Source: Hyphomicrobiales bacterium (GTDB taxonomy: Bacteria; Pseudomonadota; Alphaproteobacteria; Rhizobiales; Rhizobiaceae). Taken from it: a stretch of 64,000 nucleotides of DNA. Position 1 is the first letter of the stretch; every line of letters begins with the position of its first letter. Below the pieces are notes generated by a model. That model did no database searches and was not told where the DNA came from. It worked only from the letters and a program-made list of their open reading frames with translations. A program made the translations under genes and the position numbers. This document shows positions 1-64,000 of this stretch, one piece after another. The stretch spans positions 39,995 to 103,994 of the forward strand of contig UCNG01000023.1 of assembly GCA_900473915.1 (NCBI GenBank), given 5' to 3'.

Positions 1-160
1 TGGATATTGTACTAATGCGCCGCACAGCGCAGGATAGATGACGATTCTATGAAAGTCGGCCCGATAAAGCCTATTGAATTGCCGGGTTAGGCTCTCCAAG
101 TATGGACCAAAGCACATTCGTGACCTGCCTCATGACGAAAGGGGGCGCGGATGTGGCAGT

Positions 161-184
161 CAGGTTGAAAAACCTGAGAAAGGA
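161..184 (+). promoter_or_regulatory. hairpin plus ribosome site in the lon leader
   Basis: A perfect 6-bp hairpin, CAGGTT-GAAA-AACCTG (161-176), with a GNRA tetraloop ends 2 bases before the AAAGGA ribosome site (179-184) of lon. It could influence ribosome access. The rest of 1-160 shows no gene that I can support; it should hold the lon promoter, but I see no convincing -35/-10 or heat-shock promoter there. Confidence 0.4.
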
Positions 185-192
185 CTTGAACT

Positions 193-2631
193 ATGACGAG
201 TACTGAACAGAAGACACCACTGGGTGGCTCTGAAGCGGGCGGCGCGGACGGGCTCTATGCCGTTTTGCCGTTGCGTGACATCGTCGTTTTCCCCCATATG
301 ATCGTTCCGCTTTTTGTCGGCCGCGAGAAGTCCATTCGCGCGCTGGAGGAAGTGATGGGCGTGGACAAGCAGATATTGCTTGCCACCCAGAAGAACGCCG
401 CCGATGACGATCCGGCACCGGATGCGATTTATGAAATCGGCACGATTGCCAATGTGCTTCAGCTTTTGAAGCTGCCGGACGGCACCGTCAAGGTGCTGGT
501 CGAAGGCACGGCGCGCGCCAAGGTTTCCAAGTTCACCGACCGTGAGGACTATCACGAGGCCTATGCTGCGGCTCTGCCGGAGCCGGATGAAGATGCCGTC
601 GAGATCGAGGCGCTTGCCCGCTCGGTGGTTTCCGATTTCGAAAACTACGTCAAGCTGAACAAGAAGATTTCGCCGGAAGTGGTTGGCGCGGCCAGCCAGA
701 TCGACGATTATTCGAAGCTTGCCGACACGGTGGCCTCGCATCTCGCGATCAAGATTCCCGAGAAGCAGGAAATGCTGTCCATCCTCTCGGTGCGCGAGCG
801 CCTTGAGAAGGCACTTTCCTTCATGGAAGCCGAAATCTCGGTTCTGCAGGTTGAGAAGCGTATCCGCAGCCGCGTCAAGCGCCAGATGGAGAAGACGCAG
901 CGCGAATACTATCTCAACGAGCAGATGAAGGCGATCCAGAAGGAGCTTGGCGACGGCGAGGACGGTCGCGATGAAGCGGCAGAACTCGAAGAACGCATCA
1001 ACAAGACCAAGCTTTCCAAGGAAGCCCGCGAAAAGGCACAGGCCGAGCTGAAGAAGCTGCGCTCCATGAGCCCGATGTCTGCCGAGGCAACGGTCGTGCG
1101 CAACTATCTCGACTGGCTGCTGTCCATTCCGTGGGGCAAGAAGTCGAAGATCAAGCAGGACTTGAATTTTGCCGAGGAAGTGCTTGATGACGAGCATTTC
1201 GGCCTCGACAAGGTCAAGGAGCGCATCGTCGAATATCTCGCGGTGCAGGCTCGCTCGACCAAGATCAAGGGCCCGATCCTCTGCCTCGTCGGACCTCCCG
1301 GCGTCGGCAAGACCTCGCTCGCCCGTTCGATCGCCAAGGCGACAGGCCGTGAATATGTCCGCATGTCGCTCGGCGGCGTGCGCGACGAGGCCGAAATCCG
1401 CGGTCACCGCCGCACCTATATCGGCTCGATGCCCGGCAAGGTCATCCAGTCGATGAAGAAGGCGAAGAAGTCCAACCCGCTCTTCCTGCTCGATGAAATC
1501 GACAAGATGGGCCAGGATTTCCGCGGCGATCCGTCATCGGCCATGCTCGAGGTGCTGGACCCTGAACAGAACTCGACCTTCATGGATCACTACCTTGAGG
1601 TCGAATATGACCTGTCGAACGTCATGTTCGTGACGACGGCCAATACGCTGAATATTCCGGGTCCGTTGCTGGATCGTATGGAGATCATCCGTATTGCCGG
1701 CTACACCGAGGACGAAAAGCTCGAGATCGCCAAGCGGCACCTGCTGCCGAAGGCAATCAAGGACCACGCCCTGCAACCGAAGGAGTTTTCGGTCACGGAT
1801 GAAGCACTGCGCAATGTTATCCGCCTTTACACGCGGGAAGCAGGTGTGCGCAGCCTCGAACGCGAACTGATGACGCTGGCGCGCAAGGCCGTGACCGAAA
1901 TCCTGAAGTCGAAGAAGAAGTCGGTGAAAGTCACCGAAAAGAACCTCTCCGACTATCTGGGTGTCGAGCGGTTCCGCTTCGGCCAGATCGACGGCGAAGA
2001 TCAGGTTGGCGTCGTGACGGGCCTTGCCTGGACGGAAGTCGGCGGCGAGTTGCTGACCATCGAAGGCGTCATGATGCCCGGCAAGGGCCGCATGACCGTC
2101 ACGGGTAATCTCCGCGACGTGATGAAGGAATCGATCTCGGCGGCGGCATCTTATGTCCGCAGCAGGGCAATCGACTTCGGCATCGAGCCTCCGCTGTTCG
2201 ACAAGCGCGACATTCACGTGCACGTGCCGGAAGGCGCGACGCCGAAGGACGGTCCGTCCGCAGGCATCGCCATGGTCACGGCGATCGTTTCCGTGCTGAC
2301 CGGCATTCCGGTGCGCAAGGACATCGCAATGACGGGCGAAGTCACGCTGCGCGGTCGCGTTCTGCCAATCGGCGGTCTCAAGGAAAAGCTCCTCGCGGCT
2401 CTGCGCGGCGGCATCAAGAAGGTTCTGATCCCGGAAGAAAACGCCAAGGATCTGGCGGATATTCCGGACAATGTGAAGAACAGTCTTGAGATCGTTCCGG
2501 TGTCCCGCGTGGGTGAGGTGCTCAGGCACGCTCTGGTTCGCGAGCCCGAGCCGATTGAATGGACCGAGCCCGCAAATGCGACACCGGTCCCGTCGGTCGA
2601 GGAAGAGGCTGGCGCCTCGATGCCCCATTAA
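193..2631 (+). CDS. lon: ATP-dependent protease Lon
   Basis: 812-residue LonA-type protease that degrades misfolded and regulatory proteins in the cytoplasm using ATP. The N-terminal substrate domain covers about residues 20-225 and is followed by a helical region. The AAA+ module has Walker [10 protein letters not shown] at 367-375 and Walker B LFLLDE at 430-435. The C-terminal peptidase domain carries the catalytic Ser in GPSAG (Ser689) and the paired Lys in GGLKEK (Lys732, 43 residues on, the spacing of E. coli S679/K722). Length fits the family. The ATG has AAAGGA 8 bases upstream. The HU gene follows after two terminators, the usual alphaproteobacterial order. Very sure. Confidence 0.98.
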
Positions 2632-2754
2632 GGCATTTCCGGCAAACGTTCGAACGGGTTTGCTTCTTGGGAATGTACTGAAATGAACTTCTGGCAGGCG
2701 ATTCTGATTCAGTCGGATAGTCCTGCCCGAAGCTGTCTATCAGGACCAACAATC

Positions 2755-2814
2755 GAAATGCCGGGCAAATTGCCCGGCATTTCTGTGTTTAACCCCGGTT
2801 TTCCGGGGTTTTTT
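2755..2814 (+). terminator. two tandem terminators after lon
   Basis: The first is a long hairpin, GAAATGCCGGGC (2755-2766) pairing with GCCCGGCATTTC (2772-2783), without a clean T run. The second, AACCCCGG-TTTT-CCGGGGTT (2791-2810), is followed by four more T. Together they separate lon from hup. Confidence 0.85.
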
Positions 2815-2908
2815 CACGTTGACAGGCTTGGTTTGTGAAACGATTTGAATAAACTCCGACCAATCCGGTCACGTTATCCGTTCCGGTAGATAAAGAAAGG
2901 AAATGCCA

Positions 2909-3184
2909 ATGAACAAGAACGAATTGGTTGCCGCAGTTGCGGAAAAGGGCGGTTTGACGAAGGCTGATGCCGGTACTGCTGTTGACGCCGTACTCGCTGC
3001 TGTTACCGGCGCCCTGAAGGCTGGTGAAGAAGTCCGTCTGCCTGGCTTCGGCGTTTTCTCCGTTTCGCACCGCGCTGCCTCGACCGGCCGTAACCCGTCG
3101 ACCGGCAAGGAAGTTGCTATTCCGGCTCGCAACGTGCCGAAGTTCTCGGCTGGCAAGGGCCTGAAGGACGCCGTAAACGGCTAA
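2909..3184 (+). CDS. hup: DNA-binding protein HU
   Basis: 91-residue HU-family nucleoid protein (MNKNELVAAVAEKG start; RNPSTGKEVAIPA arm near residues 58-70) that bends and compacts DNA as a dimer. I chose the ATG at 2909 because AAGGA at 2897-2901 sits 7 bases before it; the in-frame ATG at 2903 would leave only one base. It follows the lon terminators, as in many rhizobia where it is called hupB, and ends at its own terminator, so it is probably transcribed alone from the 2815-2890 region. Confidence 0.96.
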   Translation: MNKNELVAAVAEKGGLTKADAGTAVDAVLAAVTGALKAGEEVRLPGFGVFSVSHRAASTGRNPSTGKEVAIPARNVPKFSAGKGLKDAVNG

Positions 3185-3273
3185 TCATGATCTGGAGAGT
3201 GAAAGCTCTTCGAACGGATCGTGACGATAAATTTCCAGCCCTCGCGGCATGATCGCGAATGGCTGTCGAGAAG

Positions 3274-3296
3274 GCCCGGTTTATCCGGGCTTTTTT
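3274..3296 (+). terminator. terminator after hup
   Basis: GCCCGG (3274-3279), loop TTTAT, CCGGGC (3285-3290), then TTTTTT. Textbook intrinsic terminator. Confidence 0.9.
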
Positions 3297-3384
3297 CGTA
3301 TGCTGAAGTGGGGAACCTGCTTTCACATACTGTCGCAACATGGCACCTTGTGGACAATTATCGTTGGCTGATTTGGAGGCGTCT

Positions 3385-3705
3385 ATGCTCGCCGTTGGTT
3401 TAATGGGTTTTGCAATAAGCGTGCTGCTGGCGGTGGCCGCTAACAGCCGGTTTGGGGAACTTGAGCGGCTTCCCATGCAGTGGGGTTTAGCAGGCCAGAT
3501 TAACTGGACGGCACCGCGCCTCTTGGCTCTATCCTTCGCCCCGGTGCTTTACGCCGTGCTGGCCGGTATATTCATTTGGGCAGCGGAGCATGATCCCGAA
3601 AAATACACTGCAAAATCGGTGGGCATAGTGCTGATCGCATTGATTGCGGTACAGATCCTCCACTTGTGGATGATCGATCGTTATCGATTAAAGCTGCTCA
3701 AATAG
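3385..3705 (+). CDS. small membrane protein, DUF1648-like
   Basis: 106-residue protein with about three hydrophobic segments: residues 1-17, roughly 47-67 and roughly 78-97. The stretch LPMQWGLAGQINW resembles the motif of DUF1648 membrane proteins, but I do not know a function. The ATG at 3385 is chosen because GGAGG lies 5 bases upstream at 3375-3379; an earlier in-frame ATG at 3340 lacks such a site. It stands alone between the hup terminator and a convergent gene. Confidence 0.6.
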   Translation: MLAVGLMGFAISVLLAVAANSRFGELERLPMQWGLAGQINWTAPRLLALSFAPVLYAVLAGIFIWAAEHDPEKYTAKSVGIVLIALIAVQILHLWMIDRYRLKLLK

Positions 3706-3748
3706 ACGAAAGCCGGAAACTGTTCGCAGCTAAAAGGATATGGCTCTC

Positions 3749-4330
3749 TCACGGAGCGTCCTGCTTTGGACATCGCGCCATAATCAAAACCGTGTCTGGA
3801 GAGCGAATGAGCAGCATATCGTCATAGGGGCGCGTAATGGTCACAACACCATTATTCCTCTGCAATATCGCGGATATCATTCTCTTCTCCGCCGGAGAAA
3901 CAGCATCGCCATCAGCAATCCCCAGCCTGCGCACAAGCGGCTGAACGTCAGTATACGAACCGAACTGGTTTTCAGAGCGGGCCGTATAAATGGTGGATGA
4001 CGGATTTTTGCTGGCGGGCGCCGTGGTCGCTTCGAATGAATACGGGTTCAGAACCCGAACAGCTATTCTTCCAAGACTCGAGGGTTTGCAAAACAGATCA
4101 AGTTTTGCTGGATCAATTTTAGCTGCCTCCAGAGTGCTGATCGCAAACCAGTCTCCATCAAGACCATCAAAAATCTTCTTGCGATATGCTTCTGGATTGG
4201 TGAAGTCGCCCACCAGAGTTTCCATGGTGGCTTTGTAGCGATCAAGAATGTTGGTCGCGTCAGCAAAAACCGGCGTAGCAGTGAACGCCAGTAGTGGACA
4301 GACGACCAGGCTAAGAATGCTGTGCCGCAT
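3749..4330 (-). CDS. exported protein of unknown function
   Basis: 193 residues beginning MRHSILSLVVCPLLAFTATP and a likely signal peptide cut after VFA, so periplasmic or secreted. The rest is soluble with no motif I recognise. The ATG at 4330 has GGGGAT just upstream; an alternative ATG 12 bases earlier (4342) lacks a ribosome site. It converges on the preceding small membrane gene and is co-directional with uvrA, but more than 2.5 kb of uvrA coding separates their starts, so an operon is unlikely. Confidence 0.65.
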   Translation of the reverse strand: MRHSILSLVVCPLLAFTATPVFADATNILDRYKATMETLVGDFTNPEAYRKKIFDGLDGDWFAISTLEAAKIDPAKLDLFCKPSSLGRIAVRVLNPYSFEATTAPASKNPSSTIYTARSENQFGSYTDVQPLVRRLGIADGDAVSPAEKRMISAILQRNNGVVTITRPYDDMLLIRSPDTVLIMARCPKQDAP

Positions 4331-4450
4331 GTCTATCCCCATCGGTCAGATTGTTTGCACCTTATCTCACAAGTGGCGATAAAAGTGCAAAAAGCCGTGG
4401 GGATAGGCATCAACAAGGGATGTTGGAGGCTCTATACACGCGAGCCGTTC

Positions 4451-7375
4451 CTACTCCGCCGCCTCTGAATCGCGCTTGGGGCGGCGTTCCAGCAATTCCT
4501 TGAGGAAGTGGCCGGTGTAGGAGCGCTTCTCCTTCACAATGTCTTCCGGACGGCCCACGGCGACGATTTCGCCGCCGCCATCGCCGCCTTCCGGTCCAAG
4601 GTCGATCACCCAATCGGCGGTCTTGATGACTTCGAGGTTATGCTCGATCACCACGACCGTATTGCCCTGTTCGACCAGTTCGTGCAGCACTTCCAAAAGC
4701 TTCGCCACATCATGGAAGTGCAGGCCGGTTGTCGGCTCATCCAGAATATAGAGCGTGCGGCCCGTCGCGCGGCGTGACAGTTCCTTGGCAAGCTTCACGC
4801 GCTGCGCTTCGCCGCCGGAAAGCGTCGTTGCCTGCTGGCCGACCTTGATATAGCCGAGGCCGACCTTGACGAGCGTTTCCAGCTTGTCGCGCACCGCAGG
4901 CACAGCGGAGAAGAACTCCGCACCTTCCTCAACCGTCATATCCAGCACATCGGCAATGGACTTGCCTTTGAACAGGACTTCCAGCGTTTCGCGGTTGTAA
5001 CGCTTGCCGTGGCAGATGTCGCAAGTCACATAAACATCCGGCAGGAAGTGCATCTCGATCTTGATGACGCCATCGCCCTGGCAGGCCTCGCAGCGCCCGC
5101 CCTTCACGTTGAACGAGAAGCGGCCCGGCTGATAGCCGCGTGCCTTGGCCTCCGGCAGACCCGCGAACCAGTCGCGGATCGGCGTGAAGGCGCCGGTATA
5201 GGTCGCCGGGTTGGAGCGCGGGGTGCGGCCAATCGGAGACTGGTCGATGTCGATCACCTTGTCGAGGAATTCCAGCCCTTCGATACGGTCATGCTCTGCC
5301 GGATGCTCGCGCGAACCCATGATGCGGCGCGAAGCGGCCTTGAACAGCGTTTCGATCAGGAAGGTGGATTTGCCGCCGCCTGAAACGCCGGTGACAGCGG
5401 TGAAGGTGCCGAGCGGAATATCCGCCGAGACATTTTTGAGGTTGTTGCCGCGCGCGCCCACCACACGGATGCGCTTGGATTTCTCAATCTTGCGCCGTTC
5501 CGCCGGAACCGCAACCTCCATCGCGCCCGACAGATATTTGCCGGTCAGCGAGTTTGCGTTGGACATCACATCCTGCGGCGACCCCTGAGCGATGATCTTG
5601 CCGCCGTGGACACCAGCCGCCGGGCCGATATCGACCACATAATCGGCGGTCAGGATCGCATCTTCATCATGTTCGACCACGATGACCGTATTGCCGAGAT
5701 CGCGCAGGTGGCGCAGCGTGTCGAGAAGGCGGGCATTGTCGCGCTGATGCAGGCCGATGGACGGCTCATCCAGCACGTAAAGCACGCCGGTCAGGCCGGA
5801 GCCGATCTGCGAGGCAAGACGGATGCGCTGGCTTTCGCCGCCCGACAATGTGCCGGAATTGCGCGCCAGCGTCAGGTAATCGAGACCGACGTCGTTGAGG
5901 AATTGCAGGCGCTCGCGGATTTCCTTGAGGATGCGGGCGGCAATTTCGCGCTGCTTGTCGTTGAAGCTGCTATCGATGTCACGGAACCAGGCATCGGCCT
6001 TGCGGATCGACATTTCGGTGATTTCACCAATATGCTTCATGCCAAGCTTGACCGCCAGCGCCTCCGGCTTCAGGCGGAAACCATTACAGGCAGGGCAGGG
6101 CGTCGAGGCCATGAAGCGCTCGATATCTTCACGCGACCAGGCGGAATCGGTCTCCTTCCAGCGGCGTTCCAGATTGGGGATGACACCCTCGAACGGCTTT
6201 GTCGTCTGGTAAGAGCGCAAGCCGTCATCATACTGAAAGGTGATTTCCTTGCCTTTGGTGCCATAAAGAATGGCTTGCTGCGCTTCTTCCGAGAGATCAG
6301 CCCATTTTGCGCCGATCTTGAAGCCATAGGCTTTGCCGAGCGCTTCCAACGTTTGATTATAGTAAGGCGAGGAGGATCGCGCCCACGGGGCAATCGCGCC
6401 GTCCTTCAACACTGCCGTTTCGTCGGGAACGATCAGGTTCGGATCGATGGCCTGCTGCGTGCCGAGACCGTCACAGGTCGGGCAGGCGCCGAACGGATTG
6501 TTGAACGAGAACAGGCGCGGCTCGATTTCCGGAATGGTGAAGCCGGAAACCGGGCAGGCAAACTTTTCCGAGAAAAGAATCCGCTCGTGGGTTTCGTTGG
6601 CCGACTTGTTGGCAGCGCCGCCTTCCGCCGTTTCTTCGGGCGGCAGCGGCTTGTCGGCAAATTCGGCAACGGCCAGACCTTCGGCAAGCTTGAGGCAGGT
6701 TTCAAGGCTGTCGGCGAGGCGGGTTGAAAGGTCCGCGCGCACCACGACGCGGTCAACCACCACGTCGATATCGTGCTTGTACTTCTTGTCCAGCGCCGGA
6801 ACATCGGCGATTTCATAGAAGGTGCCGTCTACCTTAACGCGCTGAAAGCCCTTTTTCTGGAGCTCGGCCAATTCCTTCTTGTACTCGCCCTTGCGGCCGC
6901 GGACGATGGGGGCAAGGATATAAAGGCGGGTGCCTTCCTCAAGCGCCATGACGCGATCAACCATCTGGCTGACGGTCTGGCTTTCGATGGGCAGGCCGGT
7001 CGCGGGCGAATAGGGCACGCCGACACGCGCGAAGAGCAAGCGCATATAGTCGTAGATTTCGGTGACGGTGCCGACCGTCGAGCGCGGATTGCGGCTCGTC
7101 GTCTTCTGCTCGATGGAAATGGCGGGCGACAGGCCGTCGATCTGGTCGACGTCCGGCTTCTGCATCATTTCCAGGAACTGGCGCGCATAGGCCGAAAGGC
7201 TTTCGACATAGCGGCGCTGGCCTTCCGCATAGATCGTATCGAAGGCAAGCGAGGATTTGCCCGAGCCGGAAAGACCCGTCATCACGATCAGCTTGTCGCG
7301 AGGCAGATCGAGATCGACATTTTTCAAGTTGTGTTCGCGCGCGCCACGTATGGAAATGAATTTCTGATCGCTCAT
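4451..7375 (-). CDS. uvrA: excinuclease ABC subunit A
   Basis: 974-residue damage-recognition ATPase of nucleotide excision repair, acting with UvrB and UvrC. There are two ABC modules: Walker [10 protein letters not shown] (about 34-42) with signature LSGGESQR, and Walker [10 protein letters not shown] with signature LSGGEAQR near the C terminus. Zinc-finger CxxC pairs are present (CPTC in the first half; CEAC and CDIC in the second). The start at MSDQKF (7375) has AGGA upstream and matches the family; a 19-residue extension to 7432 looks spurious. An SOS box lies about 140 bases upstream, so LexA control is likely. Stop is followed by no clear terminator. Confidence 0.97.
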
Positions 7376-7513
7376 TCCGCGTCCTGCCTGCTCATTATGC
7401 CATGGATAAACGGGCGCCGAATGGTGAAACACGTCGCGCCGGTACCTAATATGGGGTGGAACCCTCCAATAAGAAGGGGTCTCGGGTCACTCATCGGTGC
7501 ACTCTTATCATTA

Positions 7514-7528
7514 GAACAAATATCGAAC
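7514..7528 (-). promoter_or_regulatory. SOS (LexA) box upstream of uvrA
   Basis: GAAC-N7-GAAC with spacer AAATATC, the direct-repeat LexA site known from alphaproteobacteria. It lies about 140 bases upstream of the uvrA start and would place uvrA under damage control. Confidence 0.75.
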
Positions 7529-7920
7529 AACCAGCCTTCTGATAGGCGATACGAAATGTGAACGCAAGAGCGTTGACTGTCACTCCTGACAGGAGCAGAC
7601 TACCCTTACTCGCTGATAGCGGAGAGGTGCCGCGGTGGGATGACACGGCATCGGCAAGAGGTCCGCAGGAGGCGGGAGATCCAGTAGGGAGGTAAAGGAG
7701 CATGAGTCCACCTGACTACGTTGCCTAGCTTTCACAAGGATGAAAGCACGATCCGTTTCGGTTGCGGCAGCATCATTTCGCAAGGAATGATGCCTCGTTG
7801 ATCGAAAGTGCGATTGCCGACAATTTGAATTTGCGCGGAATGCAAATGGCCGTGCGCCTTTGTGATCCGAAACCACCTGTTGGCGAATTATTGCCGACAC
7901 ATGAGCATTGCTCCAACCCA

Positions 7921-8030
7921 AGCCCTGCGCGCCAAAGATACAGTGAGCGGCAGGGCTTTTCCTTGGAAATCTGAACGGCCTCGCGAAGCACCTGCGGTTG
8001 TCGATTCATGAGGCGCGCGAAGGCCGTTTT
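7921..8030 (+). other. two hairpins in the long uvrA-ssb intergenic region
   Basis: The 989 bases between the uvrA and ssb starts hold no protein gene that I trust. Within them, AGCCCTGC (7921-7928) pairs with GCAGGGCT (7950-7957) followed by TTCC. Then AACGGCC-TCGCG (7974-7985) pairs with CGCGA-GGCCGTT (8016-8028) followed by TT. These look like terminator hairpins and could end an untranslated RNA made on the plus strand from about 7560-7900. No conserved RNA family is recognised. Confidence 0.35.
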
Positions 8031-8159
8031 GAAATTAAGGCAGATGCCGTTTTTTACGCTGAAATCAGGAAAACTGCATTTTCCGTACAGGAAACGGTGC
8101 GAAAACCCATGAAAATTTGTGGCGAACGCATGTCTTTTTAGTGTTGAAGGTTGCAATTT

Positions 8160-8174
8160 GAACAAAACAAGAAC
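8160..8174 (+). promoter_or_regulatory. SOS (LexA) box upstream of ssb
   Basis: A second GAAC-N7-GAAC box, spacer AAAACAA, about 190 bases upstream of the ssb start. uvrA and ssb, transcribed divergently, therefore each seem to have their own LexA site. Confidence 0.7.
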
Positions 8175-8364
8175 ATAAACTCTGTGGACATTGACAAATT
8201 CACCGCGCCGGATTGAGCGCTCATTGAGCCAGTCCTGTAAGGTGAACATATGAGTTTCTGGTGATGGCGCATCATTGCGCCTGAGCCTTCATTTGGAAAG
8301 CGCCTCTTGTCCGTGCGAAGACATGCGGAAAGGGTGCGCGTGCGAGACCCGGAGTAATTTTTCG

Positions 8365-8880
8365 ATGGCTGGTAGCGTCAACAAAGTCATTCTGGTCGGC
8401 AATCTTGGTGCCGATCCGGAAATTCGTCGCCTGAACTCGGGCGATGTGGTTGCCAATCTGCGCATTGCAACGTCGGAAAGCTGGCGCGACCGTCAGACCG
8501 GCGAACGCAAGGACCGCACCGAATGGCACAGCGTCGTCATTTTCAACGAGAACCTTGCCAAGGTCGCGGAGCAGTATCTGAAGAAGGGCGCCAAGGTCTA
8601 TATCGAGGGCGCGCTCCAGACCCGCAAATGGCAAGACCAGAACGGCAATGACCGTTACTCGACGGAAGTCGTGCTGCAGAAGTTCCGCGGTGAACTGCAG
8701 ATGCTCGACAGCCGTGGCGAAGGTGGCGGTGAGGGCCGTTCGTTTGGCGGCGGCGGCAACCGCGGCCAGATGTCGGATTATTCCGGTGGCGGCGGTGATT
8801 TCGGTTCGTCCGGCCCATCTTCGGGCGGCGGCAGCGGCGGTGGCTTCTCCCGCGATCTGGACGACGAAATTCCGTTCTGA
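8365..8880 (+). CDS. ssb: single-stranded DNA-binding protein
   Basis: 171-residue SSB that coats single-stranded DNA in replication, recombination and repair. The OB fold covers about residues 1-115 ([18 protein letters not shown] start). A Gly-rich linker follows, and the acidic tip ends DDEIPF, the docking peptide for partner proteins. The start MAGSVNK at 8365 fits the family and has GGAG at 8351-8354; a 30-residue upstream extension is not conserved in character. A terminator follows. SOS box upstream. Confidence 0.97.
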
Positions 8881-8916
8881 GAACGAGTATAATCCAATTT
8901 ATTAGTGAAATTCGAT

Positions 8917-8942
8917 AAGGCGCTGTTTTACGGCGCCTTTTC
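8917..8942 (+). terminator. terminator after ssb
   Basis: AAGGCGC (8917-8923) pairs with GCGCCTT (8933-8939), followed by TTTCT. Confidence 0.85.
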
Positions 8943-8997
8943 TGTTTGTTGAATTGATGTTCTTGCATTCACATCGGCAGAAATACCCCGCCTGAAA

Positions 8998-9061
8998 CCG
9001 GAGCATGATTCCGAAAAGGGGAGCCGCCTACACAGGGAAATCAGTCCAGCGGACTGAATTC
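8998..9061. repeat. dispersed palindromic repeat, Bru-RS-like
   Basis: GAAATCAGTCC-AGC-GGACTGAATTC (9037-9061), a near-perfect palindrome, preceded by GGAGCATGATTCCGAAAAGG. A cleaner copy of the palindrome is at 29598-29622. The layout resembles the Bru-RS repeats of Brucella. Non-coding, in the gap between ssb and the arsenic operon. Confidence 0.65.
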
Positions 9062-9167
9062 AAGTTCTGGTTCGATCAGATGAAACCATGCCCAAACAAT
9101 AGCTTGCGGCGGGATGGCGATTCAACTTGAATGCATCCCGCTGCCTGAGCGCCAGACTGCCGGAATA

Positions 9168-9881
9168 TCAGATAGATTGCAGAGAAACACGCTTTTCAAG
9201 CTGGGCAGTGGCTTCTTTCCGTTCGCTGTAGCGATTTGTCAGATGCTCTGAAATCCCACGTGTCAGCAGGGTAAATTTCATCAGTTCTTCCATGACATCG
9301 ACTACGCGATCGTAGAAAGAGGAGGGCTTCATACGGCCCGCATCATCAAATTCCTGCCAAGCCTTGGCAACCGATGACTGATTGGGAATGGTAATCATCC
9401 GCATCCACCGGCCCAGAATGCGCATCTGATTGACAGCATTGAAGCTTTGCGAACCGCCGGAGACCTGCATCAGGGCCAGTGTTCGCCCTTGCGTGGGTCT
9501 GACAGCGCCGCCGGGTAATGGAATCCAGTCGATCTGCGATTTCATGACGGCACTCATCGCGCCATGGCGTTCAGGGCTTGTCCAGACCTGGCCTTCCGAC
9601 CAAAGCATCGCCTCGCGCAGTTCCTGAACCTTCGGGTGGTCCGGCGTCCCATCGTCCGGCAAAGGCAAGCCATCGGCATGGAAAATGCGGGTTTCGGCGC
9701 CCATTGCATCAAGCAGTCGCTGCGCTTCCAGCGTCAGGAAACGGCTATAGGAGCGTTCGCGCAACGATCCGTAGAGCAGCAGGATACGAGGCTTATGTTC
9801 CGGAAAAGGTGCGCGAAGAGCATTCTCATCCGGCAGAAGAAAGGATTTGCGGTCGAGGTTGGGCAAGTCCGCGTCTGTCAT
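9168..9881 (-). CDS. arsH: arsenical resistance flavoprotein ArsH
   Basis: 237-residue NADPH-dependent FMN reductase of the ArsH family, which oxidises trivalent organoarsenicals and detoxifies oxidative by-products. The FMN phosphate loop is [13 protein letters not shown] (about residues 35-47), and the conserved [18 protein letters not shown] block follows near 103-120. The start overlaps the arsC stop by 4 bases (ATGA), so it is translationally coupled as the last gene of the operon. Family length is normal. Confidence 0.93.
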
Positions 9882-10288
9882 TTCCTTTCTCCATAGGCGA
9901 CCTGCTCACCGTCTTCCTTGGTGAAGGAAGCAACCGGGTTTTCCAGGAGCGGCAGAACCAGTTCGGAGGGACGGCATAGCCTGGTGCCGCGCGGCGTTTC
10001 AACAACCGGCCGGTTGATCAGAATCGGATGGGCTATCATGAAGCCGATCAACTCGTCGTCGGTCCATTTCGGATCGGAGAGGCCGAGTTCGCCATAGGGC
10101 GTACCTTTCTCGCGCAGCAGCTCACGCGGCGTCAGCTTCATTGCCGCCAGCAAGCCGAGCAGACGTTCCCGCGTGGGCGGATTCTGCACATATTCGATAA
10201 TCACAGGCTCTTCGCCGCTGGCGCGGATCATCGCCAGCGTATTGCGCGAGGTGCCGCATTTCGGGTTGTGAAAAATAGTGACGGTCAT
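9878..10288 (-). CDS. arsC: arsenate reductase, glutaredoxin-type
   Basis: 136-residue ArsC that reduces arsenate to arsenite using glutathione and glutaredoxin. The catalytic Cys11 sits in [10 protein letters not shown]. The [15 protein letters not shown] segment supplies the conserved arginines. It overlaps acr3 upstream and arsH downstream by 4 bases each, so the three genes form one tightly coupled unit: reduce, then export. Confidence 0.95.
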
Positions 10289-11346
10289 CGGGAGTTTCCT
10301 GTCTGTGTAGCAGGCTTCTGATCGGTGCCGCGTTCATACCAGTCTTTGGAGCGGTTCACGATCCAGACAACGGAAAGCATGACTGGCACTTCCACCAGAA
10401 CGCCGACCACGGTGGCGAGCGCCGCGCCGGATGAAAAGCCGAAAAGGCTGATTGCAGCGGCGACGGCAAGCTCAAAGAAATTCGACGCGCCGATCAGGGC
10501 CGACGGTCCGGCAACGCTGTGTTTTTCGCCGGACAGGCGGTTGAGGAGATAGGCCAGCCCCGAATTGAAATAGACCTGAATGAGGATCGGCACTGCCAGC
10601 ATGGCGATGATGAGCGGCTGCGCGATGATCTGCTCGCCCTGAAAACCGAAGAGCAGGACGAGAGTGGCAAGCAGCGCGACAAGAGAAAGCGGTTGCAGCG
10701 TCTTCAGCAGCCTGTCGAGCGCGCCTTGTCCGCCACCCGCCAACAGGCTTCGCCGGATGATTTGCGGAAGGATCACCGGAATGACGATATAGAGGACAAC
10801 GGAAAGAACGAGCGTATCCCATGGAACTGTAATCGCCGAAAGCCCGAGTAAAAGCCCGACGATCGGAGCAAAGGCTATGACCATGATGGCGTCATTCAAT
10901 GCGACCTGGGACAAGGTGAAGTGCGGCTCCCCTTTTGTCAGGCTGGACCATATGAAGACCATGGCCGTGCAGGGTGCTGCGGCAAGGATGATAAGGCCTG
11001 CAATGTAAGAGTCGATCTGATCGGCAGGCAGATTCGGGCGGAAAAACCAGCCGATGAACAGCCAAGCAAGAAGCGCCATCGAGAACGGCTTGACGGCCCA
11101 GTTGATAAACAGCGTGACGCCGATGCCCCGCCAGTGCCGGCCGACTTGCCGAAGCGCGGCGAAGTCGATTTTCAAAAGCATGGGAATAATCATCAGCCAG
11201 ATGAGAACGGCGACTGGAATATTGACCTTGGCAATCTCGGCGGAGCCGATAGCGTGGAATAGCGTCGGGAAAAGATGCCCCAAAGCGACGCCTGCGACAA
11301 TGCAAAGGGCAACCCAGACGGTCAGATACCTTTCAAAGACAGACAT
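10285..11346 (-). CDS. acr3: arsenite efflux transporter Acr3
   Basis: 353-residue inner-membrane protein of about ten helices, of the ACR3 (BART superfamily) type rather than ArsB. It exports arsenite by proton exchange. The conserved cysteine of helix 4 is in APCTAMVFIWS, and the essential Glu of helix 9 in FFELAVAAAI. It is the second gene of the ars operon, 144 bases after arsR, and overlaps arsC. Annotation pipelines often call such genes arsB. Confidence 0.94.
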   Translation of the reverse strand: MSVFERYLTVWVALCIVAGVALGHLFPTLFHAIGSAEIAKVNIPVAVLIWLMIIPMLLKIDFAALRQVGRHWRGIGVTLFINWAVKPFSMALLAWLFIGWFFRPNLPADQIDSYIAGLIILAAAPCTAMVFIWSSLTKGEPHFTLSQVALNDAIMVIAFAPIVGLLLGLSAITVPWDTLVLSVVLYIVIPVILPQIIRRSLLAGGGQGALDRLLKTLQPLSLVALLATLVLLFGFQGEQIIAQPLIIAMLAVPILIQVYFNSGLAYLLNRLSGEKHSVAGPSALIGASNFFELAVAAAISLFGFSSGAALATVVGVLVEVPVMLSVVWIVNRSKDWYERGTDQKPATQTGNSR

Positions 11347-11490
11347 CAGCGTTGCTCCACGTGCCTTTGCATGTCCGCGTCAGACCGTTTTTCATGGGCG
11401 AATGACTGCCCGCGCGCACGCCGGGCGCCAGGTGAAACCGATTTATCATTTTAACGTCCGTTGAGGTGAACTGGCATCGCCAGAACGTGG

Positions 11491-11850
11491 TTATTGAGTG
11501 GCGTCAGCCGTCTTGGGTTCGCAGCAAGGTGTCAGGCTTTGGAGCAGAGGCGCGCAGAGTTCGGCGCTGCCGCCGCAACAATCCTTGATCATGAAAAGCG
11601 TCAGTTCGCGAAACTGATCCAGATCTGCGCGATAGATGATCGAACGGCTGTGCCGCTCGCTCTTGACGAGGCCAGCGCGTGACAGGGTAGCCAGATGGGC
11701 GGACATCGTATTTTGCGGAATGTCCAGCATACGGGCCAAATCGCCCGCCTTGATCCCGGCAGGTTCGTGTCGGACCAGCAATCGAAAGGTATCAAGCCTT
11801 GTCGATTGGGCGAGGGCGGCCAGAGCCGAGATTGCCGATTCATTTTCCAT
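11491..11850 (-). CDS. arsR: arsenic-responsive repressor ArsR
   Basis: 119-residue winged-helix repressor of the ArsR/SmtB family. The helix-turn-helix spans about residues 30-60. As(III) binding is expected at the C-terminal cysteines: DCCGG, ELCAP, and a CC pair near the end. This placement after the HTH is typical of rhizobial ArsR rather than the E. coli ELCVCDL motif, which is absent. The start codon lies inside a palindrome that is probably its own operator. First gene of arsR-acr3-arsC-arsH. Confidence 0.92.
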   Translation of the reverse strand: MENESAISALAALAQSTRLDTFRLLVRHEPAGIKAGDLARMLDIPQNTMSAHLATLSRAGLVKSERHSRSIIYRADLDQFRELTLFMIKDCCGGSAELCAPLLQSLTPCCEPKTADATQ

Positions 11851-11872
11851 ATATCCAGAATAATGGATATAT
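11849..11872 (-). promoter_or_regulatory. palindromic ars operator
   Basis: Perfect inverted repeat ATATATCC-N8-GGATATAT. It overlaps the first two bases of the arsR start codon, leaving almost no leader; the transcript may be nearly leaderless or the start may be slightly different. Position and symmetry fit an ArsR dimer site. Confidence 0.7.
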
Positions 11873-12002
11873 CATGTGCGTCAAGTTGCGATCTGGTGTG
11901 GCCATCCAGCCCATGGGTTCTGCCAGGGTTAAGATGCAGCCACAGCCCTCAAATTGTGCAACCGCCACAGAGGCTCAACCAAAACTGCATGAAGCAGCCT
12001 CC

Positions 12003-12752
12003 TCAGCCGTTTTCGTCATTCTCGATAGAGAATTCCATGCGGTCTGCCGAAAAACGGGTCAAGGAATATTGGATCGGCTTTCCTTCCGTATCGATATTCA
12101 CCGCCCGCGCCGTAAGCACGATGGCGCCGGGAGACAGTTTCAGGTTTCTAAGGTCTTCCGGGTCGGCGTGGCGGGCCGATATGACCGTCGATTTTCGCAG
12201 ATAATCGGCAATACCGGCAGCTTTGAAAGCAGCCGTGATCGAGCCGCTTTCCGCATAATCCTTCACAAAGGAAGGGAACCGAGCGGCATTAATCCAGTGG
12301 GTGGCCGTCGAAACAGGGTAGCCATCGGCATTGTGCATCGTTTCGAGCCGGATCACCTCTACGCCGGGATGCAGTTCCAGCGCATGGACGATATCCGGAG
12401 AGGCGGGTTCGATGGCTGAAGCCAACAAAATCCCCTGCATTTCCCGCACCTGCGAGGCGAGCGACTGAGAAATGCGGGTGCGGCGCCCGATCTGGTAGGT
12501 GAGGCGTTTTGCATTGGCGACGAAAGTGCCGCGTCCCTGTTCGGCACGCAGCACCCCTTCCTGCGTCAGCGCGGCGATGGCGCTGCGCACCGTATGGCGA
12601 TTGACCCCGAACCTTTCGGCCAACTCCATCTCGGCAGGCATGCGCGCGCCAGACTGAAGCTTCCCGGCTCTGATCTCGCCGCGAATCTCATCGGCAATCT
12701 GCCGCCAGATGGCAACGCCGCTGTTTCTCTCAATTCGTCCACTCTTTTTCAT
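12003..12752 (-). CDS. phnF: phosphonate operon regulator, GntR/HutC family
   Basis: PhnF-type regulator of 249 residues from this start: N-terminal winged HTH (MELAERFGVNRHTVRSAIAA) and C-terminal UTRA effector domain. It is divergent from phnG, the usual place for phnF. The ATG at 12752 has AAGG 5 bases upstream; ATG 12767 and TTG 12770 are alternatives without a ribosome site, and they fall in the Pho-box repeats. Probably represses the C-P lyase genes until a phosphonate or phosphate signal appears. No terminator seen. Confidence 0.88.
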   Translation of the reverse strand: MKKSGRIERNSGVAIWRQIADEIRGEIRAGKLQSGARMPAEMELAERFGVNRHTVRSAIAALTQEGVLRAEQGRGTFVANAKRLTYQIGRRTRISQSLASQVREMQGILLASAIEPASPDIVHALELHPGVEVIRLETMHNADGYPVSTATHWINAARFPSFVKDYAESGSITAAFKAAGIADYLRKSTVISARHADPEDLRNLKLSPGAIVLTARAVNIDTEGKPIQYSLTRFSADRMEFSIENDENG

Positions 12753-12760
12753 CAGCGCCT

Positions 12761-12788
12761 TTGTCATCAACTGTCATCGTCCTGTCAT
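12761..12788 (+). promoter_or_regulatory. Pho box between phnF and phnG
   Basis: TTGTCAT (12761), CTGTCAT (12771) and CTGTCAT (12782) are direct 7-mers; the last two are 11 bases apart, exactly the PhoB half-site spacing. It sits about 100 bases before phnG and just before phnF, so PhoB could drive both directions under phosphate starvation. Confidence 0.75.
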
Positions 12789-12885
12789 TGGCAGGGTGTA
12801 ATCATTCTGATATTGTATAGTTGTCTATATAACTAGACAATAAGGGCGATCAGGTCAACTGAATTAGATAGGGCGGAAAAAGCTC

Positions 12886-13401
12886 ATGCAGACAACGCGA
12901 CACAGCACAGGCGAAAGTGAAGCTCGCGCCGCCGCTGGAAGCAGGCCGACAGCGGATGCGGTGCAGATTGCACGGCAGGCAAGCATGGCGCTGCTTGCGC
13001 AGGCGAGTGGCGAAGAGCTTAAGGCGCTTTGGCAAAACTGGACGGAAAAGCCGCAATTTGAAGTTTTGCGCGGTCCTGAAACCGGGCTGGTCATGCTGCG
13101 CGGGCGCATCGGCGGCGGCGGCGCTCCTTTTAACGTTGGTGAAGCGACCGTCACGCGGGCGACCGTTCGTCTGGCAAACGGTTCCGTCGGCCATGCCTAC
13201 GCGCTGGGCCGCGATCAGGAGAAGGCAAAGCTTGCCGCCCTGTTCGACGCAATCTGGCTCGATGAAGGAAAGCGCAGCGCCGTTGAAAGCGAAGTGCTGG
13301 ACGTGCTGCGCCATCGCATGAATGCCGCTGATGACAAGCTGCGCGGCGAAGCTGCCGCCACCAAGGTCGATTTCTTCACAATGGTTCGGGGAGACAACTA
13401 A
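12886..13401 (+). CDS. phnG: C-P lyase subunit PhnG
   Basis: 171-residue subunit of the PhnGHIJ carbon-phosphorus lyase core complex. The family pattern is visible in FNVGEATVTRATVRL and GHAYALGRD (about residues 85-110). First gene of a long plus-strand operon. ATG preceded by GGAAAA. It is joined to phnH by a TAATG overlap. Role: with PhnI and PhnH, attaches the phosphonate to ribose by displacing adenine of ATP. Confidence 0.94.
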   Translation: MQTTRHSTGESEARAAAGSRPTADAVQIARQASMALLAQASGEELKALWQNWTEKPQFEVLRGPETGLVMLRGRIGGGGAPFNVGEATVTRATVRLANGSVGHAYALGRDQEKAKLAALFDAIWLDEGKRSAVESEVLDVLRHRMNAADDKLRGEAAATKVDFFTMVRGDN

Positions 13402-14009
13402 TGCTCCAATCTTCTGCTTTCGAAGGCGGACTGGCCGATCCGGTCAATGAGGCGCAGTCGGCTTTTCATGGCGTTATGCACGCCATGGCCAATCCCGGCC
13501 AAATCAATCCGCTGGTGCGTGCAGCCACGCCGCCGCAGCCGCTGACGCCGGAGCTGGGGGTTATTGCAGCCACTCTGCTCGATCACGACGCCAGCATATG
13601 GGTTGATGCTGAAATTGCCGCCAATCAGGATGCAGCGGCCTGGCTGACTTTCCATACCGGCGCGCCAATCATTGAAGAGCAGTCGAAGGCACAGTTCGCG
13701 CTCGTGACAAATGCGCAATCGCTGCCAGCGCTTTCTTCCTTTGCGCAAGGCGAACCGGAGTTCCCCGATCGTTCGACCACGGTGGTTCTCGCCGTTGCGT
13801 CTCTGACAGACGGGCAGGGTTTTGTGCTGAAAGGCCCCGGCATCAATGGCGAGCGCAAACTGCATGTCGATGGTCTGCCGCAGGATTTCATCCGGCAATG
13901 GCATGAGAACGGTGCGCAATACCCGCTCGGCATTGATCTTGTTCTGGTCTGCGACGGCGCCGTTGCAGCACTTCCCCGCACAACCAGAATTTCTGCTCTG
14001 GAGGGCTGA
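13401..14009 (+). CDS. phnH: C-P lyase subunit PhnH
   Basis: 202-residue core subunit of the C-P lyase complex. Recognised by FHGVMHAMANPGQI at the N terminus and by position. Its ATG overlaps the phnG stop, and phnI starts two bases after its stop, indicating coupled translation in stoichiometric amounts. Confidence 0.94.
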   Translation: MLQSSAFEGGLADPVNEAQSAFHGVMHAMANPGQINPLVRAATPPQPLTPELGVIAATLLDHDASIWVDAEIAANQDAAAWLTFHTGAPIIEEQSKAQFALVTNAQSLPALSSFAQGEPEFPDRSTTVVLAVASLTDGQGFVLKGPGINGERKLHVDGLPQDFIRQWHENGAQYPLGIDLVLVCDGAVAALPRTTRISALEG

Positions 14010-14011
14010 AA

Positions 14012-15121
14012 ATGTATGTTGCCGTAAAGGGTGGCGAAACGGCCATCCGCAATGCCCACCGCCTTCTCGATGATCGCCGTCGCGGCGACCGTGCAGTTCC
14101 AGCACTTCGCCTTGACCAGATTGCCGAACAGCTGGCGCTGGCCGTTGATCGCGTTATGGCCGAAGGCTCGCTCTATGACCGTGAACTGGCGGCCCTTGCC
14201 ATTCGCCAGTCGCGCGGCGATCTGATTGAGGCGATCTTTCTGGTGCGCGCCTATCGCACCACCTTGCCGCGCTTCGGCTATTCGCGTCCCATGGAAACCG
14301 CGCAAATGCTGATCGAGCGGCGCATCTCGGCGACCTATAAGGATCTGCCGGGGGGCCAGTTGCTCGGCCCTACCTTCGACTACACGCATCGACTTCTCGA
14401 TCCCAATCTGGCTGGCGATGTGGCTGTGCCGGAACCGGAAACGCGCTCTGCGGAGCCGGAAGAAACGCCACGCGTGACCGATATTCTGGGCGTCAACGGC
14501 ATGATCGAGGATGACGGCTCGCTGCCGGAAGGGCACGAGCCGGGCGACCTGACCCGCGAACCATGGACATTTCCGATGGAACGCGATCTGCGCTTGCAGG
14601 CGCTGGCGCGCGGCGACGAAGGCTTTCTGCTGGCGCTCGGCTATTCCACGCAGCGCGGCTATGGCAACACGCATCCTTTTGTTGGCGAAATCCGCATTGG
14701 CGAAGTGGAGGTCGAGTTCGACGTGCCGGAACTGGGCTTTGCCGTCTCGCTCGGCCGCGTGCAGCTGACCGAATGCCAGATGGTCAACCAGTTCAAGGGT
14801 TCAGCCAAACAGCCGCCGCAGTTTACGCGTGGCTATGGGCTGGTGTTCGGCCAGAGCGAGCGCAAGGCCATGTCCATGTCGCTCTGCGACCGTGCGCTGC
14901 GCGTGCGCGAATTCGATACGGACGTGACCGCGCCGGCGCAGGATGAGGAATTTGTCATTTCCCATTCCGACAATGTGCAGTCCACCGGCTTTGTCGAGCA
15001 TCTGAAACTGCCGCATTACGTTGATTTTCAAGCCGAACTCGAACTCATCCGCCGCATGCGCGCGGAATATGAGCAAGCGAACAACGATACCGAAAGTTTG
15101 GCAAAGGAGGCCGCAGAATGA
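14012..15121 (+). CDS. phnI: C-P lyase subunit PhnI
   Basis: 369-residue nucleosidase-type subunit of C-P lyase that, with PhnG and PhnH, makes the ribose triphosphate phosphonate from ATP and phosphonate. Starts MYVAVKGGE and contains the conserved SYLGFA-like region as GFAVSLGRVQ and a QPPQFTRGYG block. Length is typical. Overlaps phnJ by 4 bases. Confidence 0.95.
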   Translation: MYVAVKGGETAIRNAHRLLDDRRRGDRAVPALRLDQIAEQLALAVDRVMAEGSLYDRELAALAIRQSRGDLIEAIFLVRAYRTTLPRFGYSRPMETAQMLIERRISATYKDLPGGQLLGPTFDYTHRLLDPNLAGDVAVPEPETRSAEPEETPRVTDILGVNGMIEDDGSLPEGHEPGDLTREPWTFPMERDLRLQALARGDEGFLLALGYSTQRGYGNTHPFVGEIRIGEVEVEFDVPELGFAVSLGRVQLTECQMVNQFKGSAKQPPQFTRGYGLVFGQSERKAMSMSLCDRALRVREFDTDVTAPAQDEEFVISHSDNVQSTGFVEHLKLPHYVDFQAELELIRRMRAEYEQANNDTESLAKEAAE

Positions 15122-15996
15122 GCGATCTGGCCAATTACAATTTTGCCTATCTGGACGAACAGACCAAGCGGATGATCCGCCGCGCCGTTCTGAAGGCCAT
15201 CGCGATCCCCGGTTATCAGGTGCCGTTTGCCAGCCGTGAAATGCCGATGCCCTATGGCTGGGGCACCGGCGGCGTGCAGGTCACAGCCTCGATCATCGGG
15301 CCGGACGATGTGCTGAAGGTTATCGATCAGGGTGCCGACGACACGACCAATGCCGTCTCCATCCGCGCCTTCTTCCAGAAGACCGCCAATGTTGCCGTCA
15401 CCACTCATACGGGCGAGGCGACGATCATCCAGACCCGTCACCGCATCCCGGAATATCCGCTGACCGAAGGGCAGGTGATGGTCTATCAGGTGCCGATCCC
15501 GGAGCCGCTGCGGTTTCTGGAGCCGCGTGAAACCGAAACGCGCAAGATGCACGCGCTTGCCGAATATGGCCTCATGCATGTGAAGCTTTATGAAGACATC
15601 GCACGGCACGGCCATATCGCCAAGACCTATGATTATCCGGTGATGATCGAGGGGCGCTATGTGATGGCGCCTTCGCCGACGCCGAAATTCGACAATCCGA
15701 AAATGCATATGTCTCCGGCCTTGCAGCTGTTCGGCGCGGGCCGCGAAAAGCGCATCTATGCCGTGCCGCCCTATACGGATGTCGTGAGCCTCGATTTCGA
15801 GGATCATCCGTTCGAAGTGCAGAAGTTCAAGGAACCATGCGCGCTTTGCGGGGCGAAGGGCGTCTATCTCGATGAAGTCGTGCTGGATGATCGCGGCGGC
15901 TCGATGTTCGTCTGCTCCGACACCGATTTTTGCGAAGACCGGCAGGCCAACGGGCATTTTGGTCATCTGGCAGCGAACAAGGAGGCCGCAGAATGA
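15118..15996 (+). CDS. phnJ: C-P lyase PhnJ, radical SAM enzyme
   Basis: 292-residue catalytic subunit that cleaves the C-P bond of ribose-1-phosphonate 5-phosphate by radical SAM chemistry, releasing methane from methylphosphonate. Cys241, Cys244 and Cys266 give the CX2CX21C iron-sulfur motif, and Cys272 follows six residues later as the radical-relay Cys. This is the same spacing and numbering as in E. coli PhnJ, so the enzyme looks fully active. Coupled to phnI and phnK by 4-base overlaps. Confidence 0.97.
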   Translation: MSDLANYNFAYLDEQTKRMIRRAVLKAIAIPGYQVPFASREMPMPYGWGTGGVQVTASIIGPDDVLKVIDQGADDTTNAVSIRAFFQKTANVAVTTHTGEATIIQTRHRIPEYPLTEGQVMVYQVPIPEPLRFLEPRETETRKMHALAEYGLMHVKLYEDIARHGHIAKTYDYPVMIEGRYVMAPSPTPKFDNPKMHMSPALQLFGAGREKRIYAVPPYTDVVSLDFEDHPFEVQKFKEPCALCGAKGVYLDEVVLDDRGGSMFVCSDTDFCEDRQANGHFGHLAANKEAAE

Positions 15997-16769
15997 GCGA
16001 GCAACCTCTACTGAGAGTGAACAGCCTGTCGAAATTCTATGGCAATCGCCGTGGCTGCGCGGATATTTCCTTCAATCTGTGGCCAGGCGAAGTGCTGGCC
16101 ATCGTGGGCGAATCCGGTTCCGGCAAGACGACGCTGCTGAACAGTCTGGCAACCCGTCTGGAACCGACTTCCGGCACGGTTGAATACCGGATGCGCGACG
16201 GTGAATTTCGCGATCTTTACAAGATTGGCGAGGCGGAACGCCGCTTCCTGATGCGGACGGACTGGGGCTTTGTGCACCAGAATCCGGCTGACGGATTGCG
16301 TATGACGGTTTCGGCTGGCGCCAATGTCGGTGAGCGTCTGATGGCCGTCGGTGAACGCCATTACGGCAATATCCGCTCGACGGCGACGGAATGGCTCGGA
16401 CGTGTCGAAATCGCTTCTGACCGAATTGACGATCAGCCACGCGCCTTTTCAGGCGGCATGCGCCAGCGCTTGCAGATTGCTCGCAATCTGGTGACCGCTC
16501 CGCGTCTTGTTTTCATGGATGAACCGACCGGTGGCCTTGATGTGTCGGTGCAGGCGCGCCTTCTCGATCTCCTTCGCGGCCTTGTCAGCGATCTCGGCCT
16601 TTCGGTGATTATCGTGACGCATGATCTCGCCGTGGCGCGTCTTCTGTCCCATCGCATCATGGTCATGAAAGACGGCCATATTGTCGAGCAAGGCCTGACC
16701 GACCGCGTGCTCGACGACCCGCAGGCGCCTTATACGCAGTTGCTCGTGTCGTCAATTCTGCAGGTTTAG
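15993..16769 (+). CDS. phnK: C-P lyase ABC-type ATPase PhnK
   Basis: 258-residue ABC ATPase that binds the PhnGHIJ core rather than a membrane protein. Walker A GESGSGKTT, signature FSGGMRQRLQIARN, Walker B LVFMDEPTGGLD. I take ATGAGCGAG at 15993 as the start because it overlaps the phnJ stop (ATGA) and follows AAGGAGG-like bases (gaacaaggaggcc); a longer frame inside phnJ is a shadow. Confidence 0.95.
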   Translation: MSEQPLLRVNSLSKFYGNRRGCADISFNLWPGEVLAIVGESGSGKTTLLNSLATRLEPTSGTVEYRMRDGEFRDLYKIGEAERRFLMRTDWGFVHQNPADGLRMTVSAGANVGERLMAVGERHYGNIRSTATEWLGRVEIASDRIDDQPRAFSGGMRQRLQIARNLVTAPRLVFMDEPTGGLDVSVQARLLDLLRGLVSDLGLSVIIVTHDLAVARLLSHRIMVMKDGHIVEQGLTDRVLDDPQAPYTQLLVSSILQV

Positions 16770-16836
16770 TAAATTAAAACAGATGTTTATTGCATGTTGT
16801 TCCTAAATTAGCCGAACTTCATGCGTGAGGTGAAAA

Positions 16837-17556
16837 ATGCCTATGTTGCAAACATCAGCCCCGCTTGCCGTCACCGATGTGACGAAAACCTTCGTCATGC
16901 ATTTGCAGGGCGGCATCGAACTTCCGGTCGTGCGCGGCGTCAATTTCGAACTCCGTGCCGGTGAGTGCGCCGTGCTTGGCGGACCTTCGGGTGCGGGCAA
17001 AAGCTCGATCCTGAAAATGGTCTACGGTAACTATGCGGTCAATGGCGGTTCGATCCTGATCCGTCATGAAGATCGCACGGTGGATCTTGCCACAGCCGAT
17101 CCGCGTGAGGTGCTGGCCGTGCGTCGCGATACGATCGGCTATGTCAGCCAGTTTTTGCGCACGCTGCCGCGCGTTGCGGCAATCGATGTGGTTGCCGAAC
17201 CGCTCGTTGCGCGTGGCGTTGATCGTGAAGCGGCGCTGAACCGTGCCCGCGAACTTCTGGCGCAGCTCAATCTGCCGGAAAGGCTGTGGGCCTTGCCGCC
17301 GGCCACCTTCTCCGGCGGCGAACAGCAGCGCGTGAATATCGCACGCGGCTTCATCACCGATCATCCGGTATTGCTGCTCGACGAGCCGACCGCCTCGCTC
17401 GATGCGAAGAACCGCGCGGTCGTCGTCGATCTCATCAAGACCAAGAAGGAGCAAGGCGTCGCCATGCTTGGCATCTTCCACGATGAAGACGTGCGCTCGG
17501 TAGTTGCTGACCGGATCATTGACGTGACGGCTTTCTCTCCAAGGGGGCTGGCATGA
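16837..17556 (+). CDS. phnL: C-P lyase ABC-type ATPase PhnL
   Basis: 239-residue second ABC ATPase of the locus, which stacks on PhnK in the C-P lyase supercomplex. Walker [12 protein letters not shown], signature [14 protein letters not shown], Walker [13 protein letters not shown]. It is separated from phnK by 67 bases, the only real gap within the first gene block, and overlaps the next gene by 4 bases. Confidence 0.94.
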
Positions 17557-18209
17557 CCAAACTCTCGGTGGAACCGCTGGTTCACGAAACAGCCATCGTC
17601 AACGGCTGCACGCTCGGGCGGTATACGGAAATCGGCGAGCGCAGCCGCGTCTCGGAAACCGTGCTGGGCGATTACTCCTATCTTGGCGTCGACTGCGAAA
17701 TCTGGTGCGCGGAGATTGGCAAGTTTTCCAATATCGCCAGCCACGTGCGAATCAACGCCACCAACCATCCGACATGGCGTCCGACACTGCATCATTTCAC
17801 CTATCGTGCCGGTGATTACTGGCCGGAAGAAAAGGATGAGACGGAGTTTTTCGAGTGGCGTCGCGGCAATGCCGTGAAGATCGGTCATGACACATGGCTC
17901 GGTCATGGCTCCACCATTTTGCCGGGCGTAACGGTCGGCAATGGTGCGGTTGTCGGTGCTGGAGCCGTGGTGAGCAAGGACGTAGCGCCCTATACGATCG
18001 TGGGCGGCGTGCCTGCGCGTCTCATCCGCGAACGGTTCGACGCCGCAACCGGCAATCGTCTTGACCGTCTGGCCTGGTGGGACTGGAGCCATGATCGTTT
18101 GCGCCAGGCGCTCGATGATTTCCGCACGCTCGATATCGAAGCCTTCCTCTCGAAATATGAAACAGCCGCCAACACAAATGCGGTCATGAAAGAGCTGTCC
18201 AATGGCTAA
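17553..18209 (+). CDS. phosphonate-linked hexapeptide-repeat transferase
   Basis: 218 residues with left-handed beta-helix hexapeptide repeats (for example [20 protein letters not shown] near residues 109-128), as in O-acetyltransferases. Members of this group are repeatedly found in C-P lyase operons, and it sits between phnL and phnM with overlaps on both sides, so it is part of the pathway unit. The acceptor is not known to me; it may acetylate an aminophosphonate, the job of PhnO in E. coli, which is absent here. Confidence 0.82.
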
Positions 18210-19341
18210 TGAAATCGTTCTGAAAAACGCGCGGATCGTGCTCGCTGACGAGATTGTTTCCGGTTCCATCCTGATCCGTGACGGCAAGATCGCAGCCATC
18301 GATCAGGGCAGCGCCAATGGCGGCGATGACATGGATGGCGATTATGTCATTCCGGGATTGATCGAGTTGCACACCGACCAGCTTGAAAGCCACTATGCGC
18401 CGCGCCCGAAAGTGCGCTGGAATGTCGATGCCGCCGTGCAGGCGCATGACGCGCAAGTGGCGGCATCGGGCATCACCACGGTATTCGATGCGATGCGCGT
18501 CGGCTCCGACTATGACCGCGATTTCGTCGGCAAGGATATGCGGATGCTCGCGGATGCGATTGAAAGCGGCGTGCGCGAAAACCGCCTGCGTGCCGACCAT
18601 TTCCTGCATCTGCGCTGCGAAGTTTCCTCTGCCGATTGTCTCGAGACATTCGAGCTTTTCGCAGACGATGATCGCGTAAAACTTGCTTCGCTCATGGATC
18701 ACGCGCCCGGACAGCGGCAATTCGTTGATCTTGAGACCTATCGCACCTATTACATGCGCAAGATGAAGCTCACGGATGAGGAGTTCCGGGTGCATTGTGA
18801 AAAGCGAATGGCGGATTCGGACGCCTATTCCGCCAGACACCGGCGCGCCATCGCCGAACTGGCGGCAACGCGCGGCATCGTTCTGGCGAGCCACGACGAT
18901 GCGACCAGTGCGCATGTCGATGAATCGCTCGACCATGGCGTGCGGATTGCCGAATTCCCGACCACGATGGAAGCCGCCAACGCGTCGAAAGGCGCAGGCC
19001 TCTCGATCCTTATGGGCGCGCCGAACATCGTTCGTGGCGGCTCGCATTCCGGCAATATTGCCGCGCGCGATCTGGTGGACAATGGCAGCCTCGACATTCT
19101 TTCCTCGGATTACATTCCTTTCAGTCTCATTCAGTCGGCTTTCGGTCTGGCTTCCGGCGAACGACCGATTGCGCTTCCCGATGCCATCCGCCTTGTGACC
19201 AAGAATCCTGCCGACGCGATGGCCATGGATGATCGCGGCGAGATCGCCATCGGCAAGCGCGCCGATCTGGTCCGTGTCCGTCCGAAAGGCGCAATTCCGG
19301 TTGTCCGCACGGTGTGGCGTGAAGGCGAACGGGTGCTTTGA
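18202..19341 (+). CDS. phnM: PhnM, ribose triphosphonate diphosphatase
   Basis: 379-residue amidohydrolase-fold enzyme that removes pyrophosphate from alpha-D-ribose 1-phosphonate 5-triphosphate, making the substrate of PhnJ. The metal-binding entry is [19 protein letters not shown] (residues about 52-70), with later SHDD and SDYIP blocks. Overlaps its upstream neighbour by 8 bases and phnN by 4. Confidence 0.94.
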
Positions 19342-19925
19342 TGCAGATGCAATCCAAGAGGCCGAAAGGCTGTTTCGTCGCCGTCGTCGGCCCTAGCGGG
19401 GCCGGCAAGGATACGATCATGGATGCGGCGCGTGTGGCTCTTGCGGGCGACACGCGTTTTCACTTCGTGCGTCGCACCATCACCCGCCCGCAAATGCCGG
19501 GAACGGAAGATCACGACAGTCTGGACGAAGCGGCGTTTGCTAAATCGGCAGGCGAGGGTGCATTCGCCCTGCATTGGCAGGCGCATGGCTTGAGCTATGG
19601 ATTGCCGAAATCGCTGGAGGGGGAAATCGCGGATGGAACGGTGGTTATCGCCAATGTTTCGCGCCGGGTTCTGGGCGATATTCGCAGACTCTATGCGTCG
19701 CGCTCTGTGGTCGTGATAACGGCCCGACCGGAAGTTCTGGCGGAGCGGCTCGCATCGCGCGGCCGCGAAAGCCGCGAGGAAATCGTGGCGCGACTAGCGC
19801 GTGAAGTCAGCTTCGATGACGGTGCGGGAGACGTTGTCACAATAGACAATTCCGGTGAAGTCGGCCTGTCCACAAAAGCCTTCCTGCGCCATCTGCAAGA
19901 AATCAGCGTTAAAACAATCACTTGA
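19338..19925 (+). CDS. phnN: ribose 1,5-bisphosphate phosphokinase PhnN
   Basis: 195-residue kinase with P-loop VGPSGAGKDT near the N terminus. It phosphorylates ribose 1,5-bisphosphate to PRPP, feeding the sugar product of C-P cleavage back into nucleotide synthesis. Last gene of the first phn block; the transporter block follows after 102 bases with its own Pho box. Confidence 0.93.
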   Translation: MMQMQSKRPKGCFVAVVGPSGAGKDTIMDAARVALAGDTRFHFVRRTITRPQMPGTEDHDSLDEAAFAKSAGEGAFALHWQAHGLSYGLPKSLEGEIADGTVVIANVSRRVLGDIRRLYASRSVVVITARPEVLAERLASRGRESREEIVARLAREVSFDDGAGDVVTIDNSGEVGLSTKAFLRHLQEISVKTIT

Positions 19926-19960
19926 TTAGATTTCCTATAGTGACGTGCAAATTTACACAA

Positions 19961-19989
19961 ACGTCATTGTGCTTTCATTGCAGTGTCAT
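19961..19989 (+). promoter_or_regulatory. Pho box upstream of phnC
   Basis: Three T-rich TCAT half-sites at exact 11-base steps (TCAT at 19964, 19975 and 19986; best copy TGTCAT). They match the last four bases of the CTGTCAT half-site seen before phnG. Suggests separate phosphate control of the transporter operon. Confidence 0.65.
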
Positions 19990-20027
19990 GGAAGCAATTC
20001 AGAGTGAGCATGAATGGAGAAGAATTC

Positions 20028-20858
20028 ATGCTTCAACTGAAAAACATAACGCGCCGCTATAATGACAAGGTGGCGGTTTCGGGCGTAGACCTCGAAATCG
20101 AACCCGGCACGTTTGTGGGAATTATCGGACGCTCGGGCGCGGGCAAGTCAACGCTTTTGCGCATGATCAATCGCCTTGTCGAGCCTTCCGAAGGGACCAT
20201 TCACTGGGATGGTCGCGACGTTACGGGGCTGAAAGGTTCGGCGCTGCGCGACTGGCGCGCGCAATGCGCGATGATTTTCCAGCACTTCAATCTGGTCGAC
20301 CGCCTCGATGTTCTGACGAATGTTCTGATGGGACGCCTGAACTATGTTTCGACGCCGAAATCGCTCCTGCGCGTTTGGAGCGATGAAGAACGCCTGATCG
20401 CTCTTTCCGCCTTGCAGCAGTTCGACATAGCGCATCTTGCGGCGCACCGTGCCGACGAGCTTTCGGGTGGTCAGCAGCAGCGCGTGGCGATTGCGCGCGC
20501 GCTTGTTCAGCAACCACGCATCATTCTCGCCGACGAGCCGATTGCATCGCTCGATCCGCGCAACACCCGCAGTGTCATGGACGCGCTGCGCCGCATCAAT
20601 CGCGAATATGGCATTACGGTTCTCTGCAATCTGCACTCGCTCGATATTGCGCGCAGTTATTGCGACCGTCTGGTCGGCATGTCTGCTGGCAAGATCGTAT
20701 TCCGCGGCACGCCTTCTATGCTGACCGAAATGGCGGCCCGCGACCTGTACGGCATGGAAGCTGCTGACGTCATCGATGCCGATGAGCAGCAGGATGAGCC
20801 ATTGCCAATGCCGGTTCCGCAGTCGGCTGAAGCCGTTCTGCGTCAGCTTTCCGCCTGA
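20028..20858 (+). CDS. phnC: phosphonate ABC transporter ATPase PhnC
   Basis: 276-residue cytoplasmic ATPase of the phosphonate importer. Walker [10 protein letters not shown], signature [14 protein letters not shown], Walker [13 protein letters not shown]. The ATG at 20028 has GGAG 8 bases upstream; in-frame GTG 19983 lies in the Pho box and ATG 20010 has no ribosome site. Heads phnCDE1E2. The C terminus (about 25 residues, rich in Glu, Asp and Pro) is longer than in E. coli. Confidence 0.95.
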
Positions 20859-20915
20859 GCGCACAGAGCTCAGGAAAAAAACACGCTCCAAACTCAGGAT
20901 TAACAGGAGATAACT

Positions 20916-21857
20916 ATGCTTAACCGTAGAAACTTTCTGGCGGCTGCTGCGCTTACCGCAACGCTGACCATGCCAATGATGGCTTCCACCGCTCAGGCTG
21001 CTGACTGGAGCAAGGACTACCCGGAAATCGTTCTGGGCGTGATCCCGGCGGAAAACGCCTCGACCACTTCCGACCGCTATGCGCCTCTGGCTGCCTATCT
21101 CGGTAAGGAACTCGGCACCAAGGTTACGCTGCGCGTTGCCAACGACTATGCAGCCGTCATCGAAGGCCAGCGCGCCGGTAACATCCAGATCGCATTCTAT
21201 GGCCCGGCGTCCTATGCCCGCGCGGTCATGACCGGCGTCGAGACCACGCCGCTCGTCAACCAGCGTCACGATACCGGCGTCAATGGCTATTATTCGGTCG
21301 TTTACGTTCGCGCCGACAGTCCCTACCAGAAAATGGACGACCTGAAGGGCAAGACCATCGCTCTGGTCGATCCGAACTCGACCTCGGGCAACAATGCGCC
21401 GCGCTTCTTCCTCAATCGCGAAGGCTATAGCGTCGATACGTTCTTCGGTAAGAACTTCTTCGCCGGCAGCCATGAAAACGCAGTTCTCGCTCTGGCACAG
21501 GGCACCGCCGATGCGGCTGCCAACTCCTGGAACTCGGAAGACGATTCCAACCTGACCCGCATGGTCAGCCGCGGCGTTCTGAAGGATGCCAACGGCAAGG
21601 CGATGACGAAGGACGATTTCCGCGTCATCTTCAAATCGGACTTCCTTCCTGAAGGCCCGTTCGCCGTTCTCAGCACCCTGCCGGACCAGCTGAAGGCCGA
21701 CATCAAGCAGGCCTTCCTCGACATGCCGAAGAAGGACAAGGCTGGTTTTGACGCTCTTTCCGACGGCAAGGATCAGGAATTCGTAGCCACCGAAGCCAAG
21801 GATTATGAGCCGATCATCGAAATGCTCAAGTTCAACGACAAGGCTCGCAAGTCCTGA
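20916..21857 (+). CDS. phnD: phosphonate-binding periplasmic protein PhnD
   Basis: 313 residues. The N terminus MLNRRNFLAAAALTAT has a twin-arginine-like signal, with cleavage likely after AQA. It captures phosphonates in the periplasm and hands them to PhnE. Typical features are the YAPLAAYLGKELG and IQIAFYGPASYARA blocks. AGGAG lies upstream of the ATG. A strong hairpin after the stop probably limits read-through to the permeases so that the binding protein is made in excess. Confidence 0.95.
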   Translation: MLNRRNFLAAAALTATLTMPMMASTAQAADWSKDYPEIVLGVIPAENASTTSDRYAPLAAYLGKELGTKVTLRVANDYAAVIEGQRAGNIQIAFYGPASYARAVMTGVETTPLVNQRHDTGVNGYYSVVYVRADSPYQKMDDLKGKTIALVDPNSTSGNNAPRFFLNREGYSVDTFFGKNFFAGSHENAVLALAQGTADAAANSWNSEDDSNLTRMVSRGVLKDANGKAMTKDDFRVIFKSDFLPEGPFAVLSTLPDQLKADIKQAFLDMPKKDKAGFDALSDGKDQEFVATEAKDYEPIIEMLKFNDKARKS

Positions 21858-21871
21858 TCCGTAGAACAATT

Positions 21872-21907
21872 AAAGTGCCCGAAGCCGCAAAAGCTTCGGG
21901 CACTTTT
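21872..21907 (+). terminator. attenuating terminator between phnD and phnE1
   Basis: AAAGTGCCCGAAGC (21872-21885) pairs with GCTTCGGGCACTTT (21893-21906), loop CGCAAAA. The stem is 14 bp with a T tail. Its place inside the operon suggests partial termination or 3'-end protection of the phnCD message. Confidence 0.85.
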
Positions 21908-21922
21908 GTTAGGGAATCTCGC

Positions 21923-22795
21923 ATGACGGTATCCTCACTCGACGGCAGTGGTGCAAAGAGCCTGCTTGCCGATTATCGTAGGGAAGTCGGTAAACGGCGG
22001 CTCTATGGTATCGCGCTTCTTCTTGCGCTTGTCCTTGTCGCCATTGCTGCCTCCGTCGTTGCCGATGTTCGGCCCGGCACACTGGTCGAAAATCTATTTC
22101 GCTTCACAAGCTATCTCGGCCGCATTCTGCCGGATCTGACCATTGCCAATTTCTGGGGCGATCTCGCTGCTTGGTACTGGAACCTCGGCGGCTGGCTGAA
22201 GATGCTGTTCGAGACGCTGCTGATTGCCTATCTGGCGACATTGATCGGCGCAGTCGTTGCTTTCGCTGCGGCCTTTGCAGCCTCATCCAACATGGCCCCC
22301 AATTCCACGGTGCGCTTCATCGTCCGTCGCGGACTGGAATTGTTGCGCACGGTTCCGGAAATCGTCTTCGCGCTGCTTTTCGTCATCGCCTTCGGCCTTG
22401 GGCCGATGGCTGGTGTTCTGGCGCTGATGCTGCACACGACAGGGGCGCTGGGCAAGCTGTTCTCGGAAGTGGTCGAGAATATCGACATGCGTCCGGTTGA
22501 AGGCATTCGCGCATCCGGCGGTTCCGGCCTGCAGGTCATCCGCTTTGCCGTGCTGCCGCAAGTGGCTGCCAATTTCGCCTCCTATGGCCTGCTCCGCTTT
22601 GAAATCAATGTGCGCGGTGCCTCTGTCATGGGCTTTGTGGGGGCAGGCGGCATCGGGCAGGAACTGCTCACTTCGATCCGCCAGTTCTATTACAGCGACG
22701 TCAGCGCCATCCTGCTTCTGATCATCGTGACCATTGTTGTCATCGATCTCATTACGCAGCGTGTGCGACATGCACTGCTTGGTCGCATTGGTTGA
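21923..22795 (+). CDS. phnE: phosphonate ABC transporter permease PhnE (first)
   Basis: 290-residue inner-membrane permease with about six helices. Its EAA-loop is near residues 191-212 (RPVEGIRASGGSGLQVIRFA), followed by GFVGAGGIGQELL. The ATG at 21923 follows AGGGAA; the longer frame would start inside the terminator hairpin and is rejected. It works with the second PhnE and PhnC. Confidence 0.94.
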   Translation: MTVSSLDGSGAKSLLADYRREVGKRRLYGIALLLALVLVAIAASVVADVRPGTLVENLFRFTSYLGRILPDLTIANFWGDLAAWYWNLGGWLKMLFETLLIAYLATLIGAVVAFAAAFAASSNMAPNSTVRFIVRRGLELLRTVPEIVFALLFVIAFGLGPMAGVLALMLHTTGALGKLFSEVVENIDMRPVEGIRASGGSGLQVIRFAVLPQVAANFASYGLLRFEINVRGASVMGFVGAGGIGQELLTSIRQFYYSDVSAILLLIIVTIVVIDLITQRVRHALLGRIG

Positions 22796-22826
22796 GAAAG
22801 ATCATGCTCAAACAGAAGAGAGAATT

Positions 22827-23699
22827 ATGACCGACATTGCACAAACTCTCTCGCGTGAGGCACATGCGCACGAAAAGGAATTGAGGGCGGAATATGCCGA
22901 TCTGTTCGGCAATGGCCGCACATGGCGCCATCTGGCGATTTTAACCGTAGCGCTTATCGCTTCAGTCTGGTTCGCCTTCTACTGGCTGGATTTTTCGCTG
23001 CTGCGCATTCTGAACGGCCTCGGTCGGCTTGGCGATTTCGCCTTGATGATGATGCCTCCATCCTCCGGCGGGCGTTTCAGCCTTTATCTGTGGTCGATGA
23101 TGGAAACGCTGGCGATTGCCTATCTCGGCACATTGCTGGCGGCGATCCTTGCCTTCCCGTTCGGCTTTCTGGCAGCGAAGAACATTATCCCGAATGTGTT
23201 CCTGCATTTTGGCATCCGCCGCTTCCTCGATACCATTCGCGGCGTCGACACGCTGATCTGGGCCCTGATCTGGGTCTCGGTGGTGGGGCTTGGGCCGTTT
23301 GCCGGTATTCTCGCCATCGCCTGCTCGGATTTCGGCGCATTCGGCAAGCTGTTTTCAGAAGCCATTGAAGGCGCGGATAAAAAGCCCGTCGAAGGCATTG
23401 TCTCGTCGGGCGGCGGCAAGTTGCACAGTTATCGCTTCGGTGTGCTGCCGCAGGTTCTGCCGTTGATTGGCAGTCAGGTGCTCTATTTCTTCGAGTCGAA
23501 CACCCGTTCGGCGACGATCATCGGCATCGTCGGGGCAGGCGGCATTGGCGCGCATCTGGCCGAGCAGATCAAGGTTTTGAATCTTCAGGACGTCTCGTTC
23601 CTGATCGTCATGATCCTGGTTGCCGTTGCCGTGATCGACTGGTTCTCGTCAAAGCTTCGCCATGCCATGATCGGCAAGAAGGCGCAGAAATCCGCCTAG
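22827..23699 (+). CDS. phnE: phosphonate ABC transporter permease PhnE (second)
   Basis: 290-residue permease paralogous to its neighbour (shared KPVEGIVSSGGGKLHSYRFG and GIVGAGGIGAHL blocks), so the channel is probably a heterodimer. The ATG at 22827 follows AGAAGAGAGAA; an extension into the upstream gene is a shadow. Its stop overlaps the stop of the convergent marC by 3 bases. Confidence 0.94.
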   Translation: MTDIAQTLSREAHAHEKELRAEYADLFGNGRTWRHLAILTVALIASVWFAFYWLDFSLLRILNGLGRLGDFALMMMPPSSGGRFSLYLWSMMETLAIAYLGTLLAAILAFPFGFLAAKNIIPNVFLHFGIRRFLDTIRGVDTLIWALIWVSVVGLGPFAGILAIACSDFGAFGKLFSEAIEGADKKPVEGIVSSGGGKLHSYRFGVLPQVLPLIGSQVLYFFESNTRSATIIGIVGAGGIGAHLAEQIKVLNLQDVSFLIVMILVAVAVIDWFSSKLRHAMIGKKAQKSA

Positions 23700-24325
23700 C
23701 CGGTAATGAGCGTCTTGATGCCATCGGCCACGAACTGAACGGCCAGCGCTGCCAGAATGACGCCAAGGAGGCGGGTCAGGATCGAACGGCCGGTTTCGCC
23801 AAGGAACCGGTCGACGCGCTCCGCCAGCAGCAGCACAAGATAGGTGATGAACAGGCAGACGAAGATGACGCCGAGGAGGGCTGCTTTCGGTCCCACGCCT
23901 TCGAAGGAGTTTGAGGTCAGCACAATAGCCGAAATCGCGCCTGGACCGGCAATCAGCGGAATGGCAAGCGGGAAGGCGGCAATATTGCGGATATGGTCCT
24001 TGGTGATGGCAACCTCGGCGCTCTTTTCCTTGCGCTCTGTCCGCTTCTCGAAAATCATTTCGAAGGCGATCCAGAACAGCAGAAGACCGCCAGCCACGCG
24101 GAACGCGCCGATGGTAATGCCGAACATGCCGAGTATCTGCGCGCCTGCAATGGCAAAGAGCGCCATCACGATAAAGCCGATGATGGAGGCGCGAAGCGCC
24201 ACCTGTCCGCGGTGGTGCCGCTCCATCCCCGGCGTCAGCGCCAGGAACAACGGCGCCAGTCCGGGCGGATCGATCGTAACAAGCAGGGTGACGAACGCGC
24301 TGAAAACCGTATCGTAGAACCCCAT
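23696..24325 (-). CDS. MarC-family integral membrane protein
   Basis: 209 residues with about six hydrophobic segments and the MarC/UPF0056 pattern (TIDPPGLAPLFLAL near residues 17-30; AFPLAIPLIAGPGAI near the middle). The biochemical role of the family is not established. It converges on phnE with overlapping stop codons, and it is divergent from gyrA across a 250-base gap. Confidence 0.88.
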   Translation of the reverse strand: MGFYDTVFSAFVTLLVTIDPPGLAPLFLALTPGMERHHRGQVALRASIIGFIVMALFAIAGAQILGMFGITIGAFRVAGGLLLFWIAFEMIFEKRTERKEKSAEVAITKDHIRNIAAFPLAIPLIAGPGAISAIVLTSNSFEGVGPKAALLGVIFVCLFITYLVLLLAERVDRFLGETGRSILTRLLGVILAALAVQFVADGIKTLITG

Positions 24326-24575
24326 GCTGCACGCGCCCTTCTTGTTGGCATGTTATGCTCAATCGGATACATGGATTGTAGACGATCAGGAGCAGATGGT
24401 CGATGCAAAGCGCGAGGTCGGGCAACATCGTTGCTCAATCTTTATGTGAATATCTTTTAAGTCATTGAATTAACGAGCGGAAATAGCCCGCCTAAAAGGC
24501 CGTGAAATTGGCGTTTTTTGCTGGTTTCCGTTATAAAGTGACTTTATCGATTCTGTTGAGAAAGAAATCTGAATA

Positions 24576-27383
24576 GTGTCAGATCAAACGCCTCCACCCG
24601 GTTCCGACGATATGAATGGTGGCCCAAACGGCGGCCCTAGCGGTATCGAACCGATTTCCATCATCGAGGAGATGCAGCGCTCCTATCTCGATTACGCGAT
24701 GAGCGTTATCGTGAGCCGTGCGCTGCCCGATGTGCGCGACGGCCTGAAGCCCGTGCATCGCCGTATTCTCCACGCCATGAACGAGATGAGCCTCGCCTAT
24801 AACCGCCCGTACCGTAAATCGGCGGGTGTGGTCGGTGAGGTTATGGGTAAGTATCACCCCCATGGCGATGCTTCCATCTATGACGCCCTCGTGCGTATGG
24901 CGCAGGATTTTTCCATGCGCGATCCGCTGGTCGACGGGCAGGGCAATTTCGGTTCCATCGATGGCGATCCCCCGGCGGCGATGCGTTACACCGAATGCCG
25001 TCTGGAAAAGCTGACAGAAACCATCCTGTCGGATATCGACAAGGATACGGTCGACTTCCAGGACAATTATGACGGTCGCGAGCAGGAACCGGTGGTCATG
25101 CCTGCGCGCTTTCCGAACCTGCTCGTCAATGGTTCGGGTGGTATTGCGGTCGGCATGGCGACCAACATTCCGCCGCACAATCTTGGCGAAGTCATCGACG
25201 GCTGCGTTGCGCTGATCGACAATCCGGCCATTGAACTGTCGGAACTGATGGAAATCATTCCGGGGCCGGATTTCCCGACTGGCGGCATCATCCTCGGACG
25301 CTCTGGCATCAATTCCGCCTACACGACCGGACGCGGTTCGGTGGTCATGCGCGGGCGCGCCACCATCGAGCCGATGCGCGGCGACCGCGAAGCCATTATC
25401 ATCACCGAGATCCCGTATCAGGTGAACAAGGCTTCGATGATCGAGAAGATGGCCGAGCTGGTGCGCGACAAGCGCATCGAAGGCATTTCCGATCTGCGCG
25501 ACGAATCCGACCGCGAAGGCTATCGCGTCGTGGTGGAATTGAAGCGCGATGCCGTTGCCGATGTCGTGCTGAACCAGCTTTACCGCTATACGCCGCTGCA
25601 AACCTCGTTCGGCTGCAACATGGTGGCGCTGAACGGCGGCAAGCCGGAACAGCTCAACCTGCTCGACATGCTGCGCGCCTTCGTCGTCTTCCGCGAGGAA
25701 GTCGTGACGCGCCGCACCAAGTTCCTGCTCAACAAGGCGCGCGACCGCGCGCATGTGTTGGTCGGTCTTGCGATTGCCGTCGCCAATATCGATGAGGTGA
25801 TCGCGCTCATTCGCCGGGCACCCGATCCGACAACGGCCCGCGAGCAGTTGATGGAACGCCGCTGGCCCGCAGTCGATGTGGCTCCGCTGATCCGTCTGAT
25901 CGACGATCCGCGCCACACGCTGAACGATGACAACACCTATAATCTCTCCGAGGAACAGGCGCGTGCCATTCTCGATCTGCGTCTGCAGCGCCTGACCGCG
26001 CTTGGTCGCGACGAGGTGGCTGACGAGCTGAACAAGATCGGCGAGGAAATCCGCGATTATCTCGACATTCTCGGTTCGCGCCTGCGCGTGATGAATATCG
26101 TCAAGGAAGAGATGATCGCGGTTCGCGACGAGTTCGCGACCCCACGCCGCACCGAAATCGGTTTCGGCGGTGCGGAAATGGATGACGAAGACCTGATCGC
26201 CCGTGAGGATATGGTCGTCACCGTCAGCCATGCAGGCTATATCAAGCGCGTGCCGCTCACGACCTATCGTGCGCAGCGCCGTGGCGGCAAGGGCCGCTCC
26301 GGCATGGCGACGAAGGACGAGGATTTCGTCACGCGCCTGTTCGTGGCCAACACGCATACGCCGGTTCTGTTCTTCTCCTCGCGTGGCATTGTCTACAAGG
26401 AGAAAGTCTGGCGCCTGCCGGTTGGCACGCCGCAATCGCGTGGCAAGGCGCTCATCAACATGCTGCCATTGCAGCAGGGCGAGCGCATCACCACCATCAT
26501 GCCGCTGCCGGAAGATGAGGATAGCTGGGCAAACCTCGACGTCATGTTCTCCACGACGCGCGGTACGGTTCGCCGCAACAAGCTGTCGGACTTCGTTCAG
26601 GTCAACCGCAACGGCAAGATCGCCATGAAGCTCGAAGACGAGGGCGATGAGATCCTCTCGGTCGATACCTGTACGGAATTCGACGACGTGCTTCTGACCT
26701 GCGCCGGTGGCCAGTGCATTCGCTTCCCCGTGACCGATGTGCGCGTCTTCGCAGGCCGCAATTCGATCGGCGTGCGCGGCATCAATCTGGCCGATGGCGA
26801 CAAGGTCATCTCCATGGCGATCCTGCATCACGTCGACGCCGATGCGGCCGAGCGCTCGGCCTATCTCAAGCGTTCGATTGCCGAACGTCGCGCGCAGGGC
26901 GCCGATGACGCAGATGATATCGTGGTGGTTGGCGAGGAAGTCGGAAACGAAACCGAGCTCAACGACGAACGCTATCAGGAGCTGAAAGCACGCGAGCAGA
27001 CCGTGCTGACCGTCAGCGAATATGGTTATGGCAAGCGGTCTTCGTCCTATGAGTTCCGCGTTTCGGGCCGTGGCGGCAAGGGCATCCGCGCCACCGATAC
27101 GTCGAAAACCGACGAAATCGGCAAGCTGGTTGCCCTGTTCCCGGTCGAGGCGAGCGACCAGATTCTGCTCGTTTCCGATGGCGGACAGCTTATCCGCGTG
27201 CCGGTGGATGGAATCCGTATTGCCGGACGTTCCACCAAGGGCGTCACGATCTTCAATACCGCAGACGGCGAAAAGGTCGTTTCGGTCGAACGCATATCTG
27301 AAACGGATAGCGAAGAAGAAAACGGCAATGGTGGCGAAGCGGCTTCCGAAGGCGAAGCACCAATCGCAGATACCGAAGAATAA
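24576..27383 (+). CDS. gyrA: DNA gyrase subunit A
   Basis: 935-residue breakage-reunion subunit of gyrase; introduces negative supercoils with GyrB. The start is a GTG at 24576 with only a weak purine-rich site upstream. The active-site Tyr is in [10 protein letters not shown]. The quinolone region reads HGDASIYD (Ala99, Asp103), so Ala replaces E. coli Ser83 while Asp87 is kept. The C-terminal half has the beta-pinwheel repeats with GRGGKG boxes. An acidic tail (about the last 30 residues) closes the protein. A strong terminator follows. Confidence 0.98.
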
Positions 27384-27416
27384 TCAAAGGGCTGGGGCTC
27401 TTTGTTCTGAACAATG

Positions 27417-27450
27417 AAAAAGGCCGATGGTGGGAACCATCGGCCTTTTT
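27417..27450 (+). terminator. terminator after gyrA
   Basis: AAAAAGGCCGATGGT (27417-27431) pairs with ACCATCGGCCTTTTT (27436-27450), loop GGGA. It is symmetric and could also end transcription of the small minus-strand gene at 27538-27687. Confidence 0.95.
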
Positions 27451-27537
27451 CAGATGCCAAGACTGGAGGAATTGGCGATCACACAAACTTTTTTCCAGCA
27501 AGCTCCAACGCTGTTACGTGAACTCGACTGTGAATAC

Positions 27538-27687
27538 TCAGCGCGAACGCATGTTGCGCAGGCTATTGATGTCGAATGCCACCTGACGTACGCGCTGACG
27601 CTTGGCCTCATTCTCTTCAAGAAGCAGTATGATTGCCGATGCAGCCATCGCGACCATCATGGATAATGCCAGAAGAAAGATCATCAT
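27538..27687 (-). CDS. 49-residue single-pass membrane peptide
   Basis: A short gene opposite gyrA and coaD: MMIFLLALSMMVAMAASAII at the N terminus (hydrophobic to about residue 23), then a charged tail LEENEAKRQRVRQ and a basic end NMRSR. The ATG has AAGGA 7 bases upstream, a very good ribosome site, and the gyrA terminator just past its stop works in both directions. I do not recognise a family; the layout (hydrophobic N terminus, short charged helix) suggests a regulatory membrane microprotein. Confidence 0.55.
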   Translation of the reverse strand: MMIFLLALSMMVAMAASAIILLLEENEAKRQRVRQVAFDINSLRNMRSR

Positions 27688-27881
27688 CGTGTTATCCTTT
27701 CGACATACATACGCTCAGGAAGCGAAAAGGTTGCACCGAGCTTGCACCCATCTTGGTAAATCGGTTGTGAACTTGTCGTGAAATCACTGTTCATATCGCG
27801 TTCATCTGGTTTCTTGGTTTCTGTTTTCTTATCGCAGTGGTTCTTGTTGAAAATCCTGTCAGAAAAGGCTAGCTGGAAGAA

Positions 27882-28376
27882 ATGACGATTGCGATCTATG
27901 CGGGCTCTTTCGACCCGGTGACAAACGGCCATATGGATGTCCTGAAAGGTGCCCTGCGCCTTGCCGACAAGGTTATTGTCGCGATTGGCGTTCACCCCGG
28001 CAAAAAGCCTCTCTTCACCTTTGAGGAGCGCGTGGCGCTCATCGGTGAAAGCTGCAAGGCTGGTCTGGGCGCGGATGCAGGCCGGGTTTCGGTCATTTCC
28101 TTCGACGGGCTGGTCATCGATGCGGCGCGCAAACATGCCGCTCAATTGATGGTGCGCGGTTTGCGCGATGGCACCGATCTCGACTATGAAATGCAGATGG
28201 CAGGCATGAACGGCACAATGGCGCCGGAATTGCAGACCGTGTTCCTCCCGGCGGACCCGGCGGTGCGCACGATTACCGCCACATTGGTTCGCCAGATTGC
28301 CTCCATGGGCGGCGATATAAAGCCTTTCGTTCCTGCGGCTGTCGCTGCCGCCCTGAACGCCAAATTCAAATCCTGA
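27882..28376 (+). CDS. coaD: phosphopantetheine adenylyltransferase
   Basis: 164-residue nucleotidyltransferase that makes dephospho-CoA from 4'-phosphopantetheine and ATP, the penultimate step of CoA synthesis. The T/HxGH motif is in [14 protein letters not shown], and the second ATP motif in [19 protein letters not shown] precedes the ATG. It begins the gene run coaD-ppiA-ppiB. Confidence 0.97.
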
Positions 28377-28396
28377 CCACAGGGAGTTTTTCGATC

Positions 28397-28981
28397 ATGT
28401 CTTTCATTCGTTCAGCGCTTGCCGCTGCTGCTATTTTTGCGCTCGCGCAAGGCGCAGTCCATACCGCTTCTGCCGCCGAAAACACCGTGGTTCTCAAGCT
28501 GAAGGATGGCGACGTGGCCATCGAGCTTCGTCCCGACCTTGCGCCAAAGCATGTTGCGCAGATCGAAAAGCTGGTCGGCGAGGGCGCTTACAACGGCGTC
28601 GCCTTCCACCGTGTCCTTCCGGGCTTCATGGCCCAGACCGGCGATGTAAAGTTCGGCAACATGGACAAGAACTTCGATGCATCACGCGTCGGCACCGGCG
28701 GCTCTGACTATCCGGATATTCCGGCAGAATTCTCCAAGGAACCTTTCGTTCGCGGCACGGTGGGCATGGCCCGCAGCCAGAATCCGAACTCGGCCAATTC
28801 GCAGTTCTTCATCATGTTTGCGGACGGCTCATTCCTCAACGGCAAGTATACGGTGGTCGGCAAGGTTGTCAGCGGCATGGATGTCGTCGACAAGATAAAG
28901 AAGGGCAGCGAAGCCGATAATGGCGCCGTGAAGAACCCCGACAAGATCATCAAGGCCACGCTTCAGGCCGACAAGAAGTAA
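28397..28981 (+). CDS. ppiA: periplasmic cyclophilin (peptidyl-prolyl isomerase)
   Basis: 194 residues: signal peptide (about 1-26, ends ASA) and a cyclophilin domain with FHRVLPGFMAQTGD and NSANSQFFIMF active-site blocks. Catalyses proline isomerisation in exported proteins. It stands 20 bases after coaD and 18 before a cytoplasmic paralogue, so the three are probably co-transcribed. Corresponds in position and type to the paired cyclophilins of Brucella. Confidence 0.94.
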   Translation: MSFIRSALAAAAIFALAQGAVHTASAAENTVVLKLKDGDVAIELRPDLAPKHVAQIEKLVGEGAYNGVAFHRVLPGFMAQTGDVKFGNMDKNFDASRVGTGGSDYPDIPAEFSKEPFVRGTVGMARSQNPNSANSQFFIMFADGSFLNGKYTVVGKVVSGMDVVDKIKKGSEADNGAVKNPDKIIKATLQADKK

Positions 28982-28999
28982 AATACAAGGAGAGGCCCA

Positions 29000-29506
<507 letters not shown>

Positions 29507-29530
29507 TCCTGCCTGTTCCAATGAGAAATT

Positions 29531-29556
29531 ACGGCTCCGGTTCATGCCGGGGCCGT
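29531..29556 (+). terminator. hairpin after ppiB
   Basis: ACGGCTCCGG (29531-29540) pairs with CCGGGGCCGT (29547-29556) with one G-T pair; GATTCGTTT follows. Probable terminator, with a weak T tail. Confidence 0.6.
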
Positions 29557-29597
29557 GATTCGTTTACCGCATTTCCGAACGCATCGAAGCGGGATCA

Positions 29598-29770
29598 GAA
29601 ATCAGTCCAGTGGACTGATTTCCCCGCGTAGGCGCTTCGCACTTTTGCTGGAAATGCTTTGGAGCGGTTCCGGTTAAAACGGAATCGCGGGAACCGCTCT
29701 AACTATCTGTTTTGTCGCATTATCCTACGCAAAACCGCTTCGCACTTTTGCTGGAAATGCTCTTGAGGTT
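29598..29770. repeat. composite Bru-RS-like repeat before queA
   Basis: It contains a perfect palindrome, GAAATCAGTCC-AGT-GGACTGATTTC (29598-29622). A 26-base direct repeat beginning CGCTTCGCACTTTTGCTGG occurs at 29633 and again at 29736. An inverted pair GAGCGGTTCC/GGAACCGCTC lies at 29662 and 29690. The same modules recur at 60711-60810. The repeat fills the gap between ppiB and queA and supplies the queA leader. Confidence 0.8.
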
Positions 29771-29774
29771 CTCC

Positions 29775-30866
29775 ATGCGTGTTGATCTTTTTGATTTCGA
29801 TTTGCCGGAAGAGAGCATCGCTCTGCGTCCGGTCGAGCCGCGTGACCACGCCAAGCTGTTGCGTGTCCGTCCCGGTCAGCCATTCGAGGATCGACAGGTA
29901 TTCGAATTGCCTGATCTGCTGCAACCCGGCGATGCGCTCGTGTTCAACGACACAAAGGTCATTCCCGCGCAGCTTGAAGGCATGCGCGAGCGTGAGGGCA
30001 ATATTTCGCAAGTCAGCGCCACGCTGCATATGCGCACCGGCCCTGACCGCTGGAAGGCATTCCTGCGTCCGGCCAAGCGCGTGAAAGAGGGCGACCGCAT
30101 CCGTTTCGGCCATTCGGGATCAAGCTGCTTCCTCGGAACGCTCGATGCCACCGTGACGGAAAAGGGCGATGCGGGAGAGGCGCTTCTGGTGTTCGATCTT
30201 TCCGGCGCCATGCTGGATGAGGCGATTGCCTCGGTCGGGCACATTCCGCTACCGCCTTACATCGCATCCAAGCGCGCCGAAGATGAGCGCGACCGCAAGG
30301 ACTATCAGACAGTCTATGCGCGCGAAGAAGGCGCGGTCGCGGCCCCAACCGCCGGTTTGCATTTCACGCCAGAGCTTCTGGAAAAGATCAAGGCCAAGGG
30401 CGTTGAAGAACACTTCGTAACGCTGCATGTGGGGGCGGGGACTTTCCTGCCCGTCAAGGCCGACGACACGGCAGACCACAAGATGCATTCGGAAATCGGA
30501 TATGTGTCGCAACGCACTGCCGATGCGCTCAATGCCGTGCACGCGCGGGGCGGCAGGATCGTCTGCGTCGGCACGACTTCCCTGCGCCTGATCGAAAGTG
30601 CGGCTGGTGAGGACGGCATTATCCGTCCGTGGTCCGGCGCGACCGATATTTTTATAACTCCCGGCTATCGCTTCCGTGCAGTCGATCTGCTGATGACCAA
30701 CTTTCACCTGCCGCGCTCCACGCTGTTCATGCTGGTATCGGCCTTCGCCGGTTTCGATACGATGCACGCGGCTTATCGGCATGCAATCGCCAGCGGCTAT
30801 CGCTTTTATTCCTACGGCGACGGCAGCTTGCTTGAACGTGCCGACAACGCTAGAGACATGGCATGA
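29775..30866 (+). CDS. queA: tRNA preQ1 ribosyltransferase-isomerase QueA
   Basis: 363-residue enzyme that transfers the ribose of SAM to preQ1 in tRNA, forming epoxyqueuosine. Family blocks: [17 protein letters not shown] at the start, [15 protein letters not shown] in the middle and [17 protein letters not shown] near the end. The ATG at 29775 has TTGAGG upstream, provided by the end of the repeat. It overlaps tgt by 4 bases, so the two queuosine enzymes are co-translated. Confidence 0.96.
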
Positions 30867-31999
30867 CAACGGAAAACTTCGAATTCAAGGTGCTGGCGAC
30901 GGACGGCGCTGCTCGTCAGGGCGAAATTTCCATGCCGCGCGGCGTGGTGCGCACGCCTGCCTTCATGCCGGTTGGCACTGCGGGCACGGTCAAGGCCATG
31001 TATATGGACCAGGTGAAAGAGCTTGGCGCGGATATTATCCTCGGCAATACCTATCATCTGATGCTGCGGCCCGGTGCCGAACGCGTGGCGCGTCTCGGCG
31101 GCTTGCATGAGTTCGGCGGCTGGAAAGGCCCGATCCTCACCGATTCCGGTGGTTTTCAGGTCATGTCGCTCGCGCAATTGCGCAAGCTCGACGAAAACGG
31201 TGTCACATTCCGCTCGCATATCGATGGCAAGCCTTATGAAATGACGCCGGAGCGATCCATCGAGATTCAGGGGTTGCTCGATAGCGATATTCAGATGCAG
31301 CTCGACGAATGCGTGGCACTGCCTTCGCCGGAAAAGAATACCGAGCGGGCGATGGAATTGTCGCTGCGCTGGGCCGAGCGCTGCAAAGTGGCTTTCGGCA
31401 ATCAGCCGGGCAAGGCGATGTTCGGCATCGTCCAGGGCGGCGACGTGGCACGCCTGCGCGAAAAATCGGCGGAAGCGCTGAAGGCCATGGACCTCAAGGG
31501 CTATTCGGTCGGCGGGCTTGCGGTGGGCGAACCGCAGCAGGTCATGCTCGACATGCTGGAAGTGGTCTGCCCGATCCTGCCATCGGAAAAGCCGCGCTAT
31601 CTGATGGGCGTCGGCACGCCGGACGATATCCTGAAGTCGGTCGCCCGTGGCATCGACATGTTCGATTGCGTTATGCCGACGCGGGCAGGCCGTCACGGCC
31701 TTGCGTTTACGCGGTTCGGCAAGGTCAACTTGCGCAATGCGCGCCATGCGGACGACCATCGTCCGCTCGATCCGGAATCGGATTGCCCAGCATCGCGCGA
31801 CTACAGCCGCGCCTATCTGCATCATCTGGTGAAATCGGGTGAAGCACTCGGCGCCATGCTGCTTACCTGGAACAACCTTGCCTACTATCAATATTTGATG
31901 AAGGGTATCCGCGCGGCAATTGCTGACGGCCGCTTCACAGATTTCGCCGCCGAAACCTCGGAAGGATGGGCGAGGGGCGATATCCCGGCGCTTCTGTAA
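30863..31999 (+). CDS. tgt: queuine tRNA-ribosyltransferase
   Basis: 378-residue TIM-barrel enzyme that exchanges guanine 34 for preQ1 in tRNAs with GUN anticodons. Catalytic motifs are present: DSGGFQVMS near residues 92-100, GGLAVGE, and the nucleophile Asp in MPTRAGRHG context (FDCVMPTR). Odd point: the zinc motif, normally CxCxxC followed by His, reads S306-D-C308-P-A-S311, so two of three cysteines are Ser. The following SRAYLHHL, which includes the His, is intact. Coupled to queA. Confidence 0.95.
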
Positions 32000-32026
32000 C
32001 CTCTGTTTAAGCAAGGGAGGGTTCTG

Positions 32027-32722
32027 GTGTCTCGCTCCGAACGTCTCCTCGCACTTTTGCAGTTGCTTCGGACCTATCGTCGTCCTGTAAGCGGAGCGGC
32101 GCTGGCGCAGCAGCTCGGTATCAGCATTCGTACGCTGTATCGCGATATTGCCAGCCTTCAGGCGCAGGGGGCCGATATCGAGGGAGAGCCGGGATTTGGT
32201 TATGTGCTGCGCCCCGGTTTCATGTTGCCTCCCATCATGTTCAGTCAGGAGGAGATTGAAGCTCTGGTTCTTGGCGCGCGCTGGGTTGCGGATAGGGGCG
32301 ATGCGGGACTTGGCTTGGCAGCTCGCAACGTTCTGGCCAAAGTATCGGCAGTTATGCCCGAAGATTTGCGCACGGCCCTCGAAGCGGTGAACCTGCTTGT
32401 CGGACCGGGCAGCAACAGCACGATCGACGTGGTGGATATTGCCGCTCTTCGCGGTGCCATTCGCACCGAAAGAAAAATCAATATTCTCTATAGTGATGCG
32501 ACAGGCGCGCCCACCGAACGTCTGATCTGGCCCTTCGCTCTGTCATTCTTCGAGCAGGCTCGCGTGGTTCTCGCATGGTGTGAAATGCGACAGGATTTCC
32601 GGCACTTCCGAACAGATCGCATCGCCAGCCTGACTGTAGAAGCCAGCCGCTACCCAAAACGGCGTTCAGAACTTCTAAAAGAATGGAAAGTCCGACAAGG
32701 GATTGTTCGGGACTTGAATTGA
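32027..32722 (+). CDS. WYL-domain transcriptional regulator (YafY family)
   Basis: 231 residues: N-terminal HTH_11 winged helix (RTYRRPVSGAALAQQLGISI) and a WYL domain near residues 140-215. Such proteins usually control a neighbouring operon after binding a nucleotide or small ligand. GTG start with GGGAGGG upstream. The VOC-fold gene 64 bases downstream is a common partner and probably its target; the target is inferred. Confidence 0.88.
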   Translation: MSRSERLLALLQLLRTYRRPVSGAALAQQLGISIRTLYRDIASLQAQGADIEGEPGFGYVLRPGFMLPPIMFSQEEIEALVLGARWVADRGDAGLGLAARNVLAKVSAVMPEDLRTALEAVNLLVGPGSNSTIDVVDIAALRGAIRTERKINILYSDATGAPTERLIWPFALSFFEQARVVLAWCEMRQDFRHFRTDRIASLTVEASRYPKRRSELLKEWKVRQGIVRDLN

Positions 32723-32786
32723 TACTGCCAGAATCTGACAGTGGTTTCCCATAAAGTCGCTTCTATTCAACGCAGGAGCGACGACG

Positions 32787-33158
32787 ATGATACATCCCAA
32801 TTTCACAATTTGTTACGTGGAGAATCCCCTGTCCAGCGGGCGCTTTTATGCTGATCTGCTGGGAATCGAACCCATCGAGGCTTCCCCGACTTTTGTGCTG
32901 TTCGTGCTGAACAATGGTTTATTGCTGGGGCTATGGTCCAGACACACAGTAGAGCCGCCGGTTACTCCCGGCGCTTTTGGCGGGGAAATTGCTTTCCGCT
33001 ACGCAAGTTATGAAGAGGTTGATAAGGTGCACGCAGACTGGACCGCGCTTGGGCTGTCCATTTTGTCCAAGCCGCAAACATTGGAGTTCGGACGCTCATT
33101 TGTGGCAATTGATCCAGACGGACATCGCCTGCGCGTATTTTCTCCAGCTGGAAGATGA
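32787..33158 (+). CDS. VOC-family protein (glyoxalase/bleomycin-resistance fold)
   Basis: 123-residue protein of the vicinal-oxygen-chelate fold, with paired beta-alpha-beta modules; ends in AIDPDGHRLRVFSPAGR. Substrate unknown. GGAG lies before the ATG. Probably under the WYL regulator upstream. Confidence 0.85.
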   Translation: MIHPNFTICYVENPLSSGRFYADLLGIEPIEASPTFVLFVLNNGLLLGLWSRHTVEPPVTPGAFGGEIAFRYASYEEVDKVHADWTALGLSILSKPQTLEFGRSFVAIDPDGHRLRVFSPAGR

Positions 33159-33219
33159 TACGAATCAGAAGAAAGAAAGTCGCCGGGACACATCTTGCCG
33201 ATGCGTCCCGGCCAAAAGC

Positions 33220-33765
33220 CTATCCGACCGTCAGCATGTTCTCCAGACGGCAGAGAACGGAGCGCTGCTCCTCATCGTTCAGGATTTCGCATTCCATCAA
33301 TCTGGAGCATTCGAGGCCGGCGACGGCGAGATAGACAATCAGCGCCGTGTCGGGATCGGTTGTGTCTTCGATCATCCGGTCGAGAAACGCCCTGTGATAT
33401 TGCCGGACCGGCACCATGAAGCCGGGGTCCTCGGCAAGTGCGGCAAGGACACCGCAAGCTGGCGGCTCGTCATCGGCCTGAACCCGGTAAACATCGAGAA
33501 AAGCCCGCGCCACGCGATTTTTGTCGCCTTTCTGGAGTGTTTCCTGAACCTCCATGGCGTGTTCGTGCTCTTTCATATATTCTTCGACAACTGCCTCGAG
33601 CAGTTTGGCCTTTGTCGGAAAAGAATAGAGCAATCCGCCTTTTGAAAGCCCCGCACGGGCTGCTACGGCATCGAGAGAGAGATGAGCGGGTCCGATCTCA
33701 CGGGCAAGCTCGGTAGCAGCGCGCAAAATACGCTCGCGCGACGAGGCTTTCTTTTTTGTTAGCAA
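33220..33765 (-). CDS. TetR-family repressor of the adjacent RND pump
   Basis: 181 residues from this start: N-terminal HTH (LSLDAVAARAGLSKGGLLYSF) and a TetR C-terminal ligand domain. The frame is open to ATG 33837, but that would put the 16-bp palindrome of 33802-33817 inside the coding region. A TTG at 33765, preceded by AGGAG, would leave the palindrome as leader, so I prefer it, with moderate confidence. Divergent from the membrane-fusion and RND genes, the arrangement of acrR or bepR. Whether it is BepR cannot be said. Confidence 0.85.
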   Translation of the reverse strand: MLTKKKASSRERILRAATELAREIGPAHLSLDAVAARAGLSKGGLLYSFPTKAKLLEAVVEEYMKEHEHAMEVQETLQKGDKNRVARAFLDVYRVQADDEPPACGVLAALAEDPGFMVPVRQYHRAFLDRMIEDTTDPDTALIVYLAVAGLECSRLMECEILNDEEQRSVLCRLENMLTVG

Positions 33766-33794
33766 CTTACCGGTGTCTCCTGACAGTTCCTGTG

Positions 33795-33820
33795 TTGACA
33801 ATACCGTCCGGACGGTACAG
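33795..33820 (+). promoter_or_regulatory. operator in the promoter of the RND operon
   Basis: A perfect 16-bp palindrome, TACCGTCCGGACGGTA (33802-33817), directly follows a TTGACA -35 (33795-33800), so it would fill the -35/-10 spacer. Binding of the divergent TetR protein here would block transcription of the pump. The -10 is weak (AGTTAT at 33819 is my best guess). Confidence 0.7.
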
Positions 33821-33938
33821 TTATTCGCCACTTTCATTCAAGTAAAATACGCGCGACCTTTGCGTGAATGCGAAAGAGGGCGCCGCGGTCCATCCCCCAA
33901 CCCTGATCGATCAGGGAGCCATCTGGAGTGCATCCGCA

Positions 33939-35075
33939 ATGATCAAGCGCCTTATTCTGGCAATAATATTCCTCGTGATCGTCGTTGGAGGCCTCGTTGG
34001 CTTTAATATGTTCCGATCACAGGCCATTAAAGACTTTTTCGCCAACATGCAGCAGCCCGCTCAGACGGTCTCTACCGTCACGGTGGAGCCGGGCGTCTGG
34101 AAGCCGGGTGTCGAGGCCATCGGCACGGCCAACGCGCTCAATGGCGTTGACCTGACCGTACAGCTCGACGGCGTCGTGCAGAAGATCAATTTCAAGGCCA
34201 ATCAGGAAGTCAAGGAAGGCGATCTGCTGCTTCAGATGGAAGACAGCATTCAGAAGGCGGACCTCGCAGCCGCTGAAGCCGAAGCCGTCCTTGCCCAGCA
34301 GAACCTGAAGCGAGCTGACACGTTGCGGACCCGTGGCGTGGGTGCTGTGTCGAATGTCGATACCACAGCTTCGGCCTCTGATGCTGCACGCGCACGCGTT
34401 GAAAAAATGCGCGCAACGCTGGCGCAGAAGTCGGTCAAGGCTCCGTTCTCCGGCGTCATCGGCATTTCCAAGGTTGACCTGGGACAATATTTGACACCCG
34501 GCACGGTCATCGCCACGCTGCAAAACACCGATGTAATGCGCATCGACTTCACCGTTCCGGAACAGTCGCTGCCGTCTATCAAGCTCGGACAGACGGTGAA
34601 GATCGGCTCGACCGCGGAAGCGCTCAACTTTACGGGCAAGATTGTCGGTATCGACCCGAAGATCGACCCCGCGACCCGCCTCGTTTCGGTGCGCGCCGAA
34701 GTGCAGAATCCCGATCATGAACTGACGCCGGGACAGTTTGTGCAGGTTCGTGTGGAACTGCCGGAAGAGAACAACGTCGTTGCCCTGCCGCAGACCACGA
34801 TCATTTCCAGCCTCTATGGTGACTATGTCTATGCGGTCCGTCCGGAACAGAAGCAGGAAGGCGCAAAGGCTGGCGAAGAGGCCAAACAGGTCGCGCAGCA
34901 GGTCTTCATCAAGCTTGGACGCCGCTATTCCGGTCTTGTTGAAGTGACGAGCGGCCTCAAGGCTGGCGATATCGTCATCACGGCAGGCCAGAACCGGCTT
35001 TCGCCCGGTGTGCCGGTGAAAATCGACAACACCGTCAATCCGATCCCGGCCGGACAGCCGGCTGACAAGCAATAG
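33939..35075 (+). CDS. RND efflux membrane-fusion (periplasmic adaptor) protein
   Basis: 378 residues: one N-terminal membrane anchor (MIKRLILAIIFLVIVVGGLV), no lipobox, then split lipoyl domains (VVQKINFKANQEVKEGDLLL; VKAPFSGVIGISKVDLGQYL), a short hairpin and a beta-barrel. It bridges the inner-membrane pump to an outer-membrane channel, which is not encoded here. The start at 33939 fits the anchor, with GGAG 10 bases upstream. Ten bases separate it from the pump gene. Confidence 0.92.
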   Translation: MIKRLILAIIFLVIVVGGLVGFNMFRSQAIKDFFANMQQPAQTVSTVTVEPGVWKPGVEAIGTANALNGVDLTVQLDGVVQKINFKANQEVKEGDLLLQMEDSIQKADLAAAEAEAVLAQQNLKRADTLRTRGVGAVSNVDTTASASDAARARVEKMRATLAQKSVKAPFSGVIGISKVDLGQYLTPGTVIATLQNTDVMRIDFTVPEQSLPSIKLGQTVKIGSTAEALNFTGKIVGIDPKIDPATRLVSVRAEVQNPDHELTPGQFVQVRVELPEENNVVALPQTTIISSLYGDYVYAVRPEQKQEGAKAGEEAKQVAQQVFIKLGRRYSGLVEVTSGLKAGDIVITAGQNRLSPGVPVKIDNTVNPIPAGQPADKQ

Positions 35076-35084
35076 GCGACCCCG

Positions 35085-38000
35085 ATGAGCTTTTCCGATA
35101 TTTTCATCCGGCGCCCCGTGCTTGCCACGGTGGTTGCCCTCATGATCATTCTGTTGGGCCTTCAGGGTATCGCGCAACTGACGGTGCGCGAATATCCGAA
35201 GGTCGACGAAACCGTCATTACGGTTACGACCACCTATGCCGGTGCGAGCGCCGATCTTATTCAGGGCTTCATCACCGCACCGATCGCCGAAGCGGTCGCA
35301 ACCACTGAAAACATCGACTACGTGACGTCTTCAAGCCGTCCGTCGTCGAGCACCGTGACCGTGCAGATGAAGCTTGGCGCAAACCCTGATGCGGCGCTGA
35401 CGGAAGTCATCGCCAAGGTCAATCAGGTTCGCGGTGACTTGCCGGACGAATCCGACGATCCGGTCATCGTGAAGGGTACGGGCCAGAACTTCGCCACCAT
35501 GTATCTGGCGGCGCAGAACCCGAATATGACGAGCGAACAGATCACCGAGTATCTGGAGCGCGTTATCCAGCCGCGTATGTCCACCATTCAGGGCGTTGCA
35601 AAGGCTGAAATTCTGGGTGGTCAGGTCTATTCGATGCGCGTCTGGCTGGATCCGATCCAGCTTGCGGCCCGTCAGATCACTGCGCCGGAAGTTCTGGCCG
35701 CAATCAATGCCTCCAACTTCCTGTCGGCACCGGGCACGACGAAGAACGAATATGTCGCGTCTTCGATCACGCTGAAATCAACCTTGCAGACCCCGGAAGC
35801 TTTTGGCGCCATGCCGATCAAGGCTTCGGGAGACGACGTGGTTCGTCTGCGCGATGTGGCGCGGGTCGAACTGGCGGCGAAAAGCACGGACACCATCGTT
35901 TCGTTCAACGGCTCGGCTGGTACATTCCTCGGCGTCTTTCCGACACCGGCGGCAAACCCCATCGACATGGCCGCTGCCGTCCGCAAGGAACTGCCATCCA
36001 TCCAGTCCTCACTGCCGGAAGGCATGTCGCTGGTTCTGGTTTACGACGCGACCGAGCAGATCAGCTCTTCGATCAAGGAAGTCTTCACGACCATCGGCGA
36101 AGCCGTGGCTATCGTCATTCTGGTCATCATCGTCTTCCTCGGCTCGTTCCGCTCGGTGCTGATTCCGATTGTTACGATCCCGATTTCGCTGATCGGCGTG
36201 TGCTTCTTCCTTTATGTACTCGGTTTCTCGATCAATCTCCTGTCGCTGCTCGCCATGGTCCTCGCCATCGGTCTTGTGGTCGATGACGCGATTGTGGTTC
36301 TGGAGAACATCCACCGGCATATCGAAGAGGGCCTGCGCCCCATGGATGCCGCGTTCAAGGGCATGAAGGAAATCACCGGCTCGATCATCGCCATGACGAT
36401 CACGCTGGCGGCGGTGTTCGCACCGCTGGGCTTCACTGGCGGCCTGACGGGCGCTCTGTTCCGCGAATTCGCCTTCACGTTGGCTGGCGCGGTTATCATT
36501 TCCGGTGTGGCGGCCTTGACCATCTCGCCGATGATGTGCGCACGCATGCTCAAGCACGGCGACCAGACCCGGTTCCAGATGTTCATCGACCGGACCTTCT
36601 CGCGTTTCGAGAAGTGGTATCACCGCCGCGTTTCCAACTCGCTCAACTATCGCGGCATCACTTTGATGATCGTGGTGGCGCTGATGGGCCTGACGGGCTT
36701 CCTGTTCATGAATACGTCGAGCGAACTGGCACCGGAAGAAGATTCCGGCGCGCTGTTCTCGATGTTCCAGGCTCCGCAATATGCAACCTCGGCCTATACC
36801 AATCTCTACGCCGAACAGATCGACGAACTGACCAAGGATCTTCCTGAACTGAAGACCCGCTTCCAGATCGTCGGCATGGATGGCGGCACGACATCGGGTA
36901 TTGCGCTTTGGGTGCTGAACGACTGGAACGAACGTACCCGTTCGCAGAAGCAGATTCAGGAAGACCTGACGGCACGTATCTCCAAGGTCGCAGGTGTCGA
37001 AGCCTTCATCTTCGCGCCTCCATCCCTGCCGGGAACGGGCGGCGGTCTGCCGATTTCGATTGCTCTGCAATCGACCGGCCCGGCCGATCAGGTTTTTGAA
37101 CTTGCCGAGGAAATCAAGAACGAAGCGCAGGCTTCCGGTCAGTATATCATCGTGCAGAACTCGCTCTCCTTCAACGCACCGCAGGTCACGATCACCATCG
37201 ACCGTGACCGCGCGGCGACGCTGGGCGTGCAGATCAGCGATATCGGTTCGACACTGGGTCTCCTGACCGGTGGTGCATCGGTCGCTAAGTTCGACCGCGA
37301 TTCGAACAGCTATGACATCATTACGCAGGTGCCGGATAGCTATCGTTCGAACCCGGAAAAGCTGGGCGACTTTTATGTGCGCAGCGTGTCCGGCTCGATG
37401 ATCCCGCTGTCCTCGGTCATCAAGGTCGGCCAGAACGCATCGCCTGCGGCTATCGAGCAGTTCAACCAGCTGAATTCGGCAACGATTTCGGCGCTGCCTC
37501 TGCCGGGCGTCACCACCGGGCAGGGCCTGCAAACACTGGTTGATCTGGCCAAGTCCAAGATGCCGGAAGGCTTCTTCCTGGATTATTCCGGCCAGTCGCG
37601 TCTGGAAGTAGAGCAGGGCAACACGATCCTGATCGCCTTCGGCCTCGCGGTGATCGTGATCTATCTGGTGCTTGCCGCGCAGTTCGAAAGCTTCCGCGAT
37701 CCGTTCATCATCATGATGTCGGTTCCGCTGTCGATCTTCGGCGCAATCGTGCCGCTGAATATCGGTCTTGGCACGCTCAACATCTATACGCAGGTCGGTC
37801 TCATCACCCTTGTCGGACTGATTACCAAGCACGGCATTCTGATGGTGGAGTTCGCCAATCAGCAACGCCGCCTGCATGGTCTTTCCCGCCGGGAGGCGAT
37901 CATCGTCGCGGCTGAAACCCGCCTGCGTCCGATCCTGATGACCACGGCGGCCATGGCGCTCGGCGTTGTTCCGCTCATCATCGCCACAGGTGCGGGTGCG

Positions 38001-38174
38001 GCAGCTCGTTACTCGATGGGTCTGGTGATCTTCACCGGCATCGTGATCGGCACCATCTTCACGCTGTTCGTGGTGCCGATGTTCTACACCTTCATTGCGA
38101 AGAAGGATGTGGAAGGCGAGTATGTGGCGTCCTCCGAAGAGGGCGGCGAACCGGCCCCCGCGCCACATCACTGA
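35085..38174 (+). CDS. RND-family (HAE1) efflux pump
   Basis: 1029-residue inner-membrane transporter with the 12-helix RND plan: first helix near residues 10-30, two large periplasmic loops, and the proton-relay Asp pair in GLVVDDAIVVLENIHRH of helix 4. The second half repeats the fold (LVGLITKHGILMVEF). Expected substrates are drugs, dyes or detergents. It lacks an outer-membrane partner in the operon, so it must borrow a TolC-like channel. Ends at a strong terminator. Confidence 0.95.
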   Translation: MSFSDIFIRRPVLATVVALMIILLGLQGIAQLTVREYPKVDETVITVTTTYAGASADLIQGFITAPIAEAVATTENIDYVTSSSRPSSSTVTVQMKLGANPDAALTEVIAKVNQVRGDLPDESDDPVIVKGTGQNFATMYLAAQNPNMTSEQITEYLERVIQPRMSTIQGVAKAEILGGQVYSMRVWLDPIQLAARQITAPEVLAAINASNFLSAPGTTKNEYVASSITLKSTLQTPEAFGAMPIKASGDDVVRLRDVARVELAAKSTDTIVSFNGSAGTFLGVFPTPAANPIDMAAAVRKELPSIQSSLPEGMSLVLVYDATEQISSSIKEVFTTIGEAVAIVILVIIVFLGSFRSVLIPIVTIPISLIGVCFFLYVLGFSINLLSLLAMVLAIGLVVDDAIVVLENIHRHIEEGLRPMDAAFKGMKEITGSIIAMTITLAAVFAPLGFTGGLTGALFREFAFTLAGAVIISGVAALTISPMMCARMLKHGDQTRFQMFIDRTFSRFEKWYHRRVSNSLNYRGITLMIVVALMGLTGFLFMNTSSELAPEEDSGALFSMFQAPQYATSAYTNLYAEQIDELTKDLPELKTRFQIVGMDGGTTSGIALWVLNDWNERTRSQKQIQEDLTARISKVAGVEAFIFAPPSLPGTGGGLPISIALQSTGPADQVFELAEEIKNEAQASGQYIIVQNSLSFNAPQVTITIDRDRAATLGVQISDIGSTLGLLTGGASVAKFDRDSNSYDIITQVPDSYRSNPEKLGDFYVRSVSGSMIPLSSVIKVGQNASPAAIEQFNQLNSATISALPLPGVTTGQGLQTLVDLAKSKMPEGFFLDYSGQSRLEVEQGNTILIAFGLAVIVIYLVLAAQFESFRDPFIIMMSVPLSIFGAIVPLNIGLGTLNIYTQVGLITLVGLITKHGILMVEFANQQRRLHGLSRREAIIVAAETRLRPILMTTAAMALGVVPLIIATGAGAAARYSMGLVIFTGIVIGTIFTLFVVPMFYTFIAKKDVEGEYVASSEEGGEPAPAPHH

Positions 38175-38195
38175 AACTTGCGTTGAACCAATGAC

Positions 38196-38227
38196 AAAGG
38201 GCGGCCTAGAAATAGGTCGCCCTTTTT
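38196..38227 (+). terminator. terminator after the RND operon
   Basis: AAAGGGCGGCCTA (38196-38208), tetraloop GAAA, TAGGTCGCCCTTT (38213-38225), with one G-T pair, then TT. Confidence 0.95.
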
Positions 38228-38273
38228 GTTTCCCAACGTTGCAAACGCTGCGTTCCAACCCATATGAGCCGGT

Positions 38274-39257
38274 ATGATTCCCTTATCCGTTCTTGATCTT
38301 TCGCCCGTTCCCGAAGGTAGCGATGCAGCGCAGTCGCTGCGCAACACGCTGGAACTTGCGCAACATGCCGAACGGCTCGGCTTCCACCGTTACTGGCTCG
38401 CCGAGCACCACAATATGCCGGGCATCGCCAGCGCCGCGACATCCGTGGTCATTGGTTACGTCGCCAACGGCACCTCGAAAATCCGCGTCGGCGCGGGCGG
38501 CGTCATGCTGCCCAATCATTCACCTTTGGTGATTGCGGAACAGTTCGGCACGCTGGCCTCCCTGTTTCCGGGCCGTATCGATCTCGGGCTTGGGCGCGCA
38601 CCCGGCACCGACCAGATCACCGCCCATGCGCTGCGTCGCAATCTCGACAGCGATGCAAACGCCTTTCCGCAGGACGTGGTCGAGTTGCTGAACTATTTCA
38701 AACCGGCTGAACCGGGCCAGCGCGTGCGCGCGGTGCCGGGCGAGGGATTGAATGTGCCGGTCTGGATTCTCGGCTCCAGCCTGTTCGGTGCGCAGCTTGC
38801 TGCCATGCTTGGCCTGCCATACGCATTCGCCTCGCATTTTGCGCCTGCGGAGATGGAACGCGCCATCGCGCTTTATCGCGAGCGGTTCGAACCCTCGGAA
38901 TATATGCAGAAGCCCTATGTGATGCTGGGCCTCAATGTGATTGCTGCCGATACCGACGAAGAGGCGAACTATCTTTTCACCTCGCAGCTGCAAGCTTTTG
39001 TCAATTTGCGCAGCGGTCGCCCCGGCAAGCTTCCGGCGCCAGTCTCGGGCTATGCGGAGCGCCTTGATCCGGCAGCACAGGCGCTCGTCCGCCAGATGTT
39101 GTCATGCCGTGTGGTCGGCGGGCCGGAGACTGTGGCGAAGGGCATCAAGGCCTTTGCGGAAAGCACCGGCGCCGATGAACTGATGCTGACCGGCATGATC
39201 CATGACCACAAGAAGCGCCTGCATTCATACGAGATCGCAAGCCGGTCAATTGCCTGA
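38274..39257 (+). CDS. luciferase-like flavin-dependent oxidoreductase
   Basis: 327 residues of the bacterial luciferase-like (MsnO8/YhbW) group: ISVLD-type start [13 protein letters not shown], the [14 protein letters not shown] block near residues 43-56, and [14 protein letters not shown]. Probably an FMN-dependent monooxygenase; substrate unknown. No strong ribosome site is visible before the ATG. Its 3' end overlaps the convergent LysR gene by 12 bases. Confidence 0.88.
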
Positions 39258-40157
39258 TCGCTCGCTTTTGATTTCTGCCAGAAGCCAGTCCCGGAAAGAC
39301 GACACGGCCGGAGTGCTCGAACGAGCCTTCGGCGTCACGAAATAATAGCTGCTCGGGCTTTTGACCGTGTGCGCGCAAGCAACGACAAGCTGGCCGCTCT
39401 CTATCTCGGCGCGAATGAGGAAGAGCGGCATCAGCGCAACGCCGAGACCGGCAATGCAGGCCTGCGAGACATTGGAAAACTGCTCGAAGCGCATGCCCGG
39501 AGACACCGGCGCGGCCATGTCGAGGCTCTTGAACCAGTGGTCCCACGCACCGGGGCGCGAGGCCATGTTGAACAGGGGAAGTGGCAGAAGATCGCTCGGC
39601 GCATGCACCGGGTTGCGCTGAAGAAATGCGGGGCTGCAGACAGGCGCCACCGTTTCATCCATCAGGAACACACTATCGGCATTGGGCCAGTCTGGCTGGC
39701 CGATATGGATCGCCGCATCCAATCCTTCGCGATCGAAATCGAACTGGCCGATACGGGTCGCAAAATTGAGGATGATGTCCGGGTATTTCGCCACGAAACG
39801 CGGAATGCGCGGTATCAGCCAGCGTGTCCCGAATGTGGGAAGGAAAGCGAGATTGAGCGTGGTGCCGCGCATCTGCGACATGACTTGCAGCGAGGCGGCG
39901 CGGATCGACGCCAGCGCCGGACCCACCGCCTTCAGATAGGCGCGTCCAGCATCCGACAGCATCACATGGCGGCTGGTGCGGTCGAACAGCGCTGTCCCGA
40001 GCTGTTCTTCAAGCGCTGCAATCTGTCGGCTCACCGCGCCTTGCGTCAGCGACAGTTCCTCGGCTGCCGCCGAAAAGCTCTCATGCCGCGCAACCGCATC
40101 GAAGGCGGCAAGCGCACTGGTGGAAGGAAGCAGGCGTCGCGATATTGAAGTCATCAT
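39246..40157 (-). CDS. LysR-family regulator, probable glutarate activator
   Basis: 303 residues: N-terminal LysR HTH ([38 protein letters not shown]) and a GcvA-like effector domain. It is divergent from gcdH across 99 bases. In Pseudomonas a LysR protein (GcdR) next to gcdHG activates them with glutarate; the same role is inferred here. An MM start leaves ATG 40157 or 40154. Confidence 0.88.
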
Positions 40158-40256
40158 CCATTACTAAATGGAATAGATCAATGAGTAAACGTCGATTGCG
40201 CCGAACCGCTGTCCGGTCCATATTTCCTGCAAATTTTCATTGAGGAGAATACACTG

Positions 40257-41441
40257 ATGTCACGTGCGGCTTTTAGCTGGGAAGACCCGTTTCTGCTGGA
40301 TGACCAGCTGACCGAAGACGAGCGCATGATCCGCGACTCGGCCAAGGCTTTCGCGACGGATGTTCTGCTGCCCCGCGTTGAAAAGGCTTATCTGGACGAG
40401 ACGACCGATCCGGAACTGTTTCGCCTGATGGGGCAGGCCGGTCTTCTGGGCGTGACGCTTCCTGAAGAGTATGGCGCGGCCAATGCAGGCTATGTTGCCT
40501 ATGGTCTGGTGGCGCGCGAGGTCGAGCGTGTCGATTCCGGTTATCGTTCGATGATGAGCGTGCAATCCTCGCTCGTGATGTATCCGATCTATGCCTATGG
40601 CTCGGACGAACAGCGGAAGAAATATCTTCCGGGCCTCGTCTCCGGCGAGTTGATCGGTTGCTTCGGCCTGACTGAGCCTGATGCAGGCTCCGATCCGGCG
40701 GGCATGAAGACCCGCGCCGAAAAGATCGACGGCGGCTATCGCCTCACAGGCTCGAAGATGTGGATATCGAACTCGCCGATCGCCGACGTGTTCGTCGTCT
40801 GGGCAAAATCTGCTGCGCATGACAACGCCATTCGCGGCTTCGTGCTTGAAAAGGGCATGAAGGGCCTTTCCGCACCGAAGATCGGCGGCAAGCTTTCGCT
40901 TCGCGCCTCGATCACCGGCGAAATCGTCATGGACGGTGTCGAAGTTTCGGAAGATGCGCTTCTGCCGAATGTTTCCGGCCTCAAGGGGCCGTTCGGCTGC
41001 CTCAATCGCGCCCGTTACGGCATTTCCTGGGGCGTGCTGGGTGCGGCGGAAGATTGCTGGTTCCGCGCCCGCCAGTACGGTCTTGACCGCAAGCAGTTCG
41101 ACAAGCCGCTGGCCGGCACGCAGCTTTACCAGAAGAAGCTTGCCGACATGCAGACCGAAATCGCGCTCGGCCTTCAGGCTTCGTTGCGCGTCGGTCGCCT
41201 GTTCGACGACGGCAAGATGGCGCCGGAAATGATTTCCATCGTCAAGCGCAACAATTGCGGCAAGGCGCTCGATATTGCGCGCCAAGCCCGTGACATGCAT
41301 GGCGGCAATGGTATTCAGATCGAATACCACGTCATGCGCCACGCGCAGAATCTGGAAACCGTAAACACCTATGAAGGCACGCATGACGTTCATGCGCTGA
41401 TCCTGGGCCGCGCCCAGACCGGTATTCAGGCTTTCTTCTGA
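40257..41441 (+). CDS. gcdH: glutaryl-CoA dehydrogenase
   Basis: 394-residue FAD enzyme of the acyl-CoA dehydrogenase family that oxidises and decarboxylates glutaryl-CoA to crotonyl-CoA in lysine and tryptophan breakdown. Characteristic blocks: [37 protein letters not shown], and the catalytic Glu in [16 protein letters not shown], which are the GCDH rather than the short-chain pattern. GAGGAG precedes the ATG. Paired with a CoA-transferase, it forms a glutarate catabolism unit. Confidence 0.94.
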
Positions 41442-41468
41442 TCGCTGTACCGCCAGCCTTCCATCCGG

Positions 41469-41499
41469 GCCCGTTCGCAGTTCGCGGGCGGGCTTTTTT
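41469..41499 (+). terminator. partial terminator between gcdH and gcdG
   Basis: GCCCG (41469-41473) can pair with CGGGC at 41485 or at 41489-41493, followed by TTTTTT. Short stem; it may attenuate gcdG rather than isolate it, since gcdG starts 15 bases later. Confidence 0.6.
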
Positions 41500-41513
41500 A
41501 CAAAGGTTACATC

Positions 41514-42659
41514 ATGCAGAATACACCGCTTGACGGTCTCAAGGTGGTAGAACTGGCGCGCATTCTTGCCGGGCCATGGGTAGGGCAGACGCTGTCCGAT
41601 CTTGGAGCTGACGTTATCAAGGTGGAGAGCCCCGAAGGCGACGATACGCGTAAATGGGGCCCGCCATTCATCGACGTGGAAGGCGAACGGTCAGCCGCTT
41701 ATTTCCACGCCTGCAATCGCGGCAAGCGCTCGATTACAGCGGATTTTCGCACCGACGAGGGCAGGGAACTGGTGCGCCAGCTTGTCGCTGATGCCGATGT
41801 CGTCATCGAAAACTTCAAGCTGGGCGGGCTCGACAAATACGGCCTCGATTACGAGAGCCTGAAGGCCATCAATCCACGCTTGATCTATTGCTCGATCACC
41901 GGTTTCGGCCATACCGGCCCCTACGCCGAGCGCGCAGGCTATGATTTCATGATCCAAGGCATGGGCGGAATCATGGATCTCACCGGCGATCCTGAAGGCG
42001 AGCCCCAGAAGATCGGCGTGGCCTTCGCCGACATTTTTACCGGGCTTTATAGCGTGATTGCGATCCAGTCGGCGCTCATCATGCGCGAGCGTACCGGCAC
42101 CGGCCAGCATATCGATATGGCGCTGTTCGACTGCATGTCGGCGGTACTTGCCAATCAGGCTATGAACTATCTGGCGTCGGGCGTTTCGCCAAAGCGCATG
42201 GGCAATGCGCATCCGAATATCGCGCCCTATCAGACGCTGCCGGTTTCCGACGGCTATTTCATCATCGCTTGCGGCAATGACGGACAGTTCGGGAAACTGA
42301 CTTCATTGCTTGGCGTCGGCGATCTTGCGGCCGACGAGCGTTTCGCCAGCAATTCGGCACGCGTCGCCAACCGCGCGGCACTGACGGCACTTCTGGAAGA
42401 AAAGACCAAGACATGGAAGCGTGACGATCTGTTGGCTGAACTTGCCAAAATCGGGGTGCCTGCCGGCCCGATCAACACAGTGGCCGATGTATTCGCTGAC
42501 CCGCAGTTTGAGGCGAGGGCGATGAAGATCGACCCGCAAGGGGTTCCAGGCTTGCGGACGCCTATTCGCTTCTCGGATGCCGAATTGAAGCTCGACAAGC
42601 GTTCGCCAAAGCTTGGAGAACACAGCGATGCGATCCTTTCGGAAATCGGCAAAGGCTGA
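41514..42659 (+). CDS. gcdG: CaiB/BaiF CoA-transferase, probable glutarate CoA-transferase
   Basis: 381 residues of class III CoA-transferase. Start motif LDGLKVVELARILAGPWVGQ; RGKRSITADF; the catalytic Asp is expected within the GYDFMIQGMGGIMDLTGDPEG region. Its position after gcdH matches gcdG (succinyl-CoA:glutarate CoA-transferase), which would supply glutaryl-CoA. The substrate is inferred from the neighbourhood. Confidence 0.86.
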   Translation: MQNTPLDGLKVVELARILAGPWVGQTLSDLGADVIKVESPEGDDTRKWGPPFIDVEGERSAAYFHACNRGKRSITADFRTDEGRELVRQLVADADVVIENFKLGGLDKYGLDYESLKAINPRLIYCSITGFGHTGPYAERAGYDFMIQGMGGIMDLTGDPEGEPQKIGVAFADIFTGLYSVIAIQSALIMRERTGTGQHIDMALFDCMSAVLANQAMNYLASGVSPKRMGNAHPNIAPYQTLPVSDGYFIIACGNDGQFGKLTSLLGVGDLAADERFASNSARVANRAALTALLEEKTKTWKRDDLLAELAKIGVPAGPINTVADVFADPQFEARAMKIDPQGVPGLRTPIRFSDAELKLDKRSPKLGEHSDAILSEIGKG

Positions 42660-43046
42660 TTGAACGGTTAGCCGCTCTATCGACGCGCCCTTCCTCGAGA
42701 GAAGATGGTGCGGTCGAGAGGACTTCCAACAGGCGTAAAAGAACAACAGGTAGTATTATCTTGCCGGCGTGACCGATGTCACCGCGCGCATATCTCAGAG
42801 CCAACAGAACCAACAACTTCAAATCCACGTTAGCGGTAATCTCTACCTGACGGCCTTGCCGGGAGCTTCTTGCGACGCATTATAACACGACGCGCAAGAG
42901 GCTCCTTCCAATGGCAAATATTTGTCACGGACGGATATTCATCAGAAGTTATTTTAAGCACCCGAGGCGCACAGTCTGCAAAGCTATCTCGAAGCGGGTG
43001 CACTACCCTGAAGACGAGCGATGAAGAGCTCGGCGATCGACTATCC
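42660..43046. other. gene-free junction: chromosome to first island
   Basis: The stretch after gcdG (42660-42704) is chromosomal and short. The 15-base copy of the tRNA-Leu 3' end then begins, and from there the composition changes (less GC, no clear codon pattern). A plus-strand frame at 42870-43115 runs over the end of the next gene and has no family pattern or ribosome site; I do not count it as a gene. Confidence 0.6.
42705..42724. repeat. att-like copy of the tRNA-Leu 3' end (outermost)
   Basis: ATGGTGCGGTCGAGA is identical over 15 bases to 48839-48853, then GGACTTCC against AGACTCGAACTTCC, that is, one substitution and a short gap. Degenerate compared with the 45119 copy, as expected for the older junction. 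Confidence 0.75.
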
Positions 43047-44705
43047 CTACTGTTTGAATTGATCCTCAAGCTGATAGATGAAAGGCGGGGAACGTGCCAA
43101 ATCCACATTGATTAAGGGTAAGAATCTGCCCGTGTGTTGGAAGTAGTCGGCTTGCACGAAACTCCCGCCAATCAGTTCACCGCTGGTGTAGAAGATTGCT
43201 TCGAGCGGCAATTTCTCAGGGATATCCGGGGGCCAGACATCTATAACTGCTTCGTTCCATTCTTCCGGCTGGTGGCCTGCGGGCCTCGGGAAAGTTAAGC
43301 TCAGACGAGCGTCGATACTGAACTGAAAATCTTGTTGGTTAATGCCTTGCCCGGTCTTGTCAAACTCATCCTTTGTTACGCCCATAAAGCACTGCCCCGG
43401 CCAACTCGTGATGACATAGTTTTGCGACCAAATCGGCACTGTGGTGACGCCTATCTTCCGGCACGGCCCGCTCATATCTGGAGTATTTAGTGCCGATGGC
43501 CCACACTTTTCGACGCGTCCCCAGGTATCACCGTCCGTCGGATACACACACAAAACAGTCAGCGGATAGGCGGCTGGCGCGTTCGACTCCTTAACGATTA
43601 TACCCACACCTCTTGACCAACCCAACTGCGTTTTCAAATCAGAGCGGACGTACGAGAACGACACCCCTTTCGATGCGACTGAGTTTGGGCTCGGGTTCCA
43701 CGAACGGAAATCCGATCCGTAGCTGGTAACCCGAATCAAAACGCCATTGCACCAAAAGTCCGCCTTTCCGTTTGAACAAGGTTCGGAATCGAAGAATCTG
43801 GAATTGATCCTCTTCACTACTTGGTTGCCATAGTCCATTTGGTCGGTTTCATCGAAACCGAAAGGCAATCCGTTACCAGGTTGGAACCGCAAAATTGGCA
43901 ACCATTTGGCGGTCTCTTTGAAGTATGCTCGCTGTTTGCGCTGCACGTCGACTAATTGATTTCCAGAGGATACGTTGTAGAATAGAGCCTCGATCGGTAT
44001 CTTCGAAGGCATGGTGGGATTCCACGCGGCTACCCAAAGTTGCAAATTTCCCACCTTTTCCTGAGCCTGCAGTTGATTATGCGCTAGCATACTTTGAATG
44101 AATGGAGCTGTCGCCTCGGCAGAAAATGAGCACTGCGTGTTAGGGTTTTCTGCAGAGGCTAGATAAGCCGAAATCCATTGATCGGCTGTTGTAATTCCAA
44201 CGGCAGTACAAGATGAATCATCACCTGGATCGTGAGGGGGTAATGCTTGTCGGGTTAAGTTGCAGCCATGATCGCTGTCATTAGCCCGTGGCGAGGCCGC
44301 CAACGGATAGATACAGCGAACCGAGTAAGGGAGATCGTCTCCGACGGCCGTGGGCAAATCAGCAAGCACCATGCCGACGCGCGCACTAAACCCGCTAGTT
44401 TGTACGTCCTCCCGCAGATAGGTGAATCCTACAGACTGTAGTTCAGTATCAGTTGGGGTGAGCTTCCAGAACTGATCCTCGCTGGCGGTGAGATCCCGTA
44501 CCAAAAGACCGGAGCAGTACCATGCGGGCTTTTCCATACCGCATGATAGCGTTAGGAGTTGGTATCGGCGATTCAGCAGTGTGGCTATGTCGCTTCCAGA
44601 CAGCGCCAGTGCTGGCACCGTCCACGTGACGGCAATCGCGACAAGAATCCACCGCAACGAATCTCGTCGATCCCATTTAATCAACCTAAGTTCGTGTCCC
44701 ATCAA
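43047..44705 (-). CDS. secreted protein of two tandem repeats, halovibrin-like
   Basis: 552 residues with a signal segment (about 17-36, ILVAIAVTWTVPALALS), so exported. Two repeats of about 230 residues follow. Compare LNRRYQLLTLSCGMEKPAWY with INSRFFDSEPCSNGKADFWC; both continue CSGLLVR/CNGVLIR, VGFTYLRED/VSFSYVRSD, VRCIYPLA/VLCVYPTD and IPIEALFYN/LPLEAIFYT. Cysteines recur at matching places, suggesting disulfides. From memory this resembles Pseudomonas proteins annotated as halovibrin HvnA/HvnC, but no catalytic residues are identified and I would not assign an activity. Only gene of the first island. Confidence 0.7.
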   Translation of the reverse strand: MMGHELRLIKWDRRDSLRWILVAIAVTWTVPALALSGSDIATLLNRRYQLLTLSCGMEKPAWYCSGLLVRDLTASEDQFWKLTPTDTELQSVGFTYLREDVQTSGFSARVGMVLADLPTAVGDDLPYSVRCIYPLAASPRANDSDHGCNLTRQALPPHDPGDDSSCTAVGITTADQWISAYLASAENPNTQCSFSAEATAPFIQSMLAHNQLQAQEKVGNLQLWVAAWNPTMPSKIPIEALFYNVSSGNQLVDVQRKQRAYFKETAKWLPILRFQPGNGLPFGFDETDQMDYGNQVVKRINSRFFDSEPCSNGKADFWCNGVLIRVTSYGSDFRSWNPSPNSVASKGVSFSYVRSDLKTQLGWSRGVGIIVKESNAPAAYPLTVLCVYPTDGDTWGRVEKCGPSALNTPDMSGPCRKIGVTTVPIWSQNYVITSWPGQCFMGVTKDEFDKTGQGINQQDFQFSIDARLSLTFPRPAGHQPEEWNEAVIDVWPPDIPEKLPLEAIFYTSGELIGGSFVQADYFQHTGRFLPLINVDLARSPPFIYQLEDQFKQ

Positions 44706-45118
44706 ATCACCTTTGTTGTTAGGGATTTGGGGAAATCACATCACGAACGTTCGATAGAGTCGCCGGTATAACTTGACAGGAGACGAATGGATAATCGAGG
44801 GTGCCGTGTGGAAACGCTTGTTGCAAAACTCCAAGGTTCCACAACGCTGGTTGGCCGTCTCTAAACGAAAAGAAGGTGTCTCATTGGTTCTTTAAAAAAT
44901 TCAAACCGCTCACGTACCGGCTACTGCAATCTATGCGACGCGGATGTTCTTTTACCGGATATCATGTTCAGCATCTATGAAACCCTGGGTAGAGCTAGAT
45001 TGAATTAAATTAGCTGTTCGCGTATTCCGTCATTGGATCAGAAATGCCGCATATCAAAAAAAATATGGCAAAAAATTGCTGATGTCTTGGTTAAAAGGCA
45101 ATTTAAAGTATCTGATAT

Positions 45119-45136
45119 ATGGTGCGGTCGAGAAGA
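45119..45136. repeat. att-like copy of the tRNA-Leu 3' end (internal)
   Basis: ATGGTGCGGTCGAGAAGA, identical over 18 bases to 48839-48856 in the same orientation. It marks the border between the two cargo segments. Confidence 0.85.
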
Positions 45137-45176
45137 TCTTTAAACACCTTAAAAACCCCGTAAAATAAGGGATTAG

Positions 45177-45240
45177 GTGTCCCACGGAAACGGAAATCGG
45201 CGCATTAAATAACAATAGGTTAGCATATGGGTGTCCCACG
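45177..45240. repeat. GTGTCCCACG repeats, left end of second island
   Basis: GTGTCCCACG occurs at 45177-45186 and 45231-45240, 54 bases apart, just inside the att-like site. A third identical copy lies at 48776-48785, just inside the other end. Candidate integrase arm-type sites. Confidence 0.55.
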
Positions 45241-45453
45241 GTTTCAATGAGCTCAGATTAGCGGCGCGAGCATTTTCTCCGCTACATAAGTAGCGACTTG
45301 AGCTCTTATATTTTCAGGGACAAATCGGTTTTTACGGCCTTTCAGTCATTACCGGCGCACCCAATAAATTCAAAATTAGTCGTTCAGAAGCGAGTGTAGT
45401 TCATTATACCCATTTGACGAATCGTGAAGATCAACGCGGTTGTTATAAGTCGG

Positions 45454-46743
45454 TCAAATTCCAAGTTTTGTGCCGAAGCTCGCTTTCTTAAGACTGTCGA
45501 TGAAGTCTGAATGTTTGACAGTAAGGTCAGCACGACGCAAAAGAATCCGAGTTATCGTCCAAGCAATATAGTGAACGTTGTTGACCTCAATCTGGGCTAC
45601 GCCTCGCTCTCCACTGTGAACAATGCGCGACCGGAGATCATAATGCTTCTTGAGGCTTGTATATAATGCCAGCCTTGTATCGGGCTTCTCGCTCCATATC
45701 ACTCCTGCATATCGTGAAATTGTTTCCGTGACAGGACCATCTTTACTCCCCGAAAGTAGCGCTTCAATCGTGGTGAAAAAGAAGAGCACTCGCTCCGCAG
45801 GTTCTTGGGCACGGCGTGCTCGGGTCAGCCATCCCAACGCCTGTTGCATACGTTCTGCTAGCGTGTTGCGCTCGGGATTGAACACCTGCTCCGCAACCTT
45901 AATCACACTCGAGCTATTGAGAACATCGATGATATCGGCATCAAGTTCGTACCAAGGCGCAGCCGAGCTCCCACCGAAGGCTGGACCATCAGGGCCAATA
46001 CGCAAGCCTTGGGATTGGGCGGACTGTGGGGAAATGGGATGCGGTTCGATATCTGCTAGTTTGGGGAATAACCCCTTCGGCTCGTTGTAATGCAGGCGAA
46101 CGAAACTAATCGCCACATCGATGAACCAGAGAGCCTGTAGCTCCAGTCCTTTCGGCATCCCCTGTACCGACACATCCCAGCAAAGAGCCGGAAGATGGAT
46201 ATGCGTTTCGAAAGAACTTCCCTCACTTATGATGGTGAAGGCGTTCTTTTCTTGAGCAGGCGGAGAAATTCGGAGAACTGATGATAGACTTTCTACCTCT
46301 TGTCGAATTGATTCACGCGTGGTTATCCGAACAGGCCCAACCCTCACCTCATCTAAATTACCTATGAAACGAAAAAGCGGGTTCGGACGAATTATGCGAT
46401 ACCGTGTCGTCGCCGCGTCACTGATACCAACTGCTATCGCTTTAGCTATATCTTTTACGCTATCGGTTCCACTGCTGCTGAATGCGAGACTGCGGGCGAC
46501 TTCTTCGACTGATTTCTGATGAATGCGGCTTGTGCCGAAGATTTTTACCGCTCGGGCCGACAAATTTCGCGAAGCATCGATGAGTTCCTCGGTGAACTCC
46601 ACAGTGCCGTGCGCACCGCTGCTAAACCCTTTGCTTGAATCCTTCAGAAGCGCATGAAACACTTCTTCGCTCTCAACGAGCGCAGCCTGAAACGCCTTGA
46701 CAAACACTTCTGCGAGTTGGACCAACTGATGATCATTAGCCAT
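45454..46743 (-). CDS. HEPN-domain (ApeA-like) protein, candidate defence RNase
   Basis: 429 residues. The N-terminal 280 residues are unrecognised. The C-terminal part (about 290-420) is helical and matches the ApeA-like HEPN pattern: AERVLFFFTTIEALLSG, then HYDLRSRIVHSGERG, where Arg371-x4-His376 is the R-x4-6-H motif of metal-independent HEPN RNases. HEPN proteins with this motif act in abortive infection, toxin-antitoxin and CRISPR-linked defence. Second gene of a two-gene operon, 91 bases after its partner. No strong ribosome site is seen before the ATG; base use is poorer in GC than the flanks. Confidence 0.8.
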   Translation of the reverse strand: MANDHQLVQLAEVFVKAFQAALVESEEVFHALLKDSSKGFSSGAHGTVEFTEELIDASRNLSARAVKIFGTSRIHQKSVEEVARSLAFSSSGTDSVKDIAKAIAVGISDAATTRYRIIRPNPLFRFIGNLDEVRVGPVRITTRESIRQEVESLSSVLRISPPAQEKNAFTIISEGSSFETHIHLPALCWDVSVQGMPKGLELQALWFIDVAISFVRLHYNEPKGLFPKLADIEPHPISPQSAQSQGLRIGPDGPAFGGSSAAPWYELDADIIDVLNSSSVIKVAEQVFNPERNTLAERMQQALGWLTRARRAQEPAERVLFFFTTIEALLSGSKDGPVTETISRYAGVIWSEKPDTRLALYTSLKKHYDLRSRIVHSGERGVAQIEVNNVHYIAWTITRILLRRADLTVKHSDFIDSLKKASFGTKLGI

Positions 46744-46834
46744 ACGGTTTTAGCTCAGTTTATGGTTTTACTAGGACTGATAACGATCACTATCCTAGTC
46801 TCCGTACGATGTCTTGAGGCATACGTTACCCACA

Positions 46835-48487
46835 TCACGCTTTATGTGCGAACAAGAGACCCATCGGCGATTTCTTGAGTTCCTTATGCGCGTTTTTGAT
46901 ATCCATGAAGCGCTCTGGTATCTCTCTTAATTTCGGCACATCCAAAATCTGATTTGCAACGAACGCCGCAGCGCCAAAAAACGGCGTTCCGGTGGCAATT
47001 GCTGCTATTTCCACGGCGCCGACGGAAATCCAAGATCCGAGGTCATACCCGGCGAACTTGAGACCCTTGTTCCGCAACTCCTTCACGTCCTTCTGGTGCC
47101 GCTCAAAAGCATCCTGAATGTTCTCGACGATCTTGTCACTCGACCTGAAAAACGCCTCGGGTTTGGTCTCGGCGATCTCGCTGACGCCGGCTGAAAGCAC
47201 TTCGCGGATTTCATGGAATGCCCCCTGCTGCCGTATCTCAATTAGGGCGGCGGGCGGGATGTTCCCTAGCCACTCCATATCTGTCTCTGCGACTCGCTGC
47301 AGGCCCTTAACCATATGTAGATGGGTGTTGTCGAACGTAATCGAGGAATTGTATTCGAGTTTCCAGTTGAAGTATCGCCAGGACGTCGGTGCATCGAGCA
47401 ACGGCGTTCCGCCCAGATATCGACTCTTCAGTAGCAAGTCCGTGGCCTGCATCATGCGTCCGACCGCTTGAGCGGCCAGTAAATGGCCAGGACCCGACCC
47501 CTCAGGTAAAAGATGGCCATCGCGCTCGAGGGAGCGGGACATCTGCTCCTCGATGCTTCCGGTCCAATCGGTATCAAAAAGAACGCGATCCCGGTCAGCG
47601 ATCTCTGCAGCAGCCTTCTCGGGAGTGTCTAGGGCATTGCAGAATTCAAAGAGATCTTCGGTTCCAGAAAATTTGCGGCCAAACAGTTTCTCGGCGTGAG
47701 CGACACCGTCTCGCTCGGAGACGTCGCGGAGGAACTCGATTTCGGATTCGTCTAAGGATGATCGAAACGGCGTCACGACCACCATCGGCACGTCGAGCTT
47801 TGCTGTCGCCAGGTCGCGGTATCCCATAAGATTGATCGCATGCTTCGCGAGATAATAGAGCTGAACATCGGGGGGTGAGCGCTCGAAGAGATGCCTAGAG
47901 TGCCAGAACGGATCCGACAGGACTATGGTGTCGATGTAGAGGCCAGTGCTGCTCGCGATGTTCCGCTTATAGGAAGGGAATAAGTCTCCGCCGTAGATCG
48001 CCTTCGTCGATCGCATATCCTGAATGTGGTAGTGTGACGGGTCTGCAGCAACTCCCCAGAAATCCTCCAGAGCCTCCAGAAACTTTGGTATCTGCGGGCT
48101 GTATTCATCGACGTTTAGCGGATGACTGGAAATCATATTGCCGAATTGGTGAGCGTCGGCTCCCGCCTCTTTGGCCGCTTTCACGAAAAAGCCAAGATTT
48201 CTCTCAATAAATTCGAAATAGGAGTTCGTGATAATCTCGAGAGACATCGCGTCTTTCGTGACCTTACGGTTGTGAATCGCCGCCACGGCAAGTGCCATCG
48301 AACGCACCCGACCGTCGACAGTGGTCAGATCGATCTTCCCGTCCGCGCCTGTCCGCACCGCCAACAGACTTTGTTCAAGCCCTTCCGCCACCTTCTTGGC
48401 GAGGACGATCTTGCCCTCAGCGAACTTCGTCCGCAGCACCTCGAGGCGCCACCGCAATTCCTCGTCTTTTTCCTCTTGGTCCACCAA
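46835..48487 (-). CDS. 550-residue protein of unknown function, partner of the HEPN gene
   Basis: I do not recognise a family. Residues 1-60 look like a charged helical start (EEKDEELRWRLEVLRTKFAEG). The middle is soluble, with LYIDTIVLSDPF near 185. Near residues 490-525 a hydrophobic stretch (SVGAVEIAAIATGTPFFGAA, continuing AFVAN) could insert in a membrane, and the C terminus is basic. The start is TTG 48487 or GTG 48484 with GGGG upstream. It precedes the HEPN gene on the same strand in the same island, so the pair probably forms one functional unit, for example sensor or inhibitor plus RNase. Confidence 0.75.
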   Translation of the reverse strand: MVDQEEKDEELRWRLEVLRTKFAEGKIVLAKKVAEGLEQSLLAVRTGADGKIDLTTVDGRVRSMALAVAAIHNRKVTKDAMSLEIITNSYFEFIERNLGFFVKAAKEAGADAHQFGNMISSHPLNVDEYSPQIPKFLEALEDFWGVAADPSHYHIQDMRSTKAIYGGDLFPSYKRNIASSTGLYIDTIVLSDPFWHSRHLFERSPPDVQLYYLAKHAINLMGYRDLATAKLDVPMVVVTPFRSSLDESEIEFLRDVSERDGVAHAEKLFGRKFSGTEDLFEFCNALDTPEKAAAEIADRDRVLFDTDWTGSIEEQMSRSLERDGHLLPEGSGPGHLLAAQAVGRMMQATDLLLKSRYLGGTPLLDAPTSWRYFNWKLEYNSSITFDNTHLHMVKGLQRVAETDMEWLGNIPPAALIEIRQQGAFHEIREVLSAGVSEIAETKPEAFFRSSDKIVENIQDAFERHQKDVKELRNKGLKFAGYDLGSWISVGAVEIAAIATGTPFFGAAAFVANQILDVPKLREIPERFMDIKNAHKELKKSPMGLLFAHKA

Positions 48488-48838
48488 TTTTCCCCGCCTG
48501 ACCGTTGGCTTATTGTCTGAACTTGGACTGGCGCATTGGCATTTGCAAGAAGTGGGCAGCGCTCGCGAGCCTAACCGCGGATAAATATGGGTTGAAAAAC
48601 AGGACTGAGAGTATCCGAAGTTAGTATTGGCCGAAGCAGGAATTCAACCCATTAGCGTGTTATTTCGCTTTGCGGACCTTGCAACTAGCGCTGGGGCTAT
48701 CGGTCGCGAGCCTTCCACTTCAATTGTTTTACTTCTGTCATATGTCTGTGATTTTACGAGGTCCGAATCGATAAAGTGTCCCACGACCAAAACTGTCACG
48801 GCATAAGTATTTGTAAAATATAACCTTTTTGATAGAAA
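48488..48838. other. gene-free right end of second island
   Basis: 351 bases between the start of the two-gene operon and the tRNA-Leu 3' end. Presumably holds the operon promoter on the minus strand. The third GTGTCCCACG (48776-48785) lies here. No gene or integrase remnant is visible. Confidence 0.6.
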
Positions 48839-48839
48839 A

Positions 48840-48924
48840 TGGTGCGGTCGAGAAGACTCGAACTTCCACGGGTTGCCCCACAGCGACCTCAACGCTGCGC
48901 GTCTACCAATTCCGCCACGACCGC
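48840..48924 (-). tRNA. tRNA-Leu (anticodon GAG)
   Basis: 85-base class II tRNA with encoded CCA. The acceptor stem GCGGTCG pairs with CGACCGC. The D-arm carries TGGCGGAATTGGTAGACGC. The anticodon stem CAGCG/CGCTG encloses loop TTGAGGT, giving GAG, which reads CUC and CUU. A variable arm and T-arm (GTTCGAGTC) complete it. The last 17 bases are copied at 45120 and partly at 42706, so the gene is an integration target that regenerates intact. Confidence 0.96.
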
Positions 48925-49231
48925 CCGTGGTAGGAGCCGAACTCCGTCGGCGAGTGGGCATTTAGCAAATCACTTTGGGGTGCACAAGCCCCATCTGCAT
49001 CTTCCGGCAATCTTTTTGAAAAAGAATGTGAAAAAGCTGCTGCTTACTCAACCCCGACAACGGCGAAACCCTGATTTTCCGGGCTTTTTCAAAGACTTCC
49101 ACAATTCAGAAAAATTTCTAAAAAACTTCGTTGAAGGGACGTATGGCAAGCAATGAGAGAGCGCGAGGGAGCAATATGAAGCGAATCCGGCGAATCCAAT
49201 TCAGTCGGATTCGTTTGGGCTGCCGAAAAAC
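48925..49231. other. gap between tRNA-Leu and the patatin gene
   Basis: 307 bases. No gene supported. Holds the presumed tRNA promoter on the minus strand and, at 49183-49210, an inverted repeat (CGAATCCG and CGGATTCG) that may terminate the patatin-like gene. Confidence 0.5.
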
Positions 49232-50176
49232 TCAGCTCGCGATGCCCTGCAGCCGCCTGATATCCTCCAGCCGCTTCAATGTTTCTGTATATCCCGCGTC
49301 GATTGCCTCGGATGCACGATGGAAATCGGCGAGCCCAATCTGCCCCACAGTCGGCATGAGCATGACATCCGGCGGGTCGCCCGCCATGCGGGCACGCGAA
49401 ATGCGGTCCTGGATAATGTTGAAGGCTTCCATCATCACCCCGGTAATGCCGAGACGCGCTTCTTTCTCTCCATGAATGGCGTCGGCAAGCCCTTCCTGGC
49501 GTGATTGAGCATGTTTGATGACCGCAGCGCGGCCATACTGGTCATAATGGAGATTGACCGCCAGAACGAGGCGTTGCTCATAGGCACGGCATACGGATAC
49601 GGGCACCGGGTTAACCAGCGCGCCGTCCACCAGCACGCGCTCCTGCCAGCGCACAGGCTCGAAAACGCCGGGCAGGGCGTAGGAGGCGCGCATGGCCTCT
49701 ACCAGAGGGCCGGAGGACAGCCAGATTTCGTGACCGGTACGCAATTCGGTGCAGATGGCGACGAAGGGGCGATCCAGTTCCTCAATGCGCAACCCGTCCA
49801 GATGTTCACGCAGACGTCCGTCGAGCTTCATGCCGCCAAACAGTCCGCTACCGCGAAATGTGATGTCGAGAAGATTGAACATGCGCCGCCGGGTGAGACT
49901 GCGGGCGAATTCTTCCAGTTCGTCCAGCTTGCCGGCCAGATAACAGCCGCCAACAAGGGCACCTATAGAGGTTCCGGCGATCATCTCGATATCGATATTG
50001 GCTTCGTCCAGCGCGCGCAGCACGCCGATATGCGCCCAGCCCCGCGCAGCGCCTCCGCCAAGCGCCAAGGCTATCCGGCGCGGCTCACGCTTGGTTTCAG
50101 GCTTTTCGACGGTTTCTTCTGCGGGCGGTGCAAGGTCGCTATTCGCAGCCTTCCGCTTCTGCCCCCACGCGAGCAT
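49232..50176 (-). CDS. patatin-like phospholipase (RssA family)
   Basis: 314 residues from MLAWGQKRK. The patatin domain has the oxyanion GGGAARG (about residues 40-46), nucleophile Ser in GTSIG and the catalytic Asp in DGA (LVDGALVNPVP). Likely a cytoplasmic or membrane-associated lipid acyl hydrolase; E. coli RssA is related and its role is not clear. An earlier ATG at 50188 is possible. Confidence 0.9.
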   Translation of the reverse strand: MLAWGQKRKAANSDLAPPAEETVEKPETKREPRRIALALGGGAARGWAHIGVLRALDEANIDIEMIAGTSIGALVGGCYLAGKLDELEEFARSLTRRRMFNLLDITFRGSGLFGGMKLDGRLREHLDGLRIEELDRPFVAICTELRTGHEIWLSSGPLVEAMRASYALPGVFEPVRWQERVLVDGALVNPVPVSVCRAYEQRLVLAVNLHYDQYGRAAVIKHAQSRQEGLADAIHGEKEARLGITGVMMEAFNIIQDRISRARMAGDPPDVMLMPTVGQIGLADFHRASEAIDAGYTETLKRLEDIRRLQGIAS

Positions 50177-50403
50177 CACGATAGACACCTCTTCGTTTCC
50201 GCCTGAAGCATACCCGGCAAAAGGGCCCAGAAAGCGGGCAAACGGTTTGCGTCAGAAAATGCACAGGCAAATAGCTAAAACGATTCCGACAGTTCCGTTT
50301 GGCGGGAACCGTTTCAGGTTAGTGAAACATAGTATCCAAAGAATAAATGCTGCGAATTGATGGCGCGACTCATATTCACGCCATCACATCCTTTTGACCG
50401 AGG

Positions 50404-50829
50404 TTAATGCTCGTGATCGCAAGTGCCTTCCATGGCCAGCGATATATCGCCATTATCGGCGAGAACCTGCCGATAAAAGCAGGAACGCCGGCCTGTATGG
50501 CAGGTCGGGCCGTCGCCAGCGACGCGCACTTTCAGCCAAAGCGCGTCCTGATCGCAATCAGTGCGCAACTCAACCACGCTTTGCAGATTGCCTGACGTCT
50601 CGCCCTTCTTCCAGAGCTTTCCGCGTGAACGCGACCAGTAATGCGCTATTCCCGTTTCAAGCGTAAGGCGCAGGGCTTCCTCGTTCATATGGGCGACCAT
50701 CAGCAATTCGCCGTCACGCGCGTCGGTGACGACTGCGGTGATGAGACCCGATGCGTCGAAGCGCGGCATGAATGCCGCGCCTTCTTCAATGACCTTCTTG
50801 TCGGAAGGCTGGGCTGCAAAAAAGCTCAT
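50404..50829 (-). CDS. hisI: phosphoribosyl-AMP cyclohydrolase
   Basis: 141-residue HisI, third step of histidine synthesis, opening the adenine ring of PR-AMP. Monofunctional (no HisE part). The metal site residues are in DCDQDA and CHTGRRSCF; the [16 protein letters not shown] block is diagnostic. Stands 19 bases after folE on the same strand, so probably co-transcribed. Confidence 0.96.
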
Positions 50830-50848
50830 TGTCCTGATCGCCTGCCGC

Positions 50849-51490
50849 TTATCTGCGGGTGAGGGTCATGAAACGAACCTGCTCCTCCGCATTCACCTGC
50901 ATTTCGCCTGTAAATGTAGTGGTGATGGTCGTCGAACCCTGTTTGCGGATGCCGCGCATGGCCATGCACATATGTTCCGCCTCGATCATGACGGCAACGC
51001 CGCGAGGTTTCAGAATGCGTTGGATGCTATCGGCGATTTGGGCGGTGATGCTTTCCTGCGTTTGCAGGCGGCGCGCAAAGATATCCACCACGCGGGCAAT
51101 CTTGGAAAGGCCAACCACCTTATGGTCAGGCAGATAGGCGACATGCGCCTTGCCGATGATCGGCACCATATGGTGCTCGCAATGCGAATGGAACGAAATG
51201 TCCTTCACGAGAACAAGATCATTATAGCCGCCGACTTCCTCGAACACCGTGCCGAGGACTTCTTCCGGGCTTTCCGTATAGCCTGCGAACAGTTCCTTAT
51301 AGGCCTTGGCCACGCGCTTTGGCGTTTCCAGAAGACCTTCGCGCTGCGGGTCGTCTCCGGCCCAGAGCAAAAGCGTGCGTACAGCGGCTTCTGCATCGGC
51401 CTGCGTCGGCTTGCCATGCAAAAGAGCTACGTCTGCCTGCTTGTTCGGCAGGCCGGATTCGTCATCTTCTTTGAGGATGCGAGCGTCCAT
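50849..51490 (-). CDS. folE: GTP cyclohydrolase I
   Basis: 213-residue FolE, first step of tetrahydrofolate synthesis (GTP to dihydroneopterin triphosphate). Zinc and active-site residues lie in [16 protein letters not shown] and in the CMAMRGI block. Longer than E. coli only by the N-terminal tail. GGAG precedes the ATG. Divergent from the NifU-like gene. Confidence 0.97.
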
Positions 51491-51749
51491 CAGTATTCTC
51501 CAGTAGTCTCCTTCAAGGAGGAGACGAGTTAAACGGACAATACAACGATACGCTTTGCGAGCGGGCGATGTATTGATCCGGCGCTTAAGGTCACCGGACA
51601 GGTTTTCGTGCGACTGCCCCCGGGGTCTGTGCTATTGTTACCCATGGCGCAGACGCTACTTGCCTATTATATAGACAATAATTTGCAACTTCAAACCGCA
51701 GCCGGGCGACAAAATTATGTTTTTCTCCGGCACGGCGGAAGGTTCGCCC

Positions 51750-52190
51750 ATGATTGATGACATTTATAACAAACGTATCCTGGAATTCGCCGGAAACATG
51801 GAGCGCCTGGGGCGTCTTCCAGAGCCCGATGCGGTCGCCAAGGTGCACTCCAAGCTGTGCGGATCAACGGTCACTGTTTACCTCAAGATGGCAGACGGGA
51901 TTGTGACGGATTTCGCGCATGAGGTGAAGGCCTGCGCGCTTGGACAGGCCTCGTCCTCCGTCATGGCGCGTAACATCATCGGCGCCTCGGCTGAGGAGCT
52001 GAAATCGGTTCGCGAGGAAATGTACAGGATGCTCAAGGAAGAAGGCCCGGCGCCGGAAGGACGCTTTGCCGATCTGAAGTATTTTGAGCCGGTACGCGAA
52101 TACAAGGCACGCCATGCCTCCACGCTGCTTACCTTCGATGCGGTTGTCGATTGCATCCGGCAGATAGAGGAAAAGGCCAAAGCTGCCTGA
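51750..52190 (+). CDS. NifU/IscU-like iron-sulfur scaffold protein
   Basis: 146 residues from MIDDIYNKR, the start favoured by GGAAGG 7 bases upstream. The three cluster-binding cysteines expected of the family are seen near SKLCGSTVTV and KACALGQASS; the third usual position (near residue 105-110) is not a Cys here. It may serve Fe-S assembly but this class is loosely characterised. Overlaps yidD by one base (TGATG). Confidence 0.82.
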   Translation: MIDDIYNKRILEFAGNMERLGRLPEPDAVAKVHSKLCGSTVTVYLKMADGIVTDFAHEVKACALGQASSSVMARNIIGASAEELKSVREEMYRMLKEEGPAPEGRFADLKYFEPVREYKARHASTLLTFDAVVDCIRQIEEKAKAA

Positions 52191-52561
52191 TGTGTTTCTG
52201 CGGCAAGGACCATGCGGGCGAGGGCGCGCGGAAGCGCTACAGCCGAAACTTCACCGATGCCTGGCGCAAGACGCCGGGGAGGCTAGTCGGCACGGCATTC
52301 GTACGATTCTATCAGGTGACCTTGTCATCTCTGATCGGCAATTCCTGCCGGCATCTGCCGACCTGTTCGGAATATACCTATGAAGCGATAGCCCGCCACG
52401 GCCTTTGGAGCGGTGGCTGGATGGGGCTTTTCCGCGTCATGCGCTGTGGGCCGTTCGGAACTCATGGATTCGATCCTGTGCCCCGGACACTTGCCGATGA
52501 TCTCAAATGGTATCTGCCCTGGCGGTATTGGCGTTGCTCGCGGCCCAACCGTGAATTCTGA
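52190..52561 (+). CDS. yidD: membrane protein insertion efficiency factor YidD
   Basis: 123 residues from MCFCGKDH. Its core FYQVTLSSLIGNSCRHLPTC and SEYTYEAIARHGLWSGGW is the YidD signature, with conserved cysteines. Small peripheral inner-membrane protein that helps YidC insertion. The start codon overlaps the preceding stop; an ORF extension upstream is a shadow. Confidence 0.93.
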   Translation: MCFCGKDHAGEGARKRYSRNFTDAWRKTPGRLVGTAFVRFYQVTLSSLIGNSCRHLPTCSEYTYEAIARHGLWSGGWMGLFRVMRCGPFGTHGFDPVPRTLADDLKWYLPWRYWRCSRPNREF

Positions 52562-52701
52562 CAGTTTTTTGTTAGCTGATTATAATTCATTAAGGATATC
52601 AACGTTTCATTGAGAATTGGAATTTAAGGCAGTGCTGTGGTCTTTTTCGGGCCGCAATTTGCCTGCATGACCCCTGCGCGTTCCTATTCCTGCGAGCTAA
52701 T

Positions 52702-53916
52702 ATGCTGAAATCATCGTCCCGTCTTTCGCGTCTCATTGCATCCCTGGCACTCGGTGCGAGTGTGCTTTGTACGTCTGCGGCGATGGCAAGCACCTCCTGG
52801 GTGGTTTTCGATGCCGATAGCGGGCGGATTCTCGGTCAGGACGATGCAAATGTGCAGCGCGCGCCTGCTTCGCTGGCGAAGATGATGACGCTTTACCTTG
52901 CTTTTGAAGCGCTCAAGACCGGCAGGCTGCATTGGGATGATGCGATGCCGATTTCGAAGAACGCCGCTTCGAAGGTTCGCATGAAGCTCTGGTTGAAGCC
53001 GGGCGAAACGATCACTGTGCACGACGCCATCTACGGCATGATTGTGATATCCGCGAATGATGCGGCGACTGTGATGGGCGAATATATGGCCGGATCCGAA
53101 GCGGCTTTCGGTCGACTGATGACCCAGCGCGCGCGCCAGATCGGCATGAAGAGCACCTTCTTCGTCAATCCATCGGGGCTGACGGCAAAGGCGACCCAGC
53201 TCACCACCGCTCGCGACATGGCGGTTCTTGGCATAGCGTTGCGCCGTGATTTCCCTGATCAATATGCACTTTTTTCCACGCGCTCCTTCACCTTTCGCGA
53301 CCGCGTGCTGAACGGCCACAATAACCTGATGTACCGTTATCAGGGTGTGGATGGTATCAAGACCGGCTATACGGATGTATCCGGCTACAATCTTGTTTCG
53401 TCCGCCATTATCAATGACAAACACTTGGTTGGCGTTGTTCTTGGCGCAGGATCGGCGCGACAGCGCGACGACCAGATGGCAAAACTGCTGACACGGTTCA
53501 GCAAGGAAGGCGCTGAGACCGAGGAGCAACTCGTTGCAATGGCCAAGCCGCAGCCTGTCGCAAAGCGAGCAAGTGCTGTTCAGCCGAAAGCGGATTTGGT
53601 CGCCGACCTCATCGACGATTCCCGCATCGAGCAGGGCGATGGCGGTTTCCTGATCGCCTCTGCCGCCGGTGCCTCGGCCTGGACAATCCAGCTCGGCGCT
53701 CCCCCAACCCTGGTCGGAGCGAAGGAACTGCTGGCCAAGTATCGACCTGCGGTTGACAAGGTCGCACCGGGTTTGAAGGCTGAAATTTCTCCGGCAGAAA
53801 AGCGTCGCAAGGTTTATCGCGCGCGTTTTTCCGGTTTCAAGGATTCGGCCTCTGCCGAAAAGGCTTGCGCTCAGCTGAAGCAGCAGAAGATCGACTGCCT
53901 GCCAATTCGGAACTGA
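52702..53916 (+). CDS. dacA: D-alanyl-D-alanine carboxypeptidase with SPOR domain
   Basis: 404 residues: signal peptide (about 1-29), class A low-molecular-mass PBP with SLAK (Ser nucleophile), SAN and KTG motifs (for example GIKTGYT), and a C-terminal SPOR domain (about 325-404) that binds denuded glycan at division sites. It trims pentapeptides of the cell wall. The SPOR tail replaces the usual amphipathic anchor of E. coli DacA. Confidence 0.92.
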   Translation: MLKSSSRLSRLIASLALGASVLCTSAAMASTSWVVFDADSGRILGQDDANVQRAPASLAKMMTLYLAFEALKTGRLHWDDAMPISKNAASKVRMKLWLKPGETITVHDAIYGMIVISANDAATVMGEYMAGSEAAFGRLMTQRARQIGMKSTFFVNPSGLTAKATQLTTARDMAVLGIALRRDFPDQYALFSTRSFTFRDRVLNGHNNLMYRYQGVDGIKTGYTDVSGYNLVSSAIINDKHLVGVVLGAGSARQRDDQMAKLLTRFSKEGAETEEQLVAMAKPQPVAKRASAVQPKADLVADLIDDSRIEQGDGGFLIASAAGASAWTIQLGAPPTLVGAKELLAKYRPAVDKVAPGLKAEISPAEKRRKVYRARFSGFKDSASAEKACAQLKQQKIDCLPIRN

Positions 53917-53932
53917 TTCCTTATTCCCGGCA

Positions 53933-53968
53933 AAAGCGCGATCAGACGCGGTAAGTCTGTCGCGCTTT
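53933..53968 (+). terminator. terminator after dacA
   Basis: AAAGCGCGA (53933-53941) with TCGCGCTTT (53960-53968), and an inner CAGAC/GTCTG pair. Strong stem, short T run. Confidence 0.8.
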
Positions 53969-54062
53969 ACTGGCTGGGGAAAAGAGACTAGAACCCAAAC
54001 TTCATTTTCATACGCATGAACCCACCCGCAATCGTTGGCGGGACTGGATAAGGATGATCAGA

Positions 54063-56039
54063 ATGTCGAATACCGTTTCCATGCAATTTCCCGATGGCTC
54101 TGTGCGTGAATACGACGCGTCGATGACCGGCGCGGCCCTTGCGGAGTCGATTTCCAAATCACTTGCCAAAAAAGCTGTTGCCTATGCCGTTGATGGCACC
54201 GTGCGCGATCTTTCCGATCCTCTCGGCGCTTCCGGCAAGATTGAGATTTTGACCCGCGAAGACCCGCGCGCGCTCGAACTCATCCGTCATGATACGGCGC
54301 ACGTTCTGGCCGAAGCCGTGCAGGAGCTTTTTCCCGGCACGCAGGTTACGATCGGTCCCGTCATTGAAAACGGCTTCTATTACGACTTTGCGCGCAATGA
54401 GCCATTCACGCCTGACGACCTTCCGGTGATCGAAAAGAAGATGCGCGAGATCATTCAGCGCAACAAGCCTTTCACCAAGGAAATCTGGTCGCGTGAAAAG
54501 GCCAAGCAGGTTTTTGCCGACAAGCGCGAGTACTACAAGGTCGAGCTGGTGGACGCCATTCCTGCCGGACAGGACCTCAAGATCTATTATCAGGGCGACT
54601 GGTTCGATCTCTGCCGTGGCCCGCACATGGCTTCGACCGGCCAGATCGGCAATTCCTTCAAGCTTATGAAGGTTGCCGGTGCCTACTGGCGCGGCGATGC
54701 CAACAATCCGATGCTGACCCGCATCTACGGCACTGCCTTTGCGAACGACAATGATCTTCAGGCCTATCTCCATATGCTTGAGGAAGCCGAAAAGCGCGAT
54801 CACCGCCGCCTTGGCCGCGAAATGGACCTGTTCCATTTCCAGGAAGAAGGGCCGGGCGTCGTGTTCTGGCACGCCAAGGGCTGGAAGATGTTCCAGAATC
54901 TGGTGAGCTATATGCGTCGCCGCCTCGATAGCCACGGCTATCAGGAAGTGAACGCGCCGCAGGTGCTCGACAAGTCGCTCTGGGAAACCTCCGGACACTG
55001 GGGTTGGTATCGCGACAACATGTTCAAGGTGACGGTCGCCGGTGAGGAAACCGACGACGATCGCGTGTTTGCGCTAAAACCGATGAACTGCCCCGGCCAT
55101 GTGATGATCTTCAAGCACGGCCTCAAGTCCTATCGTGACCTGCCGATCAAGCTTGCGGAATTCGGCAATGTGCATCGCTACGAACCCTCGGGCGCGTTGC
55201 ACGGGCTAATGCGCGTGCGCGGCTTCACGCAAGACGATGCGCATATCTTCTGCACGGAAGAGCAGATGGCCGCCGAATGCCTGCGCATCAATGACCTGAT
55301 CCTGTCGGTCTACAAGGATTTCGGTTTCGAGGAGATCACCATCAAGCTCTCCACCCGCCCTGAAAAGCGCGTCGGTTCGGATGAACTCTGGGATCGTGCC
55401 GAAAGCGTGATGATGGGCGTTTTGGAGAAAATCCAGCAGCAGTCCAACAACATCAAGACTGGCATTTTGCCGGGCGAGGGCGCGTTTTACGGGCCGAAGT
55501 TCGAATATACCCTGAAGGACGCAATCGGCCGTGAATGGCAGTGCGGCACCACGCAGGTCGACTTCAACCTGCCGGAACGCTTCGGCGCTTTCTACATCGA
55601 CAAGGATTCGGAAAAGCGCCAGCCGGTGATGATCCACCGTGCGATCTGCGGCTCGATGGAACGCTTTTTGGGCATCCTGATCGAGAACTTCGCCGGTCAC
55701 ATGCCTTTGTGGTTTGCGCCGGTGCAGGTCGTCGTTGCCACGATCACTTCGGATGCAGATGAATACGCAGCCGAGGCCGCAGCCAAGTTGAAGGCGGCAG
55801 GGCTTCAGGTTGCCACCGATCTGCGCAACGAGAAGATCAACTACAAGGTTCGCGAACATTCGTTGCAGAAAGTTCCGGTGATCCTCGTCTGCGGCAAGCG
55901 TGAAGCGGAAGAAAACACCGTCAATATGCGTCGTCTCGGTTCGCGGGATCAGGAATCCATGACGCTTGATGAAGCCATCGCGCGGCTGGTGGAAGAGGCG
56001 ACTCCGCCCGATCTGCTCCGCCTCAAGAATGGTGCTTGA
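54063..56039 (+). CDS. thrS: threonyl-tRNA synthetase
   Basis: 658-residue class II synthetase: TGS domain (about 1-65), editing domain (HxxxH in [17 protein letters not shown]), catalytic core with motifs 2 and 3 ([37 protein letters not shown]), and the anticodon-binding C terminus. The ATG at 54063 has AAGGA 8 bases upstream; ATG 54054 touches the site. Adds Thr to tRNA-Thr and edits Ser-tRNA-Thr. Confidence 0.97.
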
Positions 56040-56050
56040 TATTGGAGTCT

Positions 56051-56080
56051 ATCCCGAAAAGTGCGAAGCGGTTTCGGGAT
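56051..56080. repeat. short palindromic repeat after thrS
   Basis: ATCCCGAAA (56051-56059) pairs with TTTCGGGAT (56072-56080), with loop GTGCGAAGCGG. The CGAAAAG/CTTTTCGG theme recurs at 9010. No T run, so a repeat rather than a terminator. Confidence 0.55.
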
Positions 56081-56094
56081 GCGCGCTACGAAAC

Positions 56095-56117
56095 AAAAGG
56101 CCGCGCAATGCGCGGCC
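56095..56117 (-). terminator. terminator of the minus-strand exported gene
   Basis: GGCCGCGC-AAT-GCGCGGCC (56099-56117), followed on the minus strand by TTTTG. Confidence 0.8.
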
Positions 56118-56141
56118 ATTTGCTTTGCGGATGATTAGAAC

Positions 56142-57179
56142 TCAATCCATGCTGTCTGAAACAGACTCGGACTCGCCATTGGCGACGACCTCGACTTCGT
56201 CATTCTTGCCGGATGAAACCTTGAAATCCCGCTGATAAATCCGGTCCTTGTTCTTGGCGACCGCAACATAATCGCCCTCGATGAGAACCATCGATGAATA
56301 AGCGCCCGCACTTTCGCGCACCACGTCACCAGAAGCGTTCAGGACAGACCATGACGTATCGGCAAGTGCTTCGCCGCCGCGCTCGCGCACAAGCTTCAAC
56401 GTCACTTCCGCGGCGCGATGCTGAACGGTCGCTTCGGTCAATTTTCCCGCTTCCACCCGAATATCTGCTCGAATGATGGCGTTCGCGGAACCATAATTGG
56501 AAACAACGTGATAGGTGCCACTGTTGAGACGAATGATCGTGTTTGGCTTGACGTCGGGGACGATCAGCGAACGGTCATTATTGTCCTCGTCGGCATAAAT
56601 TGAGAAGCGCAGGAGTTCGTTGTTGATCTTGCCGCCATCGGGCAAGATAGCGCTCAGCTTCATCCCGCCTGCATCCAGCATCATCACTTCATGACGCGTC
56701 GCATTTCCAACCGTGATCCGCTTCGTGGCACCCGCACGCCCATAGGCGACATGCACCAGATAGCTGCCTTCCGGCAGATTAAAAACTGCGCCGCCGCCCT
56801 GTGCGCTTGCGATAAGCGGTAGCTGCCCGTCGGGGCCGACATCAGGCGAAAACACTCGCCAAACAAGCCCTGCAGGAATGTCTCCGCCATCTTCGCTCAA
56901 GCGTGCCTTGAGATCGAGTTCACGCGTCTGGACAAGCGGATTGTTCTCCGGACTTGATGGCGAAGCGTAATTGTTCAGTGTCGGAAGATTGAGCGCCGGT
57001 TGCGGCAAGTCGGGCAGCCCGGTCGTGGTGGTCTGCAACTGCGGGATATGTGTCTGCGGATCGAGGCTCTGAGCCGTCGATGGCACTGCACTGACAGCGA
57101 GCAAGACCGCTGTCAAAAACGATCCCCCACGCACGGCGATTTTTCTTTTCGGGTAAAACAGGTTCAAGCGATCCGACAT
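56142..57179 (-). CDS. exported protein of unknown function
   Basis: 345 residues from MSDRLNLFYPKRK. N-terminal signal or membrane anchor (GGSFLTAVLLAVSAVPSTAQ) and a Pro/Gln-rich linker (residues about 45-80), followed by three to four beta-rich repeats of about 80 residues (for example GSYLVHVAYGRAG, GTYHVVSNYGSAN, GDYVAVAKNKDR), like carboxypeptidase-regulatory or Ig-type modules. No enzymatic motif. I cannot name a function. Confidence 0.7.
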   Translation of the reverse strand: MSDRLNLFYPKRKIAVRGGSFLTAVLLAVSAVPSTAQSLDPQTHIPQLQTTTTGLPDLPQPALNLPTLNNYASPSSPENNPLVQTRELDLKARLSEDGGDIPAGLVWRVFSPDVGPDGQLPLIASAQGGGAVFNLPEGSYLVHVAYGRAGATKRITVGNATRHEVMMLDAGGMKLSAILPDGGKINNELLRFSIYADEDNNDRSLIVPDVKPNTIIRLNSGTYHVVSNYGSANAIIRADIRVEAGKLTEATVQHRAAEVTLKLVRERGGEALADTSWSVLNASGDVVRESAGAYSSMVLIEGDYVAVAKNKDRIYQRDFKVSSGKNDEVEVVANGESESVSDSMD

Positions 57180-57367
57180 GATTATTTTTGAGCCCATGCG
57201 GGTGGCGAATTCAAGGCCAAATCGCTTCCATCACCCCAATTTTTCCAACTTCCCTCAATTGATCCATTCCTCAATTATGACTTTACAGTTGGCATGCGAC
57301 GGGCGAGAAGAGGCAGCCCCAAATAAGTGGAGCAATGTAAGCAGCATTTTTAGTGATGAGGTTATCC

Positions 57368-57955
57368 GTGACCCACCCGGTGTTCGATTTTCTGGCGCAG
57401 CGCAGTTCCACCCCGATTTCGGCTATTTCCGAACCAGCCCCCGAGGGCGAGGAACTTGCAGCACTGCTGAAAGTCGCCGCGCGCGTGCCAGACCACGGAC
57501 GCCTGACGCCCTGGCGCTTCATCCTTTATCGCGGTGACGCGCGCCTTCAAGTCGGCGAATATCTGGCCCAACGTGCTGAAGAAATCGAAGGTCCAATGCC
57601 GGAAGGGCGGAAAGAAAAAGAGCTGACGCGCTTTTCACGCGCACCGCTCGTTATCGGCGTCGTTTCGTCGCCCGTCGCCCATGAGCGCATTCCGGAATGG
57701 GAGCAATTCCTGTCCGCCGGAGCTGTCGCGATGAACCTTTGCATCGCCGCCAACGCGCTCGGATATGCCACCAACTGGATCACCAACTGGTACTCGGACG
57801 ACGCGCCCGCCCGTTCTTTTCTGGGGCTGGCTCCCAATGAACGCGTTGCCGGATTCGTCCATATAGGAACGGCAGCGAACAAAATGCCCGAACGCCCGAG
57901 AGCTGAGATGGATAAGATTGTTGCCGAATATTCCGGCCCATGGAAGCAAGCCTAG
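57368..57955 (+). CDS. nitroreductase-family protein
   Basis: 195 residues of the FMN-dependent nitroreductase fold (AARVPDHGRLTPWRFILYRG near the N terminus is the FMN-binding start). GTG 57368 is preferred: GAGG sits 6 bases upstream. Substrate unknown; YdjA and RutE are of this group. Co-directional with the flavin reductase that follows. Confidence 0.88.
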   Translation: MTHPVFDFLAQRSSTPISAISEPAPEGEELAALLKVAARVPDHGRLTPWRFILYRGDARLQVGEYLAQRAEEIEGPMPEGRKEKELTRFSRAPLVIGVVSSPVAHERIPEWEQFLSAGAVAMNLCIAANALGYATNWITNWYSDDAPARSFLGLAPNERVAGFVHIGTAANKMPERPRAEMDKIVAEYSGPWKQA

Positions 57956-57995
57956 ATTCAGCTTTAACAATCCTTGCTAATCAACGGATAAGCAT

Positions 57996-58607
57996 ATGTT
58001 TTACGAACCGAGGGAAGGGCACCCGCTGCCCCATAATCCGTTCAAGGCAATCGTGGCTCCACGGCCTATTGGCTGGATAGGGACGCAATCGAAGGAAGGG
58101 GCGGTCAATCTCGCCCCCTATTCCTTCTTCAACGCGATCTGCGACACGCCGCCCATGGTCATGTTTTCGTCGAACGGCGCGAAGGACAGCGTTTCGTTCA
58201 TCGAGCAAACCGGTGAGTTCACCGCCAGCCTGGTGAGCGATCATTTGAAAACACCGATGAATGCTTCATCCGTCAACGCGCCGCGCGGCGTCAGCGAGTT
58301 TGAATATGCTGGCCTCACCAGGGCACCGAGCAGACTTATTGCAGCTCCACGCGTCAGGGAAGCCTATGCCGCGCTTGAGTGTGTGGCGGTGGAAATCAAG
58401 CGATTGCAAGACAAAGAGGGCAGACTAACCGATAATTATATGGTGATTGGCGAAGTCGTCGGTGTTCATATCGATGAACAGGTCCTGACCGACGGTCTCA
58501 TCGATATCGCGAAAGCGAAGCCCGTCAGCAGGCTTGGCTATATGGATTTCGCCACGACGGAAAGCGTCTATCAGATGTTCCGCCCAAAATGGGAAGACGC
58601 AAAATAA
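57996..58607 (+). CDS. flavin reductase-like (FMN-binding split barrel) protein
   Basis: 203 residues with the HpaC/DIM6-like fold: the FKAIVAPRPIGWIGT start and the SFFNAICDTPPMVMFSS block bind FMN. Possibly supplies reduced flavin; partner not known. 40 bases after the nitroreductase, perhaps one unit. Confidence 0.87.
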   Translation: MFYEPREGHPLPHNPFKAIVAPRPIGWIGTQSKEGAVNLAPYSFFNAICDTPPMVMFSSNGAKDSVSFIEQTGEFTASLVSDHLKTPMNASSVNAPRGVSEFEYAGLTRAPSRLIAAPRVREAYAALECVAVEIKRLQDKEGRLTDNYMVIGEVVGVHIDEQVLTDGLIDIAKAKPVSRLGYMDFATTESVYQMFRPKWEDAK

Positions 58608-58615
58608 GGGCCTGA

Positions 58616-59437
58616 CTACAGCCCCTTTTTCTTCGCTTCGCCCCAAATTGCTTCCATCTCATCAAGGGTCGCGGCATCGAGATCGCTTCCGGTTTCACCG
58701 AGCGTCTTTTCGATGAAATGGAAACGCCGCCTGAACTTCTCATTGGCGGCGACAAGCGCGGTTTCCGCGTCTATTTCGAGATGGCGACCGAGATTGACCA
58801 TGGCAAACAGCAGGTCGCCATATTCCTCTTCGATATCCGCACGTTCTTTCGCCGCCATAGCTTCCTTAAGCTCTGCGGTTTCCTCGGCGATCTTGTCGAG
58901 AATTGGTGCAGCTTCAGACCAGTCAAAGCCGACTTTCGCTGCTTTCTGCTGGAGCTTCAGCGCGCGCAGCAGGGCAGGGAAGGCTTGCGGAATATCATCC
59001 AGAAATCCGTTCTTCTCGGTCGTTTCAAGCCCGAGTTTTGAGCGTCGTTCGGCCCGTTCGGCTTTTTCTTCTGCCTTGATGCGATTCCACGATCCCTTGG
59101 CCATGCCAGCGCTTCTGGCTTCGGCATCGCCAAAAACATGCGGATGGCGACGTATCATCTTGTGGGTTATGGCTTCGACAACATCGCCGAATGCAAAACT
59201 GCCCTGTTCCTCTGCCATGCGGGAGTGGAAAACCACCTGCAACAGCAGATCGCCAAGCTCTTCGCGCAGATCATCCATATCGTTGCGCTCTATCGCATCG
59301 AGGACTTCATAGGTTTCCTCAAGCGTATAGGGCATGATGGACTGGAAATTCTGTTCCACGTCCCACGGACAGCCGGTTTCGGGATCGCGGAGCGCTGCCA
59401 TGATTTCGAGCAGACGATCGATATTGCGGGATGGTTT
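58616..59437 (-). CDS. mazG: nucleoside triphosphate pyrophosphohydrolase MazG
   Basis: 273 residues. Two MazG domains with EEXXE...EXXD metal sites (LEETYEVLDAIERND; EEYGDLLFAMVNLGRHLEID). Hydrolyses all NTPs and dNTPs to monophosphates as house-cleaning. Start MKPSRN at 59437 has GGAG upstream; a 36-residue extension to 59545 is not family-like. Confidence 0.93.
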   Translation of the reverse strand, partial: KPSRNIDRLLEIMAALRDPETGCPWDVEQNFQSIMPYTLEETYEVLDAIERNDMDDLREELGDLLLQVVFHSRMAEEQGSFAFGDVVEAITHKMIRRHPHVFGDAEARSAGMAKGSWNRIKAEEKAERAERRSKLGLETTEKNGFLDDIPQAFPALLRALKLQQKAAKVGFDWSEAAPILDKIAEETAELKEAMAAKERADIEEEYGDLLFAMVNLGRHLEIDAETALVAANEKFRRRFHFIEKTLGETGSDLDAATLDEMEAIWGEAKKKGL

Positions 59438-59582
59438 CATCTTCGCTCCATCAAACTTGGCTAATCCATGGCTGTCAATTCCAGAGAATCGCGCCGGATG
59501 ACTTGAAGTCTGTTGCTGATTTTGCATAGTCAGCCGGGATCGCACATCGGGGCGGCATGTTCAACAAGCGGATACATAAACG

Positions 59583-60590
59583 ATGACAATTCTTGTGACT
59601 GGCGGCGCTGGTTATATAGGCTCCCACACTTGCGTGCAGCTCATCGAAGCGGGCCACGACGTTGTTGTGGTCGACAATTTTGATAACAGCCACCCGGAAG
59701 CCCTGCATCGCATCGAACAGATCACCGGGCGGGCACCACGCCGCGAAGCGGGTGACATTCGGGATCGCGCTTTTCTCGAACAGGTTATCCGGCATCATAA
59801 ATGCACGGCCGTCATTCACTTTGCGGGCCTGAAAGCCGTAGGCGAATCGAACGAAAAACCGATGCTCTATTACGACTGCAACGTGGTGGGCACGCTTCGC
59901 CTGCTGCAAGCGATGGAAGCAACAGGCGTCAAGACGCTGGTTTTCAGCTCATCGGCGACGGTCTATGGCGATCCGCAGAAATTGCCGATCACCGAGGATC
60001 AGCCGCTGACGGCGACAAACCCCTATGGCCGTACCAAGCTCGTCATCGAAGATATGCTTCGCGATATCTACAATGGCGACAATAGCTGGAAGATCGCCAT
60101 CCTGCGCTATTTCAACCCGGTTGGCGCGCATGAGAGCGGCTTGATCGGTGAAGACCCGAAGGGCATTCCCAACAATCTGATGCCAATCATCGCTCAGGTC
60201 GCCACGGGGCGCCGCGAAAAACTGAATGTGTGGGGTAATGATTATCCTACACCTGACGGCACCGGCGTTCGCGACTATATCCATGTGGTCGATCTGGCTG
60301 CAGGTCACCTGAAAGCTCTCAAGAAGCTGGATGAGCCGCAGTGCTTTTCGGTCAATCTGGGAACAGGGCAGGGCTATAGCGTTCTCGATGTCGTCAAGGC
60401 TTTCGAGCATGTTTCGAACCGCGAGATCAAATATGAGCTTGCACCGCGCCGTCCGGGCGATGTGGCGGAATGCTACGCTGACCCAACTTTCGCGCGGGAT
60501 TTCCTCGGATGGTCAGCCGAGAAGAACCTCCGGGAAATGTGTCAGGACATGTGGCATTGGCAGTCCAAGAACCCCAACGGCTACGAGTGA
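59583..60590 (+). CDS. galE: UDP-glucose 4-epimerase
   Basis: 335-residue extended short-chain dehydrogenase. NAD motif GGAGYIGSH at residues 7-15, catalytic YxxxK in NPYGRTKLVIE, Ser in SSSATVYG. Interconverts UDP-glucose and UDP-galactose for envelope sugars. No other gal genes are next to it. Confidence 0.96.
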   Translation: MTILVTGGAGYIGSHTCVQLIEAGHDVVVVDNFDNSHPEALHRIEQITGRAPRREAGDIRDRAFLEQVIRHHKCTAVIHFAGLKAVGESNEKPMLYYDCNVVGTLRLLQAMEATGVKTLVFSSSATVYGDPQKLPITEDQPLTATNPYGRTKLVIEDMLRDIYNGDNSWKIAILRYFNPVGAHESGLIGEDPKGIPNNLMPIIAQVATGRREKLNVWGNDYPTPDGTGVRDYIHVVDLAAGHLKALKKLDEPQCFSVNLGTGQGYSVLDVVKAFEHVSNREIKYELAPRRPGDVAECYADPTFARDFLGWSAEKNLREMCQDMWHWQSKNPNGYE

Positions 60591-60648
60591 CAGGGTTTCC
60601 GAGACACCCGATTCGAGGCCCTGTCTCGAATCTGCGTATCGTTTAGGC

Positions 60649-60681
60649 CTCGGGAGGATTGAAACCCCTCCCGAGAATTTT
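60649..60681 (+). terminator. terminator after galE
   Basis: CTCGGGAGG (60649-60657) pairs with CCTCCCGAG (60667-60675), followed by AATTTT. Confidence 0.85.
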
Positions 60682-60709
60682 ATGAACGAGCAAAAGCCTG
60701 CTAGCACTT

Positions 60710-60810
60710 AGAGCGGTTCCTATTTTCACTGAATCACCGGAACCGCTCTAACTATTTGTTTTGTCGCATTTTCAAAGCAAAACCGTTTCTCACTTTTGCT
60801 GGAAATGCTC
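60710..60810. repeat. Bru-RS-like repeat (second full copy)
   Basis: GAGCGGTTCC (60711-60720) and GGAACCGCTC (60739-60748), then AACTATTTGTTTTGTCGCAT and a CACTTTTGCTGGAAATGCTC end. The same order is seen at 29662-29761. A diverged copy is at 63870-63900. Confidence 0.8.
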
Positions 60811-60863
60811 CTAGAATGAAGCGGTCGTCGCATTTCGCGATGCCGGCAAGATTGGACGATATA

Positions 60864-61850
60864 ATGCGTTTCCTGCCTGACAAATTCACCAGCATGCTGA
60901 TCGTGACCATTCTGCTCGCGTCGGTGCTGCCCGTGCGTGGTGATTTTGCAGACTGGTTTGCGCTGGCGACGAAATTCGCTGTCGGGCTGCTTTTCTTCCT
61001 GCATGGCGCGCGGCTCTCCCGTGAGGCCGTGATTGCGGGCATAACCCACTGGAGACTGCATCTGGCGGTGCTTTCGTCGACATTTATCCTGTTTCCAATC
61101 CTTGGCCTGGCGGCCGGATGGACCATCCCGGGATTGTCGCAGTCGGCTTTCTATACAGGTCTCCTCTATCTTTGCGTTCTGCCTTCGACCGTCCAGTCGT
61201 CCATCGCCTTCACATCGATAGCGGGAGGCAATGTTTCGGCGGCCATCGTATCCGCCTCGGCCTCGAACATTTTCGGCATGTTTCTCACCCCGTTGCTGGT
61301 GGGCCTCTTGTTCGCAGTCAATGGCGGCGGCGGAATATCGGTCGATGCGTTGGAATCCATCCTGCTCCAATTGCTGGCGCCATTCGTGCTCGGCCAGATT
61401 TTGCAGCCATGGGTTGGCAGTTTCATGCGTCGTCACGGCAAGGCGCTCGGTTTCGTTGATCGCGGCTCGATCCTGATGGTCGTTTATCTGGCTTTTAGCG
61501 AGGCGGTCGTGGAAGGTCTTTGGCGCACTGTTTCCTGGGATGACCTCGGCATGATGGTCGGCGTCAATATCGTTCTGCTGGTCGTCGTGCTGCTTGCCAC
61601 CTGGTACGGCAGCAAGTGGCTTGGCTTCAACCGTCCGGACCGCATCACCATCATGTTCTGCGGTTCGAAAAAAAGCCTCGCCAGCGGTGCCCCCATGGCA
61701 AGCGCAATTTTCGCCGGTGCGAATGTCGGCAGCATCGTTCTGCCCCTGATGCTCTTTCACCAGATTCAGCTTATGGCCTGTGCAGTGATTGCCCGAAAAC
61801 TCGCTGACCATAAAGGCCATGACGAGCGCGTCACAGCGGCGGCGGAGTAG
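60864..61850 (+). CDS. bile acid:sodium symporter-like transporter (YfeH type)
   Basis: 328 residues with about ten membrane helices of the SBF-like family (VLPSTVQSSIAFTSIAGGNV; FCGSKKSLASGAPMA near the C-terminal half). Na-coupled uptake of an organic anion is the family expectation; substrate unknown. ATG 60864 is chosen since TTGGA sits 7 bases upstream; the longer frame runs through the repeat. Confidence 0.85.
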   Translation: MRFLPDKFTSMLIVTILLASVLPVRGDFADWFALATKFAVGLLFFLHGARLSREAVIAGITHWRLHLAVLSSTFILFPILGLAAGWTIPGLSQSAFYTGLLYLCVLPSTVQSSIAFTSIAGGNVSAAIVSASASNIFGMFLTPLLVGLLFAVNGGGGISVDALESILLQLLAPFVLGQILQPWVGSFMRRHGKALGFVDRGSILMVVYLAFSEAVVEGLWRTVSWDDLGMMVGVNIVLLVVVLLATWYGSKWLGFNRPDRITIMFCGSKKSLASGAPMASAIFAGANVGSIVLPLMLFHQIQLMACAVIARKLADHKGHDERVTAAAE

Positions 61851-61872
61851 GGGGCTCCAACCGCGCCTTGCG

Positions 61873-62673
61873 TTATTTTTCGGGAAACAGGAACGTGGTT
61901 ACGAAGCGAGCTCCCCATTTGGGGCCGCTCGACGGTGCCTCTGCGTAATATCGCGCTGATACGCCAATGCTGACCCGTTGTTCGCCGAACTTGAAGACCT
62001 TCGATATGCCCGCATTAATCGGTACGGTCCATTGTTCCGAATTCCAGTCATAGGTCATTTCCGACGAGAAATTTAGCGCAGTCGTATCGGGAAACGTATA
62101 GGTAAGAAACGGCTGGACAAAGCTCTGGCTAACGGCATCGCGGTCACTGTGCCCGGCATAGGACCATATATGGTTCGCCAATGCACCGTAGGTCCAGCTG
62201 CCGTGTTGTTTAAGCACGACACCGGTAGGGCCAGCGCCCCATTTGCCAGTGCCAAGTTCGCTATTGGTAGCAGTTGGCCACAGAAACACCGGGCCGACGC
62301 CCCAGGTTACGCCGTCTACAGTCTGGGCAGGTGAAAAGAAGAAGCTCTGCGTTGTGTCGCTCAGTCCGAAACGATCGTCGAAGCCAGCCGCCGGAGCCTG
62401 CTGGTAAACGATCGGAACAATCGTGCGGACAATAAGATTCCAATCCTCGTTCAGTGAAAATGGTACGACTGGCTGAAGGTTGAGTGTGTATCGGTAAGCG
62501 TCTTTGGGGCCAAAACAACAGTCGTAGTTGCTCTGCAACGGAACACTGATAAGGCTGGAGATGGGATTCGCAAGTTTTTTGGCCAATTCCTGATCGTCAT
62601 CGGCATGCGCATGCACAATGCCAGCCATCATTGCCATCAAAAAGAATAATGGTTTCAAAGTTGAACTGTACAT
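61873..62673 (-). CDS. outer-membrane beta-barrel protein, porin-like
   Basis: 266 residues: signal peptide (about 1-24, ends AHA), then a barrel pattern of alternating hydrophobic strands and an aromatic C terminus (ARFVTTFLFPEK). The YRYTLNLQPVVPFSLNEDWN block resembles the MetA/phenol-degradation transporter barrels, but no cargo is known. Stop faces the stop of the upstream transporter. Confidence 0.75.
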   Translation of the reverse strand: MYSSTLKPLFFLMAMMAGIVHAHADDDQELAKKLANPISSLISVPLQSNYDCCFGPKDAYRYTLNLQPVVPFSLNEDWNLIVRTIVPIVYQQAPAAGFDDRFGLSDTTQSFFFSPAQTVDGVTWGVGPVFLWPTATNSELGTGKWGAGPTGVVLKQHGSWTYGALANHIWSYAGHSDRDAVSQSFVQPFLTYTFPDTTALNFSSEMTYDWNSEQWTVPINAGISKVFKFGEQRVSIGVSARYYAEAPSSGPKWGARFVTTFLFPEK

Positions 62674-63000
62674 TGGTGCCTCATTAGGGGTGTATAATAT
62701 ACTTTTTAAAGCAGCAGAATATCGTCTTTAGGCTACCATCCAGCTTGTATTTTTTCATTGAATACTTTTGTTATTCACAACTATAAGAGTAATATTAGCA
62801 TCATCTTTTTTAGGGTGAATAAAACATCCATCCGTCACGGTGCTTGCGAGAACAAGAGGATCGGCGTAGGAGAGCGGGCAGGGGCCCTGCTCCCGTGATG
62901 CGGGTTTCTGGTCCTCATATCGAAATATGTTCTAACGAGATTTGCGCGGTTTGCGCTGTCCTTGCACATTTGCAGTGCAAGACGGGAAAGGCAGGTATCA
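62674..63000. other. gap with two hairpins before the methyltransferase
   Basis: 327 bases, no gene. AT-rich to about 62830, likely promoters of both flanking genes. GCAGGGGCCCTGC (62878-62890) is a perfect palindrome, and CTTGCAC/GTGCAAG (62961-62981) forms a hairpin just before the ribosome site of the next gene. Confidence 0.5.
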
Positions 63001-63831
63001 ATGGCTGAGGACGATAGCCGGGCTTTTGATCAGGAAGCGCTTGCAGAAGCCTACAACCGGGCGCTCGCACTGGAAAAGGCTGGCGATTTCGATGCCGCTG
63101 CCAGAGCATATGAAGATGTGTTGCGCATCGACCCCGAGGATCATGGTGGTGCTGCCGTGCGGCTCGCGAGCATGGGACGCGGCGCTGTGCCGCTAAAGGC
63201 GCCGGATGCCTATGTCTCCACGCTTTTCGATCAGCACGCCGAAATGTTCGATACGATCCTAGTCGACCAGCTAGGCTATGACGTTCCGCTGCAGCTGCGC
63301 GAAATGCTCCTTGAAATGAATGATGAGTTTTTCGCAGAGCGCATGCTTGATCTCGGCTGCGGCACAGGACTGTCCGCCGACGCGCTCGATGACATGGCCG
63401 GACATAAAACCGGTGTCGACATATCTGAAAACATGATCGAAGTTGCCTACGAGAAAGGCGACTATCAGGCATTGTTCGTCGGCGAAGCCGTGCGTTTTCT
63501 CGAAACCACAAGCGAACCGCGTTGGGACCTTATCGTCGCCACCGATGTCCTGCCTTACATGGGCGAACTCGACAAATTCTTCGCGGGCGTTGCCGCGCAT
63601 TTGTCGCCGGGCGGACATTTCGGCTTTTCCAGCGAGACGCTGGACGATACGCGACTTACCGGGCGTGCATTCATGGTGGGAGACTATCAACGTTTCGCCC
63701 ATGCCCAATCCTATGTGCGAGCGATGCTCGACAACCACGAAATGGATTGTGTGCGTTGCGAAGATATTGTCGTTCGCAGTGAACAGGGAGCGCCAGTTCC
63801 GGGACATCTCTATATCGCGCAGCGCCGTTGA
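63001..63831 (+). CDS. TPR-containing class I methyltransferase
   Basis: 276 residues from MAEDDSRAF (AGGCAGG upstream). One to two TPR helices (AYNRALALEKAGDFDAAARA) are followed by a SAM-binding Rossmann domain with motif I LDLGCGTGLSADAL near residues 117-130. Substrate not known; TPR suggests protein binding. Confidence 0.85.
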   Translation: MAEDDSRAFDQEALAEAYNRALALEKAGDFDAAARAYEDVLRIDPEDHGGAAVRLASMGRGAVPLKAPDAYVSTLFDQHAEMFDTILVDQLGYDVPLQLREMLLEMNDEFFAERMLDLGCGTGLSADALDDMAGHKTGVDISENMIEVAYEKGDYQALFVGEAVRFLETTSEPRWDLIVATDVLPYMGELDKFFAGVAAHLSPGGHFGFSSETLDDTRLTGRAFMVGDYQRFAHAQSYVRAMLDNHEMDCVRCEDIVVRSEQGAPVPGHLYIAQRR

Positions 63832-63849
63832 TATTCATGCTGATGCCAA

Positions 63850-63900
63850 ATGCGTCAACGAGTGTCGCATTTTCTAACGCAAAGCCATTTCACAGTTTTG
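63850..63900. repeat. degenerate Bru-RS-like repeat end
   Basis: GTGTCGCATTTTCTAACGCA, then GTTTTGCTGGAACGC; diverged from the TGTCGCAT...TTTTGCTGGAAATGC end of the copies at 29718 and 60773. The rest of the window (to 64000) shows nothing else I can call. Confidence 0.5.
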
Positions 63901-64000
63901 CTGGAACGCGCCAGTCATCATCATACAGCACCTACACGTTAGTTCCATAATCTATCTTATGCGATCTTTGTGGGTTCTTAGGGTGGGTTCTAGCTTGAAG

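Follow-up and report, generated by a model that had tools for sequence, protein, structure and literature searches.

A tRNA-Leu(gag) island of a Hyphomicrobiales bacterium with two apparently independent genes, one of them from a DitB-related candidate anti-phage family

Results

Genes and att repeats of the tRNA-Leu(gag) island

The window, by which we mean the whole stretch of 64,000 nucleotides analysed (contig UCNG01000023.1), carries a genomic island next to a tRNA-Leu(gag) gene. Its features, from left to right, are:

42706..42722 (+): att repeat 3 (one mismatch), marking the left boundary of the entire island
43047..44705 (−): gene for a 552-aa halovibrin-like protein, cargo of the adjoining tandem cassette
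45120..45136 (+): att repeat 2, an exact copy; left end of the two-gene cassette
45454..46743 (−): 429-aa gene with a C-terminal HEPN-like motif (from the ORF list, relatives and alignment)
45616..45633 (−): R-x4-H motif R371-S-R-I-V-H376 of the 429-aa protein (alignment of seven sequences)
46835..48487 (−): 550-aa gene with a TTG start, candidate solitary defence gene (from the ORF list, relatives and PADLOC)
46946..47038 (−): codons 484-514 of the 550-aa gene, an Ala/Gly-rich, charge-poor C-terminal segment, possibly membrane-inserting
47255..48025 (−): codons 155-411 of the 550-aa gene, central alpha/beta domain with a predicted class-I-aaRS/CDPS-like (HUP-type) fold
48840..48856 (+): att repeat 1, 17 bp, within the tRNA 3' end
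48840..48924 (−): tRNA-Leu(gag), the integration site, whose 3' end supplies the att core

The two minus-strand genes are 91 bp apart in the ORF list, with the coordinates and lengths given by the first-pass annotation, which had placed them between an att-like site and the tRNA gene. That site was borne out: further copies of the att core TGGTGCGGTCGAGAAGA, the 17-bp 3' end of the tRNA at 48840, are found at 45120 (exact) and at 42706 (one mismatch), with 0.01 matches expected by chance. The small tRNA-linked island that had been described is present; its extent had been underestimated because the third att repeat lies at 42706. It comprises two tandem cassettes, one at 42706-45120 with its main gene at 43047-44705, the other at 45120-48840 with the 550-aa and 429-aa genes. 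G+C contents of the cassettes are 0.501 and 0.511, compared to 0.580 in the DNA to the left and 0.556 in that to the right. The halovibrin-like protein was not taken to be a system member together with the products of the other two genes.

The island flanks are common to three Rhizobiaceae genomes (G048, G221 and G151), the best matches of a flank search. In G048, window position 42659 and positions 42694-42724 are joined directly to the tRNA side, which represents an empty site, and att repeat 3 is continuous with it. In G221 the flanks lie about 460 bp apart. At the same site G151 holds a different element, about 9.6 kb long and bounded by two exact copies of att; judged by eye from the sequence, it encodes a 544-residue tyrosine integrase, a 958-residue protein resembling a type IIG-type methyltransferase, and a SEC-C protein. 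The tRNA-Leu(gag) site thus looks like an integration hotspot, and the island would have grown by repeated integration at the tRNA 3' end. When the G151 integrase was used as query, no remnant was detected in the window's island (best E value 4.2; 0.029 for the whole window). The cassettes thus seem to have no integrase of their own; other elements probably moved them or left them behind.

Distribution and neighbourhood of the 550-aa family

Relatives of the 550-aa protein were found at 32 loci in a one-genome-per-species collection, in 17 of 5426 complete E. coli genomes, on five plasmid records and on 12 viral contigs. The E. coli homologue on a P2 prophage is WP_148119620. In all 19 E. coli records listed, the end of the match overlies a portal gene; in the one that was viewed, the copy is flanked by the replication endonuclease and DinI on one side and by the portal on the other. 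At eight of 48 loci (a count that leaves aside L004, L005, L047 and L048, and that includes among the eight three loci which appear nearly identical), a P2 portal homologue is convergent to the 550-aa gene at a distance of about 120 bp or less. This place is the gpA-gpQ hotspot of P2-like phages, and copies in E. coli and other hosts share with its genes the location beside the portal. PMC9122126, in which this hotspot is described, lists 169 systems; old-tin and three other cloned genes or small systems gave phage protection, eight further systems were cloned, and partition and toxin genes are also carried there. Another copy of the 550-aa gene was located at one extremity of a viral contig whose structural genes appear Mu-like by eye.

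No constant partner gene was present among the 76 immediate neighbours at 39 of the 52 loci (viral loci L050-L060 as well as L047 and L048 were left out). Recurrent groups were limited to P2 portal genes and DinI-like genes, both from P2-like phages, and to two further genes that two Psychrobacter have in common. The 122 proteins flanking the 32 genome loci were scanned with PADLOC at E ≤ 1e-6, pooled over loci and without a control set; among the matches listed (25 of 128 families) were ThsA and ThsB (Thoeris), RT-TIR, RT-Toprim, AbiLi, MkoA (Mokosh) and a type IIG enzyme, with one protein each. Ten chosen neighbour proteins searched one by one with PADLOC gave no match, and the Pfam search of the neighbours revealed housekeeping genes as well. 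A link to MADS (mad3 and mad8, each matched by 4 of the 122 neighbours) was dropped because the mad3 model is unspecific: it matched each of the 32 genomes many times and also all 14 control genomes.

Similarity of the 550-aa protein to DitB and Avs1c

DitA and DitB are said to form Aditi, a two-gene system attributed to Millman et al. (2022). The PADLOC model of DitB (PDLC03827) matched the window's 550-aa protein with an E value of 3.1e-5 over profile positions 163-291 of 361. Other family members gave values of 3e-13 (L010, the best), 5.3e-10 (the E. coli copy) and 5.4e-4 (L003), while L002 gave none; at E ≤ 0.01 the model found 16 of 31 members. These matches are distant and partial, and no curated cut-off is given for the model. 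They lie mid-protein (within residues 188-451 in four of the five members that were searched one by one); on the profile side, the similarity of the family is spread over parts of positions 91-343 of 361. Beyond the match, the 550-aa protein possesses additional N-terminal helical and C-terminal Ala/Gly-rich parts. No constant second gene accompanied the family at the 39 loci surveyed, and the adjoining HEPN-like protein had no PADLOC match at E ≤ 1. No other DitB was detected in 647 genomes (sets of 97, 149, 247 and 154), the sole match being the 550-family member of G026. In passages of PMC12926258, Aditi is listed among systems of unknown mechanism. Our literature search found no mention of the DitA-DitB pairing or of the family's two RefSeq accessions; nor did it find a description of the 550-aa family, although supplements or subscription journals could hold one.

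The small protein Avs1c of AVAST type 1 resembles residues 7-78 of the window's 550-aa protein. Its model (PADLOC PDLC02160, NCBIfam NF041811) matched 17 of the 31 members at E ≤ 0.01 (best 1.1e-6) and also L002, which is not among the 31 (1.7e-6). However, the 550-aa protein stays far below the curated NCBIfam cut-off (18 versus 70 bits). Pfam offered no usable match either (none at E ≤ 1).

The occurrence of the family in P2-like phages, on plasmids and, judged by eye, in Mu-like phages, together with the partition and toxin genes of the P2 hotspot (PMC9122126, in the passages cited above), would also suit a gene for lysogeny or for the maintenance of a prophage or plasmid, acting for example in partition, exclusion of related phages or regulation. 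We regard such a non-defensive function as unlikely, given that the family also resides on bacterial contigs with defence genes nearby and shows a relation to the defence protein model DitB. The 550-aa gene is described here as belonging to a widespread family of single genes that is a distant relative of DitB and for which a role in anti-phage defence is probable.

Predicted fold and conserved site of the 550-aa protein

In an alignment of 31 family members, 30 of the 38 invariant columns fall within residues 154-411. The alignment leaves aside L015, L041 and L042 (broken frame), L001-L005, L011 and the later viral loci L050-L060; four of its rows started at the match and lack the first 20 columns, and therefore fewer invariant N-terminal columns were counted. 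Among the invariant residues are G167-D168-L169-F170-P171 and T368-S369-W370.

The nearest solved folds of the predicted domain formed by residues 155-411 are those of cyclodipeptide synthases (CDPS) and class I (tyrosyl) aminoacyl-tRNA synthetases of the HUP superfamily, at scores below significance. With the domain alone, CDPS chains made up the best 13 rows of the Foldseek list (eight PDB entries), again below significance. The likewise sub-threshold VIA lists were led by TyrRS, CDPS and PanC, which accounted for 49 of 50 rows and for the best 32 rows of the second list. The predicted fold had no match at E ≤ 0.001 in a viral structure library, and PDB sequence searches returned nothing useful. 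No sequence similarity to CDPS or TyrRS emerged: comparison of the 550-aa profile with CDPS, TyrRS and TrpRS gave probabilities of 0.1-0.4% (controls, 0.1-0.3%). This comparison says little, however, because the CDPS profile consisted of only two, poorly aligned rows and the method also missed the relation between CDPS and TyrRS. On balance, structure prediction speaks somewhat in favour of a HUP-like central domain.

Neither catalytic signature of these enzymes was recognized. No HIGH motif as in class I synthetases follows strand 1 (residues 162-181 of the 31 sequences, by eye), and there was no PF00579 match at E ≤ 1. Nor did the protein match PF16715 (CDPS) at E ≤ 1, and the catalytic serine of CDPS is absent after strand 1. 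Where this serine would fall, as placed by eye, the family has an invariant aspartate, D168, which is kept in 31 of 31 members within the segment G-G-D-L-F-P.

These data bear on whether the 550-aa protein might be an active CDPS-like transferase which acts on aminoacyl-tRNA with an aspartate in place of serine and alters charged tRNAs during infection. The lead of CDPS chains in the domain-alone list, that of TyrRS, CDPS and PanC in the VIA lists, the invariance of D168, and an alignment by eye of one CDPS segment, LIGVSPFNGYF, with IYGGDLFPSYK of the window point in this direction. Nevertheless, we consider it improbable, as every fold score is sub-threshold, profile similarity to CDPS is absent, the residues were mapped by eye, and loss of the serine may mean that the protein has no CDPS chemistry. 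A literature search found no link of cyclodipeptide synthases to anti-phage defence.

The late hydrophobic segment noted in the first-pass annotation is real (residues 484-514) but weak. Its best 19-residue hydropathy is 1.54 in the window's protein and ranges from 0.88 to 1.91 across the 31 members, rather low values for a transmembrane helix; 10 of the 31 proteins have their most hydrophobic stretch outside this segment. In the predicted model, residues 476-523 have pLDDT values under 50. An action of the segment on membranes is thus a tentative proposal.

A conserved R-x4-H motif in the 429-aa protein

The Arg371-x4-His376 motif claimed for the 429-aa protein is present and conserved: R371, S372, H376, G378 and R380 are invariant in seven of seven aligned sequences, the six relatives being only 19-31% identical to the window's protein. 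With the polar S372 after R371 in all seven, the motif conforms to the HEPN rule as worded in a passage of PMC3710099, i.e. R-x4-6-H with a polar residue following the arginine. According to the same source, in the part considered here, a second acidic residue, typically in E-x3-[KR], is frequent in many HEPN families but not defining. In the 429-aa family, E327 is invariant (7/7), but position +4 is occupied by S, T or V.

Relatives were found on nine plasmid records, in three of 394 Rhizobiaceae genomes and on one viral contig; none was found among phage records. All nine plasmid relatives are named HEPN domain-containing proteins by NCBI, three of them matching over 17-27% of the query length only. 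Four plasmid loci were viewed. Two have integrases and GIY-YIG genes close to the relative, one of these loci also carrying VapBC and the other a TIR gene; in the remaining two the relative lies among plasmid genes.

Known HEPN classes were considered in turn. (i) Like ApeA-type HEPN proteins, the 429-aa protein is a single large protein with a C-terminal R-x4-H. However, the search for Pfam HEPN_Apea (PF18739) that the first-pass annotation had called for yielded no match at E ≤ 1, nor did any of the seven members match at 0.5; hhalign against two HEPN_Apea members gave a probability of 0.05%, and ApeA membership was discarded. (ii) In contrast to MNT-HEPN toxin-antitoxin pairs, no minimal nucleotidyltransferase adjoins the gene: the neighbouring 550-aa protein has no Pfam match (E ≤ 1) and the pairing is not constant, so that this class was rejected as well.

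The protein had no Pfam HEPN, PADLOC (E ≤ 1) or PDB-chain match. The unmatched HEPN models and the lack of similarity to the two HEPN_Apea proteins would be expected if the protein were no RNase but belonged to an unrelated family in which R-x4-H is inactive or arose by chance. This we think unlikely in view of the invariance of R371, S372 and H376 despite 19-31% identity, and of the NCBI naming of nine of nine plasmid relatives, although three of these cover just 17-27% of the query. The motif suggests that the 429-aa protein is probably a stand-alone HEPN RNase, whose trigger may reside in its own N-terminal domain.

Independent occurrence of the two genes

Co-occurrence of the two families was surveyed at 60 loci with profiles of both, each of which finds its own family in the same run. 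They were together at none of the 52 loci of the 550-aa family and none of the eight HEPN-like loci. Most but not all of these loci (L049 being an exception) had been used for profile building; flank lengths vary, and some loci are duplicates (L048 equals L014 and L045 equals L008; L004 and L005 are near-copies of L011; L043, L056 and L058 seem to be almost identical to each other). Also, none of the 32 whole genomes carrying a 550-aa relative had a 429-aa relative; this run included no positive genome, but the same query did match among the 394 Rhizobiaceae genomes. In the latter, the HEPN-like gene is present in three genomes and the 550-aa family in two; both are rare and the sets are disjoint.

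The strongest single result on pairing is a copy on an S. meliloti plasmid with 90% DNA identity over window positions 46829-48620 (1.8 kb). The match ends 6 bp past the stop codon of the 550-aa gene and about 130 bp upstream of its start; the transferred unit therefore consisted of the 550-aa gene and its upstream region without the HEPN gene.

The first-pass annotation had interpreted the pair as a candidate two-gene defence system. Of that interpretation the genes, the conserved R-x4-H motif and the small tRNA island stand, and defence remains plausible for each gene; the two-gene system does not. It was rejected on the absent co-occurrence outside the window, an outcome that the first-pass annotation had itself named as refuting, and on the S. 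meliloti transfer unit. The division of labour proposed with it, with the 550-aa protein as sensor of infection or as restrainer of the HEPN RNase, likewise found no support. That the two genes nonetheless form such a system in this bacterium, being accessory genes on the same strand at 91 bp, with co-transcription possible as there is no promoter-like match on the minus strand between them (none was found for either gene), is very improbable against 0/52 and 0/8 loci, 0/32 genomes, transfer of the 550-aa gene alone, and unlike G+C contents (0.546 and 0.506). The 550-aa and 429-aa genes are thus very probably independent, and the second cassette would consist of two stand-alone genes that are neighbours by chance.

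Discussion

Our preferred account, to which we assign a probability of roughly 0.6, is that of a tRNA island with two solitary genes, of which the 550-aa gene belongs to a DitB-related candidate anti-phage family. For the 550-aa family we infer a defence role, a ligand and an effector step as follows. The N-terminal helices, together with the central domain of HUP type, might bind a ligand that changes in infection, most likely the acceptor end of a tRNA, an aminoacyl-tRNA or a nucleotide, with the invariant polar residues beside the beta strands as binding site. Upon activation, either the ligand would be modified or the Ala/Gly-rich C-terminal segment would be released into the membrane, and the one or the other would halt the infected cell. 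That tRNA or aminoacyl-tRNA is in fact what the protein acts on appears rather doubtful. The fully specified version, a solitary anti-phage enzyme of the CDPS/TyrRS-type HUP class which senses or modifies aminoacyl-tRNA through its invariant GDLFP...N..S..G.Y.D site, halts the cell and possibly has a membrane-active C-terminus, is speculative.

The locus illustrates how little the adjacency of two genes on a small tRNA island says in favour of a two-gene system. Its remaining interest lies in the 550-aa family as a solitary, DitB-related P2-hotspot gene with a probable HUP domain. As the family has members in E. coli, it is directly testable in laboratory strains. If the proposed action were true, a tRNA-synthetase-like or CDPS-like domain would have been recruited to phage defence, and a 1.65-kb gene would tie the unnamed genes of the P2 gpA-gpQ hotspot to the mechanism of DitB and Aditi. 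DitB would then share this hitherto unrecognised HUP domain, which would account for how Aditi works.

Cassette accretion at the tRNA-Leu gene

Three att copies lie in series in the window (at 42706, 45120 and 48840), and a single tRNA gene is the site where two cassettes accreted successively. An integrase was sought in both tandem cassettes of the island, and none was found. Cargo of the cassette adjoining that of the HEPN-like gene includes:

43047-44705, minus strand, halovibrin-like protein (552 aa)

The N-terminus of this protein is signal-like and, by eye, its two halves are alike. Among the matches listed, plasmid proteins share 26-31% identity with it and are annotated as halovibrin HvnA/HvnB, DUF2599 or hypothetical proteins.

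The same tRNA-Leu site is also occupied in a Rhizobiaceae relative (region L067):

L067:529-10200, 9.6-kb element, gene content assigned by eye

It carries what read as a tyrosine integrase and a type IIG-like methyltransferase, together with genes that look to encode a SEC-C protein and a resolvase-like protein. Judged from sequence, the tRNA-Leu site is a predicted integration hotspot with cargo of defence type, the element genes having been named by eye.

Short repeats of about 70-100 bp were found elsewhere in the window:

27411-27480
29662-29767
60709-60810

They match several places in one relative, in both orientations, and appear to belong to a dispersed Rhizobiaceae repeat.

Relatives of the two genes

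Three genes upstream of the Photobacterium relative of the 550-residue protein, with a transposase in between, lies a gene for a DUF4238 protein (L002:473-2791). The paper on the P2 hotspot validates a lone DUF4238 protein as a defence gene (PMC9122126). At another locus, a pentapeptide-repeat-like protein (by eye; L010:2030-3517) is flanked by a 550-family relative on one side and phage structural genes on the other.

At L006:3858-5468 and L007:2848-4479, a GIY-YIG nuclease family gene is found upstream of a HEPN-like relative, on the same strand, separated from it in one of these loci by a TIR gene. The GIY-YIG nuclease gene is a possible neighbour of the HEPN-like family. A further relative (L046:574-1974), 19% identical overall to the 429-aa protein, keeps the C-terminal R-x4-H region, and its N-terminal part is poorly conserved, a hint that the variable, sensing part lies at the N-terminus.
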